Assembly: GCA_029260375.1 (NCBI GenBank)
Contig: JAJDDI010000068.1
Coordinates: 1 to 64,000 of the forward strand
DNA length: 64,000 bases
Source of the DNA: Phycisphaerales bacterium
GTDB taxonomy: Bacteria > Planctomycetota > Phycisphaerae > Phycisphaerales > UBA1924
Direction of reading: 5' to 3'
Position 1 is the stretch's first letter; the number at the start of each line of letters is the position of its first letter. The translations under genes were made by a program, and so were the position numbers. Below, in pieces: positions 1 to 64,000 of the stretch. The notes under the pieces are model-generated. The model searched no databases. It was not told the origin of the DNA and worked only from the letters and a program-made list of their open reading frames with translations.

Positions 1-710
1 CCGCCGTGGGCGAAGCAGACGCGGAGGTTGGGCAGCTTGTCGAAGACGCCGCCGAAGATCATGGAGCAGATCGCGCGGGCGGTCTCGGCGGGCATGCCCA
101 CGAGCCAGGGGAGCCAGTACTTGCCCATGTGCTGCTCGCCCATCATGTCCCAGGGGTGGACGAAGACGCCCGCGCCCAGGCGCTCGCAGGCCTGGAAGAC
201 GGGCATGAGGGCGGGCTCGGAGAGGTTCCAGTCGGTGCCGCGGGGCTGCTCGATGTGAGAGCCGATCTCGATGCCCTTGAGGCCAAGGTCGTTCACGCAG
301 CGTTCGAGCTCACGGATGGCCAGGTCCGGGTCCTGCATGGGGAGGGTGCCCAGGCCGACGAATCGCTTGGGGTGGGCCTGGCAGACGGAGGCGATGTGGT
401 CGTTGAGGAAGCGGCAGATCTCGGCGGTGTGCTCGGGCTTGGCCCAGTAGTTGAACATGACGGGGACGGTGGAGAGGACCTGGACGTCCACGCCGGTTTC
501 GTCCATGTCCACGATGCGGTGGGCGTGGTCGAAGCAGTTCTGCGCGATGGTGCGGAAGTTTTTGCCGGAGATGAGCAGGTTGGCGCCGCAGGTGCAGCCG
601 GTCTTGTCCACGATGGGATCGAAATCCACGAAGCGGCCGTAGCCGAACTTAGCGTTGAGGTCGGGCCAGCCTGGGGGGAGTATGTGGGTGTGGAGGTCGA
701 TCTTGTACAT
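1..710 (-). CDS. nbaD: 2-amino-3-carboxymuconate-6-semialdehyde decarboxylase (ACMSD), 3' end beyond window
   Basis: Amidohydrolase-family decarboxylase that converts 2-amino-3-carboxymuconate semialdehyde to 2-aminomuconate semialdehyde in the kynurenine / 3-hydroxyanthranilate pathway; cytoplasmic. About 236 residues are visible of a usual 330 or so; the C-terminus lies outside the window. The N-terminus reads MYKIDLHTHILPPGW, with the metal-binding HxH at residues 7 and 9. Further on are the family-typical stretches around GLGTLPMQDP and the HPWDMMG histidine. The start is the first ATG of the frame; no good Shine-Dalgarno precedes it. The matching dioxygenase lies upstream on the same strand, which supports the assignment, but a 473-bp repeat-bounded unit sits between them. 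Confidence 0.9.
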   Translation of the reverse strand, partial: MYKIDLHTHILPPGWPDLNAKFGYGRFVDFDPIVDKTGCTCGANLLISGKNFRTIAQNCFDHAHRIVDMDETGVDVQVLSTVPVMFNYWAKPEHTAEICRFLNDHIASVCQAHPKRFVGLGTLPMQDPDLAIRELERCVNDLGLKGIEIGSHIEQPRGTDWNLSEPALMPVFQACERLGAGVFVHPWDMMGEQHMGKYWLPWLVGMPAETARAICSMIFGGVFDKLPNLRVCFAHG

Positions 711-720
711 GGGAAGTTTC

Positions 721-752
721 TCAACGCGGAGGGACGCGGAGGGCCGCGGAGG
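721..752 (+). repeat. Left inverted repeat, three CGCGGAGG octamers
   Basis: The octamer CGCGGAGG occurs at 725-732, 735-742 and 745-752, a 10-bp period, preceded by TCAA. The first three bases are the TGA stop codon of the gene read on the minus strand, so the repeat encodes the end of that protein. It matches the right repeat in inverted orientation with one small length difference. Confidence 0.75.
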
Positions 753-1155
753 AGGAGGCTGTGTTCTTGCGTGTCATGGCTCGTCGGACAATGCCGTCTT
801 TGAGTCTTGAGACATTGAAGTTAATGAGGAGGGCGATAGGAAGACCAGAGAGGCGGAGGTAGGTCATAAGCTGCGCCTCGTGGATAGGCGCTAGGCGATC
901 GATGGACTTGAGTTCCAAGATCACGCTTGATGCCACCACGAGGTCAAGACGATAGCCGCAATCGAGCCGGACGCCGTCATACTCTATGGGGAGTGCGACC
1001 TGCCGCTCGAACGGGAGATCAAGCTTGGAGAGTTCGTGTGAGAGGCAGGTTTCGTATGCCGACTCCAGGAGGCCCGGCCCGAGGGACTGATGCACACGGA
1101 TCGCCGCGCCGATGATGGCCTCGGTCAGGTCCCCGCATTCAAGCCCATCATGCAT
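721..1155 (-). CDS. GxxExxY protein (PD-(D/E)XK nuclease-like fold)
   Basis: A 144-residue protein of the GxxExxY family, usually grouped with PD-(D/E)XK nuclease-like proteins; no member has a firmly known role that I can name. The naming motif is seen as GLLESAY near residues 27-33. A nuclease-like core follows, with an Asp in YRLDLVV and then ILELKS about eight residues later, and a QLMTYLRL helix. The ATG at 1155 is preceded by GGAG at 8 nt, and that GGAG lies inside the right inverted repeat. The stop codon lies inside the left repeat, so the gene is framed exactly by the repeats. Nuclease activity is inferred from the fold, not shown. Confidence 0.85.
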
Positions 1156-1163
1156 CAGACTTT

Positions 1164-1193
1164 CTCCGCGGCCCTCCGCGACCTCCGCGTTGA
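1164..1193 (-). repeat. Right inverted repeat, supplies the ribosome binding site
   Basis: Read on the minus strand this is TCAA followed by CGCGGAGG, T, CGCGGAGG, GC, CGCGGAG. It is the inverted partner of 721-752; one arm has a one-base spacer where the other has two. Its inner end provides the GGAG that precedes the ATG of the enclosed gene. Confidence 0.75.
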
Positions 1194-1198
1194 TTCCT

Positions 1199-1783
1199 CT
1201 ATGCCTCGACATGCTCGGGGAACGTGAACTCCGTCGCCCGTGTGATGACGTAGCCGCAGCCGTTGCAGGTGCGTCCGGACTCGGGCCCGTTCCAGAAGGT
1301 GTCCATCGCGACATGCAGGTCCTTGTCGATGTGCTTGAGTCGGAACTTGGCCTCGTGGACGAGGTGGTCGCACTCGGGGCAGTACCAGCGGAGGGCGTCG
1401 TCGAGGACCTTCTCGGAGTTGTGGGTGCGAGGGAACTCCACGATGAGGCCGATGGTGTTCTCGGGGCGCTGTGGGCGGTGGGGGACCCACCGGGGGCAGA
1501 GCCACATCTCGCCCTCGCGGATGACGACGTCGCGGGGCTTGTCCTCGCCGCCCTCGTGGACGCTGGGGCGGATGCGGACGACGATGTCGCCCTTGAGCTG
1601 GTAGAAGAGCTCCTCGGTCGGGTTGACGTGGTAGTCGTTGCGGGTGTTGGGGCCCTTGGAGACGAAGACGATGACGTCGTCGGCTTCCCTGTAGAACTGC
1701 TTGTTCATCACCGGCGGCTTGAACTCGTCGGCGTGGTCCTCGATCCACTGCATCAGGTTGAACGGCGGCATGACGCGGGGCAT
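1199..1783 (-). CDS. nbaC: 3-hydroxyanthranilate 3,4-dioxygenase
   Basis: Fe(II)-dependent cupin dioxygenase that opens the ring of 3-hydroxyanthranilate to give the substrate of ACMSD; 194 residues, cytoplasmic. Iron ligands fit His52 and Glu58 (in [12 protein letters not shown]) and His102 (in CPRWVPHRP). The C-terminal rubredoxin-like metal site of bacterial members is intact, with CxxC at 135-138 and 173-176. The ATG at 1783 is preceded by AAGAGGAGG. The stop lies 5 bp from the repeat-bounded GxxExxY unit, which separates it from the decarboxylase gene of the same pathway. Confidence 0.93.
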
Positions 1784-1968
1784 GTCGGGCCTCCTCTTAC
1801 TGGCCTGGATGGTCTTCGTCCGGCAGCGGAGTATAACGGACTCGCAAGGCCGATTTTTGGCGCCCAGTTCCTCGAACGGAGGGCAGGGCGATCGGCACGC
1901 TGGCATTTCTGGCGGGCGTTGCCCATACTGGAGTCCGATCGCATTCTCTTGTACGGGAAGGGCATCCG

Positions 1969-3006
1969 ATGATCAGGCAACTCAGGCTCCTGGGCGCCCT
2001 GGTTCTGGTAACTGGCGTGGGACGGGGGGTTGGTTTCCAGCCATATACGAAGGCGGGTAACGAGCAATCGTCGGATCTGGTCTTCGAGGACACATCGATC
2101 AATCTTGGAACAGTTCTCGGCGATGACGGATGGCACTGGACCGAGTTCCCGGTGACGAATCACGGAACCGAGCCGATCGAGATCGTCAAGTGTTACGGGG
2201 ATTGTGGCGCTCGTGCATGGGCCGCGCAGCGTGTGCTGCAACCAGGTGAGTCGAGCGTCATTCACGCGGCCATGTCAAAGCGAACCATCGGACGCAGGCG
2301 CGTGTCAATCTATGTAGAAACCGATGAACCGCGGTCATCACACCATCGTCTTCGGCTCAACGGATATGTGCGCCCCATTGTGGCGCCACGGGCAAGCGGC
2401 GTGTTCATGTCGGTTGCGAAGGGCGAGGGTGATACTCGCACTGTGAGTATCTACGCGGATCGGGTTGACGTCGAGATTCTTGCCGTGACCACGACTCACC
2501 CCGAGATGCTGGAAGCCTGGATTGGGCAGCGTTCTCTGGAAAGCGTTGACGGGCAGTTTCTCGCCAAGTTCGATCTCAACGTTCGATTCCGTGGAGTTGA
2601 GAAGGCGGGGCAGATCAAGGATGTCAGGATCATCATCGACACGACGGATGCGAGGGCGCCCACGATCGAACTGCCGGTCTCGATTATGGTCCTGCCTGAG
2701 TTGAGGGCCAGATTCCGCTTCTCGCCTCCTGATCAAGAAGGGGTGTGTGTCGGGTCGGCTATCGTCAGGAGTAGATCAGGGTTCGAGTTTGCAATCTTGG
2801 GAGTCGACCTTCCCGATGGCGGCCCGAATAAGGTGATTGTGTCTGATTGGAGCCGGGTTCCCGGCGATGCGTGTACGTACGAAGTGCGCGTCGTACTCCG
2901 GACGCCCGAGCCAATTACTGAAACCAGGCGACGAATCGATCTCCTCGTGGCGACCGATGTGTCAGGCGAGGAGAACGTTCCGGGTATTGGATTCCTGCGC
3001 CGTTGA
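1969..3006 (+). CDS. Secreted DUF1573-type protein
   Basis: 345 residues with an N-terminal hydrophobic signal-like segment (about residues 5-22), then an Ig-like beta domain of the DUF1573 type: a phrase close to LVFEDTSINLGTVLGDDGW, then NHGTEPIEIVK and a 'YVRP' step. The usual cysteine motif of the family is seen in altered form, with cysteines at 75 and 79. The rest is beta-rich with no recognisable domain. A relative with the normal CGCT motif is encoded at 9657-10796. The role is unknown; such proteins are usually exported. The start ATG follows GGGAAGGGC. Confidence 0.7.
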   Translation: MIRQLRLLGALVLVTGVGRGVGFQPYTKAGNEQSSDLVFEDTSINLGTVLGDDGWHWTEFPVTNHGTEPIEIVKCYGDCGARAWAAQRVLQPGESSVIHAAMSKRTIGRRRVSIYVETDEPRSSHHRLRLNGYVRPIVAPRASGVFMSVAKGEGDTRTVSIYADRVDVEILAVTTTHPEMLEAWIGQRSLESVDGQFLAKFDLNVRFRGVEKAGQIKDVRIIIDTTDARAPTIELPVSIMVLPELRARFRFSPPDQEGVCVGSAIVRSRSGFEFAILGVDLPDGGPNKVIVSDWSRVPGDACTYEVRVVLRTPEPITETRRRIDLLVATDVSGEENVPGIGFLRR

Positions 3007-3054
3007 GGCTCCGAGCCTTCCTTGAGTCGGCGGCACAGAGAGCCGTGAAAACGG

Positions 3055-4251
3055 TTACTCCTCGGGCCAGTCGGGCAGCTTGAACTTCTTGTGGACGTGC
3101 GCGGTGTGCTCGTCGTAGTGGTTGGCGACGATCTCGCACATGCCCTGGAGGCTCTGCGCGAAGGCGGGGCCGCCGCGGGGGAGTTGGTCGAGGTCCATGC
3201 CGTCGAGGAGGTAGGCGAAGCGGTTGCGCAGGGCGGCGACGCGCTGCATGCGCCGGGCTTCCTCGGCGCCGGTCCACTCGGGGTGCGCGGGAACGTAGTC
3301 CGGGGGCATCTGGGCGGGGAAGCTGCGCCAGGCGGGGATGCTGGGGTTGGCGGCGGCGTAGACCGCGGTGAAGAAGGCGAGCTCGGTGCCGGCCATGTGC
3401 TCGACGTTCCAGCGCGGGGCGTGGGTGCCGTTGCTGGGCTTGTGGTTCATCTGGTTGGCGCTGAGCGGGGCGAAGGTTTCCTGGCTCCTGGCGTTCTTGC
3501 GGTCGATGGACTTGAGCAGCGCGCCCAGCTTGCCGCGGGCGCGCCAGGGGCGGGGCTCAAGGACTTCGAGGCCCGGGAGGCCGGTCTGGATGTTGGTGCT
3601 GATCGCGGTGGTGTTGCCCACGGCGTCGCGCCGCCCGGCGGCGCCGGCGAGGTGTTCTTCGAACGCCTTGAACTCGCGACCCCTGGGGGAACGAAAGGCG
3701 ATGGGGACGACGAGCCTGGCCGAGGCGGCGGCGATGATGGCGCCCGGGTCCTGGATGCCCACGGGCAGGACGAGCACATCGATCGAAGCGATCTCGGTCG
3801 TGATCGGGTCCGGGATCGAGGCGGCGGCCTCGTCGTTGGTGTAGAGGATGGACATCGCGTCGGCTTGGATGAGCACCCAGAGCGATTCGCCCGCGAACGA
3901 ACGGACGCGGACGGTGTTTGGGGTCGCCTCGAACGCGTCGCTGGCGCCGATGGTCAGGTCCGCCTGGTTCGCGTAGCGGTCGAGTGAGACGTCCAGGTTC
4001 CCGCCGGCGGCGGAGAAGGTGGCGGCGTCCGAGTCGGCGGGCGCCGCGTCGGTGATGACGGTCAGGTCCGCCTCCTGGGCGTCGCCCGCGGTTGCCGAAA
4101 CCGAGACGCTCAGGTTCCACGACGACTCGACGGAGATCGTGTCGCCGCCCCACCAGCGCACGGCGACGGGCATGCCGGGCTCGGCGCTGGCGATGGCGGT
4201 TCCGAGCAAAGGCACAGCCAAGAAGAGGGCGACTCGTGCGAGCGTGCTCAT
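3055..4251 (-). CDS. Secreted protein: degenerate metallo-beta-lactamase-like domain fused to DinB-like domain
   Basis: 398 residues with a signal peptide ending near residue 23. Residues 27-205 resemble UlaG-type MBL proteins, most clearly at SIDVLVLPVG and AAASARLVVPIAF. The metal ligands appear lost: the HxHxDH position reads VITDAAPADSD, and the usual histidine after VVP is an alanine. Residues 265-390 look like a DinB_2 four-helix domain with candidate metal histidines 285, 378 and 382. The ATG at 4251 follows GGAGG at 6 nt. It is the last gene of an apparent three-gene minus-strand run that starts with a serine protease. The MBL call is my reading and less certain than the DinB call. 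Confidence 0.55.
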   Translation of the reverse strand: MSTLARVALFLAVPLLGTAIASAEPGMPVAVRWWGGDTISVESSWNLSVSVSATAGDAQEADLTVITDAAPADSDAATFSAAGGNLDVSLDRYANQADLTIGASDAFEATPNTVRVRSFAGESLWVLIQADAMSILYTNDEAAASIPDPITTEIASIDVLVLPVGIQDPGAIIAAASARLVVPIAFRSPRGREFKAFEEHLAGAAGRRDAVGNTTAISTNIQTGLPGLEVLEPRPWRARGKLGALLKSIDRKNARSQETFAPLSANQMNHKPSNGTHAPRWNVEHMAGTELAFFTAVYAAANPSIPAWRSFPAQMPPDYVPAHPEWTGAEEARRMQRVAALRNRFAYLLDGMDLDQLPRGGPAFAQSLQGMCEIVANHYDEHTAHVHKKFKLPDWPEE

Positions 4252-4296
4252 GGGAGAGCCTCCGGATGTGCGGGACGGGAGTCCCGAGTGTGTGGA

Positions 4297-6108
4297 TCAG
4301 TCGTCGCTGCCGCGGAGCCAGTAGGAGCGCCACACGAAGCCGTCGTCGGTGGCCTGGACCTGGCCGAAGGTGTCGCCGAAGTACTTGGAGATGAGCTCGT
4401 CCGAGGGCATGTCGTCGGCCCATTCGGGCTTGGAATCGGCCATCCACTCCATCATCTCGTCGAGTTCCTCGCCCTCGTAGCCCATGCCCTCGAGCTGGGC
4501 CCGCTGGATCTGCTCCATGTTGTCCATGGTCCACTTGGTCCAGCGGTAGGCCTGGGCGATGTCGGTGTACATGTAGCCCAGGGCGCGGTCGTCGAGCATG
4601 GCGGCGCCCTTGCGGAAGCGCGGCTCGTCGCCAAGGGTGGCGGCGCCCGGGTTGGCGGCGGCTCGCATCGCGTTCTCGATCGACTCGGGCATCCCGATGA
4701 AGATGTGCCCCGCGGCGAGCCCGATGGAGGGCGCGTCCACGCCCATGTCGGCGCCCATGGTGTTGGAATAGATCATGCCGCTGGCGAACTCACGCCCCTC
4801 CATGCCCGGGATGTTGACCAGCAGGTCGCCCATGGCGCCCTCGTCGCTGGTCGTCGCGATGAACAGGTTCTTGGGGCTGTCGGGGGCGAACGGGGTGGTG
4901 TAGTACTGCGTCACCCAGACGTCCTTCCCGAGCGAGGAGAGCACCGGCGCGGCGATGGGGGCGACCATGCCCTCGAACAGCGCCTCGGGCTGGGCCCGCA
5001 TGTCCTCGGGGAGCTGGGCCATCGCGTCACGCACGACCTGGAGGATGCCCTCGAAGTTGATGGTGAAGCGGCTGGCGCTTGCGGCGTCGGGCGAGACGAA
5101 CGCGGGGGGCGTGAAGGCGTCGCCCTGGGTGTCGAACAGGGCGACCAGGCCTTGCTTCTCCGGGACAAGGGCGGCGAAGGTCTGCTCCATCAGGACGCCG
5201 CCGTCGGAGAAGCTCATCGCGGCGCTGACGCTCTGGATGCCGCGGAGGCCGAGCGTTTCGAGCATCTTGTTCGCGTCCACGCCGGGGGGGGCGGACATCT
5301 CCATGCCCTCGACGAAGGCGTCCATGATGACGCCCGGCACGAACACAGCCCAGCCCTGGCTTTTGTCGGGGTGCTGGGCGATGCTGTCGGCGAAGACGGC
5401 GTGGTCGGCGATGCTGTCGATGTCGTCGCCGCCCAGGGCGTCGATCGAGCGCTCGAGGTGCTGGGTGTCAGTGGCGAAAACGAAGACGCCGTCGGCCAGG
5501 GCGAGGGTCATGCTCTCCCACGGGAAGGCGGGGGCCTGCTCCCAGTCGTCTTCCCAATCGTCCTCGTCGTTGTCGTTCGCGTCTTCTTCTTCCGCATCGA
5601 CAACGGGCTCGATGATCCAGAGGCGTGCGTTCTCGTAGGTGTCCTCCCGGACGAGGATGTCGCCTTCCTCCTCGCCCCGCTCGAGGACACGCTCGATGAT
5701 CTCGACGAGGTCGCCCGCGGCGTCCTGGTAATCGGCGAAGAGGACGAAGTCCATGTCGGGGGCGCCCATGATGTCGAACCCGCCGTTGAGGTAGAGCGCG
5801 CCCGCGACCATGCCCTTGGGCTGCTGCACGTCCTCGCGGTCAACGCCGATCTCTTCCATCGCGTCGTCGAACTCGCGTTTGGGCTCTTCGAGGAGCTTGG
5901 CGACGAGGGACTGGATCTGGTCGTCGCGCCAGAAGTCGCCAAAGCCCGAGGCGCTCATGGACTCCATGAGCGAGGACCAGCTGGGGGCGCCGACGGCCAG
6001 GATCGGGGACCCGGGCACGACGTCGGTGATGCGGGTGTCGTCGGCGGCGAGCGCGAGGGTCGCGGTCGACGCGAGGACGAGGGATGCAATCGCGGTGCGG
6101 GGGTTCAT
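4297..6108 (-). CDS. Secreted acidic protein of unknown function (DUF3352-like)
   Basis: 603 residues with a clear signal peptide (MNPRTAIASLVLASTATLALA). The mature protein is acidic, with a run rich in Asp and Glu at about 172-190 (DAEEEDANDNDEDDWEDDWE). The plan recalls DUF3352-like exported proteins of planctomycetes: an opening statement on values 'PGSPILAVGAPSWSSLMESM', then repeated beta/alpha units with 'FADYQDAAGDLVEIIERV' and 'LADGVFVFATD'. I see no catalytic motif. GGAG lies 6 nt before the ATG. The gene follows the protease by 33 bp and precedes the MBL/DinB protein by 45 bp, so the three are probably co-transcribed. Confidence 0.6.
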   Translation of the reverse strand: MNPRTAIASLVLASTATLALAADDTRITDVVPGSPILAVGAPSWSSLMESMSASGFGDFWRDDQIQSLVAKLLEEPKREFDDAMEEIGVDREDVQQPKGMVAGALYLNGGFDIMGAPDMDFVLFADYQDAAGDLVEIIERVLERGEEEGDILVREDTYENARLWIIEPVVDAEEEDANDNDEDDWEDDWEQAPAFPWESMTLALADGVFVFATDTQHLERSIDALGGDDIDSIADHAVFADSIAQHPDKSQGWAVFVPGVIMDAFVEGMEMSAPPGVDANKMLETLGLRGIQSVSAAMSFSDGGVLMEQTFAALVPEKQGLVALFDTQGDAFTPPAFVSPDAASASRFTINFEGILQVVRDAMAQLPEDMRAQPEALFEGMVAPIAAPVLSSLGKDVWVTQYYTTPFAPDSPKNLFIATTSDEGAMGDLLVNIPGMEGREFASGMIYSNTMGADMGVDAPSIGLAAGHIFIGMPESIENAMRAAANPGAATLGDEPRFRKGAAMLDDRALGYMYTDIAQAYRWTKWTMDNMEQIQRAQLEGMGYEGEELDEMMEWMADSKPEWADDMPSDELISKYFGDTFGQVQATDDGFVWRSYWLRGSDD

Positions 6109-6141
6109 TCGCAGCTCCGGGTGGGGGTCTGAGTTCGTGGT

Positions 6142-7125
6142 TTAGCCTTCGGATTCATCGGAATCACGGAGGATGGGGGCCCGCCCGAGGTGCGAGCGTG
6201 TCGGCGCCGGGGTATACATGTGACCCGAGTTTGGGTTGTCCTTGTCGTACGCGAACGCGTCTCGGTTGAGGATGAACTGTCGGATGGAGGAGGCGGGGAT
6301 GGCGAAGTTGAGCCCCTCGCCCATGGGGATGCCCATGTTGGTGACGCCCACGACCTCGCCGCGGAGGTTGAACAGCGGGCCGCCCGAGTTGCCCGGGTTG
6401 ATCTGGGTGTCGGTCTGGATGTACGTCATGCCCTCGAAGGCGCGCTGGGTCGTAGAGATCACGCCGCGCGAGAGGGTGCGCTCGAGCCCGAGCGGGTTGC
6501 CGATGGCGAAGACATCCTGTCCGGCGGCGAGGGTGTCTGACCCGTGGACGAACACGGTTTTGAAGGGCTTGCCATCGGGCTCGGTAATCTTGATCAGCGC
6601 CAGGTCCACGTGGTGGTTGACGGCGAGGATCTCGACGTCCTCGATGACGCGCTTGGCGAAGTCCTCGTCTTCCTGCTGCCAGACGGTCACGCGGATCTTG
6701 GTCTCGCCCTGGACGACGTGGGCGTTGGTCAGCGCGTAGCCGTCGGGGTGGACGATGAACCCGGAGCCGAGCCCGCTGGGGGTGGAGACCTTGATGACGG
6801 CGTCACCAAAGATCTGCGCGAGCGACTCGGGGTCACGCTCGGGCAGGTCCGTGGTGGTCCGAAGGAGCCCGTCGGGGGCCGCCCCGGTGGTGGACTCGGC
6901 CTCGTCGCTGGCCGGGCGATCGATCGTCGCGATCTCGCGCCGGGCGAGTTCCAGGACGCTGGCGCCCAGATCAACCCAGACCGACTCGGAAGTCTCCTTG
7001 AGGATCGGGGCATTGATGACGTTGCCGTTCTGGAGCGTGATGGTGGGGGGTGGGGCGGCGATGGCGGCGCCCGACACGATGGCCAGGGAGACGAGCCAGG
7101 CGGGGACGCTCGGGCGTGTGGGCAT
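6142..7125 (-). CDS. Secreted HtrA-like trypsin-type serine protease without PDZ domain
   Basis: 327 residues with a signal peptide to about residue 23. The catalytic triad is intact: His136 (TNAHVV), Asp174 (VDLALIKI) and Ser247 (GNSGGP). The chain ends about 80 residues after the catalytic serine, so the PDZ domains usual in DegP/HtrA proteases are absent. The region between the signal and the protease (26-105) is a beta-rich segment of unknown role. The ATG at 7125 follows AGGAG. It diverges from the FG-GAP protein across 135 bp and is first in a probable operon with two other secreted proteins, so a periplasmic or surface role is likely. Confidence 0.85.
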   Translation of the reverse strand: MPTRPSVPAWLVSLAIVSGAAIAAPPPTITLQNGNVINAPILKETSESVWVDLGASVLELARREIATIDRPASDEAESTTGAAPDGLLRTTTDLPERDPESLAQIFGDAVIKVSTPSGLGSGFIVHPDGYALTNAHVVQGETKIRVTVWQQEDEDFAKRVIEDVEILAVNHHVDLALIKITEPDGKPFKTVFVHGSDTLAAGQDVFAIGNPLGLERTLSRGVISTTQRAFEGMTYIQTDTQINPGNSGGPLFNLRGEVVGVTNMGIPMGEGLNFAIPASSIRQFILNRDAFAYDKDNPNSGHMYTPAPTRSHLGRAPILRDSDESEG

Positions 7126-7260
7126 GGGGACACTCCTGCTTGCGATCGGCGGTGAGGCCCAACTATAGAGGATTGTCGGCGTCGGCCCCAGCGTGGCGCC
7201 CGGTATCATCCTGCTCGGCCCCCGCCCGATGCACGGAGTGGGGGAAGCCCTGGAGGCGAG

Positions 7261-9588
7261 ATGACGAATCGAGTTCTGTGTGTGGCGGCCGCGGGGATGG
7301 CCCTTGGAACCCCTGGTGTGAGCGCGGGCGACGAGGACCTGCCCGGGTACTTCGGCTTTGACCCGGCGCGGACGGTCGTGGTCGATGACCGGCTGGGCCC
7401 GGTGATCGGCGCTGACATGAACGACGACGGGCGCCCGGACCTGGTCGTCGTGAACAACAGCAAGAGCCGAATCGAGCTCCATCTGCTGCGTGAGACCCCC
7501 CGGACGGACGCCCAGCGTGCGGCGGAGCTTGAGGCCAACGAACTGGCGCCCAATCCGTGGTACGACCGGGTTGAGGTGAGCGTGTCGAACCGGGTGCAGG
7601 CGGTCGCGGCGCACGACTTCGACAGCGACGGGCGGATGGATCTGATCTACACCGGGACGAGCCCGGGCGAGGCGGTGGTGCTCCGCCGCCAGGGCGACGA
7701 GCGGTTCGAGGTCGCCAGCCGCAGGCGGGTGCGGGAGATCTCGTCGCAGAACGGGATCGTCCTTGCGGACGTGCTGGGCGGGGCCGGCGATGAGTTGCTT
7801 GTGGGCGCGCACGGGAAGATCGGGGTCTACCCGATCGACGCGCGCGGCACGCTTGGCGAGCCCACGGTGCTGGGCTCGAGCGGCGAGATCGTTGCCCACT
7901 TCGCGGAGGATTTCGATGGGGACGGGCGAGCGGACGTTCTGGGCGTGATCCCGGGCGACGACGCGCCGCTGCGACTGTGGCTGCGATCGGAACGGGGGGG
8001 GCTGGCGTCGGAGCTGCGGTTTGAGATGAGCCCGCTGGTCGAGGCCGAGCCGATCCGGTTCCCCGGGCGGGCGGCGGCGTCGATCGGCGTGATCGAGCGC
8101 GGGACACGCCGGATCGCGTTCTATGACCTGACGACGGGCGAGGGCGAGGACAAGTCCTCGGGCGAGCGCACGCTCCGCGCCGAGGTGCGGGCGTTCCCCG
8201 GTGGATCGCAGCCCGACGGGGCGGTGGTCAGCGCAGACATCAACCGGGATGGGTTGCCCGACCTCCTGACGCTCGACGCCAAGGGCAACCGCGTTGCCCT
8301 GATGCTCCAGGAGCGGGGCGTCGGGTTGGGCGCCGCGGAGACCTTCGGCACGTTCCGCGAGCCCAAGGCGATCAGCGCGGGCGCCTGGGACGATGAGAAG
8401 CAGGTCCGGGTATTCGTCCTCAGCGAGGAAGAGAACGTCGTGGGCGTCTCGGCGTTCGAGGACGGGCGCCTGGGGTTCCCGCGCCCCATCGAGCTGGCAA
8501 CGCCGGGGGCGACCCCCGTGGCGATGGAGCGGTTCGACTGGGAGGGACGGGCGCAGCTTGCGGTGGTGGTCAAGCAGAAGCGTGACTACCTGCTGGAGTT
8601 GCACTCGTCCGACGGATCGGGCGGGGTGGTCGAGCTTGAGGGCGTGCGGCGCGAGCCCGGCTCGATTCTTGCGGCGGACGTGGACCACGACGGCGCTCCT
8701 GAGCTTCTCCTGCTCACGCCCGGCGAGCCCATGGTGATGGTCCGGTGTGAGTCGGGTGAGACGGGCCTGACGCCGACGAAGGTGCTGGCGAAGGAGCAGA
8801 TGCCGCAGTTCGGGCTGGTGCAGAACGCGGGGCCGGCGAACACCGCGATGCTGGACATCGATAGTGACGGGCGCCAGGAGCTGCTGCTGTGCGAGTCGAA
8901 CTTCGTGCGCGCGTGTACCTATGACGGCGAGCGGGGCTGGAGCGTGCTCGAGCAGCTCAACGTGCCGTGGGACGACGCGAAGCTCTCGACGCTGGGTGTG
9001 CTCAAGCGGGGGGCCGGGGCCTCGGTCATCGCGGGGGACGGGGCTTCGGCGCAGATGGTCGTCGTCGAGTTCGGCGCCGACGCCCGCCCGAAGGTCGGCG
9101 AGCGCCTCCGTGCGCCGGGGTTCTCGTTCGGGCGTCTGATCCCGGGCTCGTTCGGCGGGGACGGGCTTGAGTCCGTCCTCGGGGTCACCGGGGACGGCGT
9201 GGCGCTGATCCGCATGCGGGGGCACGAGCGGCGCCTCGAGGAGGTCGCGGTCTATCGGCCCGAGGCCGAGGACCGGTACGAGCACGACCTGGAGGCGGGG
9301 GATCTCAACGGGGACGGGCTGACCGACGTGGTGGTGCTGGACGCTGGGGAGGCGATGTGCTCGATCCTGACGTTCTCGGAGAACCGGAAACTGCATCTTG
9401 CGACGGAGTGGGCGGTTTTCGAGTCGAACCTGTTCACGGGCGGTCAGAGCCGGGAGTACGAGCCCTCGGCCGCGATTGTTGGGGAACTGACAGGGGATTC
9501 GGGGGAGGATCTGCTGCTGGTCGTGCACGATCGGGTGATCGTGCACCCGCAATCGACGAGGGTTTCGGGCGATCAGAAGAGCCCCTGA
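7261..9588 (+). CDS. Secreted FG-GAP / VCBS repeat protein
   Basis: 775 residues, with a signal peptide to about residue 22. At least nine calcium-loop motifs of the form DxDxDGxxDL/E are visible, for example DMNDDGRPDL, DFDSDGRMDL, DFDGDGRADV, DINRDGLPDL, DVDHDGAPEL, DIDSDGRQEL and DLNGDGLTDV. Their spacing suggests one or two seven-bladed beta-propellers. No catalytic domain is attached. GGAGG precedes the ATG at 7261. Such proteins are generally extracellular binding or structural proteins; the partner is unknown. Confidence 0.8.
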   Translation: MTNRVLCVAAAGMALGTPGVSAGDEDLPGYFGFDPARTVVVDDRLGPVIGADMNDDGRPDLVVVNNSKSRIELHLLRETPRTDAQRAAELEANELAPNPWYDRVEVSVSNRVQAVAAHDFDSDGRMDLIYTGTSPGEAVVLRRQGDERFEVASRRRVREISSQNGIVLADVLGGAGDELLVGAHGKIGVYPIDARGTLGEPTVLGSSGEIVAHFAEDFDGDGRADVLGVIPGDDAPLRLWLRSERGGLASELRFEMSPLVEAEPIRFPGRAAASIGVIERGTRRIAFYDLTTGEGEDKSSGERTLRAEVRAFPGGSQPDGAVVSADINRDGLPDLLTLDAKGNRVALMLQERGVGLGAAETFGTFREPKAISAGAWDDEKQVRVFVLSEEENVVGVSAFEDGRLGFPRPIELATPGATPVAMERFDWEGRAQLAVVVKQKRDYLLELHSSDGSGGVVELEGVRREPGSILAADVDHDGAPELLLLTPGEPMVMVRCESGETGLTPTKVLAKEQMPQFGLVQNAGPANTAMLDIDSDGRQELLLCESNFVRACTYDGERGWSVLEQLNVPWDDAKLSTLGVLKRGAGASVIAGDGASAQMVVVEFGADARPKVGERLRAPGFSFGRLIPGSFGGDGLESVLGVTGDGVALIRMRGHERRLEEVAVYRPEAEDRYEHDLEAGDLNGDGLTDVVVLDAGEAMCSILTFSENRKLHLATEWAVFESNLFTGGQSREYEPSAAIVGELTGDSGEDLLLVVHDRVIVHPQSTRVSGDQKSP

Positions 9589-9656
9589 ATGCGTAGAGAA
9601 CAACGCCCGATCCGTTCCGGGTCGGCGTTGCGGTGAAAGTTCTCGGAGGTAGATCG

Positions 9657-10796
9657 ATGTTTGGTCTGATTCAGCGCGTGGGAATCGTTCTCGGGGTTGG
9701 GGTTCTCGGGACGGGCGTGGCGATCTCGTCGTTGATCCCGCCGCCGGTCCCGGCCAACTCCGGCTCGCAGGCCCAGGAGGGTTGGTCCCTGCGGTTCGAA
9801 AAGACGGAGCACGGGTTCGGGGAGATCACGGACGAGCGTCCGATCGAGATGAGGTTTCCGTTCACGAACACCGGCATGGAGACGATCACGATCAAGCGCA
9901 TGCACTCGTACTGCGGATGCACCACGCCCGCTCTTGAGAAGAAGGTCTACGAGCCGGGCGAGAGCGGGGAGATCCGCGTGGTGTTTGACCCGAGTGGGCG
10001 GCACGGCGGCCAGGTCAAGCGGATCATGGTGTATACCGACGATTCGGTCCAGCCCATCAAGACGATGATCGCCCGCGGGTACGTCCGGCCGATCGCGTAT
10101 CTGGAACCCAACGTCGTGAACTTCGGTGAGGTGGAGAAGGACGCGGAGATCTCTAAGGTGATGTACGTCTTGGGGGAGAAAGCTGACTTCGAAGTAACCG
10201 AGATCAAGTCGTCCAACCCTGACCTGCTGGGGGCTGAGATCGTGGGATCTGCCCCGGTGGATCAGAACGGCGTGACCATGCAGCGTTGGACGGTGCGCGT
10301 CGATCTGCTCGGCGCGAAGCGGTCCGGGCGGTACGCCGAGGAGCTCGAGCTGGTCACGAACGATCCGCGGCGTCCCTCGCTGAATCAGACCGTGATGGTG
10401 CGGGTGCCCAGCGAGCTGCGCCTCGGCTGGGCGATGGTCCGTGTGGGGGGGCTCAGCGTTGGCGATGAGCTTGAGGAGGAGATCGTGCTCGGGCACGAGC
10501 GGGGGATCCCGTTCAAGATCACCTCGATCGAGTCCGAGAGCGTGAACCTGGATCTGAGTTTCGAGTGGACGGAGCCGGAGAGCCCCGAGGATCCGCACAC
10601 GATCACGGTCCGGGGGAGCGCGATCAAGGGCGGGGGCGCGATCCAGGACCGGATCGTGATCACCACCGATCTTGAGGATGAGGAGCCGATGACCGTCGCG
10701 TTCCGCGGGCGGGTCATCGATCCGTCCGGCGCGAAGAAGGCGGCGGTGGCAGCGCCCGCCCCCTCGACCGAGGGCGTGGTTGAGATCGAGGACTAG
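9657..10796 (+). CDS. DUF1573 domain protein with signal anchor
   Basis: 379 residues. The start is the ATG at 9657, because GGAGGT lies 7 nt upstream; an in-frame alternative 24 bases earlier lacks such a site. A hydrophobic export segment covers residues 5-27. The DUF1573 domain follows (about 44-150): GFGEIT, FPFTNTG and the family motif YCGCTTP with Cys86 and Cys88. Two further Ig-like units seem to follow, one beginning near LEPNVVNFGEVEKDAE. The stop overlaps the stop of the convergent hexosaminidase gene within the four bases CTAG. Function unknown. Confidence 0.8.
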   Translation: MFGLIQRVGIVLGVGVLGTGVAISSLIPPPVPANSGSQAQEGWSLRFEKTEHGFGEITDERPIEMRFPFTNTGMETITIKRMHSYCGCTTPALEKKVYEPGESGEIRVVFDPSGRHGGQVKRIMVYTDDSVQPIKTMIARGYVRPIAYLEPNVVNFGEVEKDAEISKVMYVLGEKADFEVTEIKSSNPDLLGAEIVGSAPVDQNGVTMQRWTVRVDLLGAKRSGRYAEELELVTNDPRRPSLNQTVMVRVPSELRLGWAMVRVGGLSVGDELEEEIVLGHERGIPFKITSIESESVNLDLSFEWTEPESPEDPHTITVRGSAIKGGGAIQDRIVITTDLEDEEPMTVAFRGRVIDPSGAKKAAVAAPAPSTEGVVEIED

Positions 10797-12532
10797 CGAG
10801 CGGGCGCGGTGCTCCGGGTTCGGGGCCGCAGGGACTCGAAGAACTCAACGGATTCCGTGAGTCCGCCCGGGCGCGAGTCCGTCAGCCAGAGGCGTTGGTG
10901 CTCGCGGATGATGGCCTCGAGCGCCGGCTCCAGATCGCGCGTTGTGATGGCGCCAGACTCTCGCTCGCCGATGGCCAGCAACGCGGAGAATCGGGCGATG
11001 TTGAGGGTGTGGCCCAGCCTGTCCGCAAGGGGCGCTGTGAGCCCGCTGGGTCTGGATCGGCTTAGGGCCTCGATGCGGTCGAGCACGTCGCGCCAAGGCT
11101 CGGCATGGATGGGGAGGTGTGTGCGGGCGCCGCTGGGGTGGAGGTGTTCGAAGAGCGCCGACGCGTTGCGGAGGGGCAGGACGTGGCCCCCGGCGACTCG
11201 AACACCCGAGCGGTCGCGAAGGTTGTTGTCCGCGTCGCCCAGCTGCGCGATCCAGTCCGCGACGCGGAGCGAGGGGTCTGAGAACACGTGCAGCGAGACG
11301 GCCCGAGGATCGACCGGCGCGCCGGGGTTCCAGGTCGCTTGAGCGCCCTCGGCGATGGCCAGGAGGGCGATGGGGGATTGCTGCCGGTGTCCCAGGTCGC
11401 CCCAGTCGGTCATGAGCATGCCCTGGGCCGCGTGCTCGATCGCCGCGTGGACGGCTTGGTCCAGGTTCTGGCGGCGTTGCGTGGTTCGTCCCGTGAAGCT
11501 GCGCCACGAGCTGGTCCCCGGGCACGCGAGCCAGTCACGCCCGGACGCGGCGAGCGTCCGTCCCCAATCGTCGAACGGCGAGTCGGGCTCGTACCCCCAG
11601 GCAAGAGCGATCGCGTCTTGCGGCAACTCGCCGACGGCGTCCGGTTCGGAGAGCGCGATGTCGCCCCACAGCATTGGGCGGGCGCCAAGTGAGCGTGCGA
11701 TCTCACAGACGGAGGCGACGTAGTCCATGTACACCCGCGTTCGCCCGTGTTGTGCGATGGCGTCGCGGGAACGCCCGGCGCCCAGGTCGGCGGTCTCGTC
11801 GCACCCGATATTGACCAGACCCGAGGAGACGCACGGGATCTGCTGGGAGAGCAGGTCCCGGGTGAGTTCGAGCGATGCGGGGTCGGTCGGGCAGAGGCTG
11901 AAGGGACCGCGTCGGGGGATGCCGTAGAAATCAAACCCGTCGTGCGTCTCGGCGAGCGGGGCGTAGCGGGGCAGGTTGAGCCAGCGGGCCATGTGCCCGA
12001 AGCAGTTCTGGTTGGCGGCCAGATCGACGCCCAGCGATGCGGCGTGGGCGTCCAAGCGGGTGAGTTCGTCGGGCGTGATGGGGTCGGCGCCCTGCCAGAC
12101 CTGCTCATGTCCGTGGTAGGCGAAGGCGTGCTCAACGTAGAGCTGGAGGTGATTGAGCTTAAGCGAGGCGAAGAGGTCCGTCTGGCTCAGCAGGCTGTCC
12201 ATGGTGGGGACGCGGCTCCGGGAGATGTCGAGCATGACGCCGCGCGTCGTGAGCGCGGGCGCGTCCTCGATCCGTAGGGGGGGCAGCGTGTCGGGGTACT
12301 GGGTCCGGAGCTGGGCAAGGGTCCGCTGGGCGTGGGCGCAACCGGCGGGCGTTGCGCTGTTCACAACCACGCCCCGACTGGTGTCGATGTGCAGTCGGTA
12401 GCCCTCGGGGGGGAGCGAGCGATCTGCGTCGAGGCGCGTGGGGGCGTCCGTCGGGGTCCTGGCGCCGGGGAGCCGCTCGAGCGAGCGGGGCGTGGGCAGG
12501 AGCAGGGGGGGAAACGTCGTGAGGTCGGTCAC
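10793..12532 (-). CDS. Glycoside hydrolase family 20-like beta-N-acetylhexosaminidase
   Basis: 579 residues from a GTG start at 12532, chosen because the frame upstream runs into the divergent exporter gene and looks non-coding. Residues 10-90 resemble the GH20 small N-terminal domain. The (beta/alpha)8 barrel follows, with RGVMLDISRSRVPT and the catalytic Asp-Glu pair at 245-246 (NIGCDETADLG). Expected activity is removal of terminal N-acetylhexosamines from glycans. No signal peptide is visible with this start, so it may act in the cytoplasm on imported sugars. The C-terminal 200 residues match nothing I recognise. Confidence 0.75.
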   Translation of the reverse strand: MTDLTTFPPLLLPTPRSLERLPGARTPTDAPTRLDADRSLPPEGYRLHIDTSRGVVVNSATPAGCAHAQRTLAQLRTQYPDTLPPLRIEDAPALTTRGVMLDISRSRVPTMDSLLSQTDLFASLKLNHLQLYVEHAFAYHGHEQVWQGADPITPDELTRLDAHAASLGVDLAANQNCFGHMARWLNLPRYAPLAETHDGFDFYGIPRRGPFSLCPTDPASLELTRDLLSQQIPCVSSGLVNIGCDETADLGAGRSRDAIAQHGRTRVYMDYVASVCEIARSLGARPMLWGDIALSEPDAVGELPQDAIALAWGYEPDSPFDDWGRTLAASGRDWLACPGTSSWRSFTGRTTQRRQNLDQAVHAAIEHAAQGMLMTDWGDLGHRQQSPIALLAIAEGAQATWNPGAPVDPRAVSLHVFSDPSLRVADWIAQLGDADNNLRDRSGVRVAGGHVLPLRNASALFEHLHPSGARTHLPIHAEPWRDVLDRIEALSRSRPSGLTAPLADRLGHTLNIARFSALLAIGERESGAITTRDLEPALEAIIREHQRLWLTDSRPGGLTESVEFFESLRPRTRSTAPAR

Positions 12533-12610
12533 TCGGTGACACGATACCGGGGGCGCTGGGCGTGTGCGGCGTTGCGGCACGTGGCGTGGGGCTAGACTCG
12601 CGCCCAACCC

Positions 12611-15238
12611 GTGCGGCACCCGATCGAACATGGCGTGGTCAGGCGACTGGAACTGCTCGGCGGCGCGATGCTCCGGCGCGCGTGGCTGGTGGTGGTGCTG
12701 TTCGTCCCGATCACGATCGGCGCCGCGGTCATCGCCGCGAACACGCTCGGGGTGAATACCGACACTTCCTCGATGGTTTCGGACGATCTACCCTGGCGCG
12801 TCGCCCGGGCGGAGTACGCGAAGGCGTTCCCGGATGAGAGCGTCGGGATCCTGGTACTCGTCGAGGGTGGGACCCGCGAGCGACGTGAAGCGACGGCGGT
12901 GGAGCTCGTCGGGGCGTTGCGGGCCCGTCCGGACCTGTTTCTGCACGCGGAGTCGCCGGTCGCGGACCCGTTCTTCCAGCGCCACGGGCTGATGTACCGC
13001 GATGTTGACGAGCTTGGGGGGATGGAGCGGGCGCTGCGCGGGTCGGTGGTCGCGCTGGCGGCGCTGCGTCGTGATCCGTCGATCCGGGGGGTGGCGCCGC
13101 TGCTGATGGCGGCGGTCGCGGCGCCGAGCGACCAACGCCCGGACGGGCTCGACGGGCTGCTCCAAGAGGCGGGCGGGGCGGTCGAGGCGGCTCGCCGGGG
13201 GCGGGTCCGGCCCGTCGCGTGGCGCGACCAGCTCATGGACGGCGGCCCGGGGGGGCGCGTCTTCGTGCTTGCACGTCCGGTGCTTGACTACTCGGCGATC
13301 TTCCCGGCGGGGGCGGCGCTGGACGCGCTGGGCAATATCGGCGCCGATCTTGGGCTCGGCGACGAGGGCGGGGTGACGCTTCGAGTCACGGGTGAGGCGG
13401 CGCTGGCGACCGACGAGCTGCGGTCTGCCTCTGAGGGCGCGGGGATCGCCACGGGCGTGGCCATGCTCGGGGTGCTCGTTGTGCTCTACATCGGTCTGCA
13501 GTCGTTTCGCATGATGATCGCCTGCACGATCACGCTCGTTGTCGGGCTGATCGGGACCGCGGCGTTCGCTGGCGTCGCGGTGGGCGATCTGAATCTGATT
13601 TCCGTCGCGTTCGCGGTGCTGTACATCGGACTCGGTATCGATTGCGCCATCCACATCTGCATGCGGTACCGGGAGGCGATCGTCGGCGGGCGCTCGCACG
13701 GGGCGGCGGTTCTGGTCTCGCTCCGCCAGACGGGGCCGGCGCTCACGGTGTGCGCGATCACTACGTCGGTCGGGTTCTTCGCGTTCATCCCCACGGCGTT
13801 CGAGGGGGTGAGCGAGCTGGGCCTGATCGCGGGCGTGGGGATGTTCATCGGGCTCGCGGCGAATCTGCTCCTGCTCCCGGCGTTGCTCGTGCTCTTCGGG
13901 CGACCCACTCGGTACGGCAAGATCTCGGCGATTGGGGGGCTCAGCTCCGGGATCGTGGGGCTGCCCGAGCGCCGGCGGTGGGTCTTCCGGGGGCTCGGGG
14001 TCGTGGGGGCGGTCGTGGCGCTGGTGATGGCGCCGCGGGTGGTGTTCGATCAGAACCGGCTCAACCTGCAGGACCCGGAGCGGGAGTCGGTGGCGGCGTT
14101 CAACGAGCTGATGGCGACGGGCGATCCGGCGCCGTACGCGCTGAACATGCTCGCGCCCGCTGGGGAGCCGGCCGAGGCGCTTGCCGACCGACTGGACGTG
14201 CTGGGCAGCGTGCGTTTCGCGCGGACGGTCTCGTCGTTCGTGCCGGCGGAGCAGGACGAGAAGCTCGCGGTGCTGGCGCGGATGCGGGCGATGCTGGCGC
14301 CCGTGCTCGGCAGCGCGCCCCGGGGTGTTCCAGACACGGCGCGGGAGATCGCGGCCTTGGAGTCGTTGCACGCCGGGCTGACCGGGCTCGATTCGGGTGA
14401 CGCCGGGCTGGACGAGGCGGTCGGCGAGCTGCGCCGGCAGGTTGGCGGCCTTCTCGGGGAGATGGAGCCCATGGCGCCAGGCGAGCGGGAGCGAGCGCTG
14501 ACTCGTCTGCGAGAAGGGCTGCTTGGCTCGTTCCACCGGACGATGGAGTCGCTCGCGCTGGCGTTGTCGGCGGAGCCGGTGCGTGTGGAGTCGCTGCCCG
14601 ATTCGATCCGTGAGCGGTGGATCGCGAGGGACGGGCGCTGGCGTGTGGAGGCGAGCCCGGACGAGGACCTGAACGAGAACGAGGCGATCTGGCGGTTCGC
14701 GCGGGAGGTGCTGTCGGTCGCGCCCGACGCGGTGGGAGAGCCGGTGTCGGGGCTGCGGGGCGGGCGGGTGATCGTGGGCGCGTTCGTGCAGGCGCTCGTG
14801 ACGGCGCTGGTCGCGATCTTCATCCTGGTGCTTGTGCTGCTCAAGAGCGTGCGTGACGCGTTGATCGTGCTGGCGCCGCTGCTGCTGGCGGGGGGGCTGA
14901 CGGGCGCGGCGTCGGTGTGGTTCGGGACGCCGTTCAACTTTGCGAACATCATCGCGTTGCCGCTGATGCTGGGAGTGGGCGTGGACAGCGGGATCCACAT
15001 GGTGCACCGGGCGAGGTACCTGCGCCCGGGCGAGTCGCTGCTGTCGTCGAGCACGGCCCGGGGGGTGCTGTTCAGCTCGCTGACGACGATCTGCAGCTTC
15101 GGATCGCTGGCGATCAGCCAGCACCTGGGCATGGCGAGCATGGGCACGCTGCTGACGATCGCGATCACGCTGACGCTGGTGTGCACGCTGGTGCTGCTGC
15201 CCGCGCTGCTGCCGCAGCGGGCCGGGCGTTGGCACTGA
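12611..15238 (+). CDS. MMPL/RND family exporter (HpnN-like)
   Basis: 875 residues. The membrane layout is that of RND/MMPL proteins: TM1 at about 24-46, a first large extracytoplasmic loop, five helices at about 277-420, one at about 453-473, a second large loop with predicted helical hairpins, then five helices from about 718. The loop and the short sequence NTLGVNTDTSSMVSDDLPWR are close to HpnN, which moves hopanoids to the outer membrane in other bacteria. No other hopanoid gene is in the window. The GTG at 12611 is used; ATG at 12668 is an alternative. It diverges from the hexosaminidase across 78 bp. Confidence 0.8.
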   Translation: MRHPIEHGVVRRLELLGGAMLRRAWLVVVLFVPITIGAAVIAANTLGVNTDTSSMVSDDLPWRVARAEYAKAFPDESVGILVLVEGGTRERREATAVELVGALRARPDLFLHAESPVADPFFQRHGLMYRDVDELGGMERALRGSVVALAALRRDPSIRGVAPLLMAAVAAPSDQRPDGLDGLLQEAGGAVEAARRGRVRPVAWRDQLMDGGPGGRVFVLARPVLDYSAIFPAGAALDALGNIGADLGLGDEGGVTLRVTGEAALATDELRSASEGAGIATGVAMLGVLVVLYIGLQSFRMMIACTITLVVGLIGTAAFAGVAVGDLNLISVAFAVLYIGLGIDCAIHICMRYREAIVGGRSHGAAVLVSLRQTGPALTVCAITTSVGFFAFIPTAFEGVSELGLIAGVGMFIGLAANLLLLPALLVLFGRPTRYGKISAIGGLSSGIVGLPERRRWVFRGLGVVGAVVALVMAPRVVFDQNRLNLQDPERESVAAFNELMATGDPAPYALNMLAPAGEPAEALADRLDVLGSVRFARTVSSFVPAEQDEKLAVLARMRAMLAPVLGSAPRGVPDTAREIAALESLHAGLTGLDSGDAGLDEAVGELRRQVGGLLGEMEPMAPGERERALTRLREGLLGSFHRTMESLALALSAEPVRVESLPDSIRERWIARDGRWRVEASPDEDLNENEAIWRFAREVLSVAPDAVGEPVSGLRGGRVIVGAFVQALVTALVAIFILVLVLLKSVRDALIVLAPLLLAGGLTGAASVWFGTPFNFANIIALPLMLGVGVDSGIHMVHRARYLRPGESLLSSSTARGVLFSSLTTICSFGSLAISQHLGMASMGTLLTIAITLTLVCTLVLLPALLPQRAGRWH

Positions 15239-15245
15239 GCGCGGC

Positions 15246-16262
15246 TCAGGGGCGGAAGTACTCGGGGATCGGGCGACCCTGGTGGATGATCTCGCGTCGG
15301 TCGAACTCGGTGTGCGCGCGGAGGCGGTCGGCCATGTCGTCGTTGAGGTTCTCGTACGACCAGAGGTAGGCGCGGAGCAGCTCGCCGCCGGTGGGGGTGA
15401 ACCGGGCGGACCCGTCGGCGAAGACCATGTTGACGCCGTCGTCGGCGTGGTTGTTCCACTCGTTGGGCCAGTCGGCGAAGTTCTCGTCGCCGGGGGTTTC
15501 GCGGACATTGAGGCCGAGCTGTCGGATGAAGTCGGGGCTGACGCCGTAGCCGCTGGCGTCGTCGATGTCGTTGTCCGAGTCGAGGAAGAGCAGTGTTCGA
15601 TCGGGGAATTGGATGTTGCGGAGGGTCTTGAGGCGGCGGTCGGGATCATCGATCAGGGGGAGGGCGCCGACGGGCATCTGGCGTTCGAAGCCGAGCTGCT
15701 GGTATGCGCTGCCGTGCCCGCCCAGGGCGATGGTTGTGCCGTCGGGGTACTTGCCCGGGTTGGCCCACATGAAGGTTTCGTAGCTGTGCCCGCCGGCGTC
15801 GTCGTCCTTGTCCTCGGCGGAGCGGTAGAGGTCCAGCAGGAAGTCGTCGCGTCCGTAGAACGGGAGCAGGGCGGTGATGCCCAGCGAGCTGTTGCGCGGG
15901 TCGTTGATGAACGGCGCCTCGCCCGTGTCGTCGTCGAAGGTGATCCGGACGCGGTTGCGTGTGGAGGGACAGACGGCGACCTCGGCGTTCTCCGCGTAGT
16001 CGGGGAAGTACCAGCCCAGGTTGCTCTCGAACCAGAGCATGGAGGGCAGGAAGATGTCCTTGCGGGAGTCCAGGGCGTAGTTCTGCCCGGCGAGGCCGAG
16101 CTGGCGGACGTGGGCGAGGCAGAGGGTCTTGCGGCTGGTCTCACGCGCCGAGCCCAGCGCGGGAAGGAGGATGCCGATCAGCAGCGCGATGATCGCGATG
16201 ACGACCAGCAGCTCGATGAGGGTGAACGCGGGTCGGGGATGGGCATTTCGAGGATCACGCAT
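15246..16262 (-). CDS. Prepilin-type N-terminal cleavage/methylation protein
   Basis: 338 residues with a type IV prepilin leader: [20 protein letters not shown] at residues 13-32, cut expected before the Phe by prepilin peptidase. The C-terminal part has a motif like the H-X9-DG tail common in planctomycete pseudopilin-like proteins, but with ten residues between His and Asp ([17 protein letters not shown]). Numerous paralogues of this type exist in planctomycetes; the function is unknown and it is probably a surface or secreted protein. It converges tail-to-tail with the RND exporter (7 bp gap). Confidence 0.85.
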
Positions 16263-16284
16263 GGTGAGAACGGCTTGCGGGACG

Positions 16285-16301
16285 CGGGGATCGGGTCCCC
16301 G
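16285..16301. promoter_or_regulatory. Perfect hairpin CGGGGA-N5-TCCCCG upstream of pseudopilin gene
   Basis: Six-base arms with a five-base loop, 22 bp upstream of the pseudopilin start, within the 159-bp region shared with the divergent dockerin gene. It could be an operator or an RNA leader hairpin for the minus-strand gene. No direct evidence of function. Confidence 0.35.
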
Positions 16302-16317
16302 GAGTTTGGACTAGCAT

Positions 16318-16340
16318 AGCCTAACATGCATCGGTAGGCT
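16318..16340. promoter_or_regulatory. Inverted repeat AGCCTA-N11-TAGGCT between divergent genes
   Basis: Perfect six-base arms near the middle of the divergent intergenic region between the pseudopilin gene and the dockerin gene. A shared operator is the simplest reading; a chance repeat cannot be excluded. Confidence 0.35.
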
Positions 16341-16421
16341 CTGGTCACGTGTCCCCGGCGCTCGGGTCAGCGTAGCGTCGGAGCCCCCGGTCCGCCCACA
16401 TTTCTTGAGGAGAGCAGTCCC

Positions 16422-18128
16422 ATGCGCAATGTCCTTCCCCTCGCCGGCGTTCTCGCGCTGTCGGGCACGGCCCTGGCCCAGCAGGACAACGTCGTCGTCG
16501 ATATGTCGGGCATCGCGATCGAGTTCCCGTTCAATGACCAGGTCAGGGATTCGATCAGCAATCCCGACGACGGAACGCCCGAGATGATCAACCTCTCGGG
16601 CGGGTACGAGTTCGAGATCACGGGCGATGCCCGCGTGGTGGTGTTCCTTGTGGAGTTCTACAACGGTCCGATCGAGCCGCTGTTCAACTTTCTTGAGCCC
16701 GGGCTGGGCAACGTTCTGCGTGGGTACGTGCGCAATGCCGCCGACGGGCTGCCCCCGGCTGGCGGCAAGACCTGGAAAGAGTCGTTCGGTGGCGGGCTGT
16801 TCGGGGTCGAGATCATCGTGACGCTCCAGATCGAGACGGACGCGGCGGGCGTGGTGACGATCGGGGCCGTGGATATTTCGTCGGACCTTGGCATCCTGGG
16901 GTCGATCGAGTTCAGCGACGCGACAGCGCGTCTCACAACGTGGGACCCGACGCCGACGCAGGTCAACGAGTGGCACTTCAACGGGGACCTGAGCGCGGTT
17001 GCCGAGTCGGAGGGCGCGGCGATCCGCTACCTGGATGAGGCGGCCTTTGGCGACATCCTCGTGGGTGAGGACAACGAAGGCGTGCCCGACCCGACCATTC
17101 CCAAGGACGTGACCGTGGCGCAGTCCTCGTTTGTCGATACGGCGGGGCTGCCCGGTGTGCCGTCGCTCAACGGGGCCGATGACATGGTGTACCTGACCAG
17201 TCCCGCGTTCAATCTCGCCGACCCGATGAAGGTGGAGCACCGGCGCGGCGTCGGGCTTGTTTGCTTCCCATCGACGCGCCCGCAATACCCGGGCTCGTTC
17301 GTCGGCAAGTGGACGATGGTCTGGGACCTGCTCATCCCCGCCTCGAGCTGGTACGAGGACTTCCCGAGCAACACCACGCCCAACCAGTTCCTTACGGCGC
17401 TCGTGCAGACGGACTCGGACAACGACAACGGCGCCGACCTCTGGCTGCGCCATCAGGGCGGGCAGCCCGGGATCATCTGGGCCAAGGACGGGGACGACTT
17501 CACGGGCGGCTTCCTGCCGCTGCCCATCGCGCCGGATTCGTGGTTCCGCCTGGCGGTGGTCGCCGACGAGTTCCAGCGGGGCGTCTCGCGGGTGTTCGTG
17601 GATGGGGCGTTCGTGGGTGAGATCGGGTCGGACTGGGTCGCGGGGGCGACGGATCCGACGGTCCCGACGTACGCCGACGGGGAGGCTCTGCCGGTGGGCG
17701 CCTGGGATACGTGGGGGCAGTTCCCCAGCCCGTGGTCGCGTTCGAGCGGGGCGATGAACCCCGGGTTCGACGGCGAGCCGGTGCCCGCGCCGATGAACTC
17801 GACGTTCTGCATGTTCGCCGACCTCCGGTTCGGCGGGTCGCAGCCGGCGTACCTGGCGAACTACCTGTTTACCGATGGCCTGATGAGCGATGGCGAGATT
17901 TCTGCCTTCGGCGGGCCCGACGCGGCGGGGATCATGTTCGTGGGCGGCGGGTGCAACGATGCGGACCTTGCCGAGCCGTTCGGCACGCTGGACTTCTCGG
18001 ATGTCATCGCGTTCCTGACCGCGTTCGGGTCGATGGACTCCGCGGCGGACCTGGCGGCGCCGTTCGGGGTGTACGACTTCTCGGATGTGATCGCCTTCCT
18101 CGGCGCGTTCGGCGCTGGGTGCCCGTAA
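16422..18128 (+). CDS. Secreted LamG-like protein with C-terminal GC-type dockerin
   Basis: 568 residues, signal peptide to about residue 19. Residues 290-420 look like a concanavalin/LamG-type beta sandwich (WFRLAVVADEFQRGVSRVFVDG). The last 60 residues are a GC-type dockerin: CNDADLAEPFGTLDFSDV, then a second near-identical half DLAAPFGVYDFSDV, ending GAGCP. This tail is a sorting or attachment element of Phycisphaerae rather than a classical cellulosomal dockerin. GAGGAGAG precedes the ATG. The DUF1080 lipoprotein gene follows 21 bp later and is probably co-transcribed, which suggests a role in sugar or polymer handling. Confidence 0.85.
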   Translation: MRNVLPLAGVLALSGTALAQQDNVVVDMSGIAIEFPFNDQVRDSISNPDDGTPEMINLSGGYEFEITGDARVVVFLVEFYNGPIEPLFNFLEPGLGNVLRGYVRNAADGLPPAGGKTWKESFGGGLFGVEIIVTLQIETDAAGVVTIGAVDISSDLGILGSIEFSDATARLTTWDPTPTQVNEWHFNGDLSAVAESEGAAIRYLDEAAFGDILVGEDNEGVPDPTIPKDVTVAQSSFVDTAGLPGVPSLNGADDMVYLTSPAFNLADPMKVEHRRGVGLVCFPSTRPQYPGSFVGKWTMVWDLLIPASSWYEDFPSNTTPNQFLTALVQTDSDNDNGADLWLRHQGGQPGIIWAKDGDDFTGGFLPLPIAPDSWFRLAVVADEFQRGVSRVFVDGAFVGEIGSDWVAGATDPTVPTYADGEALPVGAWDTWGQFPSPWSRSSGAMNPGFDGEPVPAPMNSTFCMFADLRFGGSQPAYLANYLFTDGLMSDGEISAFGGPDAAGIMFVGGGCNDADLAEPFGTLDFSDVIAFLTAFGSMDSAADLAAPFGVYDFSDVIAFLGAFGAGCP

Positions 18129-18149
18129 AGAACCTCGAGGAGCCGCTGC

Positions 18150-19379
18150 ATGCGTCGAGTGATGATGGGTGGGGTGCTGTGTGCCGTGGCCTTGGCCGCG
18201 GGCGCGTGCGCCGTGAACCGGGCTGAGGTTGACGTGAACGTCTCGGTCAACGATGGCTGGGTCGATCTGTTCAACGGCGAGGACCTCACCGGCTGGACGG
18301 GCGGAGCCGATGGGGCCTGGGTCGTTGAGGACGGCGAGATCGTCACCGCCAAGCCCGGGCGGGGCTGGTGGCTGCGCACCGATCGGATGTACCGCGATTT
18401 CGAGCTGGAGCTGGATTTCTGGATGCCCGAGGGCGGCAACTCGGGCCTGGGGCTCCGGGGCAGCTCGGGCGGGGACCCGGCGTTCACGGGTCTCGAGGTC
18501 CAGATGCTCGACACGCACGGGCAATCGCCGGATGTGCACAACTGCGGCGCCGTGTACGAGGCGATCGCGCCCCGGGCGATGGCCGTGCACCCGGCGGGGC
18601 AGTGGAACAGCTACCGCGTCCGTCTCGTCGGCGACGTGCTGGACGTCTGGCTCAACGACGTGCACATCCACGCGGGCCAGAAGCTCGACGGGCGGGGCTA
18701 CTTCCGCAAGCCCGAGCAGAAGCTGCCGCTCAACACCCGCGCGACGACGGGGTACATCTCGCTGCAGGACCACGGGCACGCGTTCCGGTACCGCAACATC
18801 CGCATCAAGGACCTCTCGCCCGATCCCGAGCCCAGGGGCATGGTCCACCTTATTTCGGGCATGGACGGGGACGACCCCGCTGGATGGTTCAGCGAGGACG
18901 CCGCGGTGTGGGCGGTTGAGCACGGCGCGATCGTCGGGCGCAACGGGCCCGGGCACCTGTTCACCAATGCCGAGTTCACCGACTTCGAGATGCGCACGCT
19001 GGTGAAGGTCAACGCCCGGGGCAACTCGGGGATCTACTACCACGCGCAGCCGAACCCGGACCCCAACAACCCGTGGCCGGCGGGCTACGGGTACGAGGCG
19101 CAGGTCGATCAGCACGACACGAAGAACTACACCGGGTGCATCTACAACACCGCCTGGCCAGAGTCTGGTCCGGGCCGGGACGGGCCGATCACGCGAGACG
19201 ATGCTTGGTTCGACTACAGGATCCGGGCGGAGGGCGACCGGGTGCGCACGTGGATCAACGGCGTGCCGTTTGTGGACGCCGAGCTGTGCGAGTTCAAGAG
19301 CGGGCGGTTCGCGCTGCAGGGGCACCACAACGGGAACGAGATCATGTTCAAGGACTTCCGGGTTCTTGAGCTGGACTGA
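18150..19379 (+). CDS. Lipoprotein with two DUF1080 (3-keto-disaccharide hydrolase) domains
   Basis: 409 residues with a lipoprotein signal (lipobox AAGAC, Cys near residue 20). Two DUF1080 domains are visible. The first (about 32-222) opens with WVDLFNGEDLTGWTGG and contains NSGLGLRG; the second (about 230-409) contains NARGNSGIYYHAQPN. The family is beta-jelly-roll and has members that hydrolyse 3-keto-glycosides. It would act outside the cytoplasm, lipid-anchored. GAGGAG lies 7 nt before the ATG. Gfo/Idh/MocA oxidoreductases and TIM-barrel isomerases follow, as expected for a pathway that oxidises sugars at C3, cleaves them and isomerises the product. Confidence 0.85.
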   Translation: MRRVMMGGVLCAVALAAGACAVNRAEVDVNVSVNDGWVDLFNGEDLTGWTGGADGAWVVEDGEIVTAKPGRGWWLRTDRMYRDFELELDFWMPEGGNSGLGLRGSSGGDPAFTGLEVQMLDTHGQSPDVHNCGAVYEAIAPRAMAVHPAGQWNSYRVRLVGDVLDVWLNDVHIHAGQKLDGRGYFRKPEQKLPLNTRATTGYISLQDHGHAFRYRNIRIKDLSPDPEPRGMVHLISGMDGDDPAGWFSEDAAVWAVEHGAIVGRNGPGHLFTNAEFTDFEMRTLVKVNARGNSGIYYHAQPNPDPNNPWPAGYGYEAQVDQHDTKNYTGCIYNTAWPESGPGRDGPITRDDAWFDYRIRAEGDRVRTWINGVPFVDAELCEFKSGRFALQGHHNGNEIMFKDFRVLELD

Positions 19380-19385
19380 TCTCGG

Positions 19386-20534
19386 TCAGTCGGTCCATTC
19401 CACCCAACTCGATCCGTCGCGGGCGCTCTGCACGCAGAGTTCGACAAACCGCACGCCGCGCCTGCCGTCTTCAGCGGTGGGGGTGAGGGTGTCGGCGTCT
19501 GGTTGACCGGCTCGCTTGCTTTCGATCGCGTCGCAGGCGCCGCGGTAGATGTTGGCGAAGGCCTCGATGAAGCCCTCGGGGTGTCCGGGGGGGAGGCGCG
19601 TGGCGCTGGTTGCGGCGGGGGAGCGGTCGCCGCCGCGGGTGATGAGACGGCGGTCGCCGTCGAGCGAGGTCTGTTCGAGGACGTTGGGATTCTCCTGACG
19701 CCAGATCAGGGCGCCGGTCTCGGCGTAGACACGGAGGGTGAGCCCGTTCTCCTCGCCGACGCAGACCTGCGAGCAGGTGAGCGTGCCCTTGGCGCCGCCC
19801 TTGAAGCGGAGCAGGGCGCTGGCGTCGTCGTCGAGGGATCGCCCGGGGACGAACGAGGTCAGGTCGGCGCAGAGGGAGTCGATCTCGAGTCCGGTGACGA
19901 ACGAGACCAGATTCTCGGCGTGCGTGCCGATGTCGCCCAGCGCGCCCGCGATCCCGGCCCGCTCGGGGTCCGTGCGCCAGGAAGCCTGCTTCATGCCCGT
20001 GTCTTCGAGCGCTGTCGCGAGCCAACCCTGGTGGTACTCGGCGTACACCTTGCGGAGCTGGCCGATCGCGCCCGACGCGATGAGCGATCGCATCTCGCGG
20101 ACGAGCGGGTAGCCGGTGTAGTTGTAGGTGACGGCGCAGACGAGGTTATTATTGCGCGCCAGGTCGCGGAGCTCGATGGCCTGAACGCTGGTCATCGTGA
20201 ATGGCTTGTCACAGACCACGTGCAGCCCGGCCTCAAGGCAAGCTTTGGCGACCGGGTGGTGCAGGTGGTTGGGCGTGACGACGGAGACGAAGTCCACACG
20301 ATCGGACTCGGGGCGGGCGGTCTCGCGTTCGATGAGTTGCTGGTAGCTCTCGTAGGACCGGTCGGGGTCGAGACCCAGGGACCTGGCCGAGTCGAGGCTG
20401 CGCTGCGGGGTGGAGGACAGGGCGCCCGCGATGAGCTGGGCGCGTCCGTCAAGGGCCGCGGCCAGGCGGTGGACGCCTCCGATGAAGGCGTCCACACCGC
20501 CGCCGACCATGGCGAAGCGGAGCGGGGGGCTCAT
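19386..20534 (-). CDS. Gfo/Idh/MocA-family oxidoreductase (cytoplasmic)
   Basis: 382 residues, no signal peptide. The N-terminal Rossmann domain has a glycine-rich loop ([15 protein letters not shown]), and the family EKP motif is DKP at 109-111 (VVCDKPFT). The C-terminal alpha/beta substrate domain includes [16 protein letters not shown](P)-dependent oxidation or reduction of a cyclic sugar or inositol-like substrate is expected. Its ATG overlaps the stop of the downstream isomerase gene by 4 bp (ATGA), so the two are translationally coupled and should act in one pathway. Confidence 0.88.
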
Positions 20535-21535
20535 TGCTTGTCCTTGTCAAATGCCGCGTCGAAGGCCCCGTGGGCGGGGTCGAAGTCGATGGCTCGAACG
20601 AACTCAACAGCTTCGGCGGCGCCGTGCTCCCGGGACATGGCGCTGTCCTCCCACTCGACCGAGAGCGGCCCGGTGTAGTTCGCGCGGTTGAGCGCACGGG
20701 TGATGCTCTCGAAGTCCACATCGCCCCGACCCGGCGAACGGAAGTCCCAGCCGCGGTTGGGGTCGCCGAAGGAGAGGTGGCTGGCGAGGATGGAGGTTGA
20801 GCCGTCGAGGGTCTGGGCGGCGTCCTTGACGTGGACGTGGAATATGCGGTCTGCGAAGCGGTCGATGAACTTGGCGGGGTCGATTCCCTGCCAGATGAGG
20901 TGGGACGGGTCGAGGTTGGCGCCGAACGCGGGGTGGTTGTTCACAGCCTGGATCGCCCGATCAAAGGTGTGGATGTCGTAGGCGATCTCGGTGGGGTGGA
21001 CCTCGAGGGCGAACTTGACAGCGTGCTTCTGGAAAGCGTCGAGGATGGGCGTCCAGCGGGCGGCGAACTCGCGGTAACCCTGGTCGATCTCGTCTTGGCT
21101 GGTGGGGGGGAAGAAGTAGAGCTTGTGCCAGACGGGCGAGCCGGTGAAGCCGTTGACAACATCAACGCCGAAGGCCTTGGCGGCGTCGGCGGTCACGATC
21201 ATCTCCTCCACGGCCCGCTCGTTGACGCCCTCCGGATCACCCTCGCCCCAGACGCGGTCGGGGAGGATGGACTTGTGGCGCTCGTCGATCGGGTCCGAGA
21301 CGGCCTGGCCCACGAGGTGGTTGGAGATCGCCCAGCAGTTCAGGCCGTGCTTGGCGAGCAGGTCGCGTTTCTGGCGGCAGTAGGCGTCTTCGCTCAGAGC
21401 CCGGTCGACCTCGAAGTGGTCGCCCCAGCAGGCGAGTTCGAGCCCGTCGTAGCCCCAGTCCGAGGCCATTTGAGCGAGGGTCACGAGGGGGAGGTCGGCC
21501 CACTGGCCGGTGAAGAGGGTGACGGGTCGGGGCAT
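20531..21535 (-). CDS. Sugar phosphate isomerase/epimerase-type TIM barrel
   Basis: 334 residues of the xylose isomerase-like TIM-barrel superfamily, metal dependent. Typical strands are seen in [44 protein letters not shown] and [10 protein letters not shown], with Glu/Asp/His ligands for a divalent metal. No signal peptide, so cytoplasmic. The ATG at 21535 follows GAGGAG. The Gfo/Idh/MocA gene downstream overlaps by 4 bp. Likely role: epimerise or isomerise a keto-sugar made by the linked oxidoreductase. It diverges from the symporter gene across 92 bp. Confidence 0.87.
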
Positions 21536-21627
21536 GGGGTTCTCCTCGTGCGGGCCATCGTACCCACACGCGGGGGCGATCTCTGTAGACTCCGCGATCC
21601 ACCCTGAAGCCCAGGCAGGAGATCTCA

Positions 21628-22971
21628 ATGTCGAACGAGGCGCCGCCCCCGGGACAGTCGGGTCAGCTGGTCGTGACCCGGTTGTCCGTGATGATGTTTT
21701 TCCAGTTCTTCGTCTGGGGCGCGTGGTTTGTGACGCTCGGCCCGTTCATGGGCGCGCTCGGCTTCGAGGGCGTGGACATCGCCAACGCGTACTCGACGGC
21801 TCCGATCGCGGCAATCATCAGCCCGTTCTTCCTGGGCATCATTGCGGACCGGTTCTTCCCGAGCCAGCGGGTCATGGGCGTGCTCCACCTGCTGGGCGGG
21901 GTTCTGCTGTTGTTGGCGCCGTACGTCGCGGGCCGGGGCACGGAGAACGCCTGGCCGTTCATCGGGATCTTGCTGGCGCACATGCTGTGCTACATGCCCA
22001 CGCTGGGCCTCTCGAACGCGGTCGCGTTCAACGCGATGCACAACCCGGAGAAGCAGTTCCCGATCGTCCGGGTCTGGGGCACGATCGGCTGGATCGTCGC
22101 GGGCTTCGGTGTCGGCCTGCTCGCGGGAAAGCTCGCCCAGACCGCCGGGCTCAGCGACGCGGACGCGGAGAAGGCCCGGGCGTCGGTCCCGGTGTTCTTC
22201 TATGTCGCGGGCGGGGCGGGGATCTGGCTGGGTCTGATGAGCTTCTTCATGCCGAACACCCCCGCGCCGAGCAAGGGCAAGCCCTTCAGCGTCGGGTCGA
22301 TCGTCGGGGTGGACTCGCTCCGCCTGCTGAAGCAGCGGTCGTTCGCGGTGTTCATCGTCTGCTCGACGCTCATCTGCATCCCGCTCGCGGCGTACTACAG
22401 CTTCGCGGCGACCTACGCGGGCGAGGCCGGCGTTCAGAACGTGCCGATCAAAATGACCTTCGGGCAGATGAGCGAGATCGTCTTCATGCTTGTGATGCCG
22501 TTCTTCTTCATCCGCCTCGGAGTGAAGTGGATGCTCGCGATCGGCATGCTCGCGTGGGTGCTCCGGTACGGGCTCTTCGCGGGTGCGTGGGCGGGCGCGG
22601 GGGGCGACCACATCACATGGATGATCCTTGGGGGCATCATCCTGCACGGCATCTGCTACGACTTCTTCTTCGTCACCGGGCAGATCTACACGGAGCGGAC
22701 GGCGCCCCCCGAAGTCCGCGCCCAGGCCCAGGGGTTCCTGGTGCTGGTGACCCAGGGCGTGGGCATGCTCATCGGAAACCAGGTCTTCGGGCGGCTCGTG
22801 GACCACTACTCGGGCGACGAGGGCACGGACTGGCAGACCGTCTGGGCCATCCCCGCGGCCTTCGCGCTGCTGGTGCTCGTGGTCTTCGTCCTGCTGTTCA
22901 AGGGACCGGGGCGGGGGCGGGGCGTCTCGTTGGAGGAGGCGGAGGCCGAGTCTCCCGAGGGTTTGCCCTAA
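21628..22971 (+). CDS. Nucleoside:H+ symporter-family MFS permease
   Basis: 447 residues with about twelve membrane helices. The start resembles the NupG/XapB family: [20 protein letters not shown], then [13 protein letters not shown], the conserved [14 protein letters not shown], and [13 protein letters not shown] in helix 5. In planctomycetes and Bacteroidota these permeases often lie among Gfo/Idh/MocA and TIM-barrel genes, and the substrate may be a sugar derivative rather than a nucleoside. GGAG precedes the ATG. The context fits uptake of the products made by the exported oxidoreductases nearby. Confidence 0.85.
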
Positions 22972-23040
22972 GCGAGCGCCCGGGGTTTGCGGAACAGGGG
23001 CGATCCGCTAGGCTACGGGTTCCCCAACGAACCGGAGCAG

Positions 23041-24378
23041 ATGATGAGCGATGAGCGACGTGAAGCGGCGATGACCAACGAATCCAGGCGGGCGTTCCTT
23101 GGCAAGGCCGCGGCGATGGCGGGGGCGGGCGCCGTGCTCAGCGCTGCCGCGTCTGGCGCCTCGGCGGGCCTGCTCCCCAGCGTCGCCAGGGGCAAGACCA
23201 AGCCTCCGAAGGGCGACGAGCCGATCCGCATGGCGGTCATCGGCCCGGGCGGGATGGGCACGGGGCACTGCCAGGCGTTCTCGACGTTTGCCAAGGACGG
23301 GCGGGCGAACGTGCAGATCGTCGCCGTGGCGGATGTCAACGACCTCCACGCGGCCCGCGGCAAGCGCGTCATCGAGGAGAAGCAGGGCAAGGACAGCGTC
23401 CAGACCTACCGCAACTATCGCGACATGATCGAGCGCGATGATATTCACGGCGTGCTCATCGCCAGCCCCGAGCACTGGCACGCGCAGCACACCATCGACT
23501 CGCTCACCGCGGGCAAGGACGTGTACTGCGAGAAGCCCATGACCCTGAACTTGGATCAGGCGATGGACGTCCGCAAGGTCGTGCTGGGCAACCCGGACCG
23601 GATCTTCCAGGTGGGCACCCAGAAGATGATCCTGCCCAAGTACGTCAGCGCCCGCCAGGCGATCAAGGACGGCAAGATCGGCAAGGCCCTGTGGAGCCAG
23701 ACGAGCTACTGCCGCAACACCCCCAACGGCGAGTGGAACTACTACGGCATCGACGAGAACTGGAAGCCGGGCGTGAACCTGGACTGGGACGAGTGGTGCG
23801 GTCACCTTGGCCCGCGCGAGTGGGACCCGAAGGTGTACATCCGCTGGCGGCGCTACCGGGACTTCTCCACGGGCATCATCGGCGACCTGCTCGTGCACGA
23901 GATGACGCCCATGATCCATGCCTTGGATGCGGGCTGGCCCGTCAAGGTCGTCGCGACGGGCGCGCACCTGATCGACACGGACATGGAGAACCACGACCAG
24001 GTGAACCTGACCGTGCAGTTCGAGGACGGGCACACGATGATCGTCGCGGGCGCGACGAACAACGAGGTCGGGCTCGAGACCATGATCCGGGGCGACCGGG
24101 CGAACATCTACCTGGGCTCGCGCAACTGCGTGATCCGCCCGGAGCGGGCGTACGCCGACGATGTGGACGCCGAGACACTCACGGGGACCAACATCGACAA
24201 CGACCAGGACTACCTGCGTCTGAACTGGCTCGAGTGCATCCGAAGCCGCAAGCCGGCGGTGTCGAACATCGACCTGGCCTCGAAGGTGATGGTCGCGGTC
24301 GATCTGGCGACGCGGGCGATGTGGGACGGGCACGCGTACACGTTCGACCCGAGCTCGATGCGCGCCAGCCGTGTGTGA
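23041..24378 (+). CDS. Tat-exported Gfo/Idh/MocA-family oxidoreductase
   Basis: 445 residues from the ATG at 23041 (GGAG just upstream); ATG codons at 23044 and 23071 are alternatives. A Tat signal is clear: SRRAFLGKAAAMAGAGAV. The Rossmann domain has IGPGGMGTGHCQ, the canonical EKP motif (CEKPMTLN) and a C-terminal domain with GIIGDLLVHEMTPMIHALD. Like glucose-fructose oxidoreductase, it should fold with NAD(P) bound before export. The last 8 bases overlap the ApbE gene. Substrate unknown; sugar oxidation outside the cytoplasm is the likely job. Confidence 0.9.
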   Translation: MMSDERREAAMTNESRRAFLGKAAAMAGAGAVLSAAASGASAGLLPSVARGKTKPPKGDEPIRMAVIGPGGMGTGHCQAFSTFAKDGRANVQIVAVADVNDLHAARGKRVIEEKQGKDSVQTYRNYRDMIERDDIHGVLIASPEHWHAQHTIDSLTAGKDVYCEKPMTLNLDQAMDVRKVVLGNPDRIFQVGTQKMILPKYVSARQAIKDGKIGKALWSQTSYCRNTPNGEWNYYGIDENWKPGVNLDWDEWCGHLGPREWDPKVYIRWRRYRDFSTGIIGDLLVHEMTPMIHALDAGWPVKVVATGAHLIDTDMENHDQVNLTVQFEDGHTMIVAGATNNEVGLETMIRGDRANIYLGSRNCVIRPERAYADDVDAETLTGTNIDNDQDYLRLNWLECIRSRKPAVSNIDLASKVMVAVDLATRAMWDGHAYTFDPSSMRASRV

Positions 24379-25279
24379 GGGCGACACCCCGGGTATCGTC
24401 CGCCTCGCGTGCTCTGCGATGGGGACACGGTTCGAAGTGGTTATCGCCTGCGTTGGTTCGGCTTCGCACGCGGCGCAGATGCGGGCGGTGGGCGAGGAGG
24501 CCCTGGCTCTCATCGGCGAGTGGCACGACCGCCTGAGCACGTTCGATCCGGGGTCGCTGGTGTCCAAGATCAACCGCGAGGGCGCAAGCCTCCCGGTTCC
24601 CGTCGACGACGAGCTGTTCGGGCTGCTTGCGATGTGTGAGCGGATTCGGGTGGACTCTGAGGGCGCATTCGACGTGAGCGTCGGGTCGCTGATGCGCGCC
24701 CACGGCTTTCGCCCGGGCGGGACGGGCGAGCCAACGAGCGAGCGAGGCGTGCGCGGGCTGACGCTCGGTCTGTCGGCTCAGAGCGTCGAGCTGCGGGGCG
24801 GGGCGGAGATCGATCTCGGGGCCATCGCCAAGGGCGCGGCCCTCGACGCGGCGCGCGAGATCTTACTCGATGCGGGCGTGGAGTCTGCGCTCATTCACGG
24901 CGGGGGGAGCACGATCGTCGCGATCGGCGCGCCCCCGGGCGCGGACGCCTGGCGGGTGCGGCTGGGCGATGAGCCCGGCGCGCCGAGCGTGCGCCTGCGG
25001 GATCAGAGCGTGTCGTATTCTTCGGCGCGCCCGGGCGGGATTGAGCACGTGATGGACCCGCGATCGGGCCGCCCGACCCGGGCGTGCGAGGCGAGCGCGT
25101 GCGTGGGCGAGTCGGCGCTGGAGACCGACGCTTGGGCGACGGTCCTGTTTGTTCGGGGCGAACGCCCCATGCGTATGAGCGAGCGTCTGACAAGCGCCGT
25201 CCGGATCGACGGCGTGTGGGCGCTCGCGGGGGCGGCTTGCGGTAGGATCGAGCTATGCACCAAGGAGACCTGTCCGTGA
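24371..25279 (+). CDS. apbE: FAD:protein FMN transferase (ApbE family), no signal peptide
   Basis: 302 residues from a GTG that overlaps the preceding gene. ApbE motifs: CSAMGTRFEV, TFDPGSLVSKINREG, AFDVSVGSLMRAHGF, EIDLGAIAKGAALD, HVMDPRSGRPTR and ETDAWAT (metal-binding Asp). The step that usually reads like TSGdYer is SYSSARPGG. The family moves FMN from FAD onto a Thr/Ser of target proteins. Most members are exported or lipoproteins; this one shows no signal, so it may act in the cytoplasm. No obvious flavinylation target was seen in the neighbours. Its TGA overlaps the GTG of the next gene. Confidence 0.85.
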   Translation: MCEGDTPGIVRLACSAMGTRFEVVIACVGSASHAAQMRAVGEEALALIGEWHDRLSTFDPGSLVSKINREGASLPVPVDDELFGLLAMCERIRVDSEGAFDVSVGSLMRAHGFRPGGTGEPTSERGVRGLTLGLSAQSVELRGGAEIDLGAIAKGAALDAAREILLDAGVESALIHGGGSTIVAIGAPPGADAWRVRLGDEPGAPSVRLRDQSVSYSSARPGGIEHVMDPRSGRPTRACEASACVGESALETDAWATVLFVRGERPMRMSERLTSAVRIDGVWALAGAACGRIELCTKETCP

Positions 25280-26508
25280 CCCAGGATCTTGATCGTCGTC
25301 GGTTTATCACGCAGGTCGGGGGCGGACTGGTCGCGTCGGCGATCGTCCCCAGCCTTGCCAGCGCCTCGAGCTGGGCTGGGCGGGCGCCGCTGAGGATCGG
25401 CGTGGTGGGCGCCGGGCGACAGGGGCGGGCGATCCTGGGCGAGCTGACCAAGCTCGCGGGCGCCGAGGTGAGCGCGATCTGCGACTCGGACGAGCGCCGC
25501 CTGGGCTCGGGTTTGCGCCGGGCCAGCGGGGCCGAGGGCTTTGCCAGCCTGAACGACATGCTGGGCAAACGGTCTGATCTTGACGCGGTCGTGGTTGCGA
25601 CGCCCACGCCCACGCACAAGGCGGTTGCGGTCCAGGCGATCGAGTCGGGCAGGCACGTGTACTGCGAGGCGCCGCTGGCGCACACGGTCGAGGACTGCCT
25701 GGCGATCAACAGCGCGGCCCGGTCGGCCAAGGGTGTTGTCGCGGCGGGGCTGCAGGGGCGGTCCAACCCGGTGTACGACCTGGCCCGCGGGTTCTTCCGA
25801 TCCGACTCGGTGCGTGACCTGGTGAGCATGCGGGCCCAGCGCCACGAGAAAACCAGCTGGGTCTCGCCCTCGCGGGACGCCTCGCGGTACAAGGAGCTCA
25901 ACTGGAAGCTCGACCCGGACGTGACGACCGGGCTCGCGGGCGAGTGGGGAACGCACCAGTTCGACGTCTTCCACTGGTACACCGGGCGGTACCCGGTCCG
26001 CGTCAGCGGGCATGGGAGCATCCGCCTGCACGACGACGGACGGAAGATCCACGACACCATCGCGTGCACACTCATCTTCCAGGACGGCGCGGCGCTGCAG
26101 TACGGCGCGACGCTGGCCAACACGTACGGCGGGAAGCACGAGGTTCTGTTCGGCGCCAACGCCGCGATCAAGCTCGCGTGGAGCCACGGGTGGATGTTCA
26201 AGGAGCCCGACGCCCCGACCCAGGGGTGGGAGGTCTACGCCAACCGCCAGCAGTTCCACAACGACGAGGGCATCACGCTCATCGCGGGCGCCACGAAACT
26301 CTCAGAGCAGGGCAAGCTCAAGGACGGCGTCGGGCTGCCCAACAGCTCGCTGTACTACGCGCTGGAGAACTGGCTGGGCGCGATCGCGGGCGACAGTGAG
26401 GTCGCCTGCCCGATCGGGGAGGCCGTCCGCGCGACGGCGGTCGGTATCGCGGCCCACAAGGCCACGGCTCAGGGAATCACCATCGACGTCGAGATGCCCG
26501 ACGTCTGA
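25276..26508 (+). CDS. Tat-exported Gfo/Idh/MocA-family protein with altered EKP motif
   Basis: 410 residues. The GTG at 25276 is chosen because AAGGAGA lies 8 nt upstream and the codon overlaps the ApbE stop as GTGA; an ATG 21 bases earlier would sit before that site. The Tat signal reads DRRRFITQVGGGLVASA. The nucleotide loop is VVGAGRQGRA. The family motif EKP is changed to EAP at 131-133 (YCEAPLAHT), so the lysine usually needed for catalysis is missing. The C-terminal domain has GLAGEWGTHQFDVFHWY. It may be a non-standard oxidoreductase or a binding protein. Confidence 0.85.
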   Translation: MTQDLDRRRFITQVGGGLVASAIVPSLASASSWAGRAPLRIGVVGAGRQGRAILGELTKLAGAEVSAICDSDERRLGSGLRRASGAEGFASLNDMLGKRSDLDAVVVATPTPTHKAVAVQAIESGRHVYCEAPLAHTVEDCLAINSAARSAKGVVAAGLQGRSNPVYDLARGFFRSDSVRDLVSMRAQRHEKTSWVSPSRDASRYKELNWKLDPDVTTGLAGEWGTHQFDVFHWYTGRYPVRVSGHGSIRLHDDGRKIHDTIACTLIFQDGAALQYGATLANTYGGKHEVLFGANAAIKLAWSHGWMFKEPDAPTQGWEVYANRQQFHNDEGITLIAGATKLSEQGKLKDGVGLPNSSLYYALENWLGAIAGDSEVACPIGEAVRATAVGIAAHKATAQGITIDVEMPDV

Positions 26509-26522
26509 GCGAGGAACAGTCA

Positions 26523-27299
26523 ATGCCCGCGAGCTCAACCCTGCCCCGCCTGAAGGATCTCGGGCTGCTCTTCCGCCTGGGCGTGACGTGCCTGGTGCTG
26601 ACGCTGCTTGGGGGGTACGTCGTCTCGGGGATTCACCTGCGAAAGCACTACGACAACCGGGACGAGAGCCCCGGGTTCACGCTCGACGACGTTCGCGCGG
26701 CGTACCACGGGATCTCGGCGCCCTCGCCCCTGCGCGCAGCGCTGCAAGACGGGCACCCCGAGGACCTGGCCCAGGCGGACCGCGACGCGCTGCTGGCCTG
26801 GCTTGACTCGGACAGCCTGAGCCAGGACTACGACAACCTGGACCTGGGCGATGAGGCGCCGGCGGAGATCATCGCGGTGAGTTGCCTTGACTGTCATGCC
26901 CGCGGCAGCGAGGACCCGGGCTCGGCGATCCCGCTTGAGTACTGGGACGACGTCCGCCCGCTCGCGTTTAGCACAGATATCCAGCCCACGCCTGACGAGA
27001 TCATCGCGGTCTCGCAGCACACGCACGCGCCGACGATGGCGATGGTATTGCTGATCGTCGGTGCTTTGGGCGCGATGACGCGCTGGGCGCGGGCGTTTGT
27101 GGGTTTGCTGGTGGCGGTAGGGGGCGTGGGGCTGCTGCTGGACATGGCCGCGTGGTGGCTGGCGAAGGACAACGCCGCGTGGGTGTACGCGATCGTGGGC
27201 GGTGGATTGGCGCAGGGCGCCAGCGTGATGCTGCTGGGGCTCATCAGCCTGATCGATATGTGGCTGCCCGGCGGGCGGTCACGCCCAAACTTGGATTAG
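26523..27299 (+). CDS. Membrane protein with one c-type heme motif
   Basis: 258 residues. TM1 is at about 18-36, then an extracytoplasmic domain of about 130 residues with a single CLDCH at 121-125, then three or four helices between 170 and 248. His166 and His168 just before the next helix could be axial ligands. I do not recognise the family. It lies 14 bp after an exported Gfo/Idh/MocA gene with its own GAGGAA site, so it is probably in the same transcript and could pass electrons from periplasmic sugar oxidation into the membrane. Its stop overlaps the convergent isomerase stop. Confidence 0.7.
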
Positions 27300-28234
27300 C
27301 CCTCGGCGATGTCCATGCGGACGCGTTCGAGCAGGGCCTTGGTGAGGCTGCTGCCCTCGCGCGGGCTGTGCTTAGATCCCTCATATTCCACGCCCACGTG
27401 CCCGTGGTAGCCCGCGTCCACGACGATGCGAAGCATCCGGTCGTAGTCGGTCTTGGTCTCGTTCCCCTGGTCGTCGAACTCGTGGCTCTTGGCGCTGACG
27501 GCCTTGGCGAAGGGCATCAGCTCGCCGACGCCCTTGTACCGGTCGTACCAGGCGTCGGGCTCGCTCGAGCGTGACCAGTCGATGCAGAAGTTGCCGAAGT
27601 CGGGGAGCGTGCCGCAGCGGGGGTGATCGACGAGCTTCATGACCCCGGCGAGCCACTGGCCGTTGGAGCTGAACCCGCCGTGGTTCTCGACAATGACGTT
27701 GATCCCGTGCTCGTCGCCGATCTCGGTCAACCGGCGCAGCCCGTCGGCGGCGAGCTTCTGCTGCTCTTCATAGGAGCCCGAGCTCTGGGCGTTGACGCGG
27801 ATCGAGTGGCAGCCGAGCGTCTTGGCGGCGTCGATCCACGGGCGGTGGTTGTCGATGGCCTCGGCGCGTTTGGCGTCGTCGGTATCGCCAAGGGCGCCCT
27901 CGCCGTCGATCATGATCAGGAGCTGCGTGACACCCTCGTCCGAGGCCCGCGTGTTCATCTGGGCGAGATAGGCCTGGTCTCTCGCCTTGTCCTTGAAGAA
28001 GGCGTTGACGTACTCGATGGCGTCGAAGCCCATCGCGCGGGCTTCGCGGGCGAAGTCGAGATTCGAGATCTCGTCCGCGAACAGGAGCTTGTGCAGGGAC
28101 CACTGGGCGAGGGAGATGGTGTAGGGCATGGCGTGCTTCGGCTGGCGGGCGAGGGCCGCGGGGGCGAGGAGCGTCGTCGCAGAGGCGGCCAGGCCCAGCC
28201 TGATCGCGTCTCGCCTGGTGAGGGTGTCGTGCAT
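27296..28234 (-). CDS. Tat-exported sugar isomerase/epimerase-type TIM barrel
   Basis: 312 residues with a Tat signal ([20 protein letters not shown]), cut near residue 29. The TIM barrel of the xylose isomerase-like superfamily shows [51 protein letters not shown] and VGVEYEGS, with the expected Glu, Asp and His metal ligands. It should act outside the cytoplasm with the two Tat-exported oxidoreductases encoded just upstream on the other strand. The ATG at 28234 is the first of the conserved frame. Confidence 0.87.
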
Positions 28235-28388
28235 CGGTCCAGCGTAGTGATTCTCGGAATCGGGGTCGAGCTTCTCGGGCGTTGGGCGTGAATCGGGCGA
28301 GATTTCGGCGGGGCGAGGGGATCGGGATGGGCCGAATCGCGGGGGGTGGTACCCTTGGGTGTTCGGATGAGCCACGGGAGCACGGACG

Positions 28389-30974
28389 TTGACCGAATCG
28401 AGGTTCCAACGCGCGCAGCGGATCTTTGACCGCGTCTGTTCGCTTGACGACGCCGAGCGCGATCGGGCGATCGACGCGGCGTGCGAGGGCGACGCGGACC
28501 TGGCGGCAACGGTGCGGGATCTGATCGCCGCGGACGCGCGGTCCATGTTCCTTGACCGGGTGGCGATCGACACGGACATCCGGCCCGAACGCGCTCACGA
28601 CGTGGCGCTGCCGGATCGAATCGGGCGGTACACGATCGTGTCGGTGCTGGGCGAGGGCGGGATGGGCGTGGTCTACCAGGCCCGCCAGGAGAGCCCCGCC
28701 CGCGACGTGGCGCTCAAGGTGATCCGCCCGGGGCTGGCGTCGCGGTCCGCGATGGCGCGGTTTGCCCACGAGAGCGAGATTCTGGGGCGCCTGCACCACG
28801 CGGGTATCGCGCAGATCCTTGAGGCGGGCGCCGCGGGAGAGGGCGCGGGGCGCCAGCCGTACTTCGCGATGGAGTTCATCCGCGGGCGACCGGTGACGGC
28901 GTACGTTCGCGACGAGAAGCTCGACGTGCGCGAGCGGCTTGAGCTGCTGATGAGCATCTGCGCCGCGGTCGAGCACGCGCACGAGCGGGGGGTGATCCAC
29001 CGCGACCTGAAGCCGGCTAACATCCTCGTCGGCGCCGGCTCCCAGCCCAAGATCCTCGACTTCGGGATCGCACGCCTGACGGACGCGGACGTGCTGACCA
29101 CGACGATGCACACCGGGCGGGGGCAGCTTCTGGGCACGCTGCCGTACATGAGCCCGGAGCAGGTGGTGGGGGATCCCGAAGCGATCGACGGGCGGACCGA
29201 CATCTACGCGTTGGGCGTGATCGCGTACGAGATGCTGTGCGGCGAGCTGCCGCTGGACCTGCGGGACAAGCCGATCTCGGAGGCCGTGGGGATCATCTGC
29301 TCCGAGGAGCCATCTAAGCTCGGGACGCTCAACCGCTCGCTGCGGGGCGACATCGAGACGATCGTCTCGACGGCGATGGACAAGGACCCGGAGCGCCGGT
29401 ACCAGAGCGCGGGCGACTTCCGGGCGGACATCGAGCGCTACCTGCGGGACGACCCGATCGTGGCGCGCCCGCCCAGTCTGATGTATCAGACGCGGAAGTT
29501 TGCGCGCCGGAACAAGGCGGCGGTCGGCAGCGTGGGCGTGGTTTTTCTGGTGCTCCTGGTGGCGTCGATCGTGTCCACCAAGCTGGCGATCGACGCGAGC
29601 CGGTCGCTCAAGGCGGAGAAGGTGGCCAAGCAGGCGGCGGAGGACTCGCTTGAGGCGGAGCGGCTGGCCAAGCAGGCCGCAGAGACGTCACTCCAGGCCG
29701 AGCAGGAGGCGAAGGCCAAGGCGGTGCTGGAGGCGGCCAAGTCCACGTCGGTGACGGTGTTCCTCGAGCGCATGCTGCTGTCGGCGAGCCCGTGGGGGCG
29801 ATCGGGATTGAGCGGGCCAGAGGTGACGCTCGTGCAGTTCCTTGAGGTCGCCGTCGGGGGGCTCGAAGAGTTCGCGGGCGAGCCGGAGGTCGAGGCGGCG
29901 CTGCTGATGACCATCGGGACGACGTACAAGGAGCTGGGGAAGGTGCGTCAGGCCGAGCCGCTGCTGGCCCGGGCGGTCGAGATCCGCGAGCGGGTGCTTG
30001 AGCCGCATCACCCGATGATCGCCGAGGCGCTGCGGCATCTGGGCACCACCCGTGCACGACTCGGTCGCGTCGAAGAGGGAATCGCGGACCTGCGCCGGGC
30101 GCTGGACATCATGGAGCGTGAGCTGGGAGCGGAGCACTGGGATGTGACGAAGGTCCGGTCCGATCTTGGGTGGGCGCTGTACACCGCGGGGGAGCTCGAT
30201 GAGGCGCGCGAACTCATGGTCCTGGCGATCGGGCAGATGAGGGCGCACGAGAACCCGGACGGGCACGTGATGGGCACGGCGCTGGTCAATCTGGGCGCCA
30301 TAGAGAAGCAGCTCGGCAATCTCGACGACGCGGTCAGGCAGTACGAGGCGGGCATCGCCTCGCTTGGCCCTGACTCGCTCACGAGCGCCATGGTGGAGTC
30401 GAACCTGGGCAATATCGCGTACGCGCGTGGTGACTACGCTCGTGCCGAGGAGATGCACCGCGCGGCGCTGCGCATCCTCAAGGCCAACCTGGATCCGTTC
30501 CACCCAACACTCGGGACCGTCTACAACAACCTCGGGCTCGCGCTGGGTCAGCTCGACCGCCAGGAAGAAAGCGTGGAGCTGCAGCTGCGGGCGATGGAGA
30601 TCTCCGGGCGCGTGTACGGCAAGGACAGCCGGGATTACAACATATCGCTGGGCAATATCGCGTACGACCTGGCGGCGCTTGGCCGCTACCGCGAGGCCGC
30701 CGACGCGTGGATCGCGGTCGCGGACTGGTACGCTGAGAACGACCCATCGAGCCCGAAGGGGCCGATCCGCAAGGTGCGGGCGTACGCGGAGATCGGCGGG
30801 CGTGGCATGGACTGGGGCGACGCGGAGACGGCGATGCTCGCGGCGTACGAGCACCTGGTCGAGCTTGCCGGGGCGGACCACCAGTATTCGGTGAGCGCGC
30901 GCAGGGCGATCGCCGCGTTCTACGAGCGGTGGGGCAGGCCCGATCGGGTCCAGGCGTTCCGGGACGAGCCGTGA
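28389..30974 (+). CDS. Serine/threonine protein kinase with TPR sensor region
   Basis: 861 residues from a TTG start. The kinase domain is complete: GEGGMGVVY loop at 88-96, Lys110, HRDLKP at 204-209, DFG at 224-226 and MSPEQ. A single membrane helix follows at about 377-397. Then comes a charged heptad region with two near-identical 14-residue units, then at least seven tetratricopeptide repeats (about 500-830) that should be outside the membrane. The N-terminal 75 residues are the short helical leader usual in planctomycete kinases. It converges on an ECF sigma factor gene, 3 bp apart, a pairing common in this phylum. Confidence 0.88.
29613..29696 (+). repeat. 42-bp tandem repeat within kinase gene
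   Basis: Two in-frame units of 42 bp encode the 14-residue heptad-like units at residues 409-422 and 423-436 ([14 protein letters not shown] and [14 protein letters not shown]), followed by a decayed third unit. They form a predicted coiled coil between the membrane helix and the TPR region. Confidence 0.6.
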
Positions 30975-30977
30975 CGT

Positions 30978-31559
30978 TCAGCCGCTGAGAGTCTCGTCGC
31001 TGAGCGAGCTGGCAAGCCAGGCCCGGGTGAACCGCCAGCGGCGCTCCACGGTTGAGAGCGAGACGCCCAGGATCTCGCTGATCTGCTCGTTGGTCAGGCC
31101 CACGAAGAACCGCAGCCCCACGATCTGAGCGCTCTCGTGGTCCTCTTTCTCCAAACGTTCGAGCGCCTCGCTCAGGGCGAGCACCTCGTCGGGCTTGACG
31201 GCCAGCTCGAAGGCCGGGTCGTCCAGCGGGGTTCGCTTACGATCGCCGCCGCGCTTGAGGGTGGATTTGCGTCGGGCGCTCTCGACGGTGATGTCGCGCA
31301 TGGCGCGGGCCGCGGCAAAGAAGAAGTGGCGGCGCCCCTCGAAGCGGGCGTTGCCATCGCCCACGAGGCGGAGGTAGGCCTCGTGCACGAGCGCGGTTGG
31401 CTGGAGTGTCTGGCCCCCCTGGGCTCCCGCCATCCGGGCCCGCGCCAGGGCGCGCAGCTCGTCGTAGACCATCGCCAGCAGGTCTCGCGCGGCGGTGGTG
31501 TCTCCGGTCGCCGCGGCGCTGAGGGTGCGGGTGACTCTGTCGGGGTCGGCTGGGCTCAT
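30978..31559 (-). CDS. ECF-type RNA polymerase sigma factor
   Basis: 193 residues. Region 2 is seen around ALVHEAYLRLVG and FFFAAARAMRDITVESAR, region 4 around GLTNEQISEILGVSLSTVERRWRF. The pattern matches the planctomycete ECF group found next to protein kinases. No anti-sigma factor is adjacent; the convergent TPR kinase, 3 bp away, is the likely partner, perhaps acting by phosphorylation. No Shine-Dalgarno is evident before the ATG. Confidence 0.9.
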   Translation of the reverse strand: MSPADPDRVTRTLSAAATGDTTAARDLLAMVYDELRALARARMAGAQGGQTLQPTALVHEAYLRLVGDGNARFEGRRHFFFAAARAMRDITVESARRKSTLKRGGDRKRTPLDDPAFELAVKPDEVLALSEALERLEKEDHESAQIVGLRFFVGLTNEQISEILGVSLSTVERRWRFTRAWLASSLSDETLSG

Positions 31560-31620
31560 CGGCGGGGGTCAGTCTACCGGATCGGCGCCTCGGTCTCGGC
31601 GTGAGAGTTCCGATGCGGCG

Positions 31621-32838
31621 TTACCAGATCCGAATCACGTCAGGGTGGCCCGTCTCGCTGGCGTTCTCGGACACGAGGGTGCTGTGCGGTGGATCTCCGG
31701 ACGCGGGCGTGGTCTCTTCGGCCAGTGACGTGGAATCCAGCGGAGTGTCGGAGCCGGGGAAGATGCACGCGTCACCGATCGAGAACATCTTTCTCTCGCG
31801 GACGAGGGCGCCGTAGTCCTGCCCGTAGAACGTGCGAAGCTCCACGGCCTTGGCACGGAACCATTCCGGGTCCCGGACCGCGCCCGACTCGTCGGCGTAG
31901 ACGGTGAGGATCCGCGCCGAGTCCTTGCGCAGGCGCCTGCGGATCGGGCCGCGCATGCCGATCTCGTAGACGCAGGGGTTGAGCGCCTCGTTGCAGTGGT
32001 CTGTGAGGAAGGGGCGGAGGAACCCGGACTCGGGGCGGACGTGGTAGGCGACCCGCCAGTACCCCTCATGCAGCTCGAGCATGGGGGGAAGGGTCTCGCC
32101 AGCGATGGTGATCGGCTCGGTCAGGTTCTGGTAGAACAGCATCCCCGCGTAGTTCGACGCGAGGTCCGCGTTCGAGACCACGCCGGTCGCGATCGCGCCG
32201 ATCGTGAACGATTCCGAAATCGGACCCTTGGAGTAGAACCATACGACCCAGTCGCGGGCGGCCTCCGGGGTCATGCCGCCATCGAGTCGGGCGAGGTAGC
32301 TCTTGTAGTAGATGTGCCCGAGGTCGTGGAAGTGGGCGATCTTGTCGGTGCCCATGTAGGCGCCGTGAACGTTGATCGTGGAAGACTGGAACAGGAGCAC
32401 GAGACGGCGCGGATCGATGGGCAGGTGCGCCCACGCGTAGATCCAGCCAAGCGTCCGGTAGGCGGTGATCTGGTCCGGGTACGCATCGCGGATGCGACGG
32501 GTCCGCAGGGAGTTTTCTAGGTTCATCGTCTCGATGAAACCGGGAGCGAAGCTGCTGCGGAAACGGTCGGCGACCGTGCCCGGCGCCGTGAGGCGTTCGA
32601 TGTCGTACCGCCGGTTGCCCATGTACGCGCGGGCGAGTTCTTTGTTCAGATCGTCGGCCATCTCGGTCATGATCTCGAAATGCACGCGCTCCATGAACGG
32701 GCCCAGGTCGGCGAAAGCCCGGTCCGTGGGGAGTGTGAACTGGTCGGTCTCGTTGGCCGGAGAGCCGGATGAGAGGACACCCACGGCGAGAACCACCGCG
32801 AGCACCGAGACCGCGTGCGCACGCCAAACTTGTTCCAT
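31621..32838 (-). CDS. Exported protein of unknown function with DKIAHFHDLGH motif
   Basis: 405 residues with an N-terminal signal peptide or anchor (about 8-27). I recognise no domain. Notable is GTDKIAHFHDLGHIYY near residues 166-182, a histidine-rich stretch that recalls metal or DUF2279-type 'DK..H' motifs, and SNADLASNYAGMLFYQN further on. Cysteines occur only in HCNEALNPCVYE and DACIF, so one disulfide is possible. The mature part is mostly helical. The lipoprotein gene diverges from it across about 100 bp. Confidence 0.55.
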   Translation of the reverse strand: MEQVWRAHAVSVLAVVLAVGVLSSGSPANETDQFTLPTDRAFADLGPFMERVHFEIMTEMADDLNKELARAYMGNRRYDIERLTAPGTVADRFRSSFAPGFIETMNLENSLRTRRIRDAYPDQITAYRTLGWIYAWAHLPIDPRRLVLLFQSSTINVHGAYMGTDKIAHFHDLGHIYYKSYLARLDGGMTPEAARDWVVWFYSKGPISESFTIGAIATGVVSNADLASNYAGMLFYQNLTEPITIAGETLPPMLELHEGYWRVAYHVRPESGFLRPFLTDHCNEALNPCVYEIGMRGPIRRRLRKDSARILTVYADESGAVRDPEWFRAKAVELRTFYGQDYGALVRERKMFSIGDACIFPGSDTPLDSTSLAEETTPASGDPPHSTLVSENASETGHPDVIRIW

Positions 32839-32939
32839 AGCGGACTCCCCGAGACCCGAAGTTCACGCATGCCCGGAACGGATCGCCTTGATACCATCGG
32901 GCGGGCATGTCAGCCCACCATCATACGGAGGAACCGCCC

Positions 32940-33518
32940 TTGGACGCCAGAGCCTGCCCGCGACGACTCCTCGCCTGTGCCGCAATACCGCTCGTGCTCG
33001 GGATCACGCTCGGGTGCAGCTCGGTCTATCACGATGTCGCGAGGCACTCGCCCAGGGCGATCGGGGAGCGTCTGAATGTCCGGCGGGATCATGCGATCGA
33101 CGCTCACGACAAGGCCTCGCGAACGCTCACGGGGATGGTCTCGGATCTTCGGGAACGGCGCGCCGTGCGCACCCGGGCGGCCCGGGTCGAACGCCTCCAG
33201 CGAGAACGCGTTGAGCTGAGCCGGCAGATCTGGCGGGCGAAGAAGGCCGTCGCGTCGATCGAAGACGTCATCGTGCTTGATGCTGACGGCCAGATCGGTG
33301 AATCGGTCCGCACGGACGCGGGGCGGATCATGGGATTCCTGCAGCGTGCGGGCGACGAACTTGGCCTGGGTCTTGAGGCGATCACCCAGGGCGTGGAGCA
33401 GTTCGCGAATGGGTCGCCGGTTGCTCCGAGCGAGATCGACGCCGTCTCGGCGCACACGGAGAACGCCCGAGACTTCATCGCGCGGGCGAGGGGCGTGGCG
33501 TCTGGTGAGTCTGACTGA
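32940..33518 (+). CDS. Small helical lipoprotein, unknown function
   Basis: 192 residues from a TTG at 32940, preferred because GGAGGA lies 6 nt upstream and gives a normal-length lipoprotein signal; an ATG 33 bases earlier would place that site inside the gene. The lipobox is TLGCSS. The mature protein is almost all helix and rich in Arg, with RAARVERLQRERVELSRQI likely a coiled coil. The family was not recognised. It diverges from the exported DKIAHFHDLGH protein. Confidence 0.6.
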   Translation: MDARACPRRLLACAAIPLVLGITLGCSSVYHDVARHSPRAIGERLNVRRDHAIDAHDKASRTLTGMVSDLRERRAVRTRAARVERLQRERVELSRQIWRAKKAVASIEDVIVLDADGQIGESVRTDAGRIMGFLQRAGDELGLGLEAITQGVEQFANGSPVAPSEIDAVSAHTENARDFIARARGVASGESD

Positions 33519-33623
33519 GGAGCGCACCGGTCATATCGCACTCGATCTGGGTGGGTGCTGTCCGGTACACTCGTCTTGCACTCAAGACGAACCGAATGCG
33601 CAGATCCGGCGCTGGGATCAGCG

Positions 33624-33648
33624 CAAGAAAAGGGCCGCGAGCGCGGCC
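33624..33648 (-). terminator. Rho-independent terminator after PEP-CTERM-like gene
   Basis: On the minus strand a perfect stem GGCCGC-GCTC-GCGGCC is followed by CTTTTCTT. It lies about 35 bp after the stop of the gene at 33683-34300. Confidence 0.7.
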
Positions 33649-33682
33649 TGGAGGTGAGACGAGGGGCAAGGAGGGCCTGGGA

Positions 33683-34300
33683 TCAGCGGCGACGACGCGC
33701 GGCGGCCAGTCCGCCTAGCGCGAGCATCGCGGCGGACGCCGGCGCGGGAACGACGGAGATGATGACGTCGTCCACGAAGAGCAGCGAGGTGCTGCCGATG
33801 TTGGCGCCGGTGGTGGCGGTGAGCTGCAGGGTCACGCCCCCGCTGACGTCGGCGCCGGCGGTGGTGGTGAAGCTGAAGAAACGCCATTCGGTGTCGGAGA
33901 TGTTGAGAGGAGCGCCGCCGAGGATCTCGGAGGAGGAGGTGCCCCCGGCGTCGATCTCAGAGAAGAACTCGGCGAAGTTCACGCCGCCGTTGGCGTTGGC
34001 GCCCTTGGCCCAGAAGGAGATGTTGATCTCGTCGCCGGCTTCGACGATGCCGATGCCGACGTTGGCCTGCTTGATGACCGCGGCGCTGCCGCTGGCGAGG
34101 TTTTCGAGACGCCCGCTGAAGGCGCCCGAGAAGGCGTCGGTGCTTACGTCGAAGGAGGAGTTGCCAGTCGGGAAAGACTGCCACCCGGAGGTGTCGCCGG
34201 CCTCGAAGCCGCCGTTCACGGCCAGGTCGATCCCCGCGTTGGCAACGCCAGCGGTGAGTGCCAGGGCGATGGTCGCCCGTGTCAGGGTCTTGGTGGTCAT
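33683..34300 (-). CDS. PEP-CTERM-like secreted protein with carbohydrate-binding-like fold
   Basis: 205 residues with a signal peptide (to about residue 22). The body is a beta sandwich like CBM4/CBM9-type modules: NGGFEAGDTSGWQS, then FWAKG and FFSFTTTAG. The C-terminus is a sorting signal of PEP-CTERM type: VPAPASAAMLALGGLAAARRRR as three parts (VPAP, hydrophobic helix, Arg run). The protein should be processed by an exosortase-type system, which is not in the window. AGGAGAAGAAGAG precedes the ATG. A terminator follows, so it is probably transcribed alone. Confidence 0.85.
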   Translation of the reverse strand: MTTKTLTRATIALALTAGVANAGIDLAVNGGFEAGDTSGWQSFPTGNSSFDVSTDAFSGAFSGRLENLASGSAAVIKQANVGIGIVEAGDEINISFWAKGANANGGVNFAEFFSEIDAGGTSSSEILGGAPLNISDTEWRFFSFTTTAGADVSGGVTLQLTATTGANIGSTSLLFVDDVIISVVPAPASAAMLALGGLAAARRRR

Positions 34301-34412
34301 CTCTTCTTCTCCTTCTGGCTCGGGATGAGCCTCGGTGGTTGATCTGGCTCGAGAACCTCGCGATTGACGGTGTCCGTATCCGTCGAAGCGAAACAGGCAG
34401 AGCCAGGGCAGG

Positions 34413-34431
34413 CACTGTAACAGTTACGGTG
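34413..34431. promoter_or_regulatory. Imperfect palindrome with core GTAACAGTTAC
   Basis: The core GTAAC-A-GTTAC is a perfect inverted repeat, extended outward to CAC...GTG with one mismatch per arm. It lies about 115 bp upstream of the PEP-CTERM-like gene, a plausible operator distance. The binding protein is unknown. Confidence 0.45.
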
Positions 34432-34634
34432 CGTGGGCCTAGAACAACATGGCAATAGGGCCAATAAATCAGCATCAAAGTGTCATATTGGAAATGTTCC
34501 AGATTTAGAGGGGTTCTGCGTGGAATGCTCAGGAAGGAGTTCTAAAGGAGCGTGGCTCACTCAGGGCATGCGAGCGCGGCTCGTTGGGCCGCCGGGGCTC
34601 GGAGTGCGCGGGCCTCGGATTTTGGCCAGCGCAT

Positions 34635-34664
34635 CAAAAAACGCCCGGCCGATGGGGCCGAGCG
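34635..34664 (-). terminator. Rho-independent terminator of GAPDH gene
   Basis: Minus-strand stem of nine pairs (CGCTCGGCC with GGCCGGGCG, one G-U pair), loop CCATC, followed by six T. It ends about 25-55 bp after the GAPDH stop. Confidence 0.85.
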
Positions 34665-34689
34665 TCGTCGGGGGGCGGAGTCTGTCGCG

Positions 34690-35787
<1,098 letters not shown>

Positions 35788-35797
35788 TCAGGAGGGC

Positions 35798-37666
35798 TCA
35801 GTCGCGGATGTCCGAGAGCGTCGAGGGGGGCGCCGCGGCGCGGACGGCGTTGAGCACCGCGAAGACGTCGATCACCTCCTGGGCGATGGCGCCGGCGACC
35901 GGGGGCAGGTACCCCATCGAGGCCAGCACCATCCCGACCACGCTCAGGGCCATCCCCCCCAGGGCGCTCTGGAGCGCAATCCGGCGCATCCGGGCGGAGA
36001 TGTGGAAGAACTCGTCCACCCGCTCCAGGGCGTTGTCCAGGACGACGACGCCCGCGGCCTCGGTCGTGATGTCGCTGGCCTGCCCGAACGCGATGCCCAC
36101 GGTCGCCAGAGCCAGGGCCGGTGCGTCGTTGATCCCGTCGCCCACGAAGCAGGTGCGGGCCATCTGCGTTTCGGCTCGGACGATCTCGACCTTCTGCTCC
36201 GGGGTCTGCTCGGCGAGCACCTCCGGGATCCCGACCTTCTCGGCCAGATAGCGGGCTTCGCTCTCGCGGTCGCCCGAGACGAGCATGACCTTCGTGAAGC
36301 GGTGCTTGCTGGTGAGGTGGGCGATGAAGGCGGCGCCGTCGGCCCGAGGCTCGTCGCGGAACCGGATCGTCGCGGCCAAGTCGCCGTCGATCAGCACGAC
36401 GCACTCGAGCCCGCCCGCGAGCGGGGGGAGGTGGGCGGCGAGCTCGGGGCGGTTCCGCTCGAGCTTGCTGCGACCGGTGACGAGCACCTCGCGTCCCTCG
36501 ATGATGCCCCGGAGTCCCTCGCCCGGGCGCTCGGAGATCTCGGCCGGCTCGTGCGAGGCCAGGCGCTTGGCGTTGGCCTCGCGCACGATCGCACCGGCCA
36601 GCGGGTGCTTGGAGTACCGCTCCAGATCGGCGGTCTGGGCGAGCACGTGTTCGGCGTCGAACCCCTCACCCGGGATGATCTCGGTCAGGCTGGGCTTGCC
36701 GTAGGTCAGGGTGCCCGTCTTGTCGAAGATGATGGTGCGGCAGGTGTCGATGGTCTCGAGGGTGGCGGGGTCCTTGACGATGACGCCGCGCCTGGCGCAG
36801 AGGGAGATCGAGCCGATTATGGCCGTGGGGATGGCGATGAGCAGCGGGCAGGGGGTGGCAACGACCAGGACCGCAAGGAAGCGTACCGGATCGCCCGAGA
36901 TCCCCCACGCGAGCAGCGCGATGGCGACGGCCAGGGGGGTGTAGTACGCGCCCAGCGTGTCGCCCATGCGGCGCATGCGCGGGCGGCGCTGCTCGCTCTC
37001 GCGCATGACCTGCATGATCTTGGCGTAGCGGGAGTCTTCGGCGGCGCGGGCGGCGCGGATGGTCAGGGCGGACTCGCCGTTGATGGCGCCGGACATGACC
37101 TCGGAGCCGGGCGCCTTGGAGCGCATGTACGGTTCGCCCGTGAGGTAGGACTCGTCCATGACGCCGTGCCCGCTGGTGACCTCGCCGTCCACGGGGCAGG
37201 TCTCGTGCGGGTGGATGACGACCAGGTCATCGACGCGGACCTCGTCGATGGGGATGTCCTCGACGCGCCCGTTGCGCCGGACATGGGCGACGGTGGGCAC
37301 TCGCTTGGCCAGCGCTCGCAGCACGGAGCGGGCGTTCTCCACGGCCATCGCTTCAAGGGTCTCCCCGCCCGAGAGCATGAGGACTACCAGCGTGCCCGCG
37401 AGGTACTCGCCGAGGATCAGCGAGGTGACGATCGAGATCCCGGCGAGCAGGTCGGAGCCGAACTGGCGATGGATCGTCTTGATCAGCAGATCAACCACCA
37501 GCGGGGCGCCGCCGAGACCCAACGCGATCCAGAGGGGGAGGCGGGCCGTGGGGCTGGTCGGCTCGAACCCGATTCGGAGGAACAGATGGGTCGCGATCGC
37601 CAGCACCGCGAGGATCGCGATGTACATCTCCTTGGTCCGCCAGGGAGAGGAGACGCCCGCGATCAT
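35798..37666 (-). CDS. P1B-type heavy-metal ATPase with TPC motif
   Basis: 622 residues with no N-terminal HMA domain. The order of P-type ATPase parts is normal: TGE at 176-178, the membrane metal motif TPCP at 271-274 (VVATPCPLLIAIP), DKTGT at 315-319, an HP motif in the nucleotide domain (SKHPLAG) and GDGINDAPAL. The usual CPC, CPH or SPC motif is replaced by TPC, which marks P1B-5-like or unclassified pumps (Ni, Co or Fe have been proposed for relatives), so the metal is open. The ATG overlaps the dihydroorotase stop by 4 bp (ATGA), which links two functions with no obvious relation. Confidence 0.9.
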   Translation of the reverse strand: MIAGVSSPWRTKEMYIAILAVLAIATHLFLRIGFEPTSPTARLPLWIALGLGGAPLVVDLLIKTIHRQFGSDLLAGISIVTSLILGEYLAGTLVVLMLSGGETLEAMAVENARSVLRALAKRVPTVAHVRRNGRVEDIPIDEVRVDDLVVIHPHETCPVDGEVTSGHGVMDESYLTGEPYMRSKAPGSEVMSGAINGESALTIRAARAAEDSRYAKIMQVMRESEQRRPRMRRMGDTLGAYYTPLAVAIALLAWGISGDPVRFLAVLVVATPCPLLIAIPTAIIGSISLCARRGVIVKDPATLETIDTCRTIIFDKTGTLTYGKPSLTEIIPGEGFDAEHVLAQTADLERYSKHPLAGAIVREANAKRLASHEPAEISERPGEGLRGIIEGREVLVTGRSKLERNRPELAAHLPPLAGGLECVVLIDGDLAATIRFRDEPRADGAAFIAHLTSKHRFTKVMLVSGDRESEARYLAEKVGIPEVLAEQTPEQKVEIVRAETQMARTCFVGDGINDAPALALATVGIAFGQASDITTEAAGVVVLDNALERVDEFFHISARMRRIALQSALGGMALSVVGMVLASMGYLPPVAGAIAQEVIDVFAVLNAVRAAAPPSTLSDIRD

Positions 37667-38988
37667 GCGGTCACCGGCGCCCGCGAGCCGGTCGTGTGGG
37701 TCACCGACCCGGCGACGATCGTGGTCACGGCCCTTCCTCGGACTTGGCGACCGAGGAAGGGCGTGTTGGTGGACATCCCGCGCAGGTCGTCGGCGCCGAT
37801 GGTCCACGCCAGGTCGGGGTCGATGAGGGTGAGGTCCGCCGGCCCGCCCTCGCGGAGCTGGCCCAGACCCCGGGCGTCGAGGTTGCACAGGCGGGCGGGC
37901 TCGATGGTGAGCAGGGCGATGAGGCGGGGCCAGTCGATGGCGCCGGAGGCGACGAGCGCCTCGGCGTACAGCGGGAGCGCCGTCTCGAGCCCGATGATGC
38001 CGAAGGGCGCGTCCTCAAAGGGCAGGGCCTTCTCGTCGGCGCTGTGCGGTGCGTGGTCGGTGGCGAGGATTGTGATCACGCCGTCGGCGACACCCTGGCG
38101 GATGGCCTGGATGTCGGCATCGGTGCGCAGCGGTGGGTTCATCTTCGCGAGCGTGTTGAAGCCCTCGCAGGCCTCGTCGGTCAGGAGCAGGTGGTGGGGG
38201 CTGGCCTCGGCGGTGACGGGCTGGCCACCGGCGCGCGCGCGCCGCACGATCTCGACCGACCCGCCCGAGCTGAGGTGCTGGACGTGGTAGCGGGCGCCGA
38301 TGGAACTGTTCAGGCGGATGTCGCGCTCGATGATGATCTCCTCGGCGACGCTCGGCCAGCCGATGAGTCCGAGCCTCGTCGAGACCTCACCCGCGTTCAT
38401 TGAGGCGCCGCGGGTGAGCGTGGGTTCCTGGCAGTGCTGCATGAACGCCAGGCCCGTGGGCTCGATGGCCTGCAAGACCCGGCTCATCATCCCGGCGGAT
38501 GCGATCACGTCCCCATCATCGGAGAAGGCGACGGCGCCCGCCCGGGCGCACAACTCGATCTCGCTCAGGGCCTCGCCCTTGCGACCCCGGGTCGCCGCGG
38601 CCACGGGGAAGACCCGGCACGAGGCGTGCTCCGAGGCTCGGACGCGGATGGCGTCGAGCATCTCGGGCGAGTCCAGGGCGGGCGTGGTGTTGGGCATGCA
38701 GCAGACGGTCGTGAACCCGCCGGCGGCCGCGGCTTTCGAGCCCGACTCGATCGTCTCCTTGTGGGCGGCGCCCGGCTCGCGGAGGTGGACGTGGGGGTCG
38801 ATGAGGCCGGGGGTGACGAGCAGCCCCTCGGCGTCGATGACCCGGGCGCCCGCGGGAACCGGCAGGGAGGGGGCAATCTGTGCGACGCGTCCGTCCTGGA
38901 TCAGCACGTCGCGGGTGTCATCGAGCCCGGAGGCGGGGTCGATAACGCGGCCGCCCCTGACCATGAGGGTGTGCTCTGGTGTCTTCAC
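37663..38988 (-). CDS. pyrC: Dihydroorotase
   Basis: 441 residues of the class I dihydroorotase type (amidohydrolase superfamily), third step of pyrimidine synthesis. Zinc-site motifs are DPHVHLREPG, MQHCQ, HHLLL and ATDHAPH. The GTG at 38988 is taken as start because it gives the usual lead into VRGGRVIDP; ATG at 38964 is an alternative. The downstream P-type ATPase starts inside its stop codon. The tRNA-Pro gene diverges from it. Since several class I relatives are inactive partners of aspartate transcarbamylase, note that the HxH and late Asp are intact here, which favours an active enzyme. Confidence 0.93.
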   Translation of the reverse strand: MKTPEHTLMVRGGRVIDPASGLDDTRDVLIQDGRVAQIAPSLPVPAGARVIDAEGLLVTPGLIDPHVHLREPGAAHKETIESGSKAAAAGGFTTVCCMPNTTPALDSPEMLDAIRVRASEHASCRVFPVAAATRGRKGEALSEIELCARAGAVAFSDDGDVIASAGMMSRVLQAIEPTGLAFMQHCQEPTLTRGASMNAGEVSTRLGLIGWPSVAEEIIIERDIRLNSSIGARYHVQHLSSGGSVEIVRRARAGGQPVTAEASPHHLLLTDEACEGFNTLAKMNPPLRTDADIQAIRQGVADGVITILATDHAPHSADEKALPFEDAPFGIIGLETALPLYAEALVASGAIDWPRLIALLTIEPARLCNLDARGLGQLREGGPADLTLIDPDLAWTIGADDLRGMSTNTPFLGRQVRGRAVTTIVAGSVTHTTGSRAPVTA

Positions 38989-39011
38989 ACCCGAAGCATA
39001 CCCGAGCCCCT

Positions 39012-39040
39012 TTGAAGAGATAGCCCGGGCGGGATACCCT
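39012..39040 (+). promoter_or_regulatory. Possible promoter of tRNA-Pro
   Basis: TTGAAG (39012-39017), 17 bp, then TACCCT (39035-39040), about 34 bp before the tRNA. The match to sigma-70 consensus is weak and the call rests mainly on position. Confidence 0.3.
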
Positions 39041-39073
39041 CTTGGCACGGAACTAGAGACATGGTTCCGCGTC

Positions 39074-39148
39074 CGGGGTGTGGCGCAGTTTGGTTAGCGC
39101 GTTTGACTGGGGGTCAAAAGGTCGGAGGTTCGAATCCTCTCACCCCGA
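39074..39148 (+). tRNA. tRNA-Pro (anticodon GGG)
   Basis: 75 nt without an encoded CCA. Acceptor stem CGGGGTG/CACCCCG, D stem GCGC/GCGC, anticodon stem TTTGA/TCAAA with loop CTGGGGG giving anticodon GGG, T arm with TTCGAAT loop, discriminator A. It reads the proline codon CCC, which is frequent in this G+C-rich sequence. Confidence 0.95.
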
Positions 39149-39158
39149 TTTGGAGCGA

Positions 39159-39175
39159 CTGTCCTTGGGGGACAG
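39159..39175 (+). terminator. Hairpin CTGTCC-N5-GGACAG after tRNA-Pro
   Basis: Perfect six-base arms starting 11 nt after the tRNA. No T-run follows, so it may be a processing or weak termination hairpin rather than a classical terminator. Confidence 0.35.
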
Positions 39176-39218
39176 GGTCTCCCGCTTACTTGTGCATCCA
39201 GGCGACCGGCGGGCTCGC

Positions 39219-40097
39219 TCAGGCGCAGATCCTGTTGCGGCCGCCGGACTTGGACCGGTACATCCGCTCGTCAGCGCTCGCCAGGATCGCCTCGGGCGAC
39301 GAGCCGGCGTTGATCATCACGGCGCCCATGCTGAGCGTGGGTCCAGCGCCGGCCGGCGACGCGGTCTGCAGATTCTCGACGGACTGTCGGATACGCTCTC
39401 CGACCGCGAGCGCCTCAGAGATGTCGGCACAGTCTATGAGCACAACAAACTCGTCCCCGCCGAGCCGCGTCAGATCGTCCGTCGGCCGGATCATGTTCCG
39501 GGCGATCTCGGCGATTTTGACCAGGACCTGATCACCCGCGTCGTGACCGAGCGTGTCGTTGACCCGCTTGAAGTGGTCCACATCGAACATGACCAGCGCG
39601 GCGCTGGCTCCCCGCTCGACCAGCGAGATTTTCCGGCGGAGTGCGTCGTCGAAGGCGCGGCGGTTGAGGGCGCCGGTGAGCGGGTCGCGCATCGCCAGCT
39701 CGACGAGCTGGCGTTCGAGCCACTTCCGCTCCCGCGAATAGCGGATCGTGCGGAGCAGCTGGTCGGCGTCGTACTTGCCCTTGACCAGGTAGTCGCTGGC
39801 GCCGCGCCGCAGGGCCTCCAGCCCGGCCTCTTCGCTCGCCAGGCCGGTCAGCACGACGATCGGGACGGCGCCGAACTCCTGGCTCACCTTGTCCACGGTC
39901 CCGATGCCCTGGCTGTCGGGCAGGCCGAGGTCGAGCAGCACGAGATCGACTTCGTTGGTGAGCAGGTGTTCCAACGCGTCGGCGAGATTCTCCGCGACCG
40001 CGAGGTGGTGCTCCTGGCGCCCGGCCATACGCCCCAGCGTGAGCCTGAGCAGCCGCACATCCCCGGGGTCATCATCGACGACAAGCAGTCGGAGCAT
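39219..40097 (-). CDS. Response regulator with GGDEF domain (diguanylate cyclase)
   Basis: 292 residues from the ATG at 40097, 9 nt after GAGGG; an ATG at 40106 is also in frame. The receiver domain (1-117) has the acidic pair in VVDDDP, the phosphoacceptor Asp56 (VLLDLGLPD) and the conserved Lys in YLVKGK. The GGDEF domain (about 130-292) is intact, with GGDEF at 213-217 and an inhibitory RxxD site at 204-207. It should make cyclic di-GMP in response to phosphorylation. It is last of three genes, after a single-domain response regulator and a histidine kinase, nearly without gaps. Confidence 0.93.
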   Translation of the reverse strand: MLRLLVVDDDPGDVRLLRLTLGRMAGRQEHHLAVAENLADALEHLLTNEVDLVLLDLGLPDSQGIGTVDKVSQEFGAVPIVVLTGLASEEAGLEALRRGASDYLVKGKYDADQLLRTIRYSRERKWLERQLVELAMRDPLTGALNRRAFDDALRRKISLVERGASAALVMFDVDHFKRVNDTLGHDAGDQVLVKIAEIARNMIRPTDDLTRLGGDEFVVLIDCADISEALAVGERIRQSVENLQTASPAGAGPTLSMGAVMINAGSSPEAILASADERMYRSKSGGRNRICA

Positions 40098-40109
40098 CGC
40101 ACGCATCCC

Positions 40110-40556
40110 TCAGGCGGCCGGGTGGGCGCGCCGGCAGATCATGAACCAGTAGTTCTCGAGGGTGGTCATGACCGCCTGGAACTCCTTGAGCTCGATCGGC
40201 TTCTTGATGTACCCCGCGGCGTGCAGCTTGTAGCTGTCGAGCACGTCCTGCTCAGAGTCCGACGTCGTGAGGATGACGACCGGGATCGTGTCGAGTTCAG
40301 GGTCGAGTTTGAGCCGGCGGAGGAACTCCTTGCCCCCCATGCCCGGCATGTTGAGGTCCAGGAGGATGAGCTCGGGCATCGGGCATTCTTCGTCGCCCGC
40401 CTTCGCCCTGCCCAGGTACGTGATCGCCTTCTCGGCGGTCTCGGCGACGCTCACGTGGTTCGCCAGTCGTTGTGTCTGGATGGAGCGCAGGATGAGCTTG
40501 CGGTCCCCGGCGTCGTCCTCGACGAGAAGCATCCGGATGGGTGTCATGTCGTTCAT
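40110..40556 (-). CDS. Single-domain response regulator (Rcp1-like)
   Basis: 148 residues, receiver only. Acidic residues in LVEDDAGD, phosphoacceptor Asp67 (LILLDLNMPG) and IKKP near the end. The proline-rich insertion near 55-62 and the C-terminal ELKEFQAVMTTLENYW are typical of the Rcp1 group, which pairs with kinases of the phytochrome type. GGAG precedes the ATG at 7 nt. Its TGA is directly followed by the Shine-Dalgarno of the GGDEF gene. Confidence 0.93.
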   Translation of the reverse strand: MNDMTPIRMLLVEDDAGDRKLILRSIQTQRLANHVSVAETAEKAITYLGRAKAGDEECPMPELILLDLNMPGMGGKEFLRRLKLDPELDTIPVVILTTSDSEQDVLDSYKLHAAGYIKKPIELKEFQAVMTTLENYWFMICRRAHPAA

Positions 40557-40607
40557 GCGGAACTCCTGCTGCTTGGGCGCCGTGGCCCGGTCGTGTGTAC
40601 GCCCCGT

Positions 40608-42530
40608 CTACGCGGCGGCGGTGATCTGCTCGTGCTCGCTGGCGCACGGGAGTGTGAACCAGACCGTTGTTCCGACGTCGTCGCTCGCCTCAAGCCCGAT
40701 CGTGCCGCCGTGCTTCTCGACAATCTTGCGGCACACGGCGAGTCCGATGCCCGCGCCCGCGAACTCGTCGCGTGTGTGCAGGCGTCGGAACATCTTGAAC
40801 ACCCCGTCGCGGTGCTCCTCGGGGATGCCGATCCCGTTGTCCGACACGCGCAGGCGGATCATCCCCTCCCGGTCCGGGGCCACCGCGATCTTGATGTGGG
40901 GTGCGATGCCTTCACGGCGGTACTTCACGGCGTTGGCGAGCAGGTTCTGGAGCAGCTGGCGGACCTCGCTGGGCGTCCCCATGACGACGGGAAGCTCGTC
41001 CGGCGTCTCGATGACGCCGCCCGTTTCATCGAGCATGGTGGCCAGCTCCAGGCCCTTGAGCCCGCGGAGCGTGTCATCCAGCTCGATCGGTTCCGGCTCG
41101 GCATCGGTGCTGTTGAGGCGTGAGTAGGCCAGGAGCCCCTCGACCATCTGGGTCATCCGGTTCGAGCCGTCGATCATGAACTCCAGGTTCTCCTGGTCAT
41201 CCTCCGAGAGCGTGCCGCCCAGGGACTCGCCGAGCAGCTCGCCGAACGAGGAGATTTTCCGCAGGGGCTCGCGCAGGTCGTGCGAGGCGATGTACACGAA
41301 GTCCTGCAGGTTCGCGTTGACGCGGAGCAGCTGCTCGCTCGTCTCGGAGAGCTGCGTATTGGTGGCGCGGAGGGTTTGCTCGGCGGCGGTGCGCTCCCGG
41401 ATCTCGGACTGGAGCGTGTCTGTCGATGCGGAGAGCTGCTCGGTCATCCGGTCGAAGGCGCGGGCGACCACGCCGACCTCGTCGCGGGCCTCGGATCCGA
41501 TCCGGTGATCGAGGTTCCCTCCGGCGATCTCGGTTGTCGCGTGGCGCAGACGGTCGATGGGGGTGCAGACGGACCGGGTGAGCAGCCACCCGATGACAAC
41601 CGCCCCGATGATCGCCCCGGCCCCCAGCAAGATCGCAATAAGTTGGCCGAGGCGCGCGGTCCGGTCCCGCGCGGCGACGCGGGCAACGATTGAGGGGAAA
41701 ATATCGGCGTCGATGATCTCGTCGCTCGACTCCGCCAAGTCGTGGAGCTCCGCCAAGTCCCGGTCGATCTGGTCGTGGAGCGCGATGACCCGGCGGCCTT
41801 CGGCGACCGTATCTACGAAGAGCTTGTCGAGTGTCGTGATGACGTCCTGCTCTTCTGGCGTCTGGGCGAGTTCTCGGTATGGTGTCCAGAACTCATAGAC
41901 ATCCTGGAACTGCCTCTCCATCAGCTCGGCAAACGAGCTCTGTGGGCGCCCCGCGCGTGTGGTCTCGCTGGTCAGGCTCGTGTACTGCTGGGCCGCGTGC
42001 ACTGCCTCCCAGATACTCACCTCCACCTCGCGGACCAGGCGTTCCTTCTGGAGCAGGTCCGGGTCAGAGGGCGAGAACCTCGCCTGGATCTGCGCATCGA
42101 TGATGTCGTCGGCTCGGTCGGTCAGCTCGAAGAACGTGTCCTGGTGATGTTGTTTCTCCTCGGCGTGCGCGAGCATCTCCCGGGCGTGCGCGACCGTCAG
42201 GGCCCAGCGTTCCATGTACAGCTCGCCGAGGCTCCGCTCGGACGGGGTATCAACGAGCTCGAGGTAGCGGCTCACATTCTGGTTGACATCTCGTACCTTC
42301 TGTTCGAAGTTCTCGAGGCGCTTCGGATCGAGGCTGGTGCAGGCGCTGCTGGCCGCGAAGATGGCCTCCCACTGGCTCTCCTCGGTCTGGCCGATATGGT
42401 GGTCCATCGGGAGCTCGATCCACCGGAGCTGGCCGACCTGTCGGGAGAGGAAGATGTTGTACGCCGTCAGCACCGCCGCCATCGCGGCGATGGCCAGGAA
42501 TCCGAGTGTCAGGCGTCGTCCGATTGTCAT
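40608..42530 (-). CDS. Membrane sensor histidine kinase (HAMP, HisKA, HATPase)
   Basis: 640 residues from the ATG at 42530. TM1 at about 7-29, then a helical sensor domain of about 265 residues outside the membrane, TM2 at about 295-317, HAMP (318-371), coiled coil, HisKA with the phospho-His at 417 (IASHDLREPL), and a HATPase with NLLANAVKYR, DNGIGIP and GAGIGLAVCRKIVEKHGG. The kinase core resembles phytochrome-like kinases that pair with Rcp1-type regulators. First gene of an operon with such a regulator and a diguanylate cyclase; 51 bp separate it from the regulator. The signal sensed is unknown. Confidence 0.93.
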   Translation of the reverse strand: MTIGRRLTLGFLAIAAMAAVLTAYNIFLSRQVGQLRWIELPMDHHIGQTEESQWEAIFAASSACTSLDPKRLENFEQKVRDVNQNVSRYLELVDTPSERSLGELYMERWALTVAHAREMLAHAEEKQHHQDTFFELTDRADDIIDAQIQARFSPSDPDLLQKERLVREVEVSIWEAVHAAQQYTSLTSETTRAGRPQSSFAELMERQFQDVYEFWTPYRELAQTPEEQDVITTLDKLFVDTVAEGRRVIALHDQIDRDLAELHDLAESSDEIIDADIFPSIVARVAARDRTARLGQLIAILLGAGAIIGAVVIGWLLTRSVCTPIDRLRHATTEIAGGNLDHRIGSEARDEVGVVARAFDRMTEQLSASTDTLQSEIRERTAAEQTLRATNTQLSETSEQLLRVNANLQDFVYIASHDLREPLRKISSFGELLGESLGGTLSEDDQENLEFMIDGSNRMTQMVEGLLAYSRLNSTDAEPEPIELDDTLRGLKGLELATMLDETGGVIETPDELPVVMGTPSEVRQLLQNLLANAVKYRREGIAPHIKIAVAPDREGMIRLRVSDNGIGIPEEHRDGVFKMFRRLHTRDEFAGAGIGLAVCRKIVEKHGGTIGLEASDDVGTTVWFTLPCASEHEQITAAA

Positions 42531-43360
42531 GAGCACACCTATCGCCTGGCTTCGGACGAACAACCCTGTGGGAACGCATTTCGACGCGTTCCGCGGCCGA
42601 CCGCCGCTGGCTCCTGGGACGTGTGTTCTCCGGCTCTTGGCGAGCTATCGGCGCCGCGAGAGACGGGCATGATCGCACACGTCCGATCGGCTTGAGACGA
42701 ACGTCAGAGCACCGGGCGGCACGCCGTGCGGCCGGATATCGGACGCCCGGGCCTCTCTCCTCTCGCCTTCTTCTCTCGCTCCGGCGCCGCGGCGAGCTCG
42801 ACCCCCCCGGATTGCACGGTTCGCACGACGCCCTCGGAAGGCTCCGACGTGGGAGCCTTCACGCATCTTTCCCACCGCGCGTGCGACTTCTGCGCCCATC
42901 GCGATCATGAGCACTGTCAACCGCGATGCCATGCCCAAACGCTCTTCGCTCGGCCAGGCGGGCGAAGACCGTGCCGGCCTCCTCGTTCGAACACTCCGCT
43001 CCGGGGGGTAACGCCGCGGGGCACAGGGAGTCCACGGAGACAAGCCTGGGTCGGTGCGATGCCCGATGGCCGGGTTGGACGTTGGAGGGGGCTGATCCGG
43101 CACGAACCGCGGAACGGTGTCCGGGGGTTGCTCTTCGACCGGGGCGGTGAGTGCTTGTCCTCCGAGTCCCGCCGGCCAGGTGGTGAAGGGAATCGCCTTC
43201 AGGCCTGCTCGGTCGCCGCGATGGCGGGACCAAAGATTGCCGGGCTCCAAAGACCGATCTGGTTCAGGAAAGGCTCAACTGATGTCCTGTCAGCCCGATC
43301 TGAAGCGGAAGCCCCTTGGCGAGGGGGTTCCTCTCATCTTCACGATGAGCTTCTCAGCGT
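42531..43360. other. 830-bp region without a credible gene
   Basis: Open frames on both strands here have biased compositions and no family resemblance. A pyrimidine-rich tract lies at about 42750-42782. A hairpin (AAGCCCCT with AGGGGGTT, one G-T pair) lies near 43310-43331. The kinase promoter probably lies at the left end. The rest is unexplained and could be a decayed gene, an RNA or spacer. Confidence 0.5.
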
Positions 43361-44425
43361 TCAGGGGCAGGCCTGCACGAAGATGTTGAGAAACTCGAGA
43401 ACGTCCGCGAAGTCGTGCTCACCGAACGGGGCGACAAGGTCCGCGCTCGGGTCGCCCGCGATGAAGGCCTGTAGGAACAGGAGAAGGTCATCGAAATCGG
43501 AGTCGCCGTCATGGTCGGCGTCCGTTCCGCCCCGGCTGAGCCAGCGGAGCAGGTTGCGGGCGTAGACCCGGTGATCGAGCTTGTGCAGGTCGGTTCCGGC
43601 GCCGTTGAGGTTGAAGAACGTGTTGCGGTCGCAGTGGATCGCGATCCGCCCACACCCGGCGAGGGCGGTGATCGAGGCGGCGTCGGTGGGCGCCGTGGGG
43701 CGGACGCTTCCCGGGACGGCGTCGTTGTTTCGTGTGATGGCGCCCGGGGCCGCTCGGACCAGCGGTGTGCTTGAGACGTTTGCGACATCGACGCCGCTCC
43801 ACACGCCCGGGGAGATGCCCTCGCCCTCGATCTCGTTGACGCCGAGGAGGACCGGGTGCTGGGGCGCCAGGAAGTCGTCGTCTTCGCGACTGAGACGGTA
43901 CGAGTCGATGTCCTGCTGCATGACCCACCCGAAGCGGTCGAGGAACTGCTGATCGGAGTTGGACGCGTCGGCCCAGTTGGAGCCGAAGCCGGCGTCGGAG
44001 ATGAACAGGGCGCCGCCGCCTTCGAGGATGTACTGCTCGATCGCGTCGATCGCGGCATCGGGGTACACGGCGTTATTCGAGCCCATGACGATGACGTCGT
44101 AGACCGACAGGTCGAGCTGCTCAAACCGGATGGGGGCGCCCTGCGTTGGGCCCTGGACCGGGGCGTGCAGTTCCAGTTGTTCGATCATCTGGGTGACGAG
44201 GAAACCGTCGTCGCGGAGGGACTGGGCGAGCTCGAACCACCCGTGGTTGCCGGGGTCGGTCGAGGTGTTTGTGATGTCGGCGAGCTGTTCGGTGCGATCG
44301 GTGTCGTTCGTGGACTCGAGGAATCCGCCGCTGCGATCAGCGCCGCGCACGAATAGAGCGTGCGGCTGTGCGATCGCGCTCGTAGTGCAGACAAGAAGCA
44401 GAGTTGTGCACAGCGGCGGTACCAT
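43361..44425 (-). CDS. Secreted protein with GC-type dockerin tail
   Basis: 354 residues from the ATG at 44425, which begins a good signal peptide (MVPPLCTTLLLVCTTSAIAQ); the longer open frame upstream looks non-coding. The body resembles glutamine amidotransferase-like folds of the DUF4350/ThuA kind: DLSVYDVIVMGSNNAVYPD, YILEGGGALFISDAGFGS and a late CGRIAIHCDRN. The C-terminus is a GC-type dockerin: DADHDGDSDFDDLLLFLQAF, then DLVAPFGEHDFADVLEFL, ending ACP. It should be exported and attached like the protein at 16422. No Shine-Dalgarno is evident. Confidence 0.8.
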   Translation of the reverse strand: MVPPLCTTLLLVCTTSAIAQPHALFVRGADRSGGFLESTNDTDRTEQLADITNTSTDPGNHGWFELAQSLRDDGFLVTQMIEQLELHAPVQGPTQGAPIRFEQLDLSVYDVIVMGSNNAVYPDAAIDAIEQYILEGGGALFISDAGFGSNWADASNSDQQFLDRFGWVMQQDIDSYRLSREDDDFLAPQHPVLLGVNEIEGEGISPGVWSGVDVANVSSTPLVRAAPGAITRNNDAVPGSVRPTAPTDAASITALAGCGRIAIHCDRNTFFNLNGAGTDLHKLDHRVYARNLLRWLSRGGTDADHDGDSDFDDLLLFLQAFIAGDPSADLVAPFGEHDFADVLEFLNIFVQACP

Positions 44426-44579
44426 GGGTGTTGCCCGCCGATTCGGGGCGGAACACGGATTCTCGCAGGGCACTGAAGTCTGGGCAAGGGGAATGGCGGG
44501 ATCGCCCCCTTGGCGTCGGCGACGTGCTGCATTCTCGGAACCCACATGGGATACCGGACCTTGTGCATGCGCAGGCGTG

Positions 44580-44807
44580 TCAAGGCGCCGGAACGGTCCC
44601 TTCCGGCAGCGATGCGCGGAGTTCGCTGGCCTCCGCCTCGCGACCGGTGCTCTCGAACAACTCAACCATACCGATGGCGAAGTGCGTGTCGAAGTAGCTC
44701 GTCGGGCCGGTCGCCTGAGGCCAAGGGCGGGTCGCCGCCGGCTTCATGAAGGCCACGTGGACGAGGGCGGTGGCTGGCCTGGAGGGTGTGCCCTCCGCCC
44801 GACGCAC
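44580..44807 (-). pseudogene. C-terminal relic of a protein-coding gene (TPR-like helix end)
   Basis: A 75-codon frame with a protein-like tail, including TSYFDTHFAIGMVELFEST then GREAEASELRASLPEG. This reads like the last helices of a tetratricopeptide-type protein, not like a shadow of another gene, but there is no signal, no full domain and no good start. Probably a leftover of a larger gene; a small real protein is possible. Confidence 0.35.
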
Positions 44808-44885
44808 CTCGCCGAGCCATTCGGGACGCTCGACCTTACCGGCGTGCTGAGCTACCTCGGCTTGTTCGCCGTCGGCGGCCCCTAA
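44790..44885 (+). pseudogene. Orphan end of a GC-type dockerin gene
   Basis: The plus-strand frame ending at the TAA at 44883-44885 encodes AEPFGTLDLTGVLSYLGLFA then VGGP. This matches the dockerin half-repeat of the protein at 16422 (AEPFGTLDFSDVIAFL) nearly residue for residue, including the Gly-Pro end. The frame upstream loses protein character at about 44790, so only the final 30 or so codons remain. Confidence 0.6.
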
Positions 44886-44956
44886 GACGTTTCTGAACGG
44901 CTCGGCCGGTTCGCGCCCCCCCGGTCCGCAAGGATCGGGGGTGTTTCACGCGCGGG

Positions 44957-46027
44957 CTACCAGGGGTTCTGGACGTGGCATGCCCTGCCGGTCTTGACGA
45001 TGTAGTCCTGGTGGTAGTCCTCGGCCGCCCAGAACGTCTTGGCGGGCTCGACCTGTGTGACGATCTCTCGCTTGTACCGTCCAGATTCGTTGAGCCTGGC
45101 GATGACCTGACGGGCCTGGGCCAACTGGGCGTCGTCGGTGGTCCAGATCCCAGAGCGGTACTGCTCGCCGAGATCCGGGCCTTGGCGGTTGAGCTGGGTG
45201 GGGTCGTGCATGTCGAAGAAGGCCTGAAGCAACCGCTCGTAGCTGATCCGCTTGGGGTCGAAGACGACCCTGACCGTCTCGGCGTGCCCGGAGCTCTTGC
45301 GAAGGACGTCCTCGTACGTGGGGTTCTTGACCTTGCCCTGCATGTAGCCGCTGGTGGCGCTGAGCACCCCCTCGCCCATCTGGAAGTAGTGCTCGATGCC
45401 CCAGAAGCAGCCGCCCGCGAAGTACGCGGTCTCGGTCTTCACGGGCTGGGCGCCCTCGGGCAACGACTCGCCCTTCTCATGGAAGACGAGCGAGGCGGAG
45501 TTGAGGCAGAAGCGCAGCCCGGTGGGCCTGGGACCGTCGTCGAAGACATGACCCAGGTGAGACGAGCAGCGTGCGCACTCGATCTCTATGCGCTGCATGC
45601 CGAGCGAGCTATCGGGGATCTGGGTAACGTGGGCCTCGTCGTAGGGGGTGAAGAAGCTGGGCCACCCGGTCCCGGAGGTGAACTTGTGGTCGCTGGAGAA
45701 GAGCGGGAGCTGGCAGACGGCGCAGAGGTAGACGCCGTCATTCTTGTTGTCGAGAAGAGTGCCGCAGAACGCGGCCTCGGTGCCCGCTTTCTGGGTGACG
45801 CGGTAGACCTCGTCGCCTAGGGCCTTGGCCCGGCGGTCAACCTCGTCCCGGGGCAGCGGCGTGACGTCGTGTCCGGACTTCGAGTAGCGGACGGCGTTGG
45901 CGCTGGAGGCTGGGGTCTGCATCGTTGATCTGGTCTCCTGCTGGATTGCGAGAACGGGGCGGGCGAAGAGCATCCAGGCAGCGCCGATGCCCACCGCCAT
46001 CGAAAGGGTCAGAATCACTGGTCGCAT
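44957..46027 (-). CDS. msrBA: Exported bifunctional methionine sulfoxide reductase MsrB-MsrA
   Basis: 356 residues. A hydrophobic N-terminal segment (about 5-27) indicates export or anchoring. The MsrB domain (about 47-185) has zinc CxxC pairs at 102-105 and 151-154 and catalytic Cys174 (RFCLNSASL). The MsrA domain (about 195-350) has GGCFWG with catalytic Cys207 and GYMQGKVKNPTYEDV. MsrB before MsrA is the reverse of the order in many fused enzymes. It should repair both epimers of methionine sulfoxide in exported proteins. GGAG lies 5 nt before the ATG. It diverges from the ABC transporter genes over about 200 bp. Confidence 0.93.
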   Translation of the reverse strand: MRPVILTLSMAVGIGAAWMLFARPVLAIQQETRSTMQTPASSANAVRYSKSGHDVTPLPRDEVDRRAKALGDEVYRVTQKAGTEAAFCGTLLDNKNDGVYLCAVCQLPLFSSDHKFTSGTGWPSFFTPYDEAHVTQIPDSSLGMQRIEIECARCSSHLGHVFDDGPRPTGLRFCLNSASLVFHEKGESLPEGAQPVKTETAYFAGGCFWGIEHYFQMGEGVLSATSGYMQGKVKNPTYEDVLRKSSGHAETVRVVFDPKRISYERLLQAFFDMHDPTQLNRQGPDLGEQYRSGIWTTDDAQLAQARQVIARLNESGRYKREIVTQVEPAKTFWAAEDYHQDYIVKTGRACHVQNPW

Positions 46028-46071
46028 CGTCGCTCCATCGCTGTGCCCGCATTGGCGTCGCGGGACCCCGG

Positions 46072-46087
46072 GTTCAGAGTACTGAAC
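46072..46087. promoter_or_regulatory. Perfect palindrome GTTCAG-AGTA-CTGAAC
   Basis: Six-base arms around AGTA, 45 bp upstream of msrBA and 142 bp upstream of the ABC ATPase gene. The placement in a divergent region suggests an operator, for example of an oxidative-stress or SOS-like regulator. The form GTTC-N8-GAAC is not a standard LexA box. Confidence 0.4.
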
Positions 46088-46228
46088 AGGATTGGGCGGG
46101 CCATTATTCGTCCGCCGCGAGGTCCATTGGGGTCCGGTAGGATCGACGCCCGGGGGCGCCTGAAAGGGCGGGGTTCGGGCGCCCAACAACCGGCGCCCGC
46201 CAGGTATTCGAGGGAATCCGCTCTTCAG

Positions 46229-47155
46229 ATGATCGAGACACGGGACATCCGGGTGGATTATGGCGACGTGACCGCGGTTTCCGACGTGTCGCTATCGGTG
46301 GCGCCCGGTGAGGTGCTCGGGCTGATCGGGCCCAACGGCGCCGGCAAGACCAGCCTGATCTCGGTTCTGGCGACGCTGCGGGAGCCCACCTACGGCGACG
46401 CCAGGATCGCGGGGCTGGACATCTTCGAGAACCGGGCCGCGGTCCGGCGGGTCATCGGGTATATGCCCGACCTGGCGCCCGTATACAAAGACCTTCGCTG
46501 CTGGGAGTTCCTGGACGTCTTCGCCCGGGCCTACTACCTGGACCGGCGCGACCGGCGAGCCCGGATCGACGCGTGCATCGACATCGTCAGCCTGGAGGGC
46601 AAGCGGAACGCGATGGCCGGGACCCTCTCGCGGGGCATGACCCAGCGCCTGGTCCTGGCCAAAACGCTGCTGCACGACCCGTCCGTGCTGCTGCTCGACG
46701 AGCCGGCCAGCGGGCTGGACCCGATGGCGCGGATCGACCTGCGAAACCTGCTCCTGCGACTGGGCGCCGAGGGCAAGACGGTGGTCATTTCCTCGCACAT
46801 CCTGCAAGAACTCAAGGAGTTCTGCTCGTCGGTCGCGATCATGGAGCGCGGCAGGCTTGTCCTCAACGGAAAAATCGATGACATCGTCGCCAACATCAAC
46901 ATGACGCGGCGCTACCGCGTGGAGACGCTCGGCCCGGTGGACGCCGCCGCGTCCATGCTGTCCTCGCTCGAGAGCGTGTCCGGGGTCGAGACCGACCTGC
47001 GCTGGTGTGACTTCGTGCTCGACGCGGGCGACGAGCGGGCCGCCGAGATACTCGCGCAGCTGGTTCGGGAGGGCACGCCGGTCAAGGCGTTCTACGAGCG
47101 TCGCAAGGGCGTCGAGGACGTCATGATCGAGATCGGAGCCTCGGAAACCTCATGA
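46229..47155 (+). CDS. ABC transporter ATP-binding protein (ABC-2 type)
   Basis: 308 residues. Walker A GPNGAGKT at about 36-43, a degenerate signature (LSRGMTQR), Walker B VLLLDEPASGLDP and the switch His in SSHILQE. The C-terminal 90 residues are the small accessory domain often seen in ABC-2 exporters. The ATG at 46229 begins the conserved IETRDIRVDYG; upstream frame is non-coding. The permease gene starts inside its stop codon (ATGA). Substrate unknown. Confidence 0.92.
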   Translation: MIETRDIRVDYGDVTAVSDVSLSVAPGEVLGLIGPNGAGKTSLISVLATLREPTYGDARIAGLDIFENRAAVRRVIGYMPDLAPVYKDLRCWEFLDVFARAYYLDRRDRRARIDACIDIVSLEGKRNAMAGTLSRGMTQRLVLAKTLLHDPSVLLLDEPASGLDPMARIDLRNLLLRLGAEGKTVVISSHILQELKEFCSSVAIMERGRLVLNGKIDDIVANINMTRRYRVETLGPVDAAASMLSSLESVSGVETDLRWCDFVLDAGDERAAEILAQLVREGTPVKAFYERRKGVEDVMIEIGASETS

Positions 47156-48849
47156 GCGCGATCAACCCGTCATCCAGGATCAACCCGCTCCTGCTCAAGG
47201 GGTTCCGGGCCCGCGTGCGTCTCAAGCACATGCTCAGCTGGGGCGTGATCACCGTCGCGGTGACGGCCTTCATCTCACTAATGACCTACCTGACCATGAC
47301 CGAGCGGGAGATGTCGACGCGCGAGGACGCGGCGATGGCCGTCCTGCCCGGGGTCATCGTGATCCAGGCGATCGTGCTGATGATGTTCGGCACGGGCGCC
47401 GTGGCGTCGGGCGTCGCGAGCGAGCGAGAGGACGGTCTCCTGGACTATGTCCGCATGACGCCGATGAGCCCAACGAGCAAGATCCTGGGCTATCTTTTCG
47501 GGCTCCCCGTGCGCGAGTACATCCTGTTCGCCCTCACGGTCCCGTTCGTCGTGATCGCGGTGATCATCAGCGGGTTCAGCGTGCTGACGCTGCTGCACTT
47601 CTACGCGGTGTTCTTTACGTCGGTCTGGATCTACCACCTGACGGGCATGGTCGCTGGGATGATCTCGCAGAAGCCGCGCCTAGCGTCGATGATGTCGATG
47701 GGCCTGGTGGCGGTGCTGTACTTCGTGCTGCCCAACCTCTCGCGGATCGGGATCACGTTCTTCGAGTTCCTGACCATCCGCCCCACGTTCTTCGGGCTGC
47801 TCCAGCAGGAGATGCCAGAGAGCATGCGGGGCACGGCCGAGGCCAGCGGCATCGACAGCTTCCGGGATGTTCCGTTCTTTTCCGGGCTGGTTCACCCGAC
47901 GCTATACACGCTGCTGGTGCAGGGGTTCATGCTCGCGGTCATGTTCTCCGTCGTGCACCGGCGCTGGCGGGACCAGGCGAGCCACATCTTCTCAAAGGTC
48001 GGCGCCCTGCTCGTCTTCTCGGGGGTTCTGGCGTTCCTGGTCGGGAGTGTCTGGGCCATCGTGGTCAGCGACGACGCGTACCGCCAGGTCTTTGCGCAGT
48101 TCGGCGGCGTGGGGGGGAACAGGAGCCCCGAGTCGATCGAGTGGCTGCTATTTACAAGCCTGATGATCGTGGGGGGGACGTTGCTGCTCCTGATGAACTG
48201 CACCACGCCGACACGGCACACGGCGGTCGAAGGGTGGCGCCGGGCGCGCAAGATCGGTCGGAAGCGAATCAGCCTCAACGCGGACGGGGCCTCCAGCCTG
48301 CCGCTCACGCTCGTGATGATCGCCCTGACGCTTGGTGTCGGCGGGCTGCTGCTCTGGATTGTTTCGCAAGAGCATCAGTACTTCAGCGGACCGCCATCGG
48401 CACTGTCAGTGGGCGTGCTCGGGATATCGATCGTGGGAGTGGGGTTGTTCGCCCAGGGCGTGCGCGAGAGGATGGGGGTCCTGGTCTTCGGCGTCGGGCT
48501 GTTCCTGTTGTGGGTGATCCCGTTCTTCGCGATGATGATCATGCTCGCGGCGTTCGAGGCGCACGTCCCCGGGGCTTACGTGGGTCTCCCGTGTCCGCCG
48601 GTGATCCTGTTCCTTGCCACCGGGCAGATGCTGGAGACCACGACGCCGCTCGATGGTGTCAATCCGAGTTATCTGTTGTTGCCTGAGCTTGCCGAGAACG
48701 CGGGCGCCATCACGCTCACCGGCGCCGTTGGATACGCCGTTGCGGCGGGCGTCGCCCAGGCGGTTCGTTGGGTGCGCTGGCGATCGATCCGTTCGGATAT
48801 CGAGGCGCCCGGCGCCCAGCCCTTGGCGCCCGGACCCTCGCTCGACTAA
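47152..48849 (+). CDS. ABC-2 type membrane permease
   Basis: 565 residues with about ten to twelve membrane helices, in two halves split by a loop near 380-400. Early region: VIQAIVLMMFGTGAVASGVASEREDGLLDYVRMTPMS, typical of ABC-2 permeases, where the part from SERE to the first TPMS is conserved. It overlaps the ATPase gene by 4 bp, so the two form one exporter. Nothing in the context gives the substrate; the Rrf2/cbb3 locus follows after 220 bp. Confidence 0.88.
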   Translation: MSAINPSSRINPLLLKGFRARVRLKHMLSWGVITVAVTAFISLMTYLTMTEREMSTREDAAMAVLPGVIVIQAIVLMMFGTGAVASGVASEREDGLLDYVRMTPMSPTSKILGYLFGLPVREYILFALTVPFVVIAVIISGFSVLTLLHFYAVFFTSVWIYHLTGMVAGMISQKPRLASMMSMGLVAVLYFVLPNLSRIGITFFEFLTIRPTFFGLLQQEMPESMRGTAEASGIDSFRDVPFFSGLVHPTLYTLLVQGFMLAVMFSVVHRRWRDQASHIFSKVGALLVFSGVLAFLVGSVWAIVVSDDAYRQVFAQFGGVGGNRSPESIEWLLFTSLMIVGGTLLLLMNCTTPTRHTAVEGWRRARKIGRKRISLNADGASSLPLTLVMIALTLGVGGLLLWIVSQEHQYFSGPPSALSVGVLGISIVGVGLFAQGVRERMGVLVFGVGLFLLWVIPFFAMMIMLAAFEAHVPGAYVGLPCPPVILFLATGQMLETTTPLDGVNPSYLLLPELAENAGAITLTGAVGYAVAAGVAQAVRWVRWRSIRSDIEAPGAQPLAPGPSLD

Positions 48850-48996
48850 AGGCCCTTGCGATCGTCCAGCCGCGGTCCGTTGTTCCAACCACCTGCCATG
48901 CATGGAGATGCGGCGATCTCCCCGCGGGGGGCGCGCTCTGCGCCGCGTGGGCGATGACGACCCCTGGGGCGCGCCGGCTTTGGCGCCAATGCCGAC

Positions 48997-49026
48997 TGGA
49001 CACGGGCAACTGGAGAAGGTTATACT
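48997..49026 (+). promoter_or_regulatory. Sigma-70-like promoter of the Rrf2 gene
   Basis: TGGACA (48997-49002), 18 bp, TATACT (49021-49026); each box differs from consensus at one position. Transcription should start near 49033, inside the adjacent inverted repeat. Confidence 0.6.
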
Positions 49027-49055
49027 GGATGCCGATATTCAGATATCGATCCAGT
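49024..49055. promoter_or_regulatory. Operator-like inverted repeat overlapping the Rrf2 promoter
   Basis: Arms ACTGGAT (49024-49030) and ATCCAGT (49049-49055) are perfect; inner arms CGATAT (49033-49038) and ATATCG (49043-49048) also match, with two extra bases in the left arm. It overlaps the -10 box and start point, the right place for repression. The Rrf2 protein encoded 14 bp downstream is the obvious candidate to bind it. Confidence 0.6.
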
Positions 49056-49069
49056 GGAGCCGCTGACGG

Positions 49070-49537
49070 ATGATCTCGCAGACCGCCGAGTACGCCCTTC
49101 GAGCCGTTGTGTACCTCGCCCGAATCGGCGGGGGACCGGCGGTCACCGAGGAGATCGCGGAGATCACCCATGTGCCCCCGGGGTACCTCGCTCGGATCCT
49201 TCGGGATCTGTCGAAGGCGGGGCTCTTGACTGCTCGGCGGGGTGTCGGCGGCGGGTTTGCGCTGGCCAAGCCGGCCGGCACGATCACGGTCTGGGACGTC
49301 CTTGAGGCCGCAGAATCAGGGATCGGGCGCATCCAGAGCTGTCCCCTGGGCATCGGCGAGCACGGGGCGTCGCTGTGCGCCCTGCATCAGCTTCTGGACG
49401 ACGTGATCGCCGCGGCTGAGCGTTCGTTTAGGGGGACGTCCATCCAGGACATCCTGATGTCGCCGCGCAAGTCCAAGCCTCTCTGCCAGACGCTGGCGAC
49501 GACAGGGCTGCGAGTCAAAGGCAAGAAGACGGAGTAG
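49070..49537 (+). CDS. Rrf2-family transcriptional regulator of the cbb3 locus
   Basis: 155 residues. Winged helix-turn-helix at the N-terminus (MISQTAEYALRAVVYLA, then VPPGYLARILRDLSKAGLL and GVGGGFALAKPA). Cysteines at 91 and 103, with His98 and His106 near them, occupy the place of the iron-sulfur ligands of IscR/NsrR (three Cys there), so one ligand appears changed; Cys139 is near the C-terminus. It probably senses iron-sulfur status, NO or oxygen and controls itself and the oxidase genes that follow 104 bp downstream. The start ATG is preceded by GACGG only. Confidence 0.9.
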   Translation: MISQTAEYALRAVVYLARIGGGPAVTEEIAEITHVPPGYLARILRDLSKAGLLTARRGVGGGFALAKPAGTITVWDVLEAAESGIGRIQSCPLGIGEHGASLCALHQLLDDVIAAAERSFRGTSIQDILMSPRKSKPLCQTLATTGLRVKGKKTE

Positions 49538-49594
49538 GCGGGGCGGATCAGTGAGCGATCCGTAGCGATTAAAAGTGAATAAACAGGTCTAGAC

Positions 49595-49611
49595 ATTGAG
49601 ATATATTCAAT
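49595..49611. promoter_or_regulatory. Inverted repeat ATTGA-N7-TCAAT before ccoNO
   Basis: Perfect five-base arms around GATATAT, 31 bp upstream of the ccoNO start. It contains TATATT (49602-49607), which could be the -10 box. The site resembles an FNR box (TTGA...TCAA), but with seven instead of six bases between these halves. It may be a second site for the Rrf2 regulator or an oxygen-responsive operator. Confidence 0.5.
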
Positions 49612-49641
49612 CAGTTGAGGCGGGTGGTTGCAGGTGCGGGG

Positions 49642-52041
49642 ATGAGCATGAACGATCAATCTGAGGGCGTGGACGCCCGGAATCACGTCGAGACCTTTGT
49701 TTACGACGACAAGATCTGCCGCAGCTTTGCCGCGGCGACCGCGGTCTGGGGGCTCGTGGGCACGGCGGCGGGGCTGCTGATCGCCCTGCAGTTGGTGCTG
49801 CCCGTCGCGGGCGAGTGGATGGTCGCCAGGGGGTGGCCCTCTTGGCTGACGACGACGTTCGCGATGCTGTACGAGCAAGAGTGGCTTAGCTTCGGGCGTC
49901 TGCGTCCCCTGCACACGAACGCCGCGATCTTCGCCTTCGCGGGCAACGCGGTGTTCACGGCGGTGTACTACTCGACGCAGCGCCTGTGCAAGGCGCGGAT
50001 GTGGTCGGACAGGCTCAGCCGACTGCACTTCTGGGGTTGGCAGCTCATTATTGTCTGCGCGGCGCTGACCCTGCCCTTCGGCTTCACGCAGGGCAAGGAG
50101 TACGCGGAGCTCGAGTGGCCGATCGACCTGTTGATCGCGGTGGTCTGGGTCGGGTTCTTCGGCGTGAACTTCTTCATGACGCTGATCAAGCGGCGTGAGC
50201 GGCACATGTACGTCGCGCTCTGGTTTTACATCGCGACGATCGTGACCGTCGCCGTCCTGCACGTGTTCAATAACCTCTGGATCCCGGTGGGGGTCGTCCA
50301 GTTCATCAAGACGGGCGAGATGGGGTCGTTCGACCAGATGATGAAGAGCTACCCGCTGTACGCGGGCGTGCAGGACGCCCTGATGCAGTGGTGGTACGGG
50401 CACAACGCCGTGGCGTTCTTCCTGACCACGCCGTTCCTCGGGCTGATGTACTACTTCATGCCAAAGGCGGCTGACCGCCCGGTGTTCAGCTACCGCCTGA
50501 GCATCCTGCACTTCTGGTCGCTGGTGTTCGTCTACATCTGGGCGGGTCCGCATCACCTGCATTACACGGCCCTGCCCGAGTGGGCCAGCACATTGGGCAT
50601 GGCTTTCAGCGTCATGCTGTGGATGCCCTCGTGGGGTGGCATGATCAACGGGCTGTTCACGCTCCGCGGCGCCTGGAACCGCGTGGCCCAGGACCCGGTG
50701 CTCAAGTTCTTCGTCGTCGGCGTGACCTTCTACGGCATGTCCACGTTCGAGGGCCCGATGCTCAGTGTCAAGAGCGTGAACTCGCTGAGCCACTACACGG
50801 ACTGGACCATCGCCCACGTCCACGCGGGCACGCTCGGGTGGAACGGGTTTATGACCTTCGGGATGCTCTACTGGCTGGCGCCCCGTCTCTTCCAGCGGAA
50901 GCTGTGGAGCCAGAAGCTCTGCGCCACGCACTTCTGGGTAGGGACGATCGGCATCCTGCTGTACATCCTGTCGATCTACGCCGCGGGCATTACGCAGGGG
51001 CTGATGTGGCGGGCGTTCGATGAGAGCGGGCGTCTGCAATACCCCGACTTCATCGAGACGGTCACGGTTCTGATCCCGCTGTACTGGATCCGGGTTGTCG
51101 GTGGTTCGCTCTACGTGCTCGGCGTGATTTTCCTGTGTCTCAACCTGTTCATGACCTGGCGTGGGAGACCGGCGCAGTACGAGGAGATCGTGCACGAGGC
51201 CCCGGCGCTGCGGAAGGACTTTGAGGGCAAGGACCCGAAGGCCGTGAGCCGGATGGTTGATGGCACGCTTCTGGGCGACGCGCTCGACAAGTTTGCGCAG
51301 CTGACCTGGCACCGGCGGTGGGAGCGTCTGCCCGTCAAGTTTACGATCCTGGTGGTCGTGGGGATCAGCGTCGGCAGCCTGGCCGAGGCGTTACCCACGT
51401 TCCTGATCTCAAGCAACGTGCCGACGATCGCCAGCGTGCAGCCGTACACGCCGCTGGAGTTGGCGGGGCGCGATATCTACGTCGCGGAGGGGTGTTACAA
51501 CTGCCACTCGCAGATGATCCGCCCGATCTACGCGGAGACGATGCGGTATGGCGAGTACTCCAAGCCGGGAGAGTTTGTCTATGACCGCCCGTTCCAGTGG
51601 GGGAGCAGGCGCATCGGTCCGGACCTGGCGCGCGAGGGCGGCAAGAAGAGCCATTTCTGGCACTACGTCCACTTCGAGAACCCGAGGTCGGTCAACCCGA
51701 ACTCCGTCATGCCCTCGTACGCCTGGCTGATCGAGAAGGACCTGCGGTTCGATGACATCCAGGGCCGGGTTGACGCGATGGCGATGCTCGGCGTGCCGTA
51801 CGGGGAACTCGTGAAGGACGGCGCCGCTGAGGAGCACGCGCGGGCGCAGGCGGCGAGCATCGCGGCGGGTTTGGTTCAACAGGCTCAGGGGTATTCGCTC
51901 GGCGAGAACATCGAGAACAAGCGCCTGATCGCGCTGATCGCGTACATGCAGCGCCTGGGGACAGATCTGTTTGCCGATCCTCCCGTGTCGATGGAGGCGG
52001 AGGCTCTGGAATCAACGGAGGTGGGCGATGCGTCTGAGTGA
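49642..52041 (+). CDS. ccoNO: cbb3-type cytochrome c oxidase, fused subunits CcoN and CcoO
   Basis: 799 residues. Residues 1 to about 510 are CcoN, the heme-copper subunit: low-spin heme His91 (RPLHTN), CuB ligands His254 (WYGHNA) and His304/His305 (GPHHLHY), and the late heme histidines in AHVHAG. Residues about 560-799 are CcoO: one membrane anchor (TILVVVGISVGSLAEALP) and a c-heme site CYNCH at 618-622. A linker of about 50 residues joins them. Fusion is known in some phyla. The enzyme reduces oxygen at low concentration and pumps protons. The ATG at 49642 follows AGG at 7 nt. Confidence 0.95.
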   Translation: MSMNDQSEGVDARNHVETFVYDDKICRSFAAATAVWGLVGTAAGLLIALQLVLPVAGEWMVARGWPSWLTTTFAMLYEQEWLSFGRLRPLHTNAAIFAFAGNAVFTAVYYSTQRLCKARMWSDRLSRLHFWGWQLIIVCAALTLPFGFTQGKEYAELEWPIDLLIAVVWVGFFGVNFFMTLIKRRERHMYVALWFYIATIVTVAVLHVFNNLWIPVGVVQFIKTGEMGSFDQMMKSYPLYAGVQDALMQWWYGHNAVAFFLTTPFLGLMYYFMPKAADRPVFSYRLSILHFWSLVFVYIWAGPHHLHYTALPEWASTLGMAFSVMLWMPSWGGMINGLFTLRGAWNRVAQDPVLKFFVVGVTFYGMSTFEGPMLSVKSVNSLSHYTDWTIAHVHAGTLGWNGFMTFGMLYWLAPRLFQRKLWSQKLCATHFWVGTIGILLYILSIYAAGITQGLMWRAFDESGRLQYPDFIETVTVLIPLYWIRVVGGSLYVLGVIFLCLNLFMTWRGRPAQYEEIVHEAPALRKDFEGKDPKAVSRMVDGTLLGDALDKFAQLTWHRRWERLPVKFTILVVVGISVGSLAEALPTFLISSNVPTIASVQPYTPLELAGRDIYVAEGCYNCHSQMIRPIYAETMRYGEYSKPGEFVYDRPFQWGSRRIGPDLAREGGKKSHFWHYVHFENPRSVNPNSVMPSYAWLIEKDLRFDDIQGRVDAMAMLGVPYGELVKDGAAEEHARAQAASIAAGLVQQAQGYSLGENIENKRLIALIAYMQRLGTDLFADPPVSMEAEALESTEVGDASE

Positions 52042-52216
52042 TGTGCTTGGTCATCTGGACCTCGACGTGTTTCCGATTGTGGGGCTGATCAGTTTCGGCA
52101 CGGTGTTCGCCGCGGTGGTCTGGCGCGTTTTCCGATCGGACAAGACCACCATGCGAAGGGCCGCCGGGATGGCGCTCGGCGATGATCGGGACAAATCCAC
52201 GGGGAAGGGTGTGTGA
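52028..52216 (+). CDS. ccoQ: CcoQ-like small membrane protein of the cbb3 oxidase
   Basis: 62 residues, beginning inside the end of ccoNO in another frame. One helix (about 15-33: VFPIVGLISFGTVFAAVVW), then RVFRSDK and a charged tail. Size, position between ccoNO and ccoP, and topology fit CcoQ, which stabilises the complex, though the sequence itself is poorly conserved. Its stop overlaps the start of ccoP. Confidence 0.75.
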   Translation: MRLSDVLGHLDLDVFPIVGLISFGTVFAAVVWRVFRSDKTTMRRAAGMALGDDRDKSTGKGV

Positions 52217-53169
52217 TGGAATCGAACCCGCACAGTGGCGGCGAGTCTGACGGCCGCGGGATTCAGCCCGCCGAGGCGTACCGGGCGGCGCGCCCGAGTC
52301 CAAAGCCGGCGGCGCCTCGGCACAACCGGGGGGCGTCGGGTGTGTACGTCCCGATCGATCTCATCGAGTCGGAGAGCACGGACTTCGGTGAGTTGGAGCG
52401 TCTCCGGCAGATCACGGCCCGGGAGCCCGACCGTGGGCCTGGCGTCTACATCCCGTATCACATGATGCGGTCCGTCACGGCGCGTGAGAAGGGCGCGGTC
52501 GGGCTCGCGAGGGAGCTGCGGATCCGGCCGGTGTCGCAGACGCGTCGCGGGTTCGTGGCCGCCCAGGCCACGGCCGACGAGTTGAAGGATCACAACTACG
52601 ACGGGATCCAGGAGTATGACAACCCGATCCCGGGCTGGTGGCACATGATCTTCTGGGGTTCGATCGTGTTCGCGGTGTGCTACACGCTCATATACCAGTC
52701 CCCGCTGGTCCCCACGCTGCGCGAGCGGCATGCCTGGACCGAGGCCCGCGCCCTGGAGGTGCGGTTCGCGGAGCTGCGCGGCATCCCGATGGGAGAGGCA
52801 AAGCTCCTCCAGATCATGGGCCAGGACGCCTGGCTGGAGCAGGGGAAGGCCGTGTTCCGCCAGCAGTGCGCCCTTTGCCACGGGCCGAAGGGCGAGGGCC
52901 TGATCGGACCGAACATGACTGACGAGTACTACAAGAACACGAAGAGCCTCGGGGGCATCGTGACGGTGATCCAGAACGGCGCCGCCAACGGGGCGATGCC
53001 CGCGCAGCGGAACCTGATGAACGAGAACGAGATAGCGATCGTTGCGGCGTATGTGGCGTCTCTGCGGGGGCAGAACCTGGAGAGCCCGCGCGAGGCGGAG
53101 GGCGAGGTGATCCCGCCGTGGCCCACGCTGGACGCGGAGGGCAATGTTGTTCCCGGTGGGACGCCCTAG
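52216..53169 (+). CDS. ccoP: cbb3-type oxidase subunit CcoP, single heme, long N-terminal extension
   Basis: 317 residues from the ATG at 52216 (a GTG at 52213 is also possible; GGGGAAGGG lies upstream). The FixP_N segment is seen as YDGIQEYDNPIPGWWHMIFW followed by one helix (about 143-161). Only one cytochrome c motif is present, CALCH at 218-222; CcoP usually has two. Before the helix are about 125 extra residues with two similar phrases, GVYVPIDLIES (42-52) and GVYIPYHMMRS (76-86). It should pass electrons from cytochrome c to CcoO, in the membrane facing outward. Confidence 0.92.
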   Translation: MESNPHSGGESDGRGIQPAEAYRAARPSPKPAAPRHNRGASGVYVPIDLIESESTDFGELERLRQITAREPDRGPGVYIPYHMMRSVTAREKGAVGLARELRIRPVSQTRRGFVAAQATADELKDHNYDGIQEYDNPIPGWWHMIFWGSIVFAVCYTLIYQSPLVPTLRERHAWTEARALEVRFAELRGIPMGEAKLLQIMGQDAWLEQGKAVFRQQCALCHGPKGEGLIGPNMTDEYYKNTKSLGGIVTVIQNGAANGAMPAQRNLMNENEIAIVAAYVASLRGQNLESPREAEGEVIPPWPTLDAEGNVVPGGTP

Positions 53170-53199
53170 CGAGGAACGCGCCTGGAGGGTGTTTGTGCC

Positions 53200-54618
53200 A
53201 TGAGTTCGCTGCTGCAACCCGAAGACCGCGTGCTGGCCACACTCAACCCCGACGGCAGCCGTCGGTGGATCAACCCGAAGCTGATTACTGGAAGGTTCTG
53301 GAGGCGGCGCCGGCTCCTGGGGTGGTTTCTGATCGTGATCTTCGTGGCCTTGCCGCACATCCGTGTCGGCGGGCGTCAGTGGGTCTTCCTGGACTTCCTC
53401 CACCGCGAGTTCACGCTGCTGGGCAAGACGTTCTTCCCGACGGACACGCTCATGCTCGCGATCGCGATGATCGGCATATTCGTTCTGATCTTCTTTATCA
53501 CCGCGATCTTCGGGCGCGTGTGGTGCGGCTGGGCCTGCCCGCAGACCGTCTATCTCGACTTTGTGTTCCGCCCCATTGACCGGGCGCTCGGGTTCGCCAA
53601 GGGCGGCAAGGGAAAGCTGGCGTCGATGCCGCTGCGTGTTCGTCGGGTGATCCGGTGGGGCGTCTACCTTGTTGTCAGCTTCTTCCTGGCCAACACGTTC
53701 CTGGCGTACTTCGTGGGTTCGCGTGAGCTGCAGGAGTGGATCGTCGGCTCGCCGATGGATCACATCGCGGGTTTCATCTTTGTGCTGCTCGTCACCGGGA
53801 TGATGCTGTTCAACTTCCTGTTCTTCCGCGAGCAGCTCTGCACCATCGCCTGCCCGTACGGGCGGCTCCAGTCCGTCATGCTCGACGGCTCATCGCTCAT
53901 CGTGGGGTACGACAAGAAGCGGGGAGAGCCGCGCGGGAGGGCCAGGCGTTCTACGAAGGGGGGGGACGTTCGCCTCAAGGTGGTGAAGGTCGAGGAAGCG
54001 CAGGGCGACTGCGTGGACTGCGGGCTGTGTGTGGCGGTGTGCCCGACGGGCATCGATATCCGTGACGGGCTGCAGCTCGAGTGTGTGCACTGCGCGGCGT
54101 GCATCGACGCCTGCCACAGCGTGATGACGAAGATCGGGCGTGAGCCGGGTCTGATCCGGTACAGCTCGCAGCGGGCGCTTGAGACCCGGAGCTGGCGGAT
54201 GCTGCGTCCACGTATGGTGCTGTATCCGGTGGTGCTGCTCGTGCTCGCCGTGGCGATGGTCGCGCTTGTGGGTGACAAGGGCACGTTCGACGCGCTGCTG
54301 GTGCGGGAGAAGGGGCTGCCGTTCAACGTGCTCGAATCGGGTCAGGTCGCGAACCAGGCGCGCTTGCGTCTGACCAACCGCACGCCCGAGGCCCGGAGCT
54401 ACGAGGTCTCGGGGGAGGACGGGCTGACTCTCGTGGTGGATGAGGGGACTTTGGGCGCCCAGCCAAGGCAGACGGTGTCGGAGCGGGTGCTGATCCTGGC
54501 GGAGCCGGGGTTCTTCGCGGGCACGCGAGGGCGGCGGGATGTCGAACTCACCGTCGTTGATGACCAGGGCAGTGAACGCCACGTCCGGTACCGGATGTTT
54601 GGGCCGACAGGAGGCTGA
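53200..54618 (+). CDS. ccoG: Cytochrome c oxidase accessory protein CcoG
   Basis: 472 residues with about five membrane helices and two [4Fe-4S] ferredoxin sites: CVDCGLCVAVCP and CVHCAACIDACH. Other conserved parts: WVFLDFLHREFTLLGKTFFP, VWCGWACPQTVYLDFVF, EQLCTIACPYGRLQSVM. The C-terminal 120 residues form an Ig-like domain. In other bacteria it reduces copper for the CuB site. The gene starts 30 bp after ccoP. Confidence 0.95.
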   Translation: MSSLLQPEDRVLATLNPDGSRRWINPKLITGRFWRRRRLLGWFLIVIFVALPHIRVGGRQWVFLDFLHREFTLLGKTFFPTDTLMLAIAMIGIFVLIFFITAIFGRVWCGWACPQTVYLDFVFRPIDRALGFAKGGKGKLASMPLRVRRVIRWGVYLVVSFFLANTFLAYFVGSRELQEWIVGSPMDHIAGFIFVLLVTGMMLFNFLFFREQLCTIACPYGRLQSVMLDGSSLIVGYDKKRGEPRGRARRSTKGGDVRLKVVKVEEAQGDCVDCGLCVAVCPTGIDIRDGLQLECVHCAACIDACHSVMTKIGREPGLIRYSSQRALETRSWRMLRPRMVLYPVVLLVLAVAMVALVGDKGTFDALLVREKGLPFNVLESGQVANQARLRLTNRTPEARSYEVSGEDGLTLVVDEGTLGAQPRQTVSERVLILAEPGFFAGTRGRRDVELTVVDDQGSERHVRYRMFGPTGG

Positions 54619-54620
54619 CG

Positions 54621-55103
54621 ATGATTCGCAGGCTGATCGAGAGCGGAAGGATCTGGGCGCTCGCCGTCGTAGGGCTGCTCGCGCTAAACGTGGGCGTCTG
54701 CGCCGTGACCGTCGTCGCGGCGACGAGCGACCCGGTCGCGTCGGCGGTCGAGCCCGACTACTACCAGAAGGCGGTCGATTGGGATGTAGAGCGAGCCCTG
54801 TGGCCAACACCCGACAAGCTCGGGTGGGTGGTCCGTGTTGAGTCGCGTGAGAGCGCTGGCGTCATCGTCGAGATCACCGACCGCTCGGACGGCTCGCGTG
54901 TGCTCGGCGTAAGAGGTCGCGTCGTGGCGCGGCACGCGGGCGAGCGGATGGAGGTTCGCGAGGCGACGCTCACGGGCGGGGACGGCGGGGCGTTGATCTG
55001 GACGCCTGGAGAGACCGACGCCGGGCAGTGGACGCTCACGCTCTGGCTCGGGCGGGGGCAGGACCGTGCGTGGCTCACGCGGACCGTGATGATCGGGGGG
55101 TGA
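54621..55103 (+). CDS. fixH: FixH/CcoH-family protein
   Basis: 160 residues. N-terminal membrane helix (about 10-33), the conserved step DPVASAVEPDYYQKAVDWD and a beta-rich outer domain, all as in FixH. It takes part in cbb3 oxidase assembly, probably with the CcoI copper pump. The start codon lies 2 bp after the ccoG stop and the next gene begins 4 bp after its own. Confidence 0.9.
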   Translation: MIRRLIESGRIWALAVVGLLALNVGVCAVTVVAATSDPVASAVEPDYYQKAVDWDVERALWPTPDKLGWVVRVESRESAGVIVEITDRSDGSRVLGVRGRVVARHAGERMEVREATLTGGDGGALIWTPGETDAGQWTLTLWLGRGQDRAWLTRTVMIGG

Positions 55104-55107
55104 TGCG

Positions 55108-55923
55108 TTGGAACCGACGCCGACCGTGATTGGGATGCTTGGGGCTGTGCTGACGGCGAGTCTGGCCGGGAGCGGTCACTGCGCCGGGATGTGCGGCGCC
55201 ATCATGGCCTTCGCGGTGGGGGTCGGCGAGCAAGGAGTGCGCGGGCGCGTACGAGCGCACCTGGCCTACCACAGCGGGCGCCTGGTGATGTACAGCGTGG
55301 TCGGTGTCGCGGCGGGCGGCTTCGGCGCGGCGGCCAACCTGGGCGGATCGGCCATCGGGGTGCAGCGGATCGCGGCGCTGGTCGCGGGAACGCTCATGGT
55401 CGGCGCCGGGGTCTCGCTGATCGCTCGGCGGCACGTCGGGCGGATGTTCAACATCCCGATCCCGAGCCGGTGGCAGCGGTTTATCGAGCGGCTGCATCGT
55501 CTTGCGTTTGCGCTGCCGCCGGCCAAGCGGGCGCTGGTCATCGGGGCGTTGACGCCGATGCTTCCGTGCGCGTGGCTGTACCTGTTCGCACTGGTCGCCG
55601 CGGGAACGGGGAGCCCGGTGTATGGCGGGGCGGTGATGTTCGTGTTTGCTCTGGGCACGATGCCGGTTCTGGCGCTGCTTGGCGCGGGGCTCCAGACGAT
55701 GCTCGGGCCGCTGCGTGCTCGCTTGCCCGTGGTGACGGCGCTGCTGGTGATCGCGTCGGGCGTGATGACGCTGGCAGGGCGGGTGAGCCTTCCGTTGTTC
55801 GTGACACCCGCGATGGCGACGCAAGGGCCGGAAGGCGCCGGGTCGGCGCTGGAGCGTGTCCGTCAGATCGATCCGCACGAGCTGCCATGCTGCAACCCGC
55901 AGGGCGGGGGGCTGGACGGATGA
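55108..55923 (+). CDS. SafE/TauE-family membrane protein of the cbb3 locus
   Basis: 271 residues with about six helices, from a TTG start with a G-rich site upstream. Conserved parts are SLAGSGHCAGMCGAIM, HSGRLVMYSVVG, LTPMLPCAWLYLF and GALPVLALLG-like (GTMPVLALLG). The CxxxC near the start and the LPC motif resemble the group of 'sulfite exporter' proteins that in many cbb3 loci lie between fixH and ccoI, where they may import or hand over copper. Its stop overlaps the start of ccoI by 4 bp. Confidence 0.85.
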   Translation: MEPTPTVIGMLGAVLTASLAGSGHCAGMCGAIMAFAVGVGEQGVRGRVRAHLAYHSGRLVMYSVVGVAAGGFGAAANLGGSAIGVQRIAALVAGTLMVGAGVSLIARRHVGRMFNIPIPSRWQRFIERLHRLAFALPPAKRALVIGALTPMLPCAWLYLFALVAAGTGSPVYGGAVMFVFALGTMPVLALLGAGLQTMLGPLRARLPVVTALLVIASGVMTLAGRVSLPLFVTPAMATQGPEGAGSALERVRQIDPHELPCCNPQGGGLDG

Positions 55924-58379
55924 GCGCCGTCGCGACTCGGCCAGCGGAGGCGGGCGTCGGCGCCGACCGGCCGTGCGCGCACTGCGGAGCGCCCGCGGGC
56001 GCGGGGCCGGTCGTGGGGGTAGACGGGCGGGCGTACTGCTGCACCGGCTGCCGCAGCGTGCGTCTGATGCTCGAGTCGGGCGTCTTCGAGGCGCCCGAGG
56101 ACGGATCGCGCCTGAGCGTGCCACGCGGGCGTGGGTTCGCAGAGATGGACACGAGCGCGTTCGACGAGGCGTGTGTCGAGCATCTGGACGACGGCCTGCG
56201 CCGCTGCGAGCTGGTGGTCGATGGGATCCACTGCGTTGCCTGCGTGACCCTGCTCGAGCGACTGGCCCGGGTGGCGCCGGGCGTGGTCGAGTCTCGGGTG
56301 AGCTTCGGGCGATCGCGGGTGATGCTCATCTGGGACCCGGGACAGGTGGCGCTCTCCCGGATCGCGCGCGCGATCGCGGGCATGGGCTACCTCCCGCACC
56401 GGGCAAAGGGGTCACGGGCGGAAGCGGGTCGGCGACGCCACGACCGCGCGATGCTGGTGCGTGTTGGCGTCGCCGGAGCGATCGCGGGCAATGTGATGCT
56501 GATCTCCGTCGCGATCTACGGCGGCTTGTTTGACGGCATGGCTCCGGAGTACGCCCGCCTGTTCCGAGGTGTCAGCGCGGGGCTGGGCACGCTCTCGGTG
56601 ATCTGGCCCGGGTCGGTGTTCTTCCGGGGCGCGATCGCCTCGATCCGAACATGGACGCCCAACCTCGACCTGCCGATCGCGATTTCGCTCGGGGTCGGGA
56701 CGGTCTGGGGCCTGAGCAACGCGTTCCGGGGCCAGGGCGAGGTGTTCTTTGACTCGCTGTCGGCGCTCGTGTTCTTGCTGCTGGTCGGTCGATGGATCCA
56801 GCACACGCAGCAGCGCAGGGCCGCGTCGGCGCTTGAGCTGCTCTTCTCGCTCACCCCTGGCACGGCCCGACGGGTCGGGCCCGACGGGGCTCTCGAGGAC
56901 GTGCCCTCGGAGGCCTTGGCGCCCGGGGACCTCATCGAGGTGCGCCCGGAGGAGAGCCTGGCCGCGGACGGCGTGGTCGAGACCGGCGAGAGCCGAATCG
57001 ACGCGGGGATGCTCACCGGCGAGTCCCGCCCCGAGCCGGTCAGTGCCGGGGTCCGGGTGTACGCGGGGACCGTGAACCTGGGTTCCCCGATCCGTGTGCG
57101 GGTCTCGTGCGAGGGTCGGGAGTCCCGAGCTGGGCGGCTGATGGATCTGGTGGCCCGCGCAACGGAGTCTCGTGCCGGGATCGTGCTGCTGGCCGACCGG
57201 CTGGCCGGGTGGTTTGTTCCGGTAGTGCTGTCGCTCGCGGGGGTGACGTTCCTGATCTGGTGGGGGCGCGGGGTGGAGACGGCGCTCGAACATTCCACGG
57301 CTTTGCTGATCGTCTGCTGCCCGTGCGCGCTCGGGCTCGCGACGCCGATGGTCATGACCGTGACGCTCGGAGGTCTGGCCAGGCGGGGGGTGCTGGTCAA
57401 GGAGGCCGGCGCGATCGAGGCGCTCGCGGGTCGCGGGCGGCTGCTGCTCGACAAAACGGGTACGCTTACCGAGGGGCGGTTTGGCATCGTGGACCGGGCC
57501 GGTGACGCCACGGTCTGGCCCGTGGTTCGGGCGATCGAGGCGCACACGGCGCACACCATCGGGCGAGCGATCCACGAGGGGCTGGAGCCCAGAGGGTCGG
57601 CGGCGGTCGACGCCGTCGAGATCCGGAGCCACCCCGGGCTCGGGATCGAGGGACGTGTTGGCGCCGAGAGCTATCTGATCGGGTCCGAGACGCTGCTCCA
57701 GACCTTCGGCGTCGAGGCCGACCGATCGCTGATCGAGTGGGGGCGGGCCCAGGCGTGTGCGGGAGACACCCCCGTGTTCGTCGCCCGTGGCGGGCGGCTC
57801 GTCTCGGCGCTCTCGCTCGGGGATCGCGTCCGCGAGGGGGGGCAAGAGTTGCTGGAACAGCTGAAGGGCGCGGGCTGGGCGCCCGAGATCGTCTCGGGGG
57901 ATCGGGGCGAGATCGTCGCACGGATCGGTGAGTTGTTCGCCATACCGGGTGAGGGTGGGCGCACGCCAGAGAACAAGGTTGCTCGGGTCCGGGAGCTCAT
58001 CGCGGTGCGAGGGGGGGCGCGGGGCCCTGGCGCGTGTGTCGTTATGGTGGGCGACGGTGTAAACGACGCCGCGGCGCTGGCGAGCGCCGACGTGGGGATC
58101 GGGGTGCATGGCGGCGCCGAGGCGAGCCTGGACGCGGCGGATGTCGCGGTGCAGCGGCCCGGGCTGGAGCCCATCGGCGCCCTGTTTGAGACCTCCCGGC
58201 GCGCGATGCGCCGGATCCGGTTGTGCCTCGGGGTCTCGCTGGGCTACAACGCCGTGGCGGCCAGCCTGGCGATGGGTGGTTTGCTCAGCCCGCTGGCCGC
58301 GGCGGTGCTGATGCCGATCAGTTCGCTGAGCGTGCTGGCGATCGCGATGCGTCCGATCGGGGCAAGGGATAGAACATGA
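55920..58379 (+). CDS. ccoI: Copper-transporting P1B ATPase CcoI
   Basis: 819 residues. The N-terminus has two CxxC pairs (19-22 and 41-44), then an HMA domain with CVAC at 105-108. Eight helices follow; the metal motif is CPC at 467-469, TGE at 366-368, DKTGT at 511-515 and GDGVNDAAAL near 700. It exports copper for the CuB site of the oxidase. The ATG at 55920 lies within the preceding gene's stop (ATGA); the same overlap occurs with ccoS. Confidence 0.95.
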   Translation: MSAVATRPAEAGVGADRPCAHCGAPAGAGPVVGVDGRAYCCTGCRSVRLMLESGVFEAPEDGSRLSVPRGRGFAEMDTSAFDEACVEHLDDGLRRCELVVDGIHCVACVTLLERLARVAPGVVESRVSFGRSRVMLIWDPGQVALSRIARAIAGMGYLPHRAKGSRAEAGRRRHDRAMLVRVGVAGAIAGNVMLISVAIYGGLFDGMAPEYARLFRGVSAGLGTLSVIWPGSVFFRGAIASIRTWTPNLDLPIAISLGVGTVWGLSNAFRGQGEVFFDSLSALVFLLLVGRWIQHTQQRRAASALELLFSLTPGTARRVGPDGALEDVPSEALAPGDLIEVRPEESLAADGVVETGESRIDAGMLTGESRPEPVSAGVRVYAGTVNLGSPIRVRVSCEGRESRAGRLMDLVARATESRAGIVLLADRLAGWFVPVVLSLAGVTFLIWWGRGVETALEHSTALLIVCCPCALGLATPMVMTVTLGGLARRGVLVKEAGAIEALAGRGRLLLDKTGTLTEGRFGIVDRAGDATVWPVVRAIEAHTAHTIGRAIHEGLEPRGSAAVDAVEIRSHPGLGIEGRVGAESYLIGSETLLQTFGVEADRSLIEWGRAQACAGDTPVFVARGGRLVSALSLGDRVREGGQELLEQLKGAGWAPEIVSGDRGEIVARIGELFAIPGEGGRTPENKVARVRELIAVRGGARGPGACVVMVGDGVNDAAALASADVGIGVHGGAEASLDAADVAVQRPGLEPIGALFETSRRAMRRIRLCLGVSLGYNAVAASLAMGGLLSPLAAAVLMPISSLSVLAIAMRPIGARDRT

Positions 58380-58546
58380 GTGTGATCTACATCATGCTTC
58401 CGGTAGCGCTCGGGCTCGCGGGCCTGGCGGTGTGGGGGTTCGTCCGGGCCGTGCGCGGTGGGCAGTACGACGATCTGGACACCCCCGCGATGCGCGCTAT
58501 CCAGCGGGACGACGCGGACGCGGTCGATCCGAACAGTCAGCCCTGA
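58376..58546 (+). CDS. ccoS: cbb3 oxidase maturation protein CcoS
   Basis: 56 residues: MSVIYIMLPVALGLAGLAVW forms the membrane helix, then GFVRAVRGGQYDDLDTPAMR, the signature of CcoS, where the 'GQYDDL.tPa.R' part is highly conserved. It is needed for heme/copper insertion into CcoN in other bacteria. It starts inside the ccoI stop (ATGA), and its last 10 bp overlap the convergent methyltransferase gene. Confidence 0.93.
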   Translation: MSVIYIMLPVALGLAGLAVWGFVRAVRGGQYDDLDTPAMRAIQRDDADAVDPNSQP

Positions 58547-59712
58547 GTCTGGCGGGAGCCCGAGTACATCTCGTAGGTGAGCAGTCGGCACTCGATCTGC
58601 GAGTTCATGAAGGGCGTCCGCCGGCTGGTGCGGAGCCCGATCCGCTTGGAGAGATCACGGTTCCCGGTGAAGACGTGCCCGCTCCACCCTGGGCACCGCT
58701 GTTTGAAGTAGTCGCCGATGCGCTCGTAGGTGGGTTCGAGTACCGACTGATCGCCCAGGCGGAGCCCGTACTCCGGGTTCAGGATCACGTCGCCCGGCTC
58801 GTCGGGCATGGGGGTGTCAGCGAAGTCGCACTCAATAAACTCGATCAGATGGTCCACGCCCGCGGTCTTGGCGTTGCGCTTCGCCGCCTCAATGGCGCGC
58901 GGGTCGTGGTCGGAGGCGAGGATGGGCGGGACGCCCTCGGACGTGCCCAGCTTCCGCGCGGCGACGCGGGCCGAGCGCCAGGTGTCGTCCAGGTCGAGCA
59001 TGGTGTGCCCGAAGGCGTAGTTGCTGCGGAGGAGCCCGGGCGCCCGCTTGGCGGCGATCAGAGCCGCCTCGATCGCGAGCGTGCCCGAGCCGCACATGGG
59101 GTTGACGAACGGGCGCGTGCCGTCGTAGCCGGCGCCCAGAAGCACCGCGGCGGCGAGCGTCTCGCGCATGGGCGCGTCGTGAGGGAGTTTGCGGTAGCCG
59201 CGGTCGGAGAGGCGGACGCCGTTGACATTGAGGTAGACCCAGGCGCGGTCGCCCTTCCAGGTGAGGTGGATGACGATGCGGGAGCGGTCCGAGCCGCTGT
59301 CGGGGCGGGCGCCGGTGTGCTTGGTGATGCGGTCAACGATCGCGTCCTTAACCACGAGGTTGGGGTACATCGTGTTGTCGATCTTCGGGTTGGTGACGTT
59401 GGAGGTCACGCAGAAGAACGAATCATTGGGGATGAGCGTCTCCCAGGGGAACGCCGCGACCTGGGTGTAGAGCGCCTCGGGGGACGGGCAGCGGAACCGG
59501 CTGAGCAGCCAGAGCACGTGGTGGGCGGTGCGGAGCTTGAGGCACAGGTCCAGGCACTCAACAAGCGTTGCGCCGATATCGATCGCGACGTGGTCCTCGT
59601 TCTGCGCCTCGTGCCCCAGCGCCTCGAGCTCGTCGCGCAGGATCGGTGGGATGTACGGGGCGCAGGTGACGCGCGTCAGGGTCTTCTTGTGCGGGTTGAC
59701 GCTCTGGCTCAT
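58537..59712 (-). CDS. THUMP-domain class I SAM-dependent methyltransferase (RlmL-type)
   Basis: 391 residues. A THUMP domain (about 45-165) binds RNA; motif I is NPMCGSGTL (204-212), the acidic loop is ASDHDPRAI, and the catalytic motif is NPEYG (312-316) where relatives have NPPYG. The pattern fits the rRNA guanine-N2 methyltransferase family of RlmL/TrmN. It is likely cytoplasmic and modifies 23S rRNA or tRNA. GAGG precedes the ATG. The C-terminal 10 bp overlap the end of ccoS. Confidence 0.88.
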   Translation of the reverse strand: MSQSVNPHKKTLTRVTCAPYIPPILRDELEALGHEAQNEDHVAIDIGATLVECLDLCLKLRTAHHVLWLLSRFRCPSPEALYTQVAAFPWETLIPNDSFFCVTSNVTNPKIDNTMYPNLVVKDAIVDRITKHTGARPDSGSDRSRIVIHLTWKGDRAWVYLNVNGVRLSDRGYRKLPHDAPMRETLAAAVLLGAGYDGTRPFVNPMCGSGTLAIEAALIAAKRAPGLLRSNYAFGHTMLDLDDTWRSARVAARKLGTSEGVPPILASDHDPRAIEAAKRNAKTAGVDHLIEFIECDFADTPMPDEPGDVILNPEYGLRLGDQSVLEPTYERIGDYFKQRCPGWSGHVFTGNRDLSKRIGLRTSRRTPFMNSQIECRLLTYEMYSGSRQTQG

Positions 59713-59792
59713 CGGGCGGGCCTCGGGAAGGCACAGACTCTAGCCCGCCCTCACGAGACGGACTGTCTGCTCACACTCGCACTGCTCGGGGC

Positions 59793-62354
59793 TCACTCGA
59801 TCGACGCGAGGAGGTCCTCGATCTCACGCGTCGAGTCCTCGTCGGCGCCCGCGAGGCGCATCTTCCCGAGGCAGGCCGTGAGCGTCGCCCCGGCTTCGCT
59901 CGTGCGTCCGACAGCGAGGTAGGAGCGACCGAGCGACTTCAGGATATTGATCTCGTAGGGCTCGTCATTGCCGAGGGTCACGAGCTGACGGGCCTCCTCG
60001 TGGAGGGGGATCGCCGCCCCGAAGTCGCCCATTTCGTAGTGGATGTCGCCCAGAACCTTGGTGAACCAGGCGAGATCGGCGTGCGGCTGGCCCGCGTAAA
60101 ACTCGCGCGCGTTCTTCAATGCCTGACCCGCGGCGAGGGCCGCCTCGTCCAGACGCCCGGTTCTGCGGAGCACCTGCGCGAGATTCATGCCCGAGTCCAG
60201 CGATCGGAAGTGGAGCGGGCCAAAGGTTTCCTGGCTGAGGCGGACGGCCTCGGTCAGCAGGTCCGCGGCCTCGTCGTAACGCTGGCGCTGGTAGAGGGCG
60301 CTGGCGAACCCGTTCATCGCGTTGATCGTGTCCGTGTGGTGCTCGCCGAGTGTCGCGAGGCTCGATTCGTACACACTTCGAGTGAGTTCGAGCGCCTCGT
60401 CGTGGCGCCCGAGCTTCTCGAGGCTGAACGCGAGGTTGGATCGGAGGATGTTGGTCTCGCGGTGGTCCTCCCCCCAGACGCGCACGGCACGGGGGAGAAT
60501 CTCCCGCAGCATCGCCTCGGACCCCGCGGCGTCGCCCTGCTTCTCGATCGCAACCGCCAGGCTACTCATCGTGCTGATCGTGTCCGGGTGTTCGAGCCCG
60601 AAAGCCTGCGTGGTGAGCTCGGCCGCCAGCTCGTAGTGCGCCTTGGACTCGTCGAGGCGCCCCGCCCAGCTCTCCTCAACCGCGAGGTTGTGCAGCGAGG
60701 TGAGCGTGTCACGGGCGGTGGGACCCAGCACGCGAGCGCGGGTCTCGTACACCCGTGCGTGGATCTTGATCGCCTCGTCGAACGCGCCCTGCTCAGAACG
60801 CGCCTGCGCGAAGTTGGACCAGACGCTCAGCGTGACGGGGTGCTCGTCGCCCAGCGATGATTGGGCTGTCTTGAGCAGCGCGGTGAGAAGCGTGTCGGCC
60901 TCGTCAAAGCGACTCTGGGCCAGCATGACACCCGCCAAGAGATTCTGCGACTCGATCGTCCGCTCGTGCGCTGTGCCGAGGCCTTGTTGGCTGAGCTCGG
61001 CGGCGCTTGCCGCGTGCGATTCAGCGTGCTCGTAGTCCCCCAGTGACAGGTAGGTCCGGGCGATGACCTCGTGCAGCGACGCCCGGGCGAGCGGCTGCAG
61101 ATCCGCGTCGCTGTTGAGATCAACCGACGCCTGGGCGAGCAGGGAGCGGACGGTCACGTCGCGCCCGAGCATGCCTGGGTCGGGCGAGGCGAGCATGCGT
61201 TCGAGGAACTCGTTGACGGTTTGGGCGCGTTGCGCCTCGTCGGTGGCCCGCTTCTCGGCGATCGTGGCTCGGGAGAAGAGGACGCCCATCACGCCCGCGA
61301 AGACCGCAAGCGTGACGAGGGCAGCCACGGCGCCGGCGGCGATTGCCCGGTACCGGCGCAGCGTGCGGCGCATCGTGTACCAGGAGCTATCGCTCTGCGC
61401 GAGGATGGGCTCTCCGGTCATGACGCGGCGGAGGTCCTCGGCGACATCCGCGGCGTTCTGGTACCGGCGGTCCTTGTCCTTGTGCAGGCACGTGAGGATC
61501 ACCCGCTCCAGGTCACGCCCCGCGCCGGGCAACGCCGCGCGGATCGGCGCTGGCTCGGTCTCGGCGATTGTGTTGAGCACGTCCCGGACCGAGCCCGAAA
61601 CGTCGTAGGGGAACGAGCCGGTAACCGCGTGGTAGAGCATCACGCCCAGCGAGTAGATGTCCGTCCGCGTGTCGATCTCGGCGCTGTCACCCGCGACCTG
61701 CTCGGGGCTGGCCCAGGGGAGCGATCCCGCGAACCGCCCGCTGTGCTCGGTGATCGTCATGCCTGATCCGGGGTCGGCGTCGATCACCTTGGCGAGCCCG
61801 AAGTCCAGGACGTGCGGGGTCCCCTCGCGATCGACCCGGATATTAGAGGGCTTGAGGTCTCTGTGAGTTACGCCGCGCTGGTGCGCGTGCGTGAGCGCAA
61901 GGGCGATTGACCTGAACAGCCCGAGGACCGGGGCGCCGACTGACGCGCTCTGACCGGACGCGGGTAGCGCGGGAGCGAGAGACCGGAGGTGCTCGTCGAG
62001 GGGCTCGCCCTCGATGAAGTCCATCACGCAGTAGAGACGCCCGTCGTCGGTGCTGCCGCTGTCGTACAGGCGCACGATGTTCGGGTGGCGGAGCCTCGCG
62101 ACGAGATCGATCTCTCGCTCGAACCGACGGCGGGCGGTGGGGTCGTCCTCGGAACGGGTGTGGAGCAGCTTGATCGCCACTCGGCGCTTCGTTGACTCCT
62201 GATACGCGGTGTAGACCACGCCCTGCCCGCCCGCGGCCAGCTCGACAAGATCGGCGTACCCGGGGATGACCGGTGTTGTGCGCGCGCTCGGGGGCTCGCT
62301 GCGGCGCAGCGTCTCGAGCAGGACGTCGGGGTTGCTGTACCACTCCGAGCTCAT
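59793..62354 (-). CDS. Serine/threonine protein kinase with TPR region (ECF-linked)
   Basis: 853 residues. Kinase domain: ELAAGGQGVVYTA loop, Lys62, THRDLKPSN, DFGLAK and SPEQV. One helix at about 335-360 (AIAAGAVAALVTLAVFAGVM), then about ten tetratricopeptide repeats (to about 840) outside the membrane. It lies 7 bp after an ECF sigma factor gene and is almost certainly co-transcribed with it; the kinase probably controls that sigma factor. The domain plan is like that of the kinase at 28389, but the sequences are diverged. Confidence 0.9.
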   Translation of the reverse strand: MSSEWYSNPDVLLETLRRSEPPSARTTPVIPGYADLVELAAGGQGVVYTAYQESTKRRVAIKLLHTRSEDDPTARRRFEREIDLVARLRHPNIVRLYDSGSTDDGRLYCVMDFIEGEPLDEHLRSLAPALPASGQSASVGAPVLGLFRSIALALTHAHQRGVTHRDLKPSNIRVDREGTPHVLDFGLAKVIDADPGSGMTITEHSGRFAGSLPWASPEQVAGDSAEIDTRTDIYSLGVMLYHAVTGSFPYDVSGSVRDVLNTIAETEPAPIRAALPGAGRDLERVILTCLHKDKDRRYQNAADVAEDLRRVMTGEPILAQSDSSWYTMRRTLRRYRAIAAGAVAALVTLAVFAGVMGVLFSRATIAEKRATDEAQRAQTVNEFLERMLASPDPGMLGRDVTVRSLLAQASVDLNSDADLQPLARASLHEVIARTYLSLGDYEHAESHAASAAELSQQGLGTAHERTIESQNLLAGVMLAQSRFDEADTLLTALLKTAQSSLGDEHPVTLSVWSNFAQARSEQGAFDEAIKIHARVYETRARVLGPTARDTLTSLHNLAVEESWAGRLDESKAHYELAAELTTQAFGLEHPDTISTMSSLAVAIEKQGDAAGSEAMLREILPRAVRVWGEDHRETNILRSNLAFSLEKLGRHDEALELTRSVYESSLATLGEHHTDTINAMNGFASALYQRQRYDEAADLLTEAVRLSQETFGPLHFRSLDSGMNLAQVLRRTGRLDEAALAAGQALKNAREFYAGQPHADLAWFTKVLGDIHYEMGDFGAAIPLHEEARQLVTLGNDEPYEINILKSLGRSYLAVGRTSEAGATLTACLGKMRLAGADEDSTREIEDLLASIE

Positions 62355-62361
62355 GCGGGCC

Positions 62362-62949
62362 CTACCCCTCGTCGGCGATCTGCGACTCGATGAGCGTGGC
62401 GAGTCTCGCCATGATCCGGCTCTTGGCCTGGTAGACCTGGTCCACGCTCATCCCGAGCGCCTCGGCGGTTTCCGGGGCGGACCGCTGGCTCAGGGCGTAC
62501 AGGCGGAACGCGGCCCGGTCCGATTCGCTGAACTCGGCGCAGATACTTTCCATCGCCTGCCTGAGGTGGTACTGCCTCCACTCGTCTTCCCATCGGGCGT
62601 CGGTCTCGGGGTCCGCTTCGGCCCCGCGGGCCGCGTCGTCATTGGGTGCTTGCTCGCCGATGCGCTGTTTCTGACGGAATCTCCTGAAAATCGCGCGCAG
62701 CGTGATGGTCTTGAGGTAGGACCGGAACTTGCCTCGCTCCGGGTCATACTCGAACCGACGCATCGAGCCCGTCAGCGCGACAAGCACCTCCTGCAGCACG
62801 TCGTCGCAGTCAGAGGCCTGGAGTCCCTCTCGGCGGGCGAACGAGCGGATCAGATCGCCGTACCGCTCGCAGAACTCGTCCCAGGCGGAGTGGGCGTGCT
62901 CGTCCTTGAGACGGTCGAGCAGGGTGATGTGGGTCGTGTACGCACGCAT
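62362..62949 (-). CDS. ECF-type RNA polymerase sigma factor
   Basis: 195 residues: region 2 in AWDEFCERYGDLIRSFARR and ASDCDDVLQEVLVALTGSM, FRSYLKTITLRAIFRRFRQ, region 4 in SAPETAEALGMSVDQVYQAKSR. The ATG at 62949 is the first of the conserved part; GGAGG lies 14 nt upstream, a long spacing. It belongs to the planctomycete-type ECF sigma factors followed by a kinase. No separate anti-sigma factor gene is seen. Confidence 0.9.
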   Translation of the reverse strand: MRAYTTHITLLDRLKDEHAHSAWDEFCERYGDLIRSFARREGLQASDCDDVLQEVLVALTGSMRRFEYDPERGKFRSYLKTITLRAIFRRFRQKQRIGEQAPNDDAARGAEADPETDARWEDEWRQYHLRQAMESICAEFSESDRAAFRLYALSQRSAPETAEALGMSVDQVYQAKSRIMARLATLIESQIADEG

Positions 62950-63098
62950 GTTTGGTGAATGTACCTCCTCCGACCTCGGCGGATCGGAATGTTTGCCGTT
63001 TTCTGTCAGACCACCCCCGATGGGCGGCAAGGGTGGGTGATCGGAGCGATCCGCCGCTCCTTCGAATCCGTGCTGGGACCTTGACCCGGAGTCCGCTG

Positions 63099-64000
63099 AT
63101 GACGCGTCCGACCAGAACGAACCTCTCGATCCGCCTGGCCTCCCGCGCGGCGGTCCTTGCGATCGGATTGACCACCCTACTGACCCCGTCCGTGTTCGCA
63201 CAGGGGAACCCTCTAGACCGGGCCAACCGCGAGCCGGCCCGCGAGTTTCTCGGGCCCGCGGCGCTGGACCTGCCCTGGTTCTACGAGGGCGAGGGGCTGA
63301 CCGTCGCCCTCGACGTCCTGGAAGACCGGACCGACAACATGATCGGACGGATCCGGATGGGGCAGGACGTGTTCCCGCTCCGGGGGCGGTACGAGAGCAA
63401 GACGCTGCTCCGTGGCGCGTTCACCGCGGGCGGGAAGGCGTACGACTTCACGCTCGAGGCCGACGAGCAGGGTTTGGCGGGCGCCTTCAAGACCGGGGAC
63501 TCGACCTACCGCATGAGCGGGAGCTACCAGGCGTCGGTCCCGATGCCGGAGGCTCGGGTTGAAGACCCGAACGGACTCAACCGGGGGCAGTCGGGTGGGG
63601 CGGATGTTCAGGTTCTCAACCAGGCATCTGCCGCGATGGGCGCCAGGGATTACGCCAAGGCGATCCAGCTGATCGGTGATCTGGCGGAGCGTGGGCATGT
63701 CGGCGCGAGCTATGTCATCGGCTCCACCTACGCGTATGGGCTCGGGCGCGAGAAAGACCCGCAGCAGGCGCTGCGGTACTTCGAGCAGGCAGCCCGGGGG
63801 GAGCACGCGGGGGCGTTCTACGAGCTTGGCACGATGTACGCGATGGGCGCCGGTGTGTCTAAGGATGAGGCGAGGGCGCTGGGGTACTTCGAGCGCGGGG
63901 CCAAAGTCGGGGATCTCGCGTCGATCGGCTACTACGGGCACATGGTTCTCAACGGCGTCGGTCGCCAGGCGGACTTTGTGGAGGGCATCGCGTGGGTGTC
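63099..64000 (+). CDS. Secreted Sel1-repeat protein, 3' end beyond window
   Basis: About 300 residues visible. A signal peptide ends near residue 35 (SVFAQG). Residues 40-160 form a beta-rich domain of unknown kind. From about 175 on there are at least three Sel1-like repeats (SYVIGSTYAYGLGREKDPQQA, FYELGTMYAMGAGVSKDEARA, and a third starting at the window edge). It diverges from the ECF sigma factor across 149 bp. Protein binding is likely; partner unknown. Confidence 0.85.
   Translation, partial: MTRPTRTNLSIRLASRAAVLAIGLTTLLTPSVFAQGNPLDRANREPAREFLGPAALDLPWFYEGEGLTVALDVLEDRTDNMIGRIRMGQDVFPLRGRYESKTLLRGAFTAGGKAYDFTLEADEQGLAGAFKTGDSTYRMSGSYQASVPMPEARVEDPNGLNRGQSGGADVQVLNQASAAMGARDYAKAIQLIGDLAERGHVGASYVIGSTYAYGLGREKDPQQALRYFEQAARGEHAGAFYELGTMYAMGAGVSKDEARALGYFERGAKVGDLASIGYYGHMVLNGVGRQADFVEGIAWV

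Follow-up and report, generated by a model that had tools for sequence, protein, structure and literature searches.

A Conserved Planctomycete Cassette of Two Gfo/Idh/MocA Proteins, an ApbE-Family Protein, and a Membrane Protein with a Single CxxCH Motif

The Locus

The stretch of DNA that we analyzed, here called the window, comprises 64,000 nucleotides from a Phycisphaerales bacterium. Within it, four genes follow one another on the same strand in the order GFO1 – ApbE – GFO2 – T, an order that is conserved and in which T comes last (table 1). The ATG of T is preceded by a GAGGAA stretch and lies after a gap of 14 nt from the upstream gene; judging by its homologs in related genomes and in genomes from across the phylum, the T open reading frame (ORF) is a genuine gene. 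The true start of GFO1 is probably nearer 23041 than 22987. Elsewhere in the window, positions 28389-31559 encode a Ser/Thr protein kinase with TPR repeats, with an ECF sigma factor beside it on the opposite strand, and a small protein encoded at 33683-34300 (-) ends in the tail VPAPASAAMLALGGLAAARRRR, which we take to be PEP-CTERM-like.

Table 1. Features in and around the cassette, with positions in the window
Feature	Position	Strand	Description	Match, conservation, or basis
3-Keto-disaccharide hydrolase	18150..19379	+	Two-domain	PF06439 2.2e-82, 276 bits
Gfo/Idh/MocA oxidoreductase	19386..20534	-	Outside cassette	PF22725 1.5e-29
TIM barrel	20531..21628	-	Xylose-isomerase-like	PF01261 3.2e-45; homolog near 10/38 cassettes
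MFS transporter	21628..22971	+	Nuc_H_symport	PF03825 2.2e-111; homolog near 20/38 cassettes, window counted
GFO1	22987..24378	+	Gfo/Idh/MocA, Tat-type signal SRRAFL, EKP kept	PF01408 9.3e-18; 46/53 loci
ApbE	24371..25279	+	ApbE-family FAD:protein FMN transferase, no recognizable export signal	PF02424 1.1e-42
GFO2	25255..26508	+	Gfo/Idh/MocA fold, RRxF Tat-type start, EAP for EKP, invariant loop GITLIA[DGE]AT	PF01408 8.8e-21
GFO2 loop, residues 325-359	26227..26331	+	Predicted disordered; T347 at 26293-26295	Highly conserved; mostly pLDDT < 50
T	26523..27299	+	258-aa 4-TM membrane protein, single CxxCH in TM1-TM2 loop	ORF, homologs, model
H78 of T	26754..26756	+	Candidate sixth heme ligand	Invariant 19/19; Met nearby in 16/16 distant CxxCH members
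C121-L-D-C124-H125 of T	26883..26897	+	c-Heme attachment motif (SCLDCH)	Invariant 19/19; 80/117 loci with T
H166-T-H168 of T	27018..27026	+	Near exported end of TM2 (QHTH = 165-168)	26/26 in alignment A3; 115/117 loci
TIM barrel	27296..28579	-	Xylose-isomerase-like, convergent with T	PF01261 1e-27; homolog near 14/38 cassettes

T Is a Membrane Protein Outside the Named Families

The AlphaFold model of T (mean pLDDT 91.7, pTM 0.80; heme absent from the model) contains long helices at residues 15-43, 158-184, 190-213, and 220-247, that is, the predicted layout is a first TM helix, an exported loop (44-157), and three TM helices after the loop. The Arg and Lys residues at both termini and in the link from TM2 to TM3 would fit a cytoplasmic location of these parts. 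Neither Pfam (best match Trp_oprn_chp, E 0.52) nor NCBIfam returned a family for T. Among the Pfam families of flavinylation-associated membrane proteins, namely PepSY, MsrQ-like, NapH-like, NqrB/RnfD, DsbD, and DUF4405, none matched T at E <= 1 and none was found in nine T relatives. A Foldseek comparison of the model with the PDB gave nothing at E <= 0.001, and the best match of a VIA fold search (Z 8.3) consisted of common helical arrangements. T may resemble gammaproteobacterial proteins annotated "elongation factor-1 alpha." A first-pass annotation of the same DNA had described an unrecognized membrane protein with a single CxxCH, in which TM1 is followed by a heme loop and three or four helices in an arrangement that it could assign to no family. 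The ORF, its one CxxCH, and the TM layout of the heme-free model, with three helices after the loop, bear out this description, and the profile searches, which that annotation had itself proposed, uphold the lack of a known family for Pfam and NCBIfam.

Homologs of T, most of which come from metagenome-assembled genomes, are found in 19 of 60 related genomes; across the phylum, a first profile detected them in 59 of 294 genomes, and a broader profile in 126 of 392. A scan of genome contigs yielded 25 loci, 23 with titles of planctomycetes or the Phycisphaerae type and two titled just bacterium. Plasmids searched by tblastn with T and two distant T proteins gave no match.

The CxxCH Motif and the Histidines of T

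The residues C121, C124, H125, H166, H168, S164, T186, and H78 are invariant in all 19 aligned closer homologs of T, and the CxxCH is kept in 24 of the 26 rows of a wider alignment (A3). The first-pass annotation had named a CxxCH that is not conserved among homologs as evidence against its own reading; because the motif is invariant in 19/19, this objection falls away. No cytochrome c profile of Pfam or NCBIfam matched T above its cut-off, and sub-threshold matches over the heme region appeared only in distant T members. When a T profile was compared with the sequences of the PDB, the best matches were c-type cytochromes across the CxxCH region. The genome itself encodes a cytochrome c assembly protein and TatC. 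As judged from sequence, T very probably carries one heme.

Close members of the family have GH[PA] 43 to 56 residues ahead of the first Cys (8/8 in A3), and distant members have a Met 37 to 63 residues ahead of it (16/16). Loci L105 and L107 lack the CxxCH together with all of the stretch that bears the distal His or Met. Since loss of the CxxCH coincides with loss of this distal loop, H78 is a likely candidate for the sixth ligand in T, and we regard it as a better one than H166 or H168. The latter two sit in the first turns of helix 158-184 in the AlphaFold model. Among the 117 loci with T, 79 have both CxxCH and HxH, 36 have HxH only, one has CxxCH only, and one has neither; the share with HxH only does not equal a population frequency, because 40 of the loci (L143-L182) were hand-picked from 126 genomes and are mostly short forms. 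As the HxH is kept in these 36 loci without a CxxCH, it is not just a heme c ligand, and so it would have a role of its own, toward a quinone or a second cofactor. We therefore rejected H166 and H168 as ligands of the T heme c only, given the persistence of HxH in these loci and in L105 and L107. The first-pass proposal that these histidines could serve as axial ligands thus finds less support and is probably wrong.

A Conserved Cassette

We compared 53 loci with a close T homolog, 40 from whole genomes (the window counted) and 13 from named contigs; the latter, which include L116, were used from the 25 loci of the contig scan, of which ten others repeat contigs already included and two are distant. 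The neighborhoods of T (58 stretches) were examined by similarity and conservation and then with profiles on stop-to-stop frames. Upstream of T, GFO2 is found in 51 of the 53 loci, ApbE in 48, and GFO1 in 46, where the counts refer to loci and not to independent lineages. In 35 of the 36 loci with called ORFs, the gap from GFO2 to T measures -35 to 31 nt, and L116 has the full cassette. Four of the five loci without ApbE offer less than 1.5 kb upstream of T (131 bases in L071; 0.9 to 1.4 kb in L041, L119, and L122). L118 is a true exception, in which T occurs without any cassette gene and is preceded, at some distance, by an elongation factor-like ORF. The ApbE of L106, counted among the 48, is a fragment at a contig end, and in L084 and L086 other genes lie inside the cassette, with ApbE 6.8 to 7.1 kb from T. 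In the 60 relatives, GFO2 is present in 20 genomes and T in 19; the two sets of genomes differ only by G007 (locus L183), in which GFO2 and ApbE are close to the end of a contig and the remaining 1.16 kb contains no T. Around the distant CxxCH-type T genes of L088-L104, the stretches fetched contain no cassette-type ApbE (17/17), and the T family is therefore not tied to this cassette alone. T is real, conserved, and unnamed. We found no description of GFO1 – ApbE – GFO2 – T in the non-subscription literature searched.

Of 38 cassettes (window counted), 19 have a homolog of the 3-keto-disaccharide hydrolase in the region fetched, compared with 0 of 21 other loci, which consist of 19 distant-T loci and two short close-T contigs. 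Together, the hydrolase, the TIM barrels, and the MFS transporter around the cassette indicate the catabolism of 3-keto sugars.

GFO1 and GFO2

Both proteins contain the Rossmann and C-terminal domains (PF01408, PF02894), and RR-type Tat starts are recognized by pattern in 42 of 45 GFO1 and 42 of 50 GFO2 sequences. From the alignments of the two, rows without RRxF and near-duplicates were omitted, which leaves 28 of 36 GFO2 (A4) and 27 of 33 GFO1 (A5) sequences. The Lys of the EKP motif is catalytic in Gfo/Idh/MocA enzymes. GFO1 keeps the motif in 27/27 aligned rows (A5) and matches the NCBIfam model for glycoside 3-dehydrogenase at 3.2e-25, below the cut-off of that model; it is a probable glycoside 3-dehydrogenase. 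In GFO2, the site reads EAP, ESP, ETP, EGP, or ECP in 49 of 51 sequences, the other two being unread by the pattern, and GFO2 is thus without the usual Lys. The model of GFO2 has a pLDDT of 83.2 and a fold match with E 5e-24, and its solved relatives include glucose-fructose and aldose-aldose oxidoreductases.

The most conserved stretch of GFO2 lies around WEVYANRQQFHNDEGITLIA[DGE]ATKLA. A loop that is both conserved and predicted to be disordered might be expected if it docks a partner or bears a cofactor. The invariant Ser/Thr residues of GFO2 in A4 are T347, T116, and T118, of which T116 and T118 belong to the Rossmann part. Of the seven matches in the genome of the window, just one, GFO2, has the LIAxAT loop.

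ApbE and a Candidate Flavin Site

The available text of PMC12052999 names a catalytic Ser/His/Asp triad for ApbE, which we mapped by motif. Aligned to the other ApbE of the genome, the cassette ApbE proteins keep the Ser in 34/35, the His in 34/35, and the Asp in 32/35. By eye, their N-termini begin a few residues before A-M-G-T-R-F and have no signal peptide. Since Tat carries proteins that have already folded, an ApbE that acts in the cytoplasm is consistent with partners exported by this route. The second ApbE gene of the genome (G000:C68:71268-72074, outside the window) has a lipoprotein-like start and lies close to two more Gfo/Idh/MocA genes with RR-type starts.

In the available text of PMC12052999 and PMC10722498, the canonical target motif of ApbE is D-x-x-[ST]-G-A-[ST], and none of GFO1, GFO2, and T conserves it. 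At the candidate site, GFO2 reads [DGE]AT; SGAT occurs there in 1 of 51 sequences, without the Asp six residues before. As GFO2 does not carry the canonical motif, its Thr347 is only a loose candidate for the flavin site. A mutational study cited in the available part of PMC12052999 found that a change of the motif Gly lowered flavinylation to about half and did not abolish it. We rejected GFO1 as the carrier, in which VAGAT is found in only 3 of 33 sequences. We also considered T as the carrier; the T of the window is without even the loose motif, and in the 14 of 59 loci where T matches it, the matches fall at various positions with no common place. The genome of the window (92% complete) encodes no FMN_bind protein at the threshold used.

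A Proposed Route for Electrons into the Membrane

T is nearly always encoded beside two exported sugar-dehydrogenase-like enzymes and an ApbE protein and is therefore probably an electron carrier into the membrane. The first-pass annotation had suggested an electron-transfer module for exported dehydrogenases, for which the conserved cassette, with its two Tat-type Gfo/Idh/MocA proteins and ApbE, provides good support; on the whole it was largely right about the module and probably not about the ligands, as HxH occurs without CxxCH.

We propose for T the role of a c-type cytochrome with a single heme, anchored in the membrane, that links a periplasmic sugar 3-dehydrogenase to the quinone pool, a reading that we consider reasonably probable. 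What the analysis shows is the order and co-occurrence of the genes, their conservation, the Tat-type motifs, the intact catalytic residues of ApbE, the TM layout of the modeled T, and the 3-keto hydrolase nearby. Heme attachment, the distal ligand, the direction of electron flow, the quinone site, the substrate, and the flavin on GFO2 are all elements that we infer in the following route. The glucose-fructose oxidoreductase of Zymomonas leaves the cytoplasm through Tat already folded and holding its NAD(P). GFO1 would be exported by Tat in the same state, with NAD(P) in place, and would oxidize a sugar or glycoside at C3 outside the cytoplasm. GFO2, as a Gfo-fold partner without the usual active-site Lys, would take up or relay the electrons, probably through a flavin that the signal-less ApbE attaches to it in the cytoplasm, ahead of export. 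A bound nicotinamide gives two electrons as hydride, and a heme accepts one at a time. The heme c of T (C121/C124/H125, with H78 as the probable distal ligand) would accept the electrons singly, and the four-TM core of T with H166xH168 would hand them to quinone.

The exported Gfo proteins might instead regenerate the NAD(P) that they carry by means of a second sugar, as glucose-fructose oxidoreductase does, and need no acceptor, in which case T would be merely co-transcribed and serve another process, and the target of ApbE would lie elsewhere. This account would agree with the glucose-fructose and aldose-aldose oxidoreductases among the solved relatives of GFO2 and with the lack of a conserved canonical flavinylation motif in the cassette proteins. 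We nevertheless consider it unlikely, given that T and GFO2 are shared by the same genomes with one exception among the 60, that they adjoin in nearly all loci, and that the genome, 92% complete, has no FMN_bind protein at the threshold used for ApbE to modify. That electrons run the other way, from quinol through T to GFO1 and GFO2 so as to reduce a keto-sugar or another ketone outside, appears quite unlikely to us, since the neighborhood, with its 3-keto-disaccharide hydrolase, isomerase-like proteins, and MFS transporter, looks catabolic. What speaks for this direction is that the characterized flavinylation systems run from a cytosolic donor to an exported acceptor, a direction that is reversible in principle (PMC8238504, in its available text). 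Finally, the CxxCH of T could be a structural or metal site rather than a heme site, as its heme motif is a single one and T reaches the cut-off of no cytochrome c profile. However, 80 of the 117 loci with T retain the His along with both Cys, L105 and L107 drop the CxxCH together with the distal His/Met stretch, and the best PDB sequence matches over the region are c-type cytochromes, all of which makes this explanation highly improbable.

The proposed cytochrome that links a sugar 3-dehydrogenase to quinone can be compared with several known systems. Like the flavinylation-associated membrane proteins, T is encoded beside ApbE and plausibly links a membrane redox pool to exported partners. 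Surveys of flavinylation list NapH-like, MsrQ-like, PepSY-like, DsbD, and NQR/RNF-like partners (PMC8238504, in its available text) and DUF4405 (PMC11334425, likewise), and the string "planctomyc" is absent from the main text of both. Unlike these families, T has a CxxCH in its exported loop, and it matches none of them in Pfam. The membrane cytochrome c subunits of periplasmic sugar dehydrogenases resemble the proposed T in that they connect an exported sugar dehydrogenase to quinone, and a fructose dehydrogenase cytochrome subunit is a weak PDB sequence match of the T profile. Subunits of this type are multi-heme and partner FAD enzymes, whereas T bears a single heme motif, adds three TM helices, and is paired with Gfo proteins of the nicotinamide type. 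Glycoside 3-dehydrogenases (NF058561; PDB 8tdf, 8tdh, 8tdi) are matched by GFO1 and GFO2 in sequence or fold, and a 3-keto hydrolase is encoded nearby; in contrast to them, the cassette has Tat-type export, two adjacent paralogs, ApbE, and a membrane cytochrome, and its GFO2 is without the EKP Lys. The cytosolic ApbE of Klebsiella pneumoniae shares with the cassette ApbE the absence of a signal peptide, but its target is a soluble fumarate reductase (PMC12052999, in its available text), whereas the canonical target motif is missing from the cassette.

In the available text of the survey PMC8238504, an apbE gene without an FMN_bind substrate is still found in 4% of the genomes surveyed, and the cassette supplies partners for such a gene. 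The disposal of electrons by exported NAD(P)-type sugar dehydrogenases is an awkward gap, to which the cassette offers a concrete and testable planctomycete answer.

The Wider T Family

Besides the T described so far, the family includes a shorter form of about 156-240 aa, which retains the TM core and the HxH and is without a CxxCH. We found 17 further T genes that lie at most 120 nt from an ApbE gene and often overlap it, and 13 of the 17 adjoining ApbE proteins contain [ST]GA[ST], most as DIIN[IV]TGATMS. These short T genes with HxH only are those of L143-L147, L149-L151, L155, L159, L161, L166, L167, L170, L171, L173, and L176, and most of the ApbE proteins beside them are about 550-600 aa with TGATMS. 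Pfam identifies an FMN_bind-ApbE fusion in L143 and L105 and a separate FMN_bind protein in L107. From the counts of CxxCH and HxH and the pairing with ApbE and FMN_bind, we conclude that the HxH core is accompanied either by a loop for heme c or by a partner that is flavinylated. An interchange of heme and flavin is described for other systems in the available text of PMC8238504, with which the apparent alternation in the T family would, by analogy, be in line.

A more far-reaching picture may be drawn, to which we give only tentative credence. Here GFO2 would represent a new class of ApbE substrate, flavinylated at Thr347 in the cytoplasm by the signal-less ApbE and exported by Tat to serve as a flavin carrier, and electrons would pass from nicotinamide to covalent flavin, to heme c, and on to quinone; T would found a family of four-TM, HxH-bearing, quinone-linked proteins in which the heme c loop can be exchanged for a flavinylated FMN_bind partner and vice versa. 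With its HxH core joined to either a heme c loop or a flavin protein linked to ApbE, the T family would extend the so far short list of membrane proteins known to feed partners that bear heme or a flavin.

In L097, L099, L100, and L102, a distant T of the CxxCH type lies beside a protein of 590-620 aa, which in L097 has a CxxCH near its start and whose L099 copy has no Pfam match. A short T directly follows a MurJ-like gene (PF03023 in L157) in L153, L154, and L156-L158, with no ApbE near. In L163-L165, a T-like gene (210-229 aa, HxH only) lies opposite FeoB (PF02421 in L163) and ApbE genes, which suggests a role for this gene in the reduction or uptake of iron.
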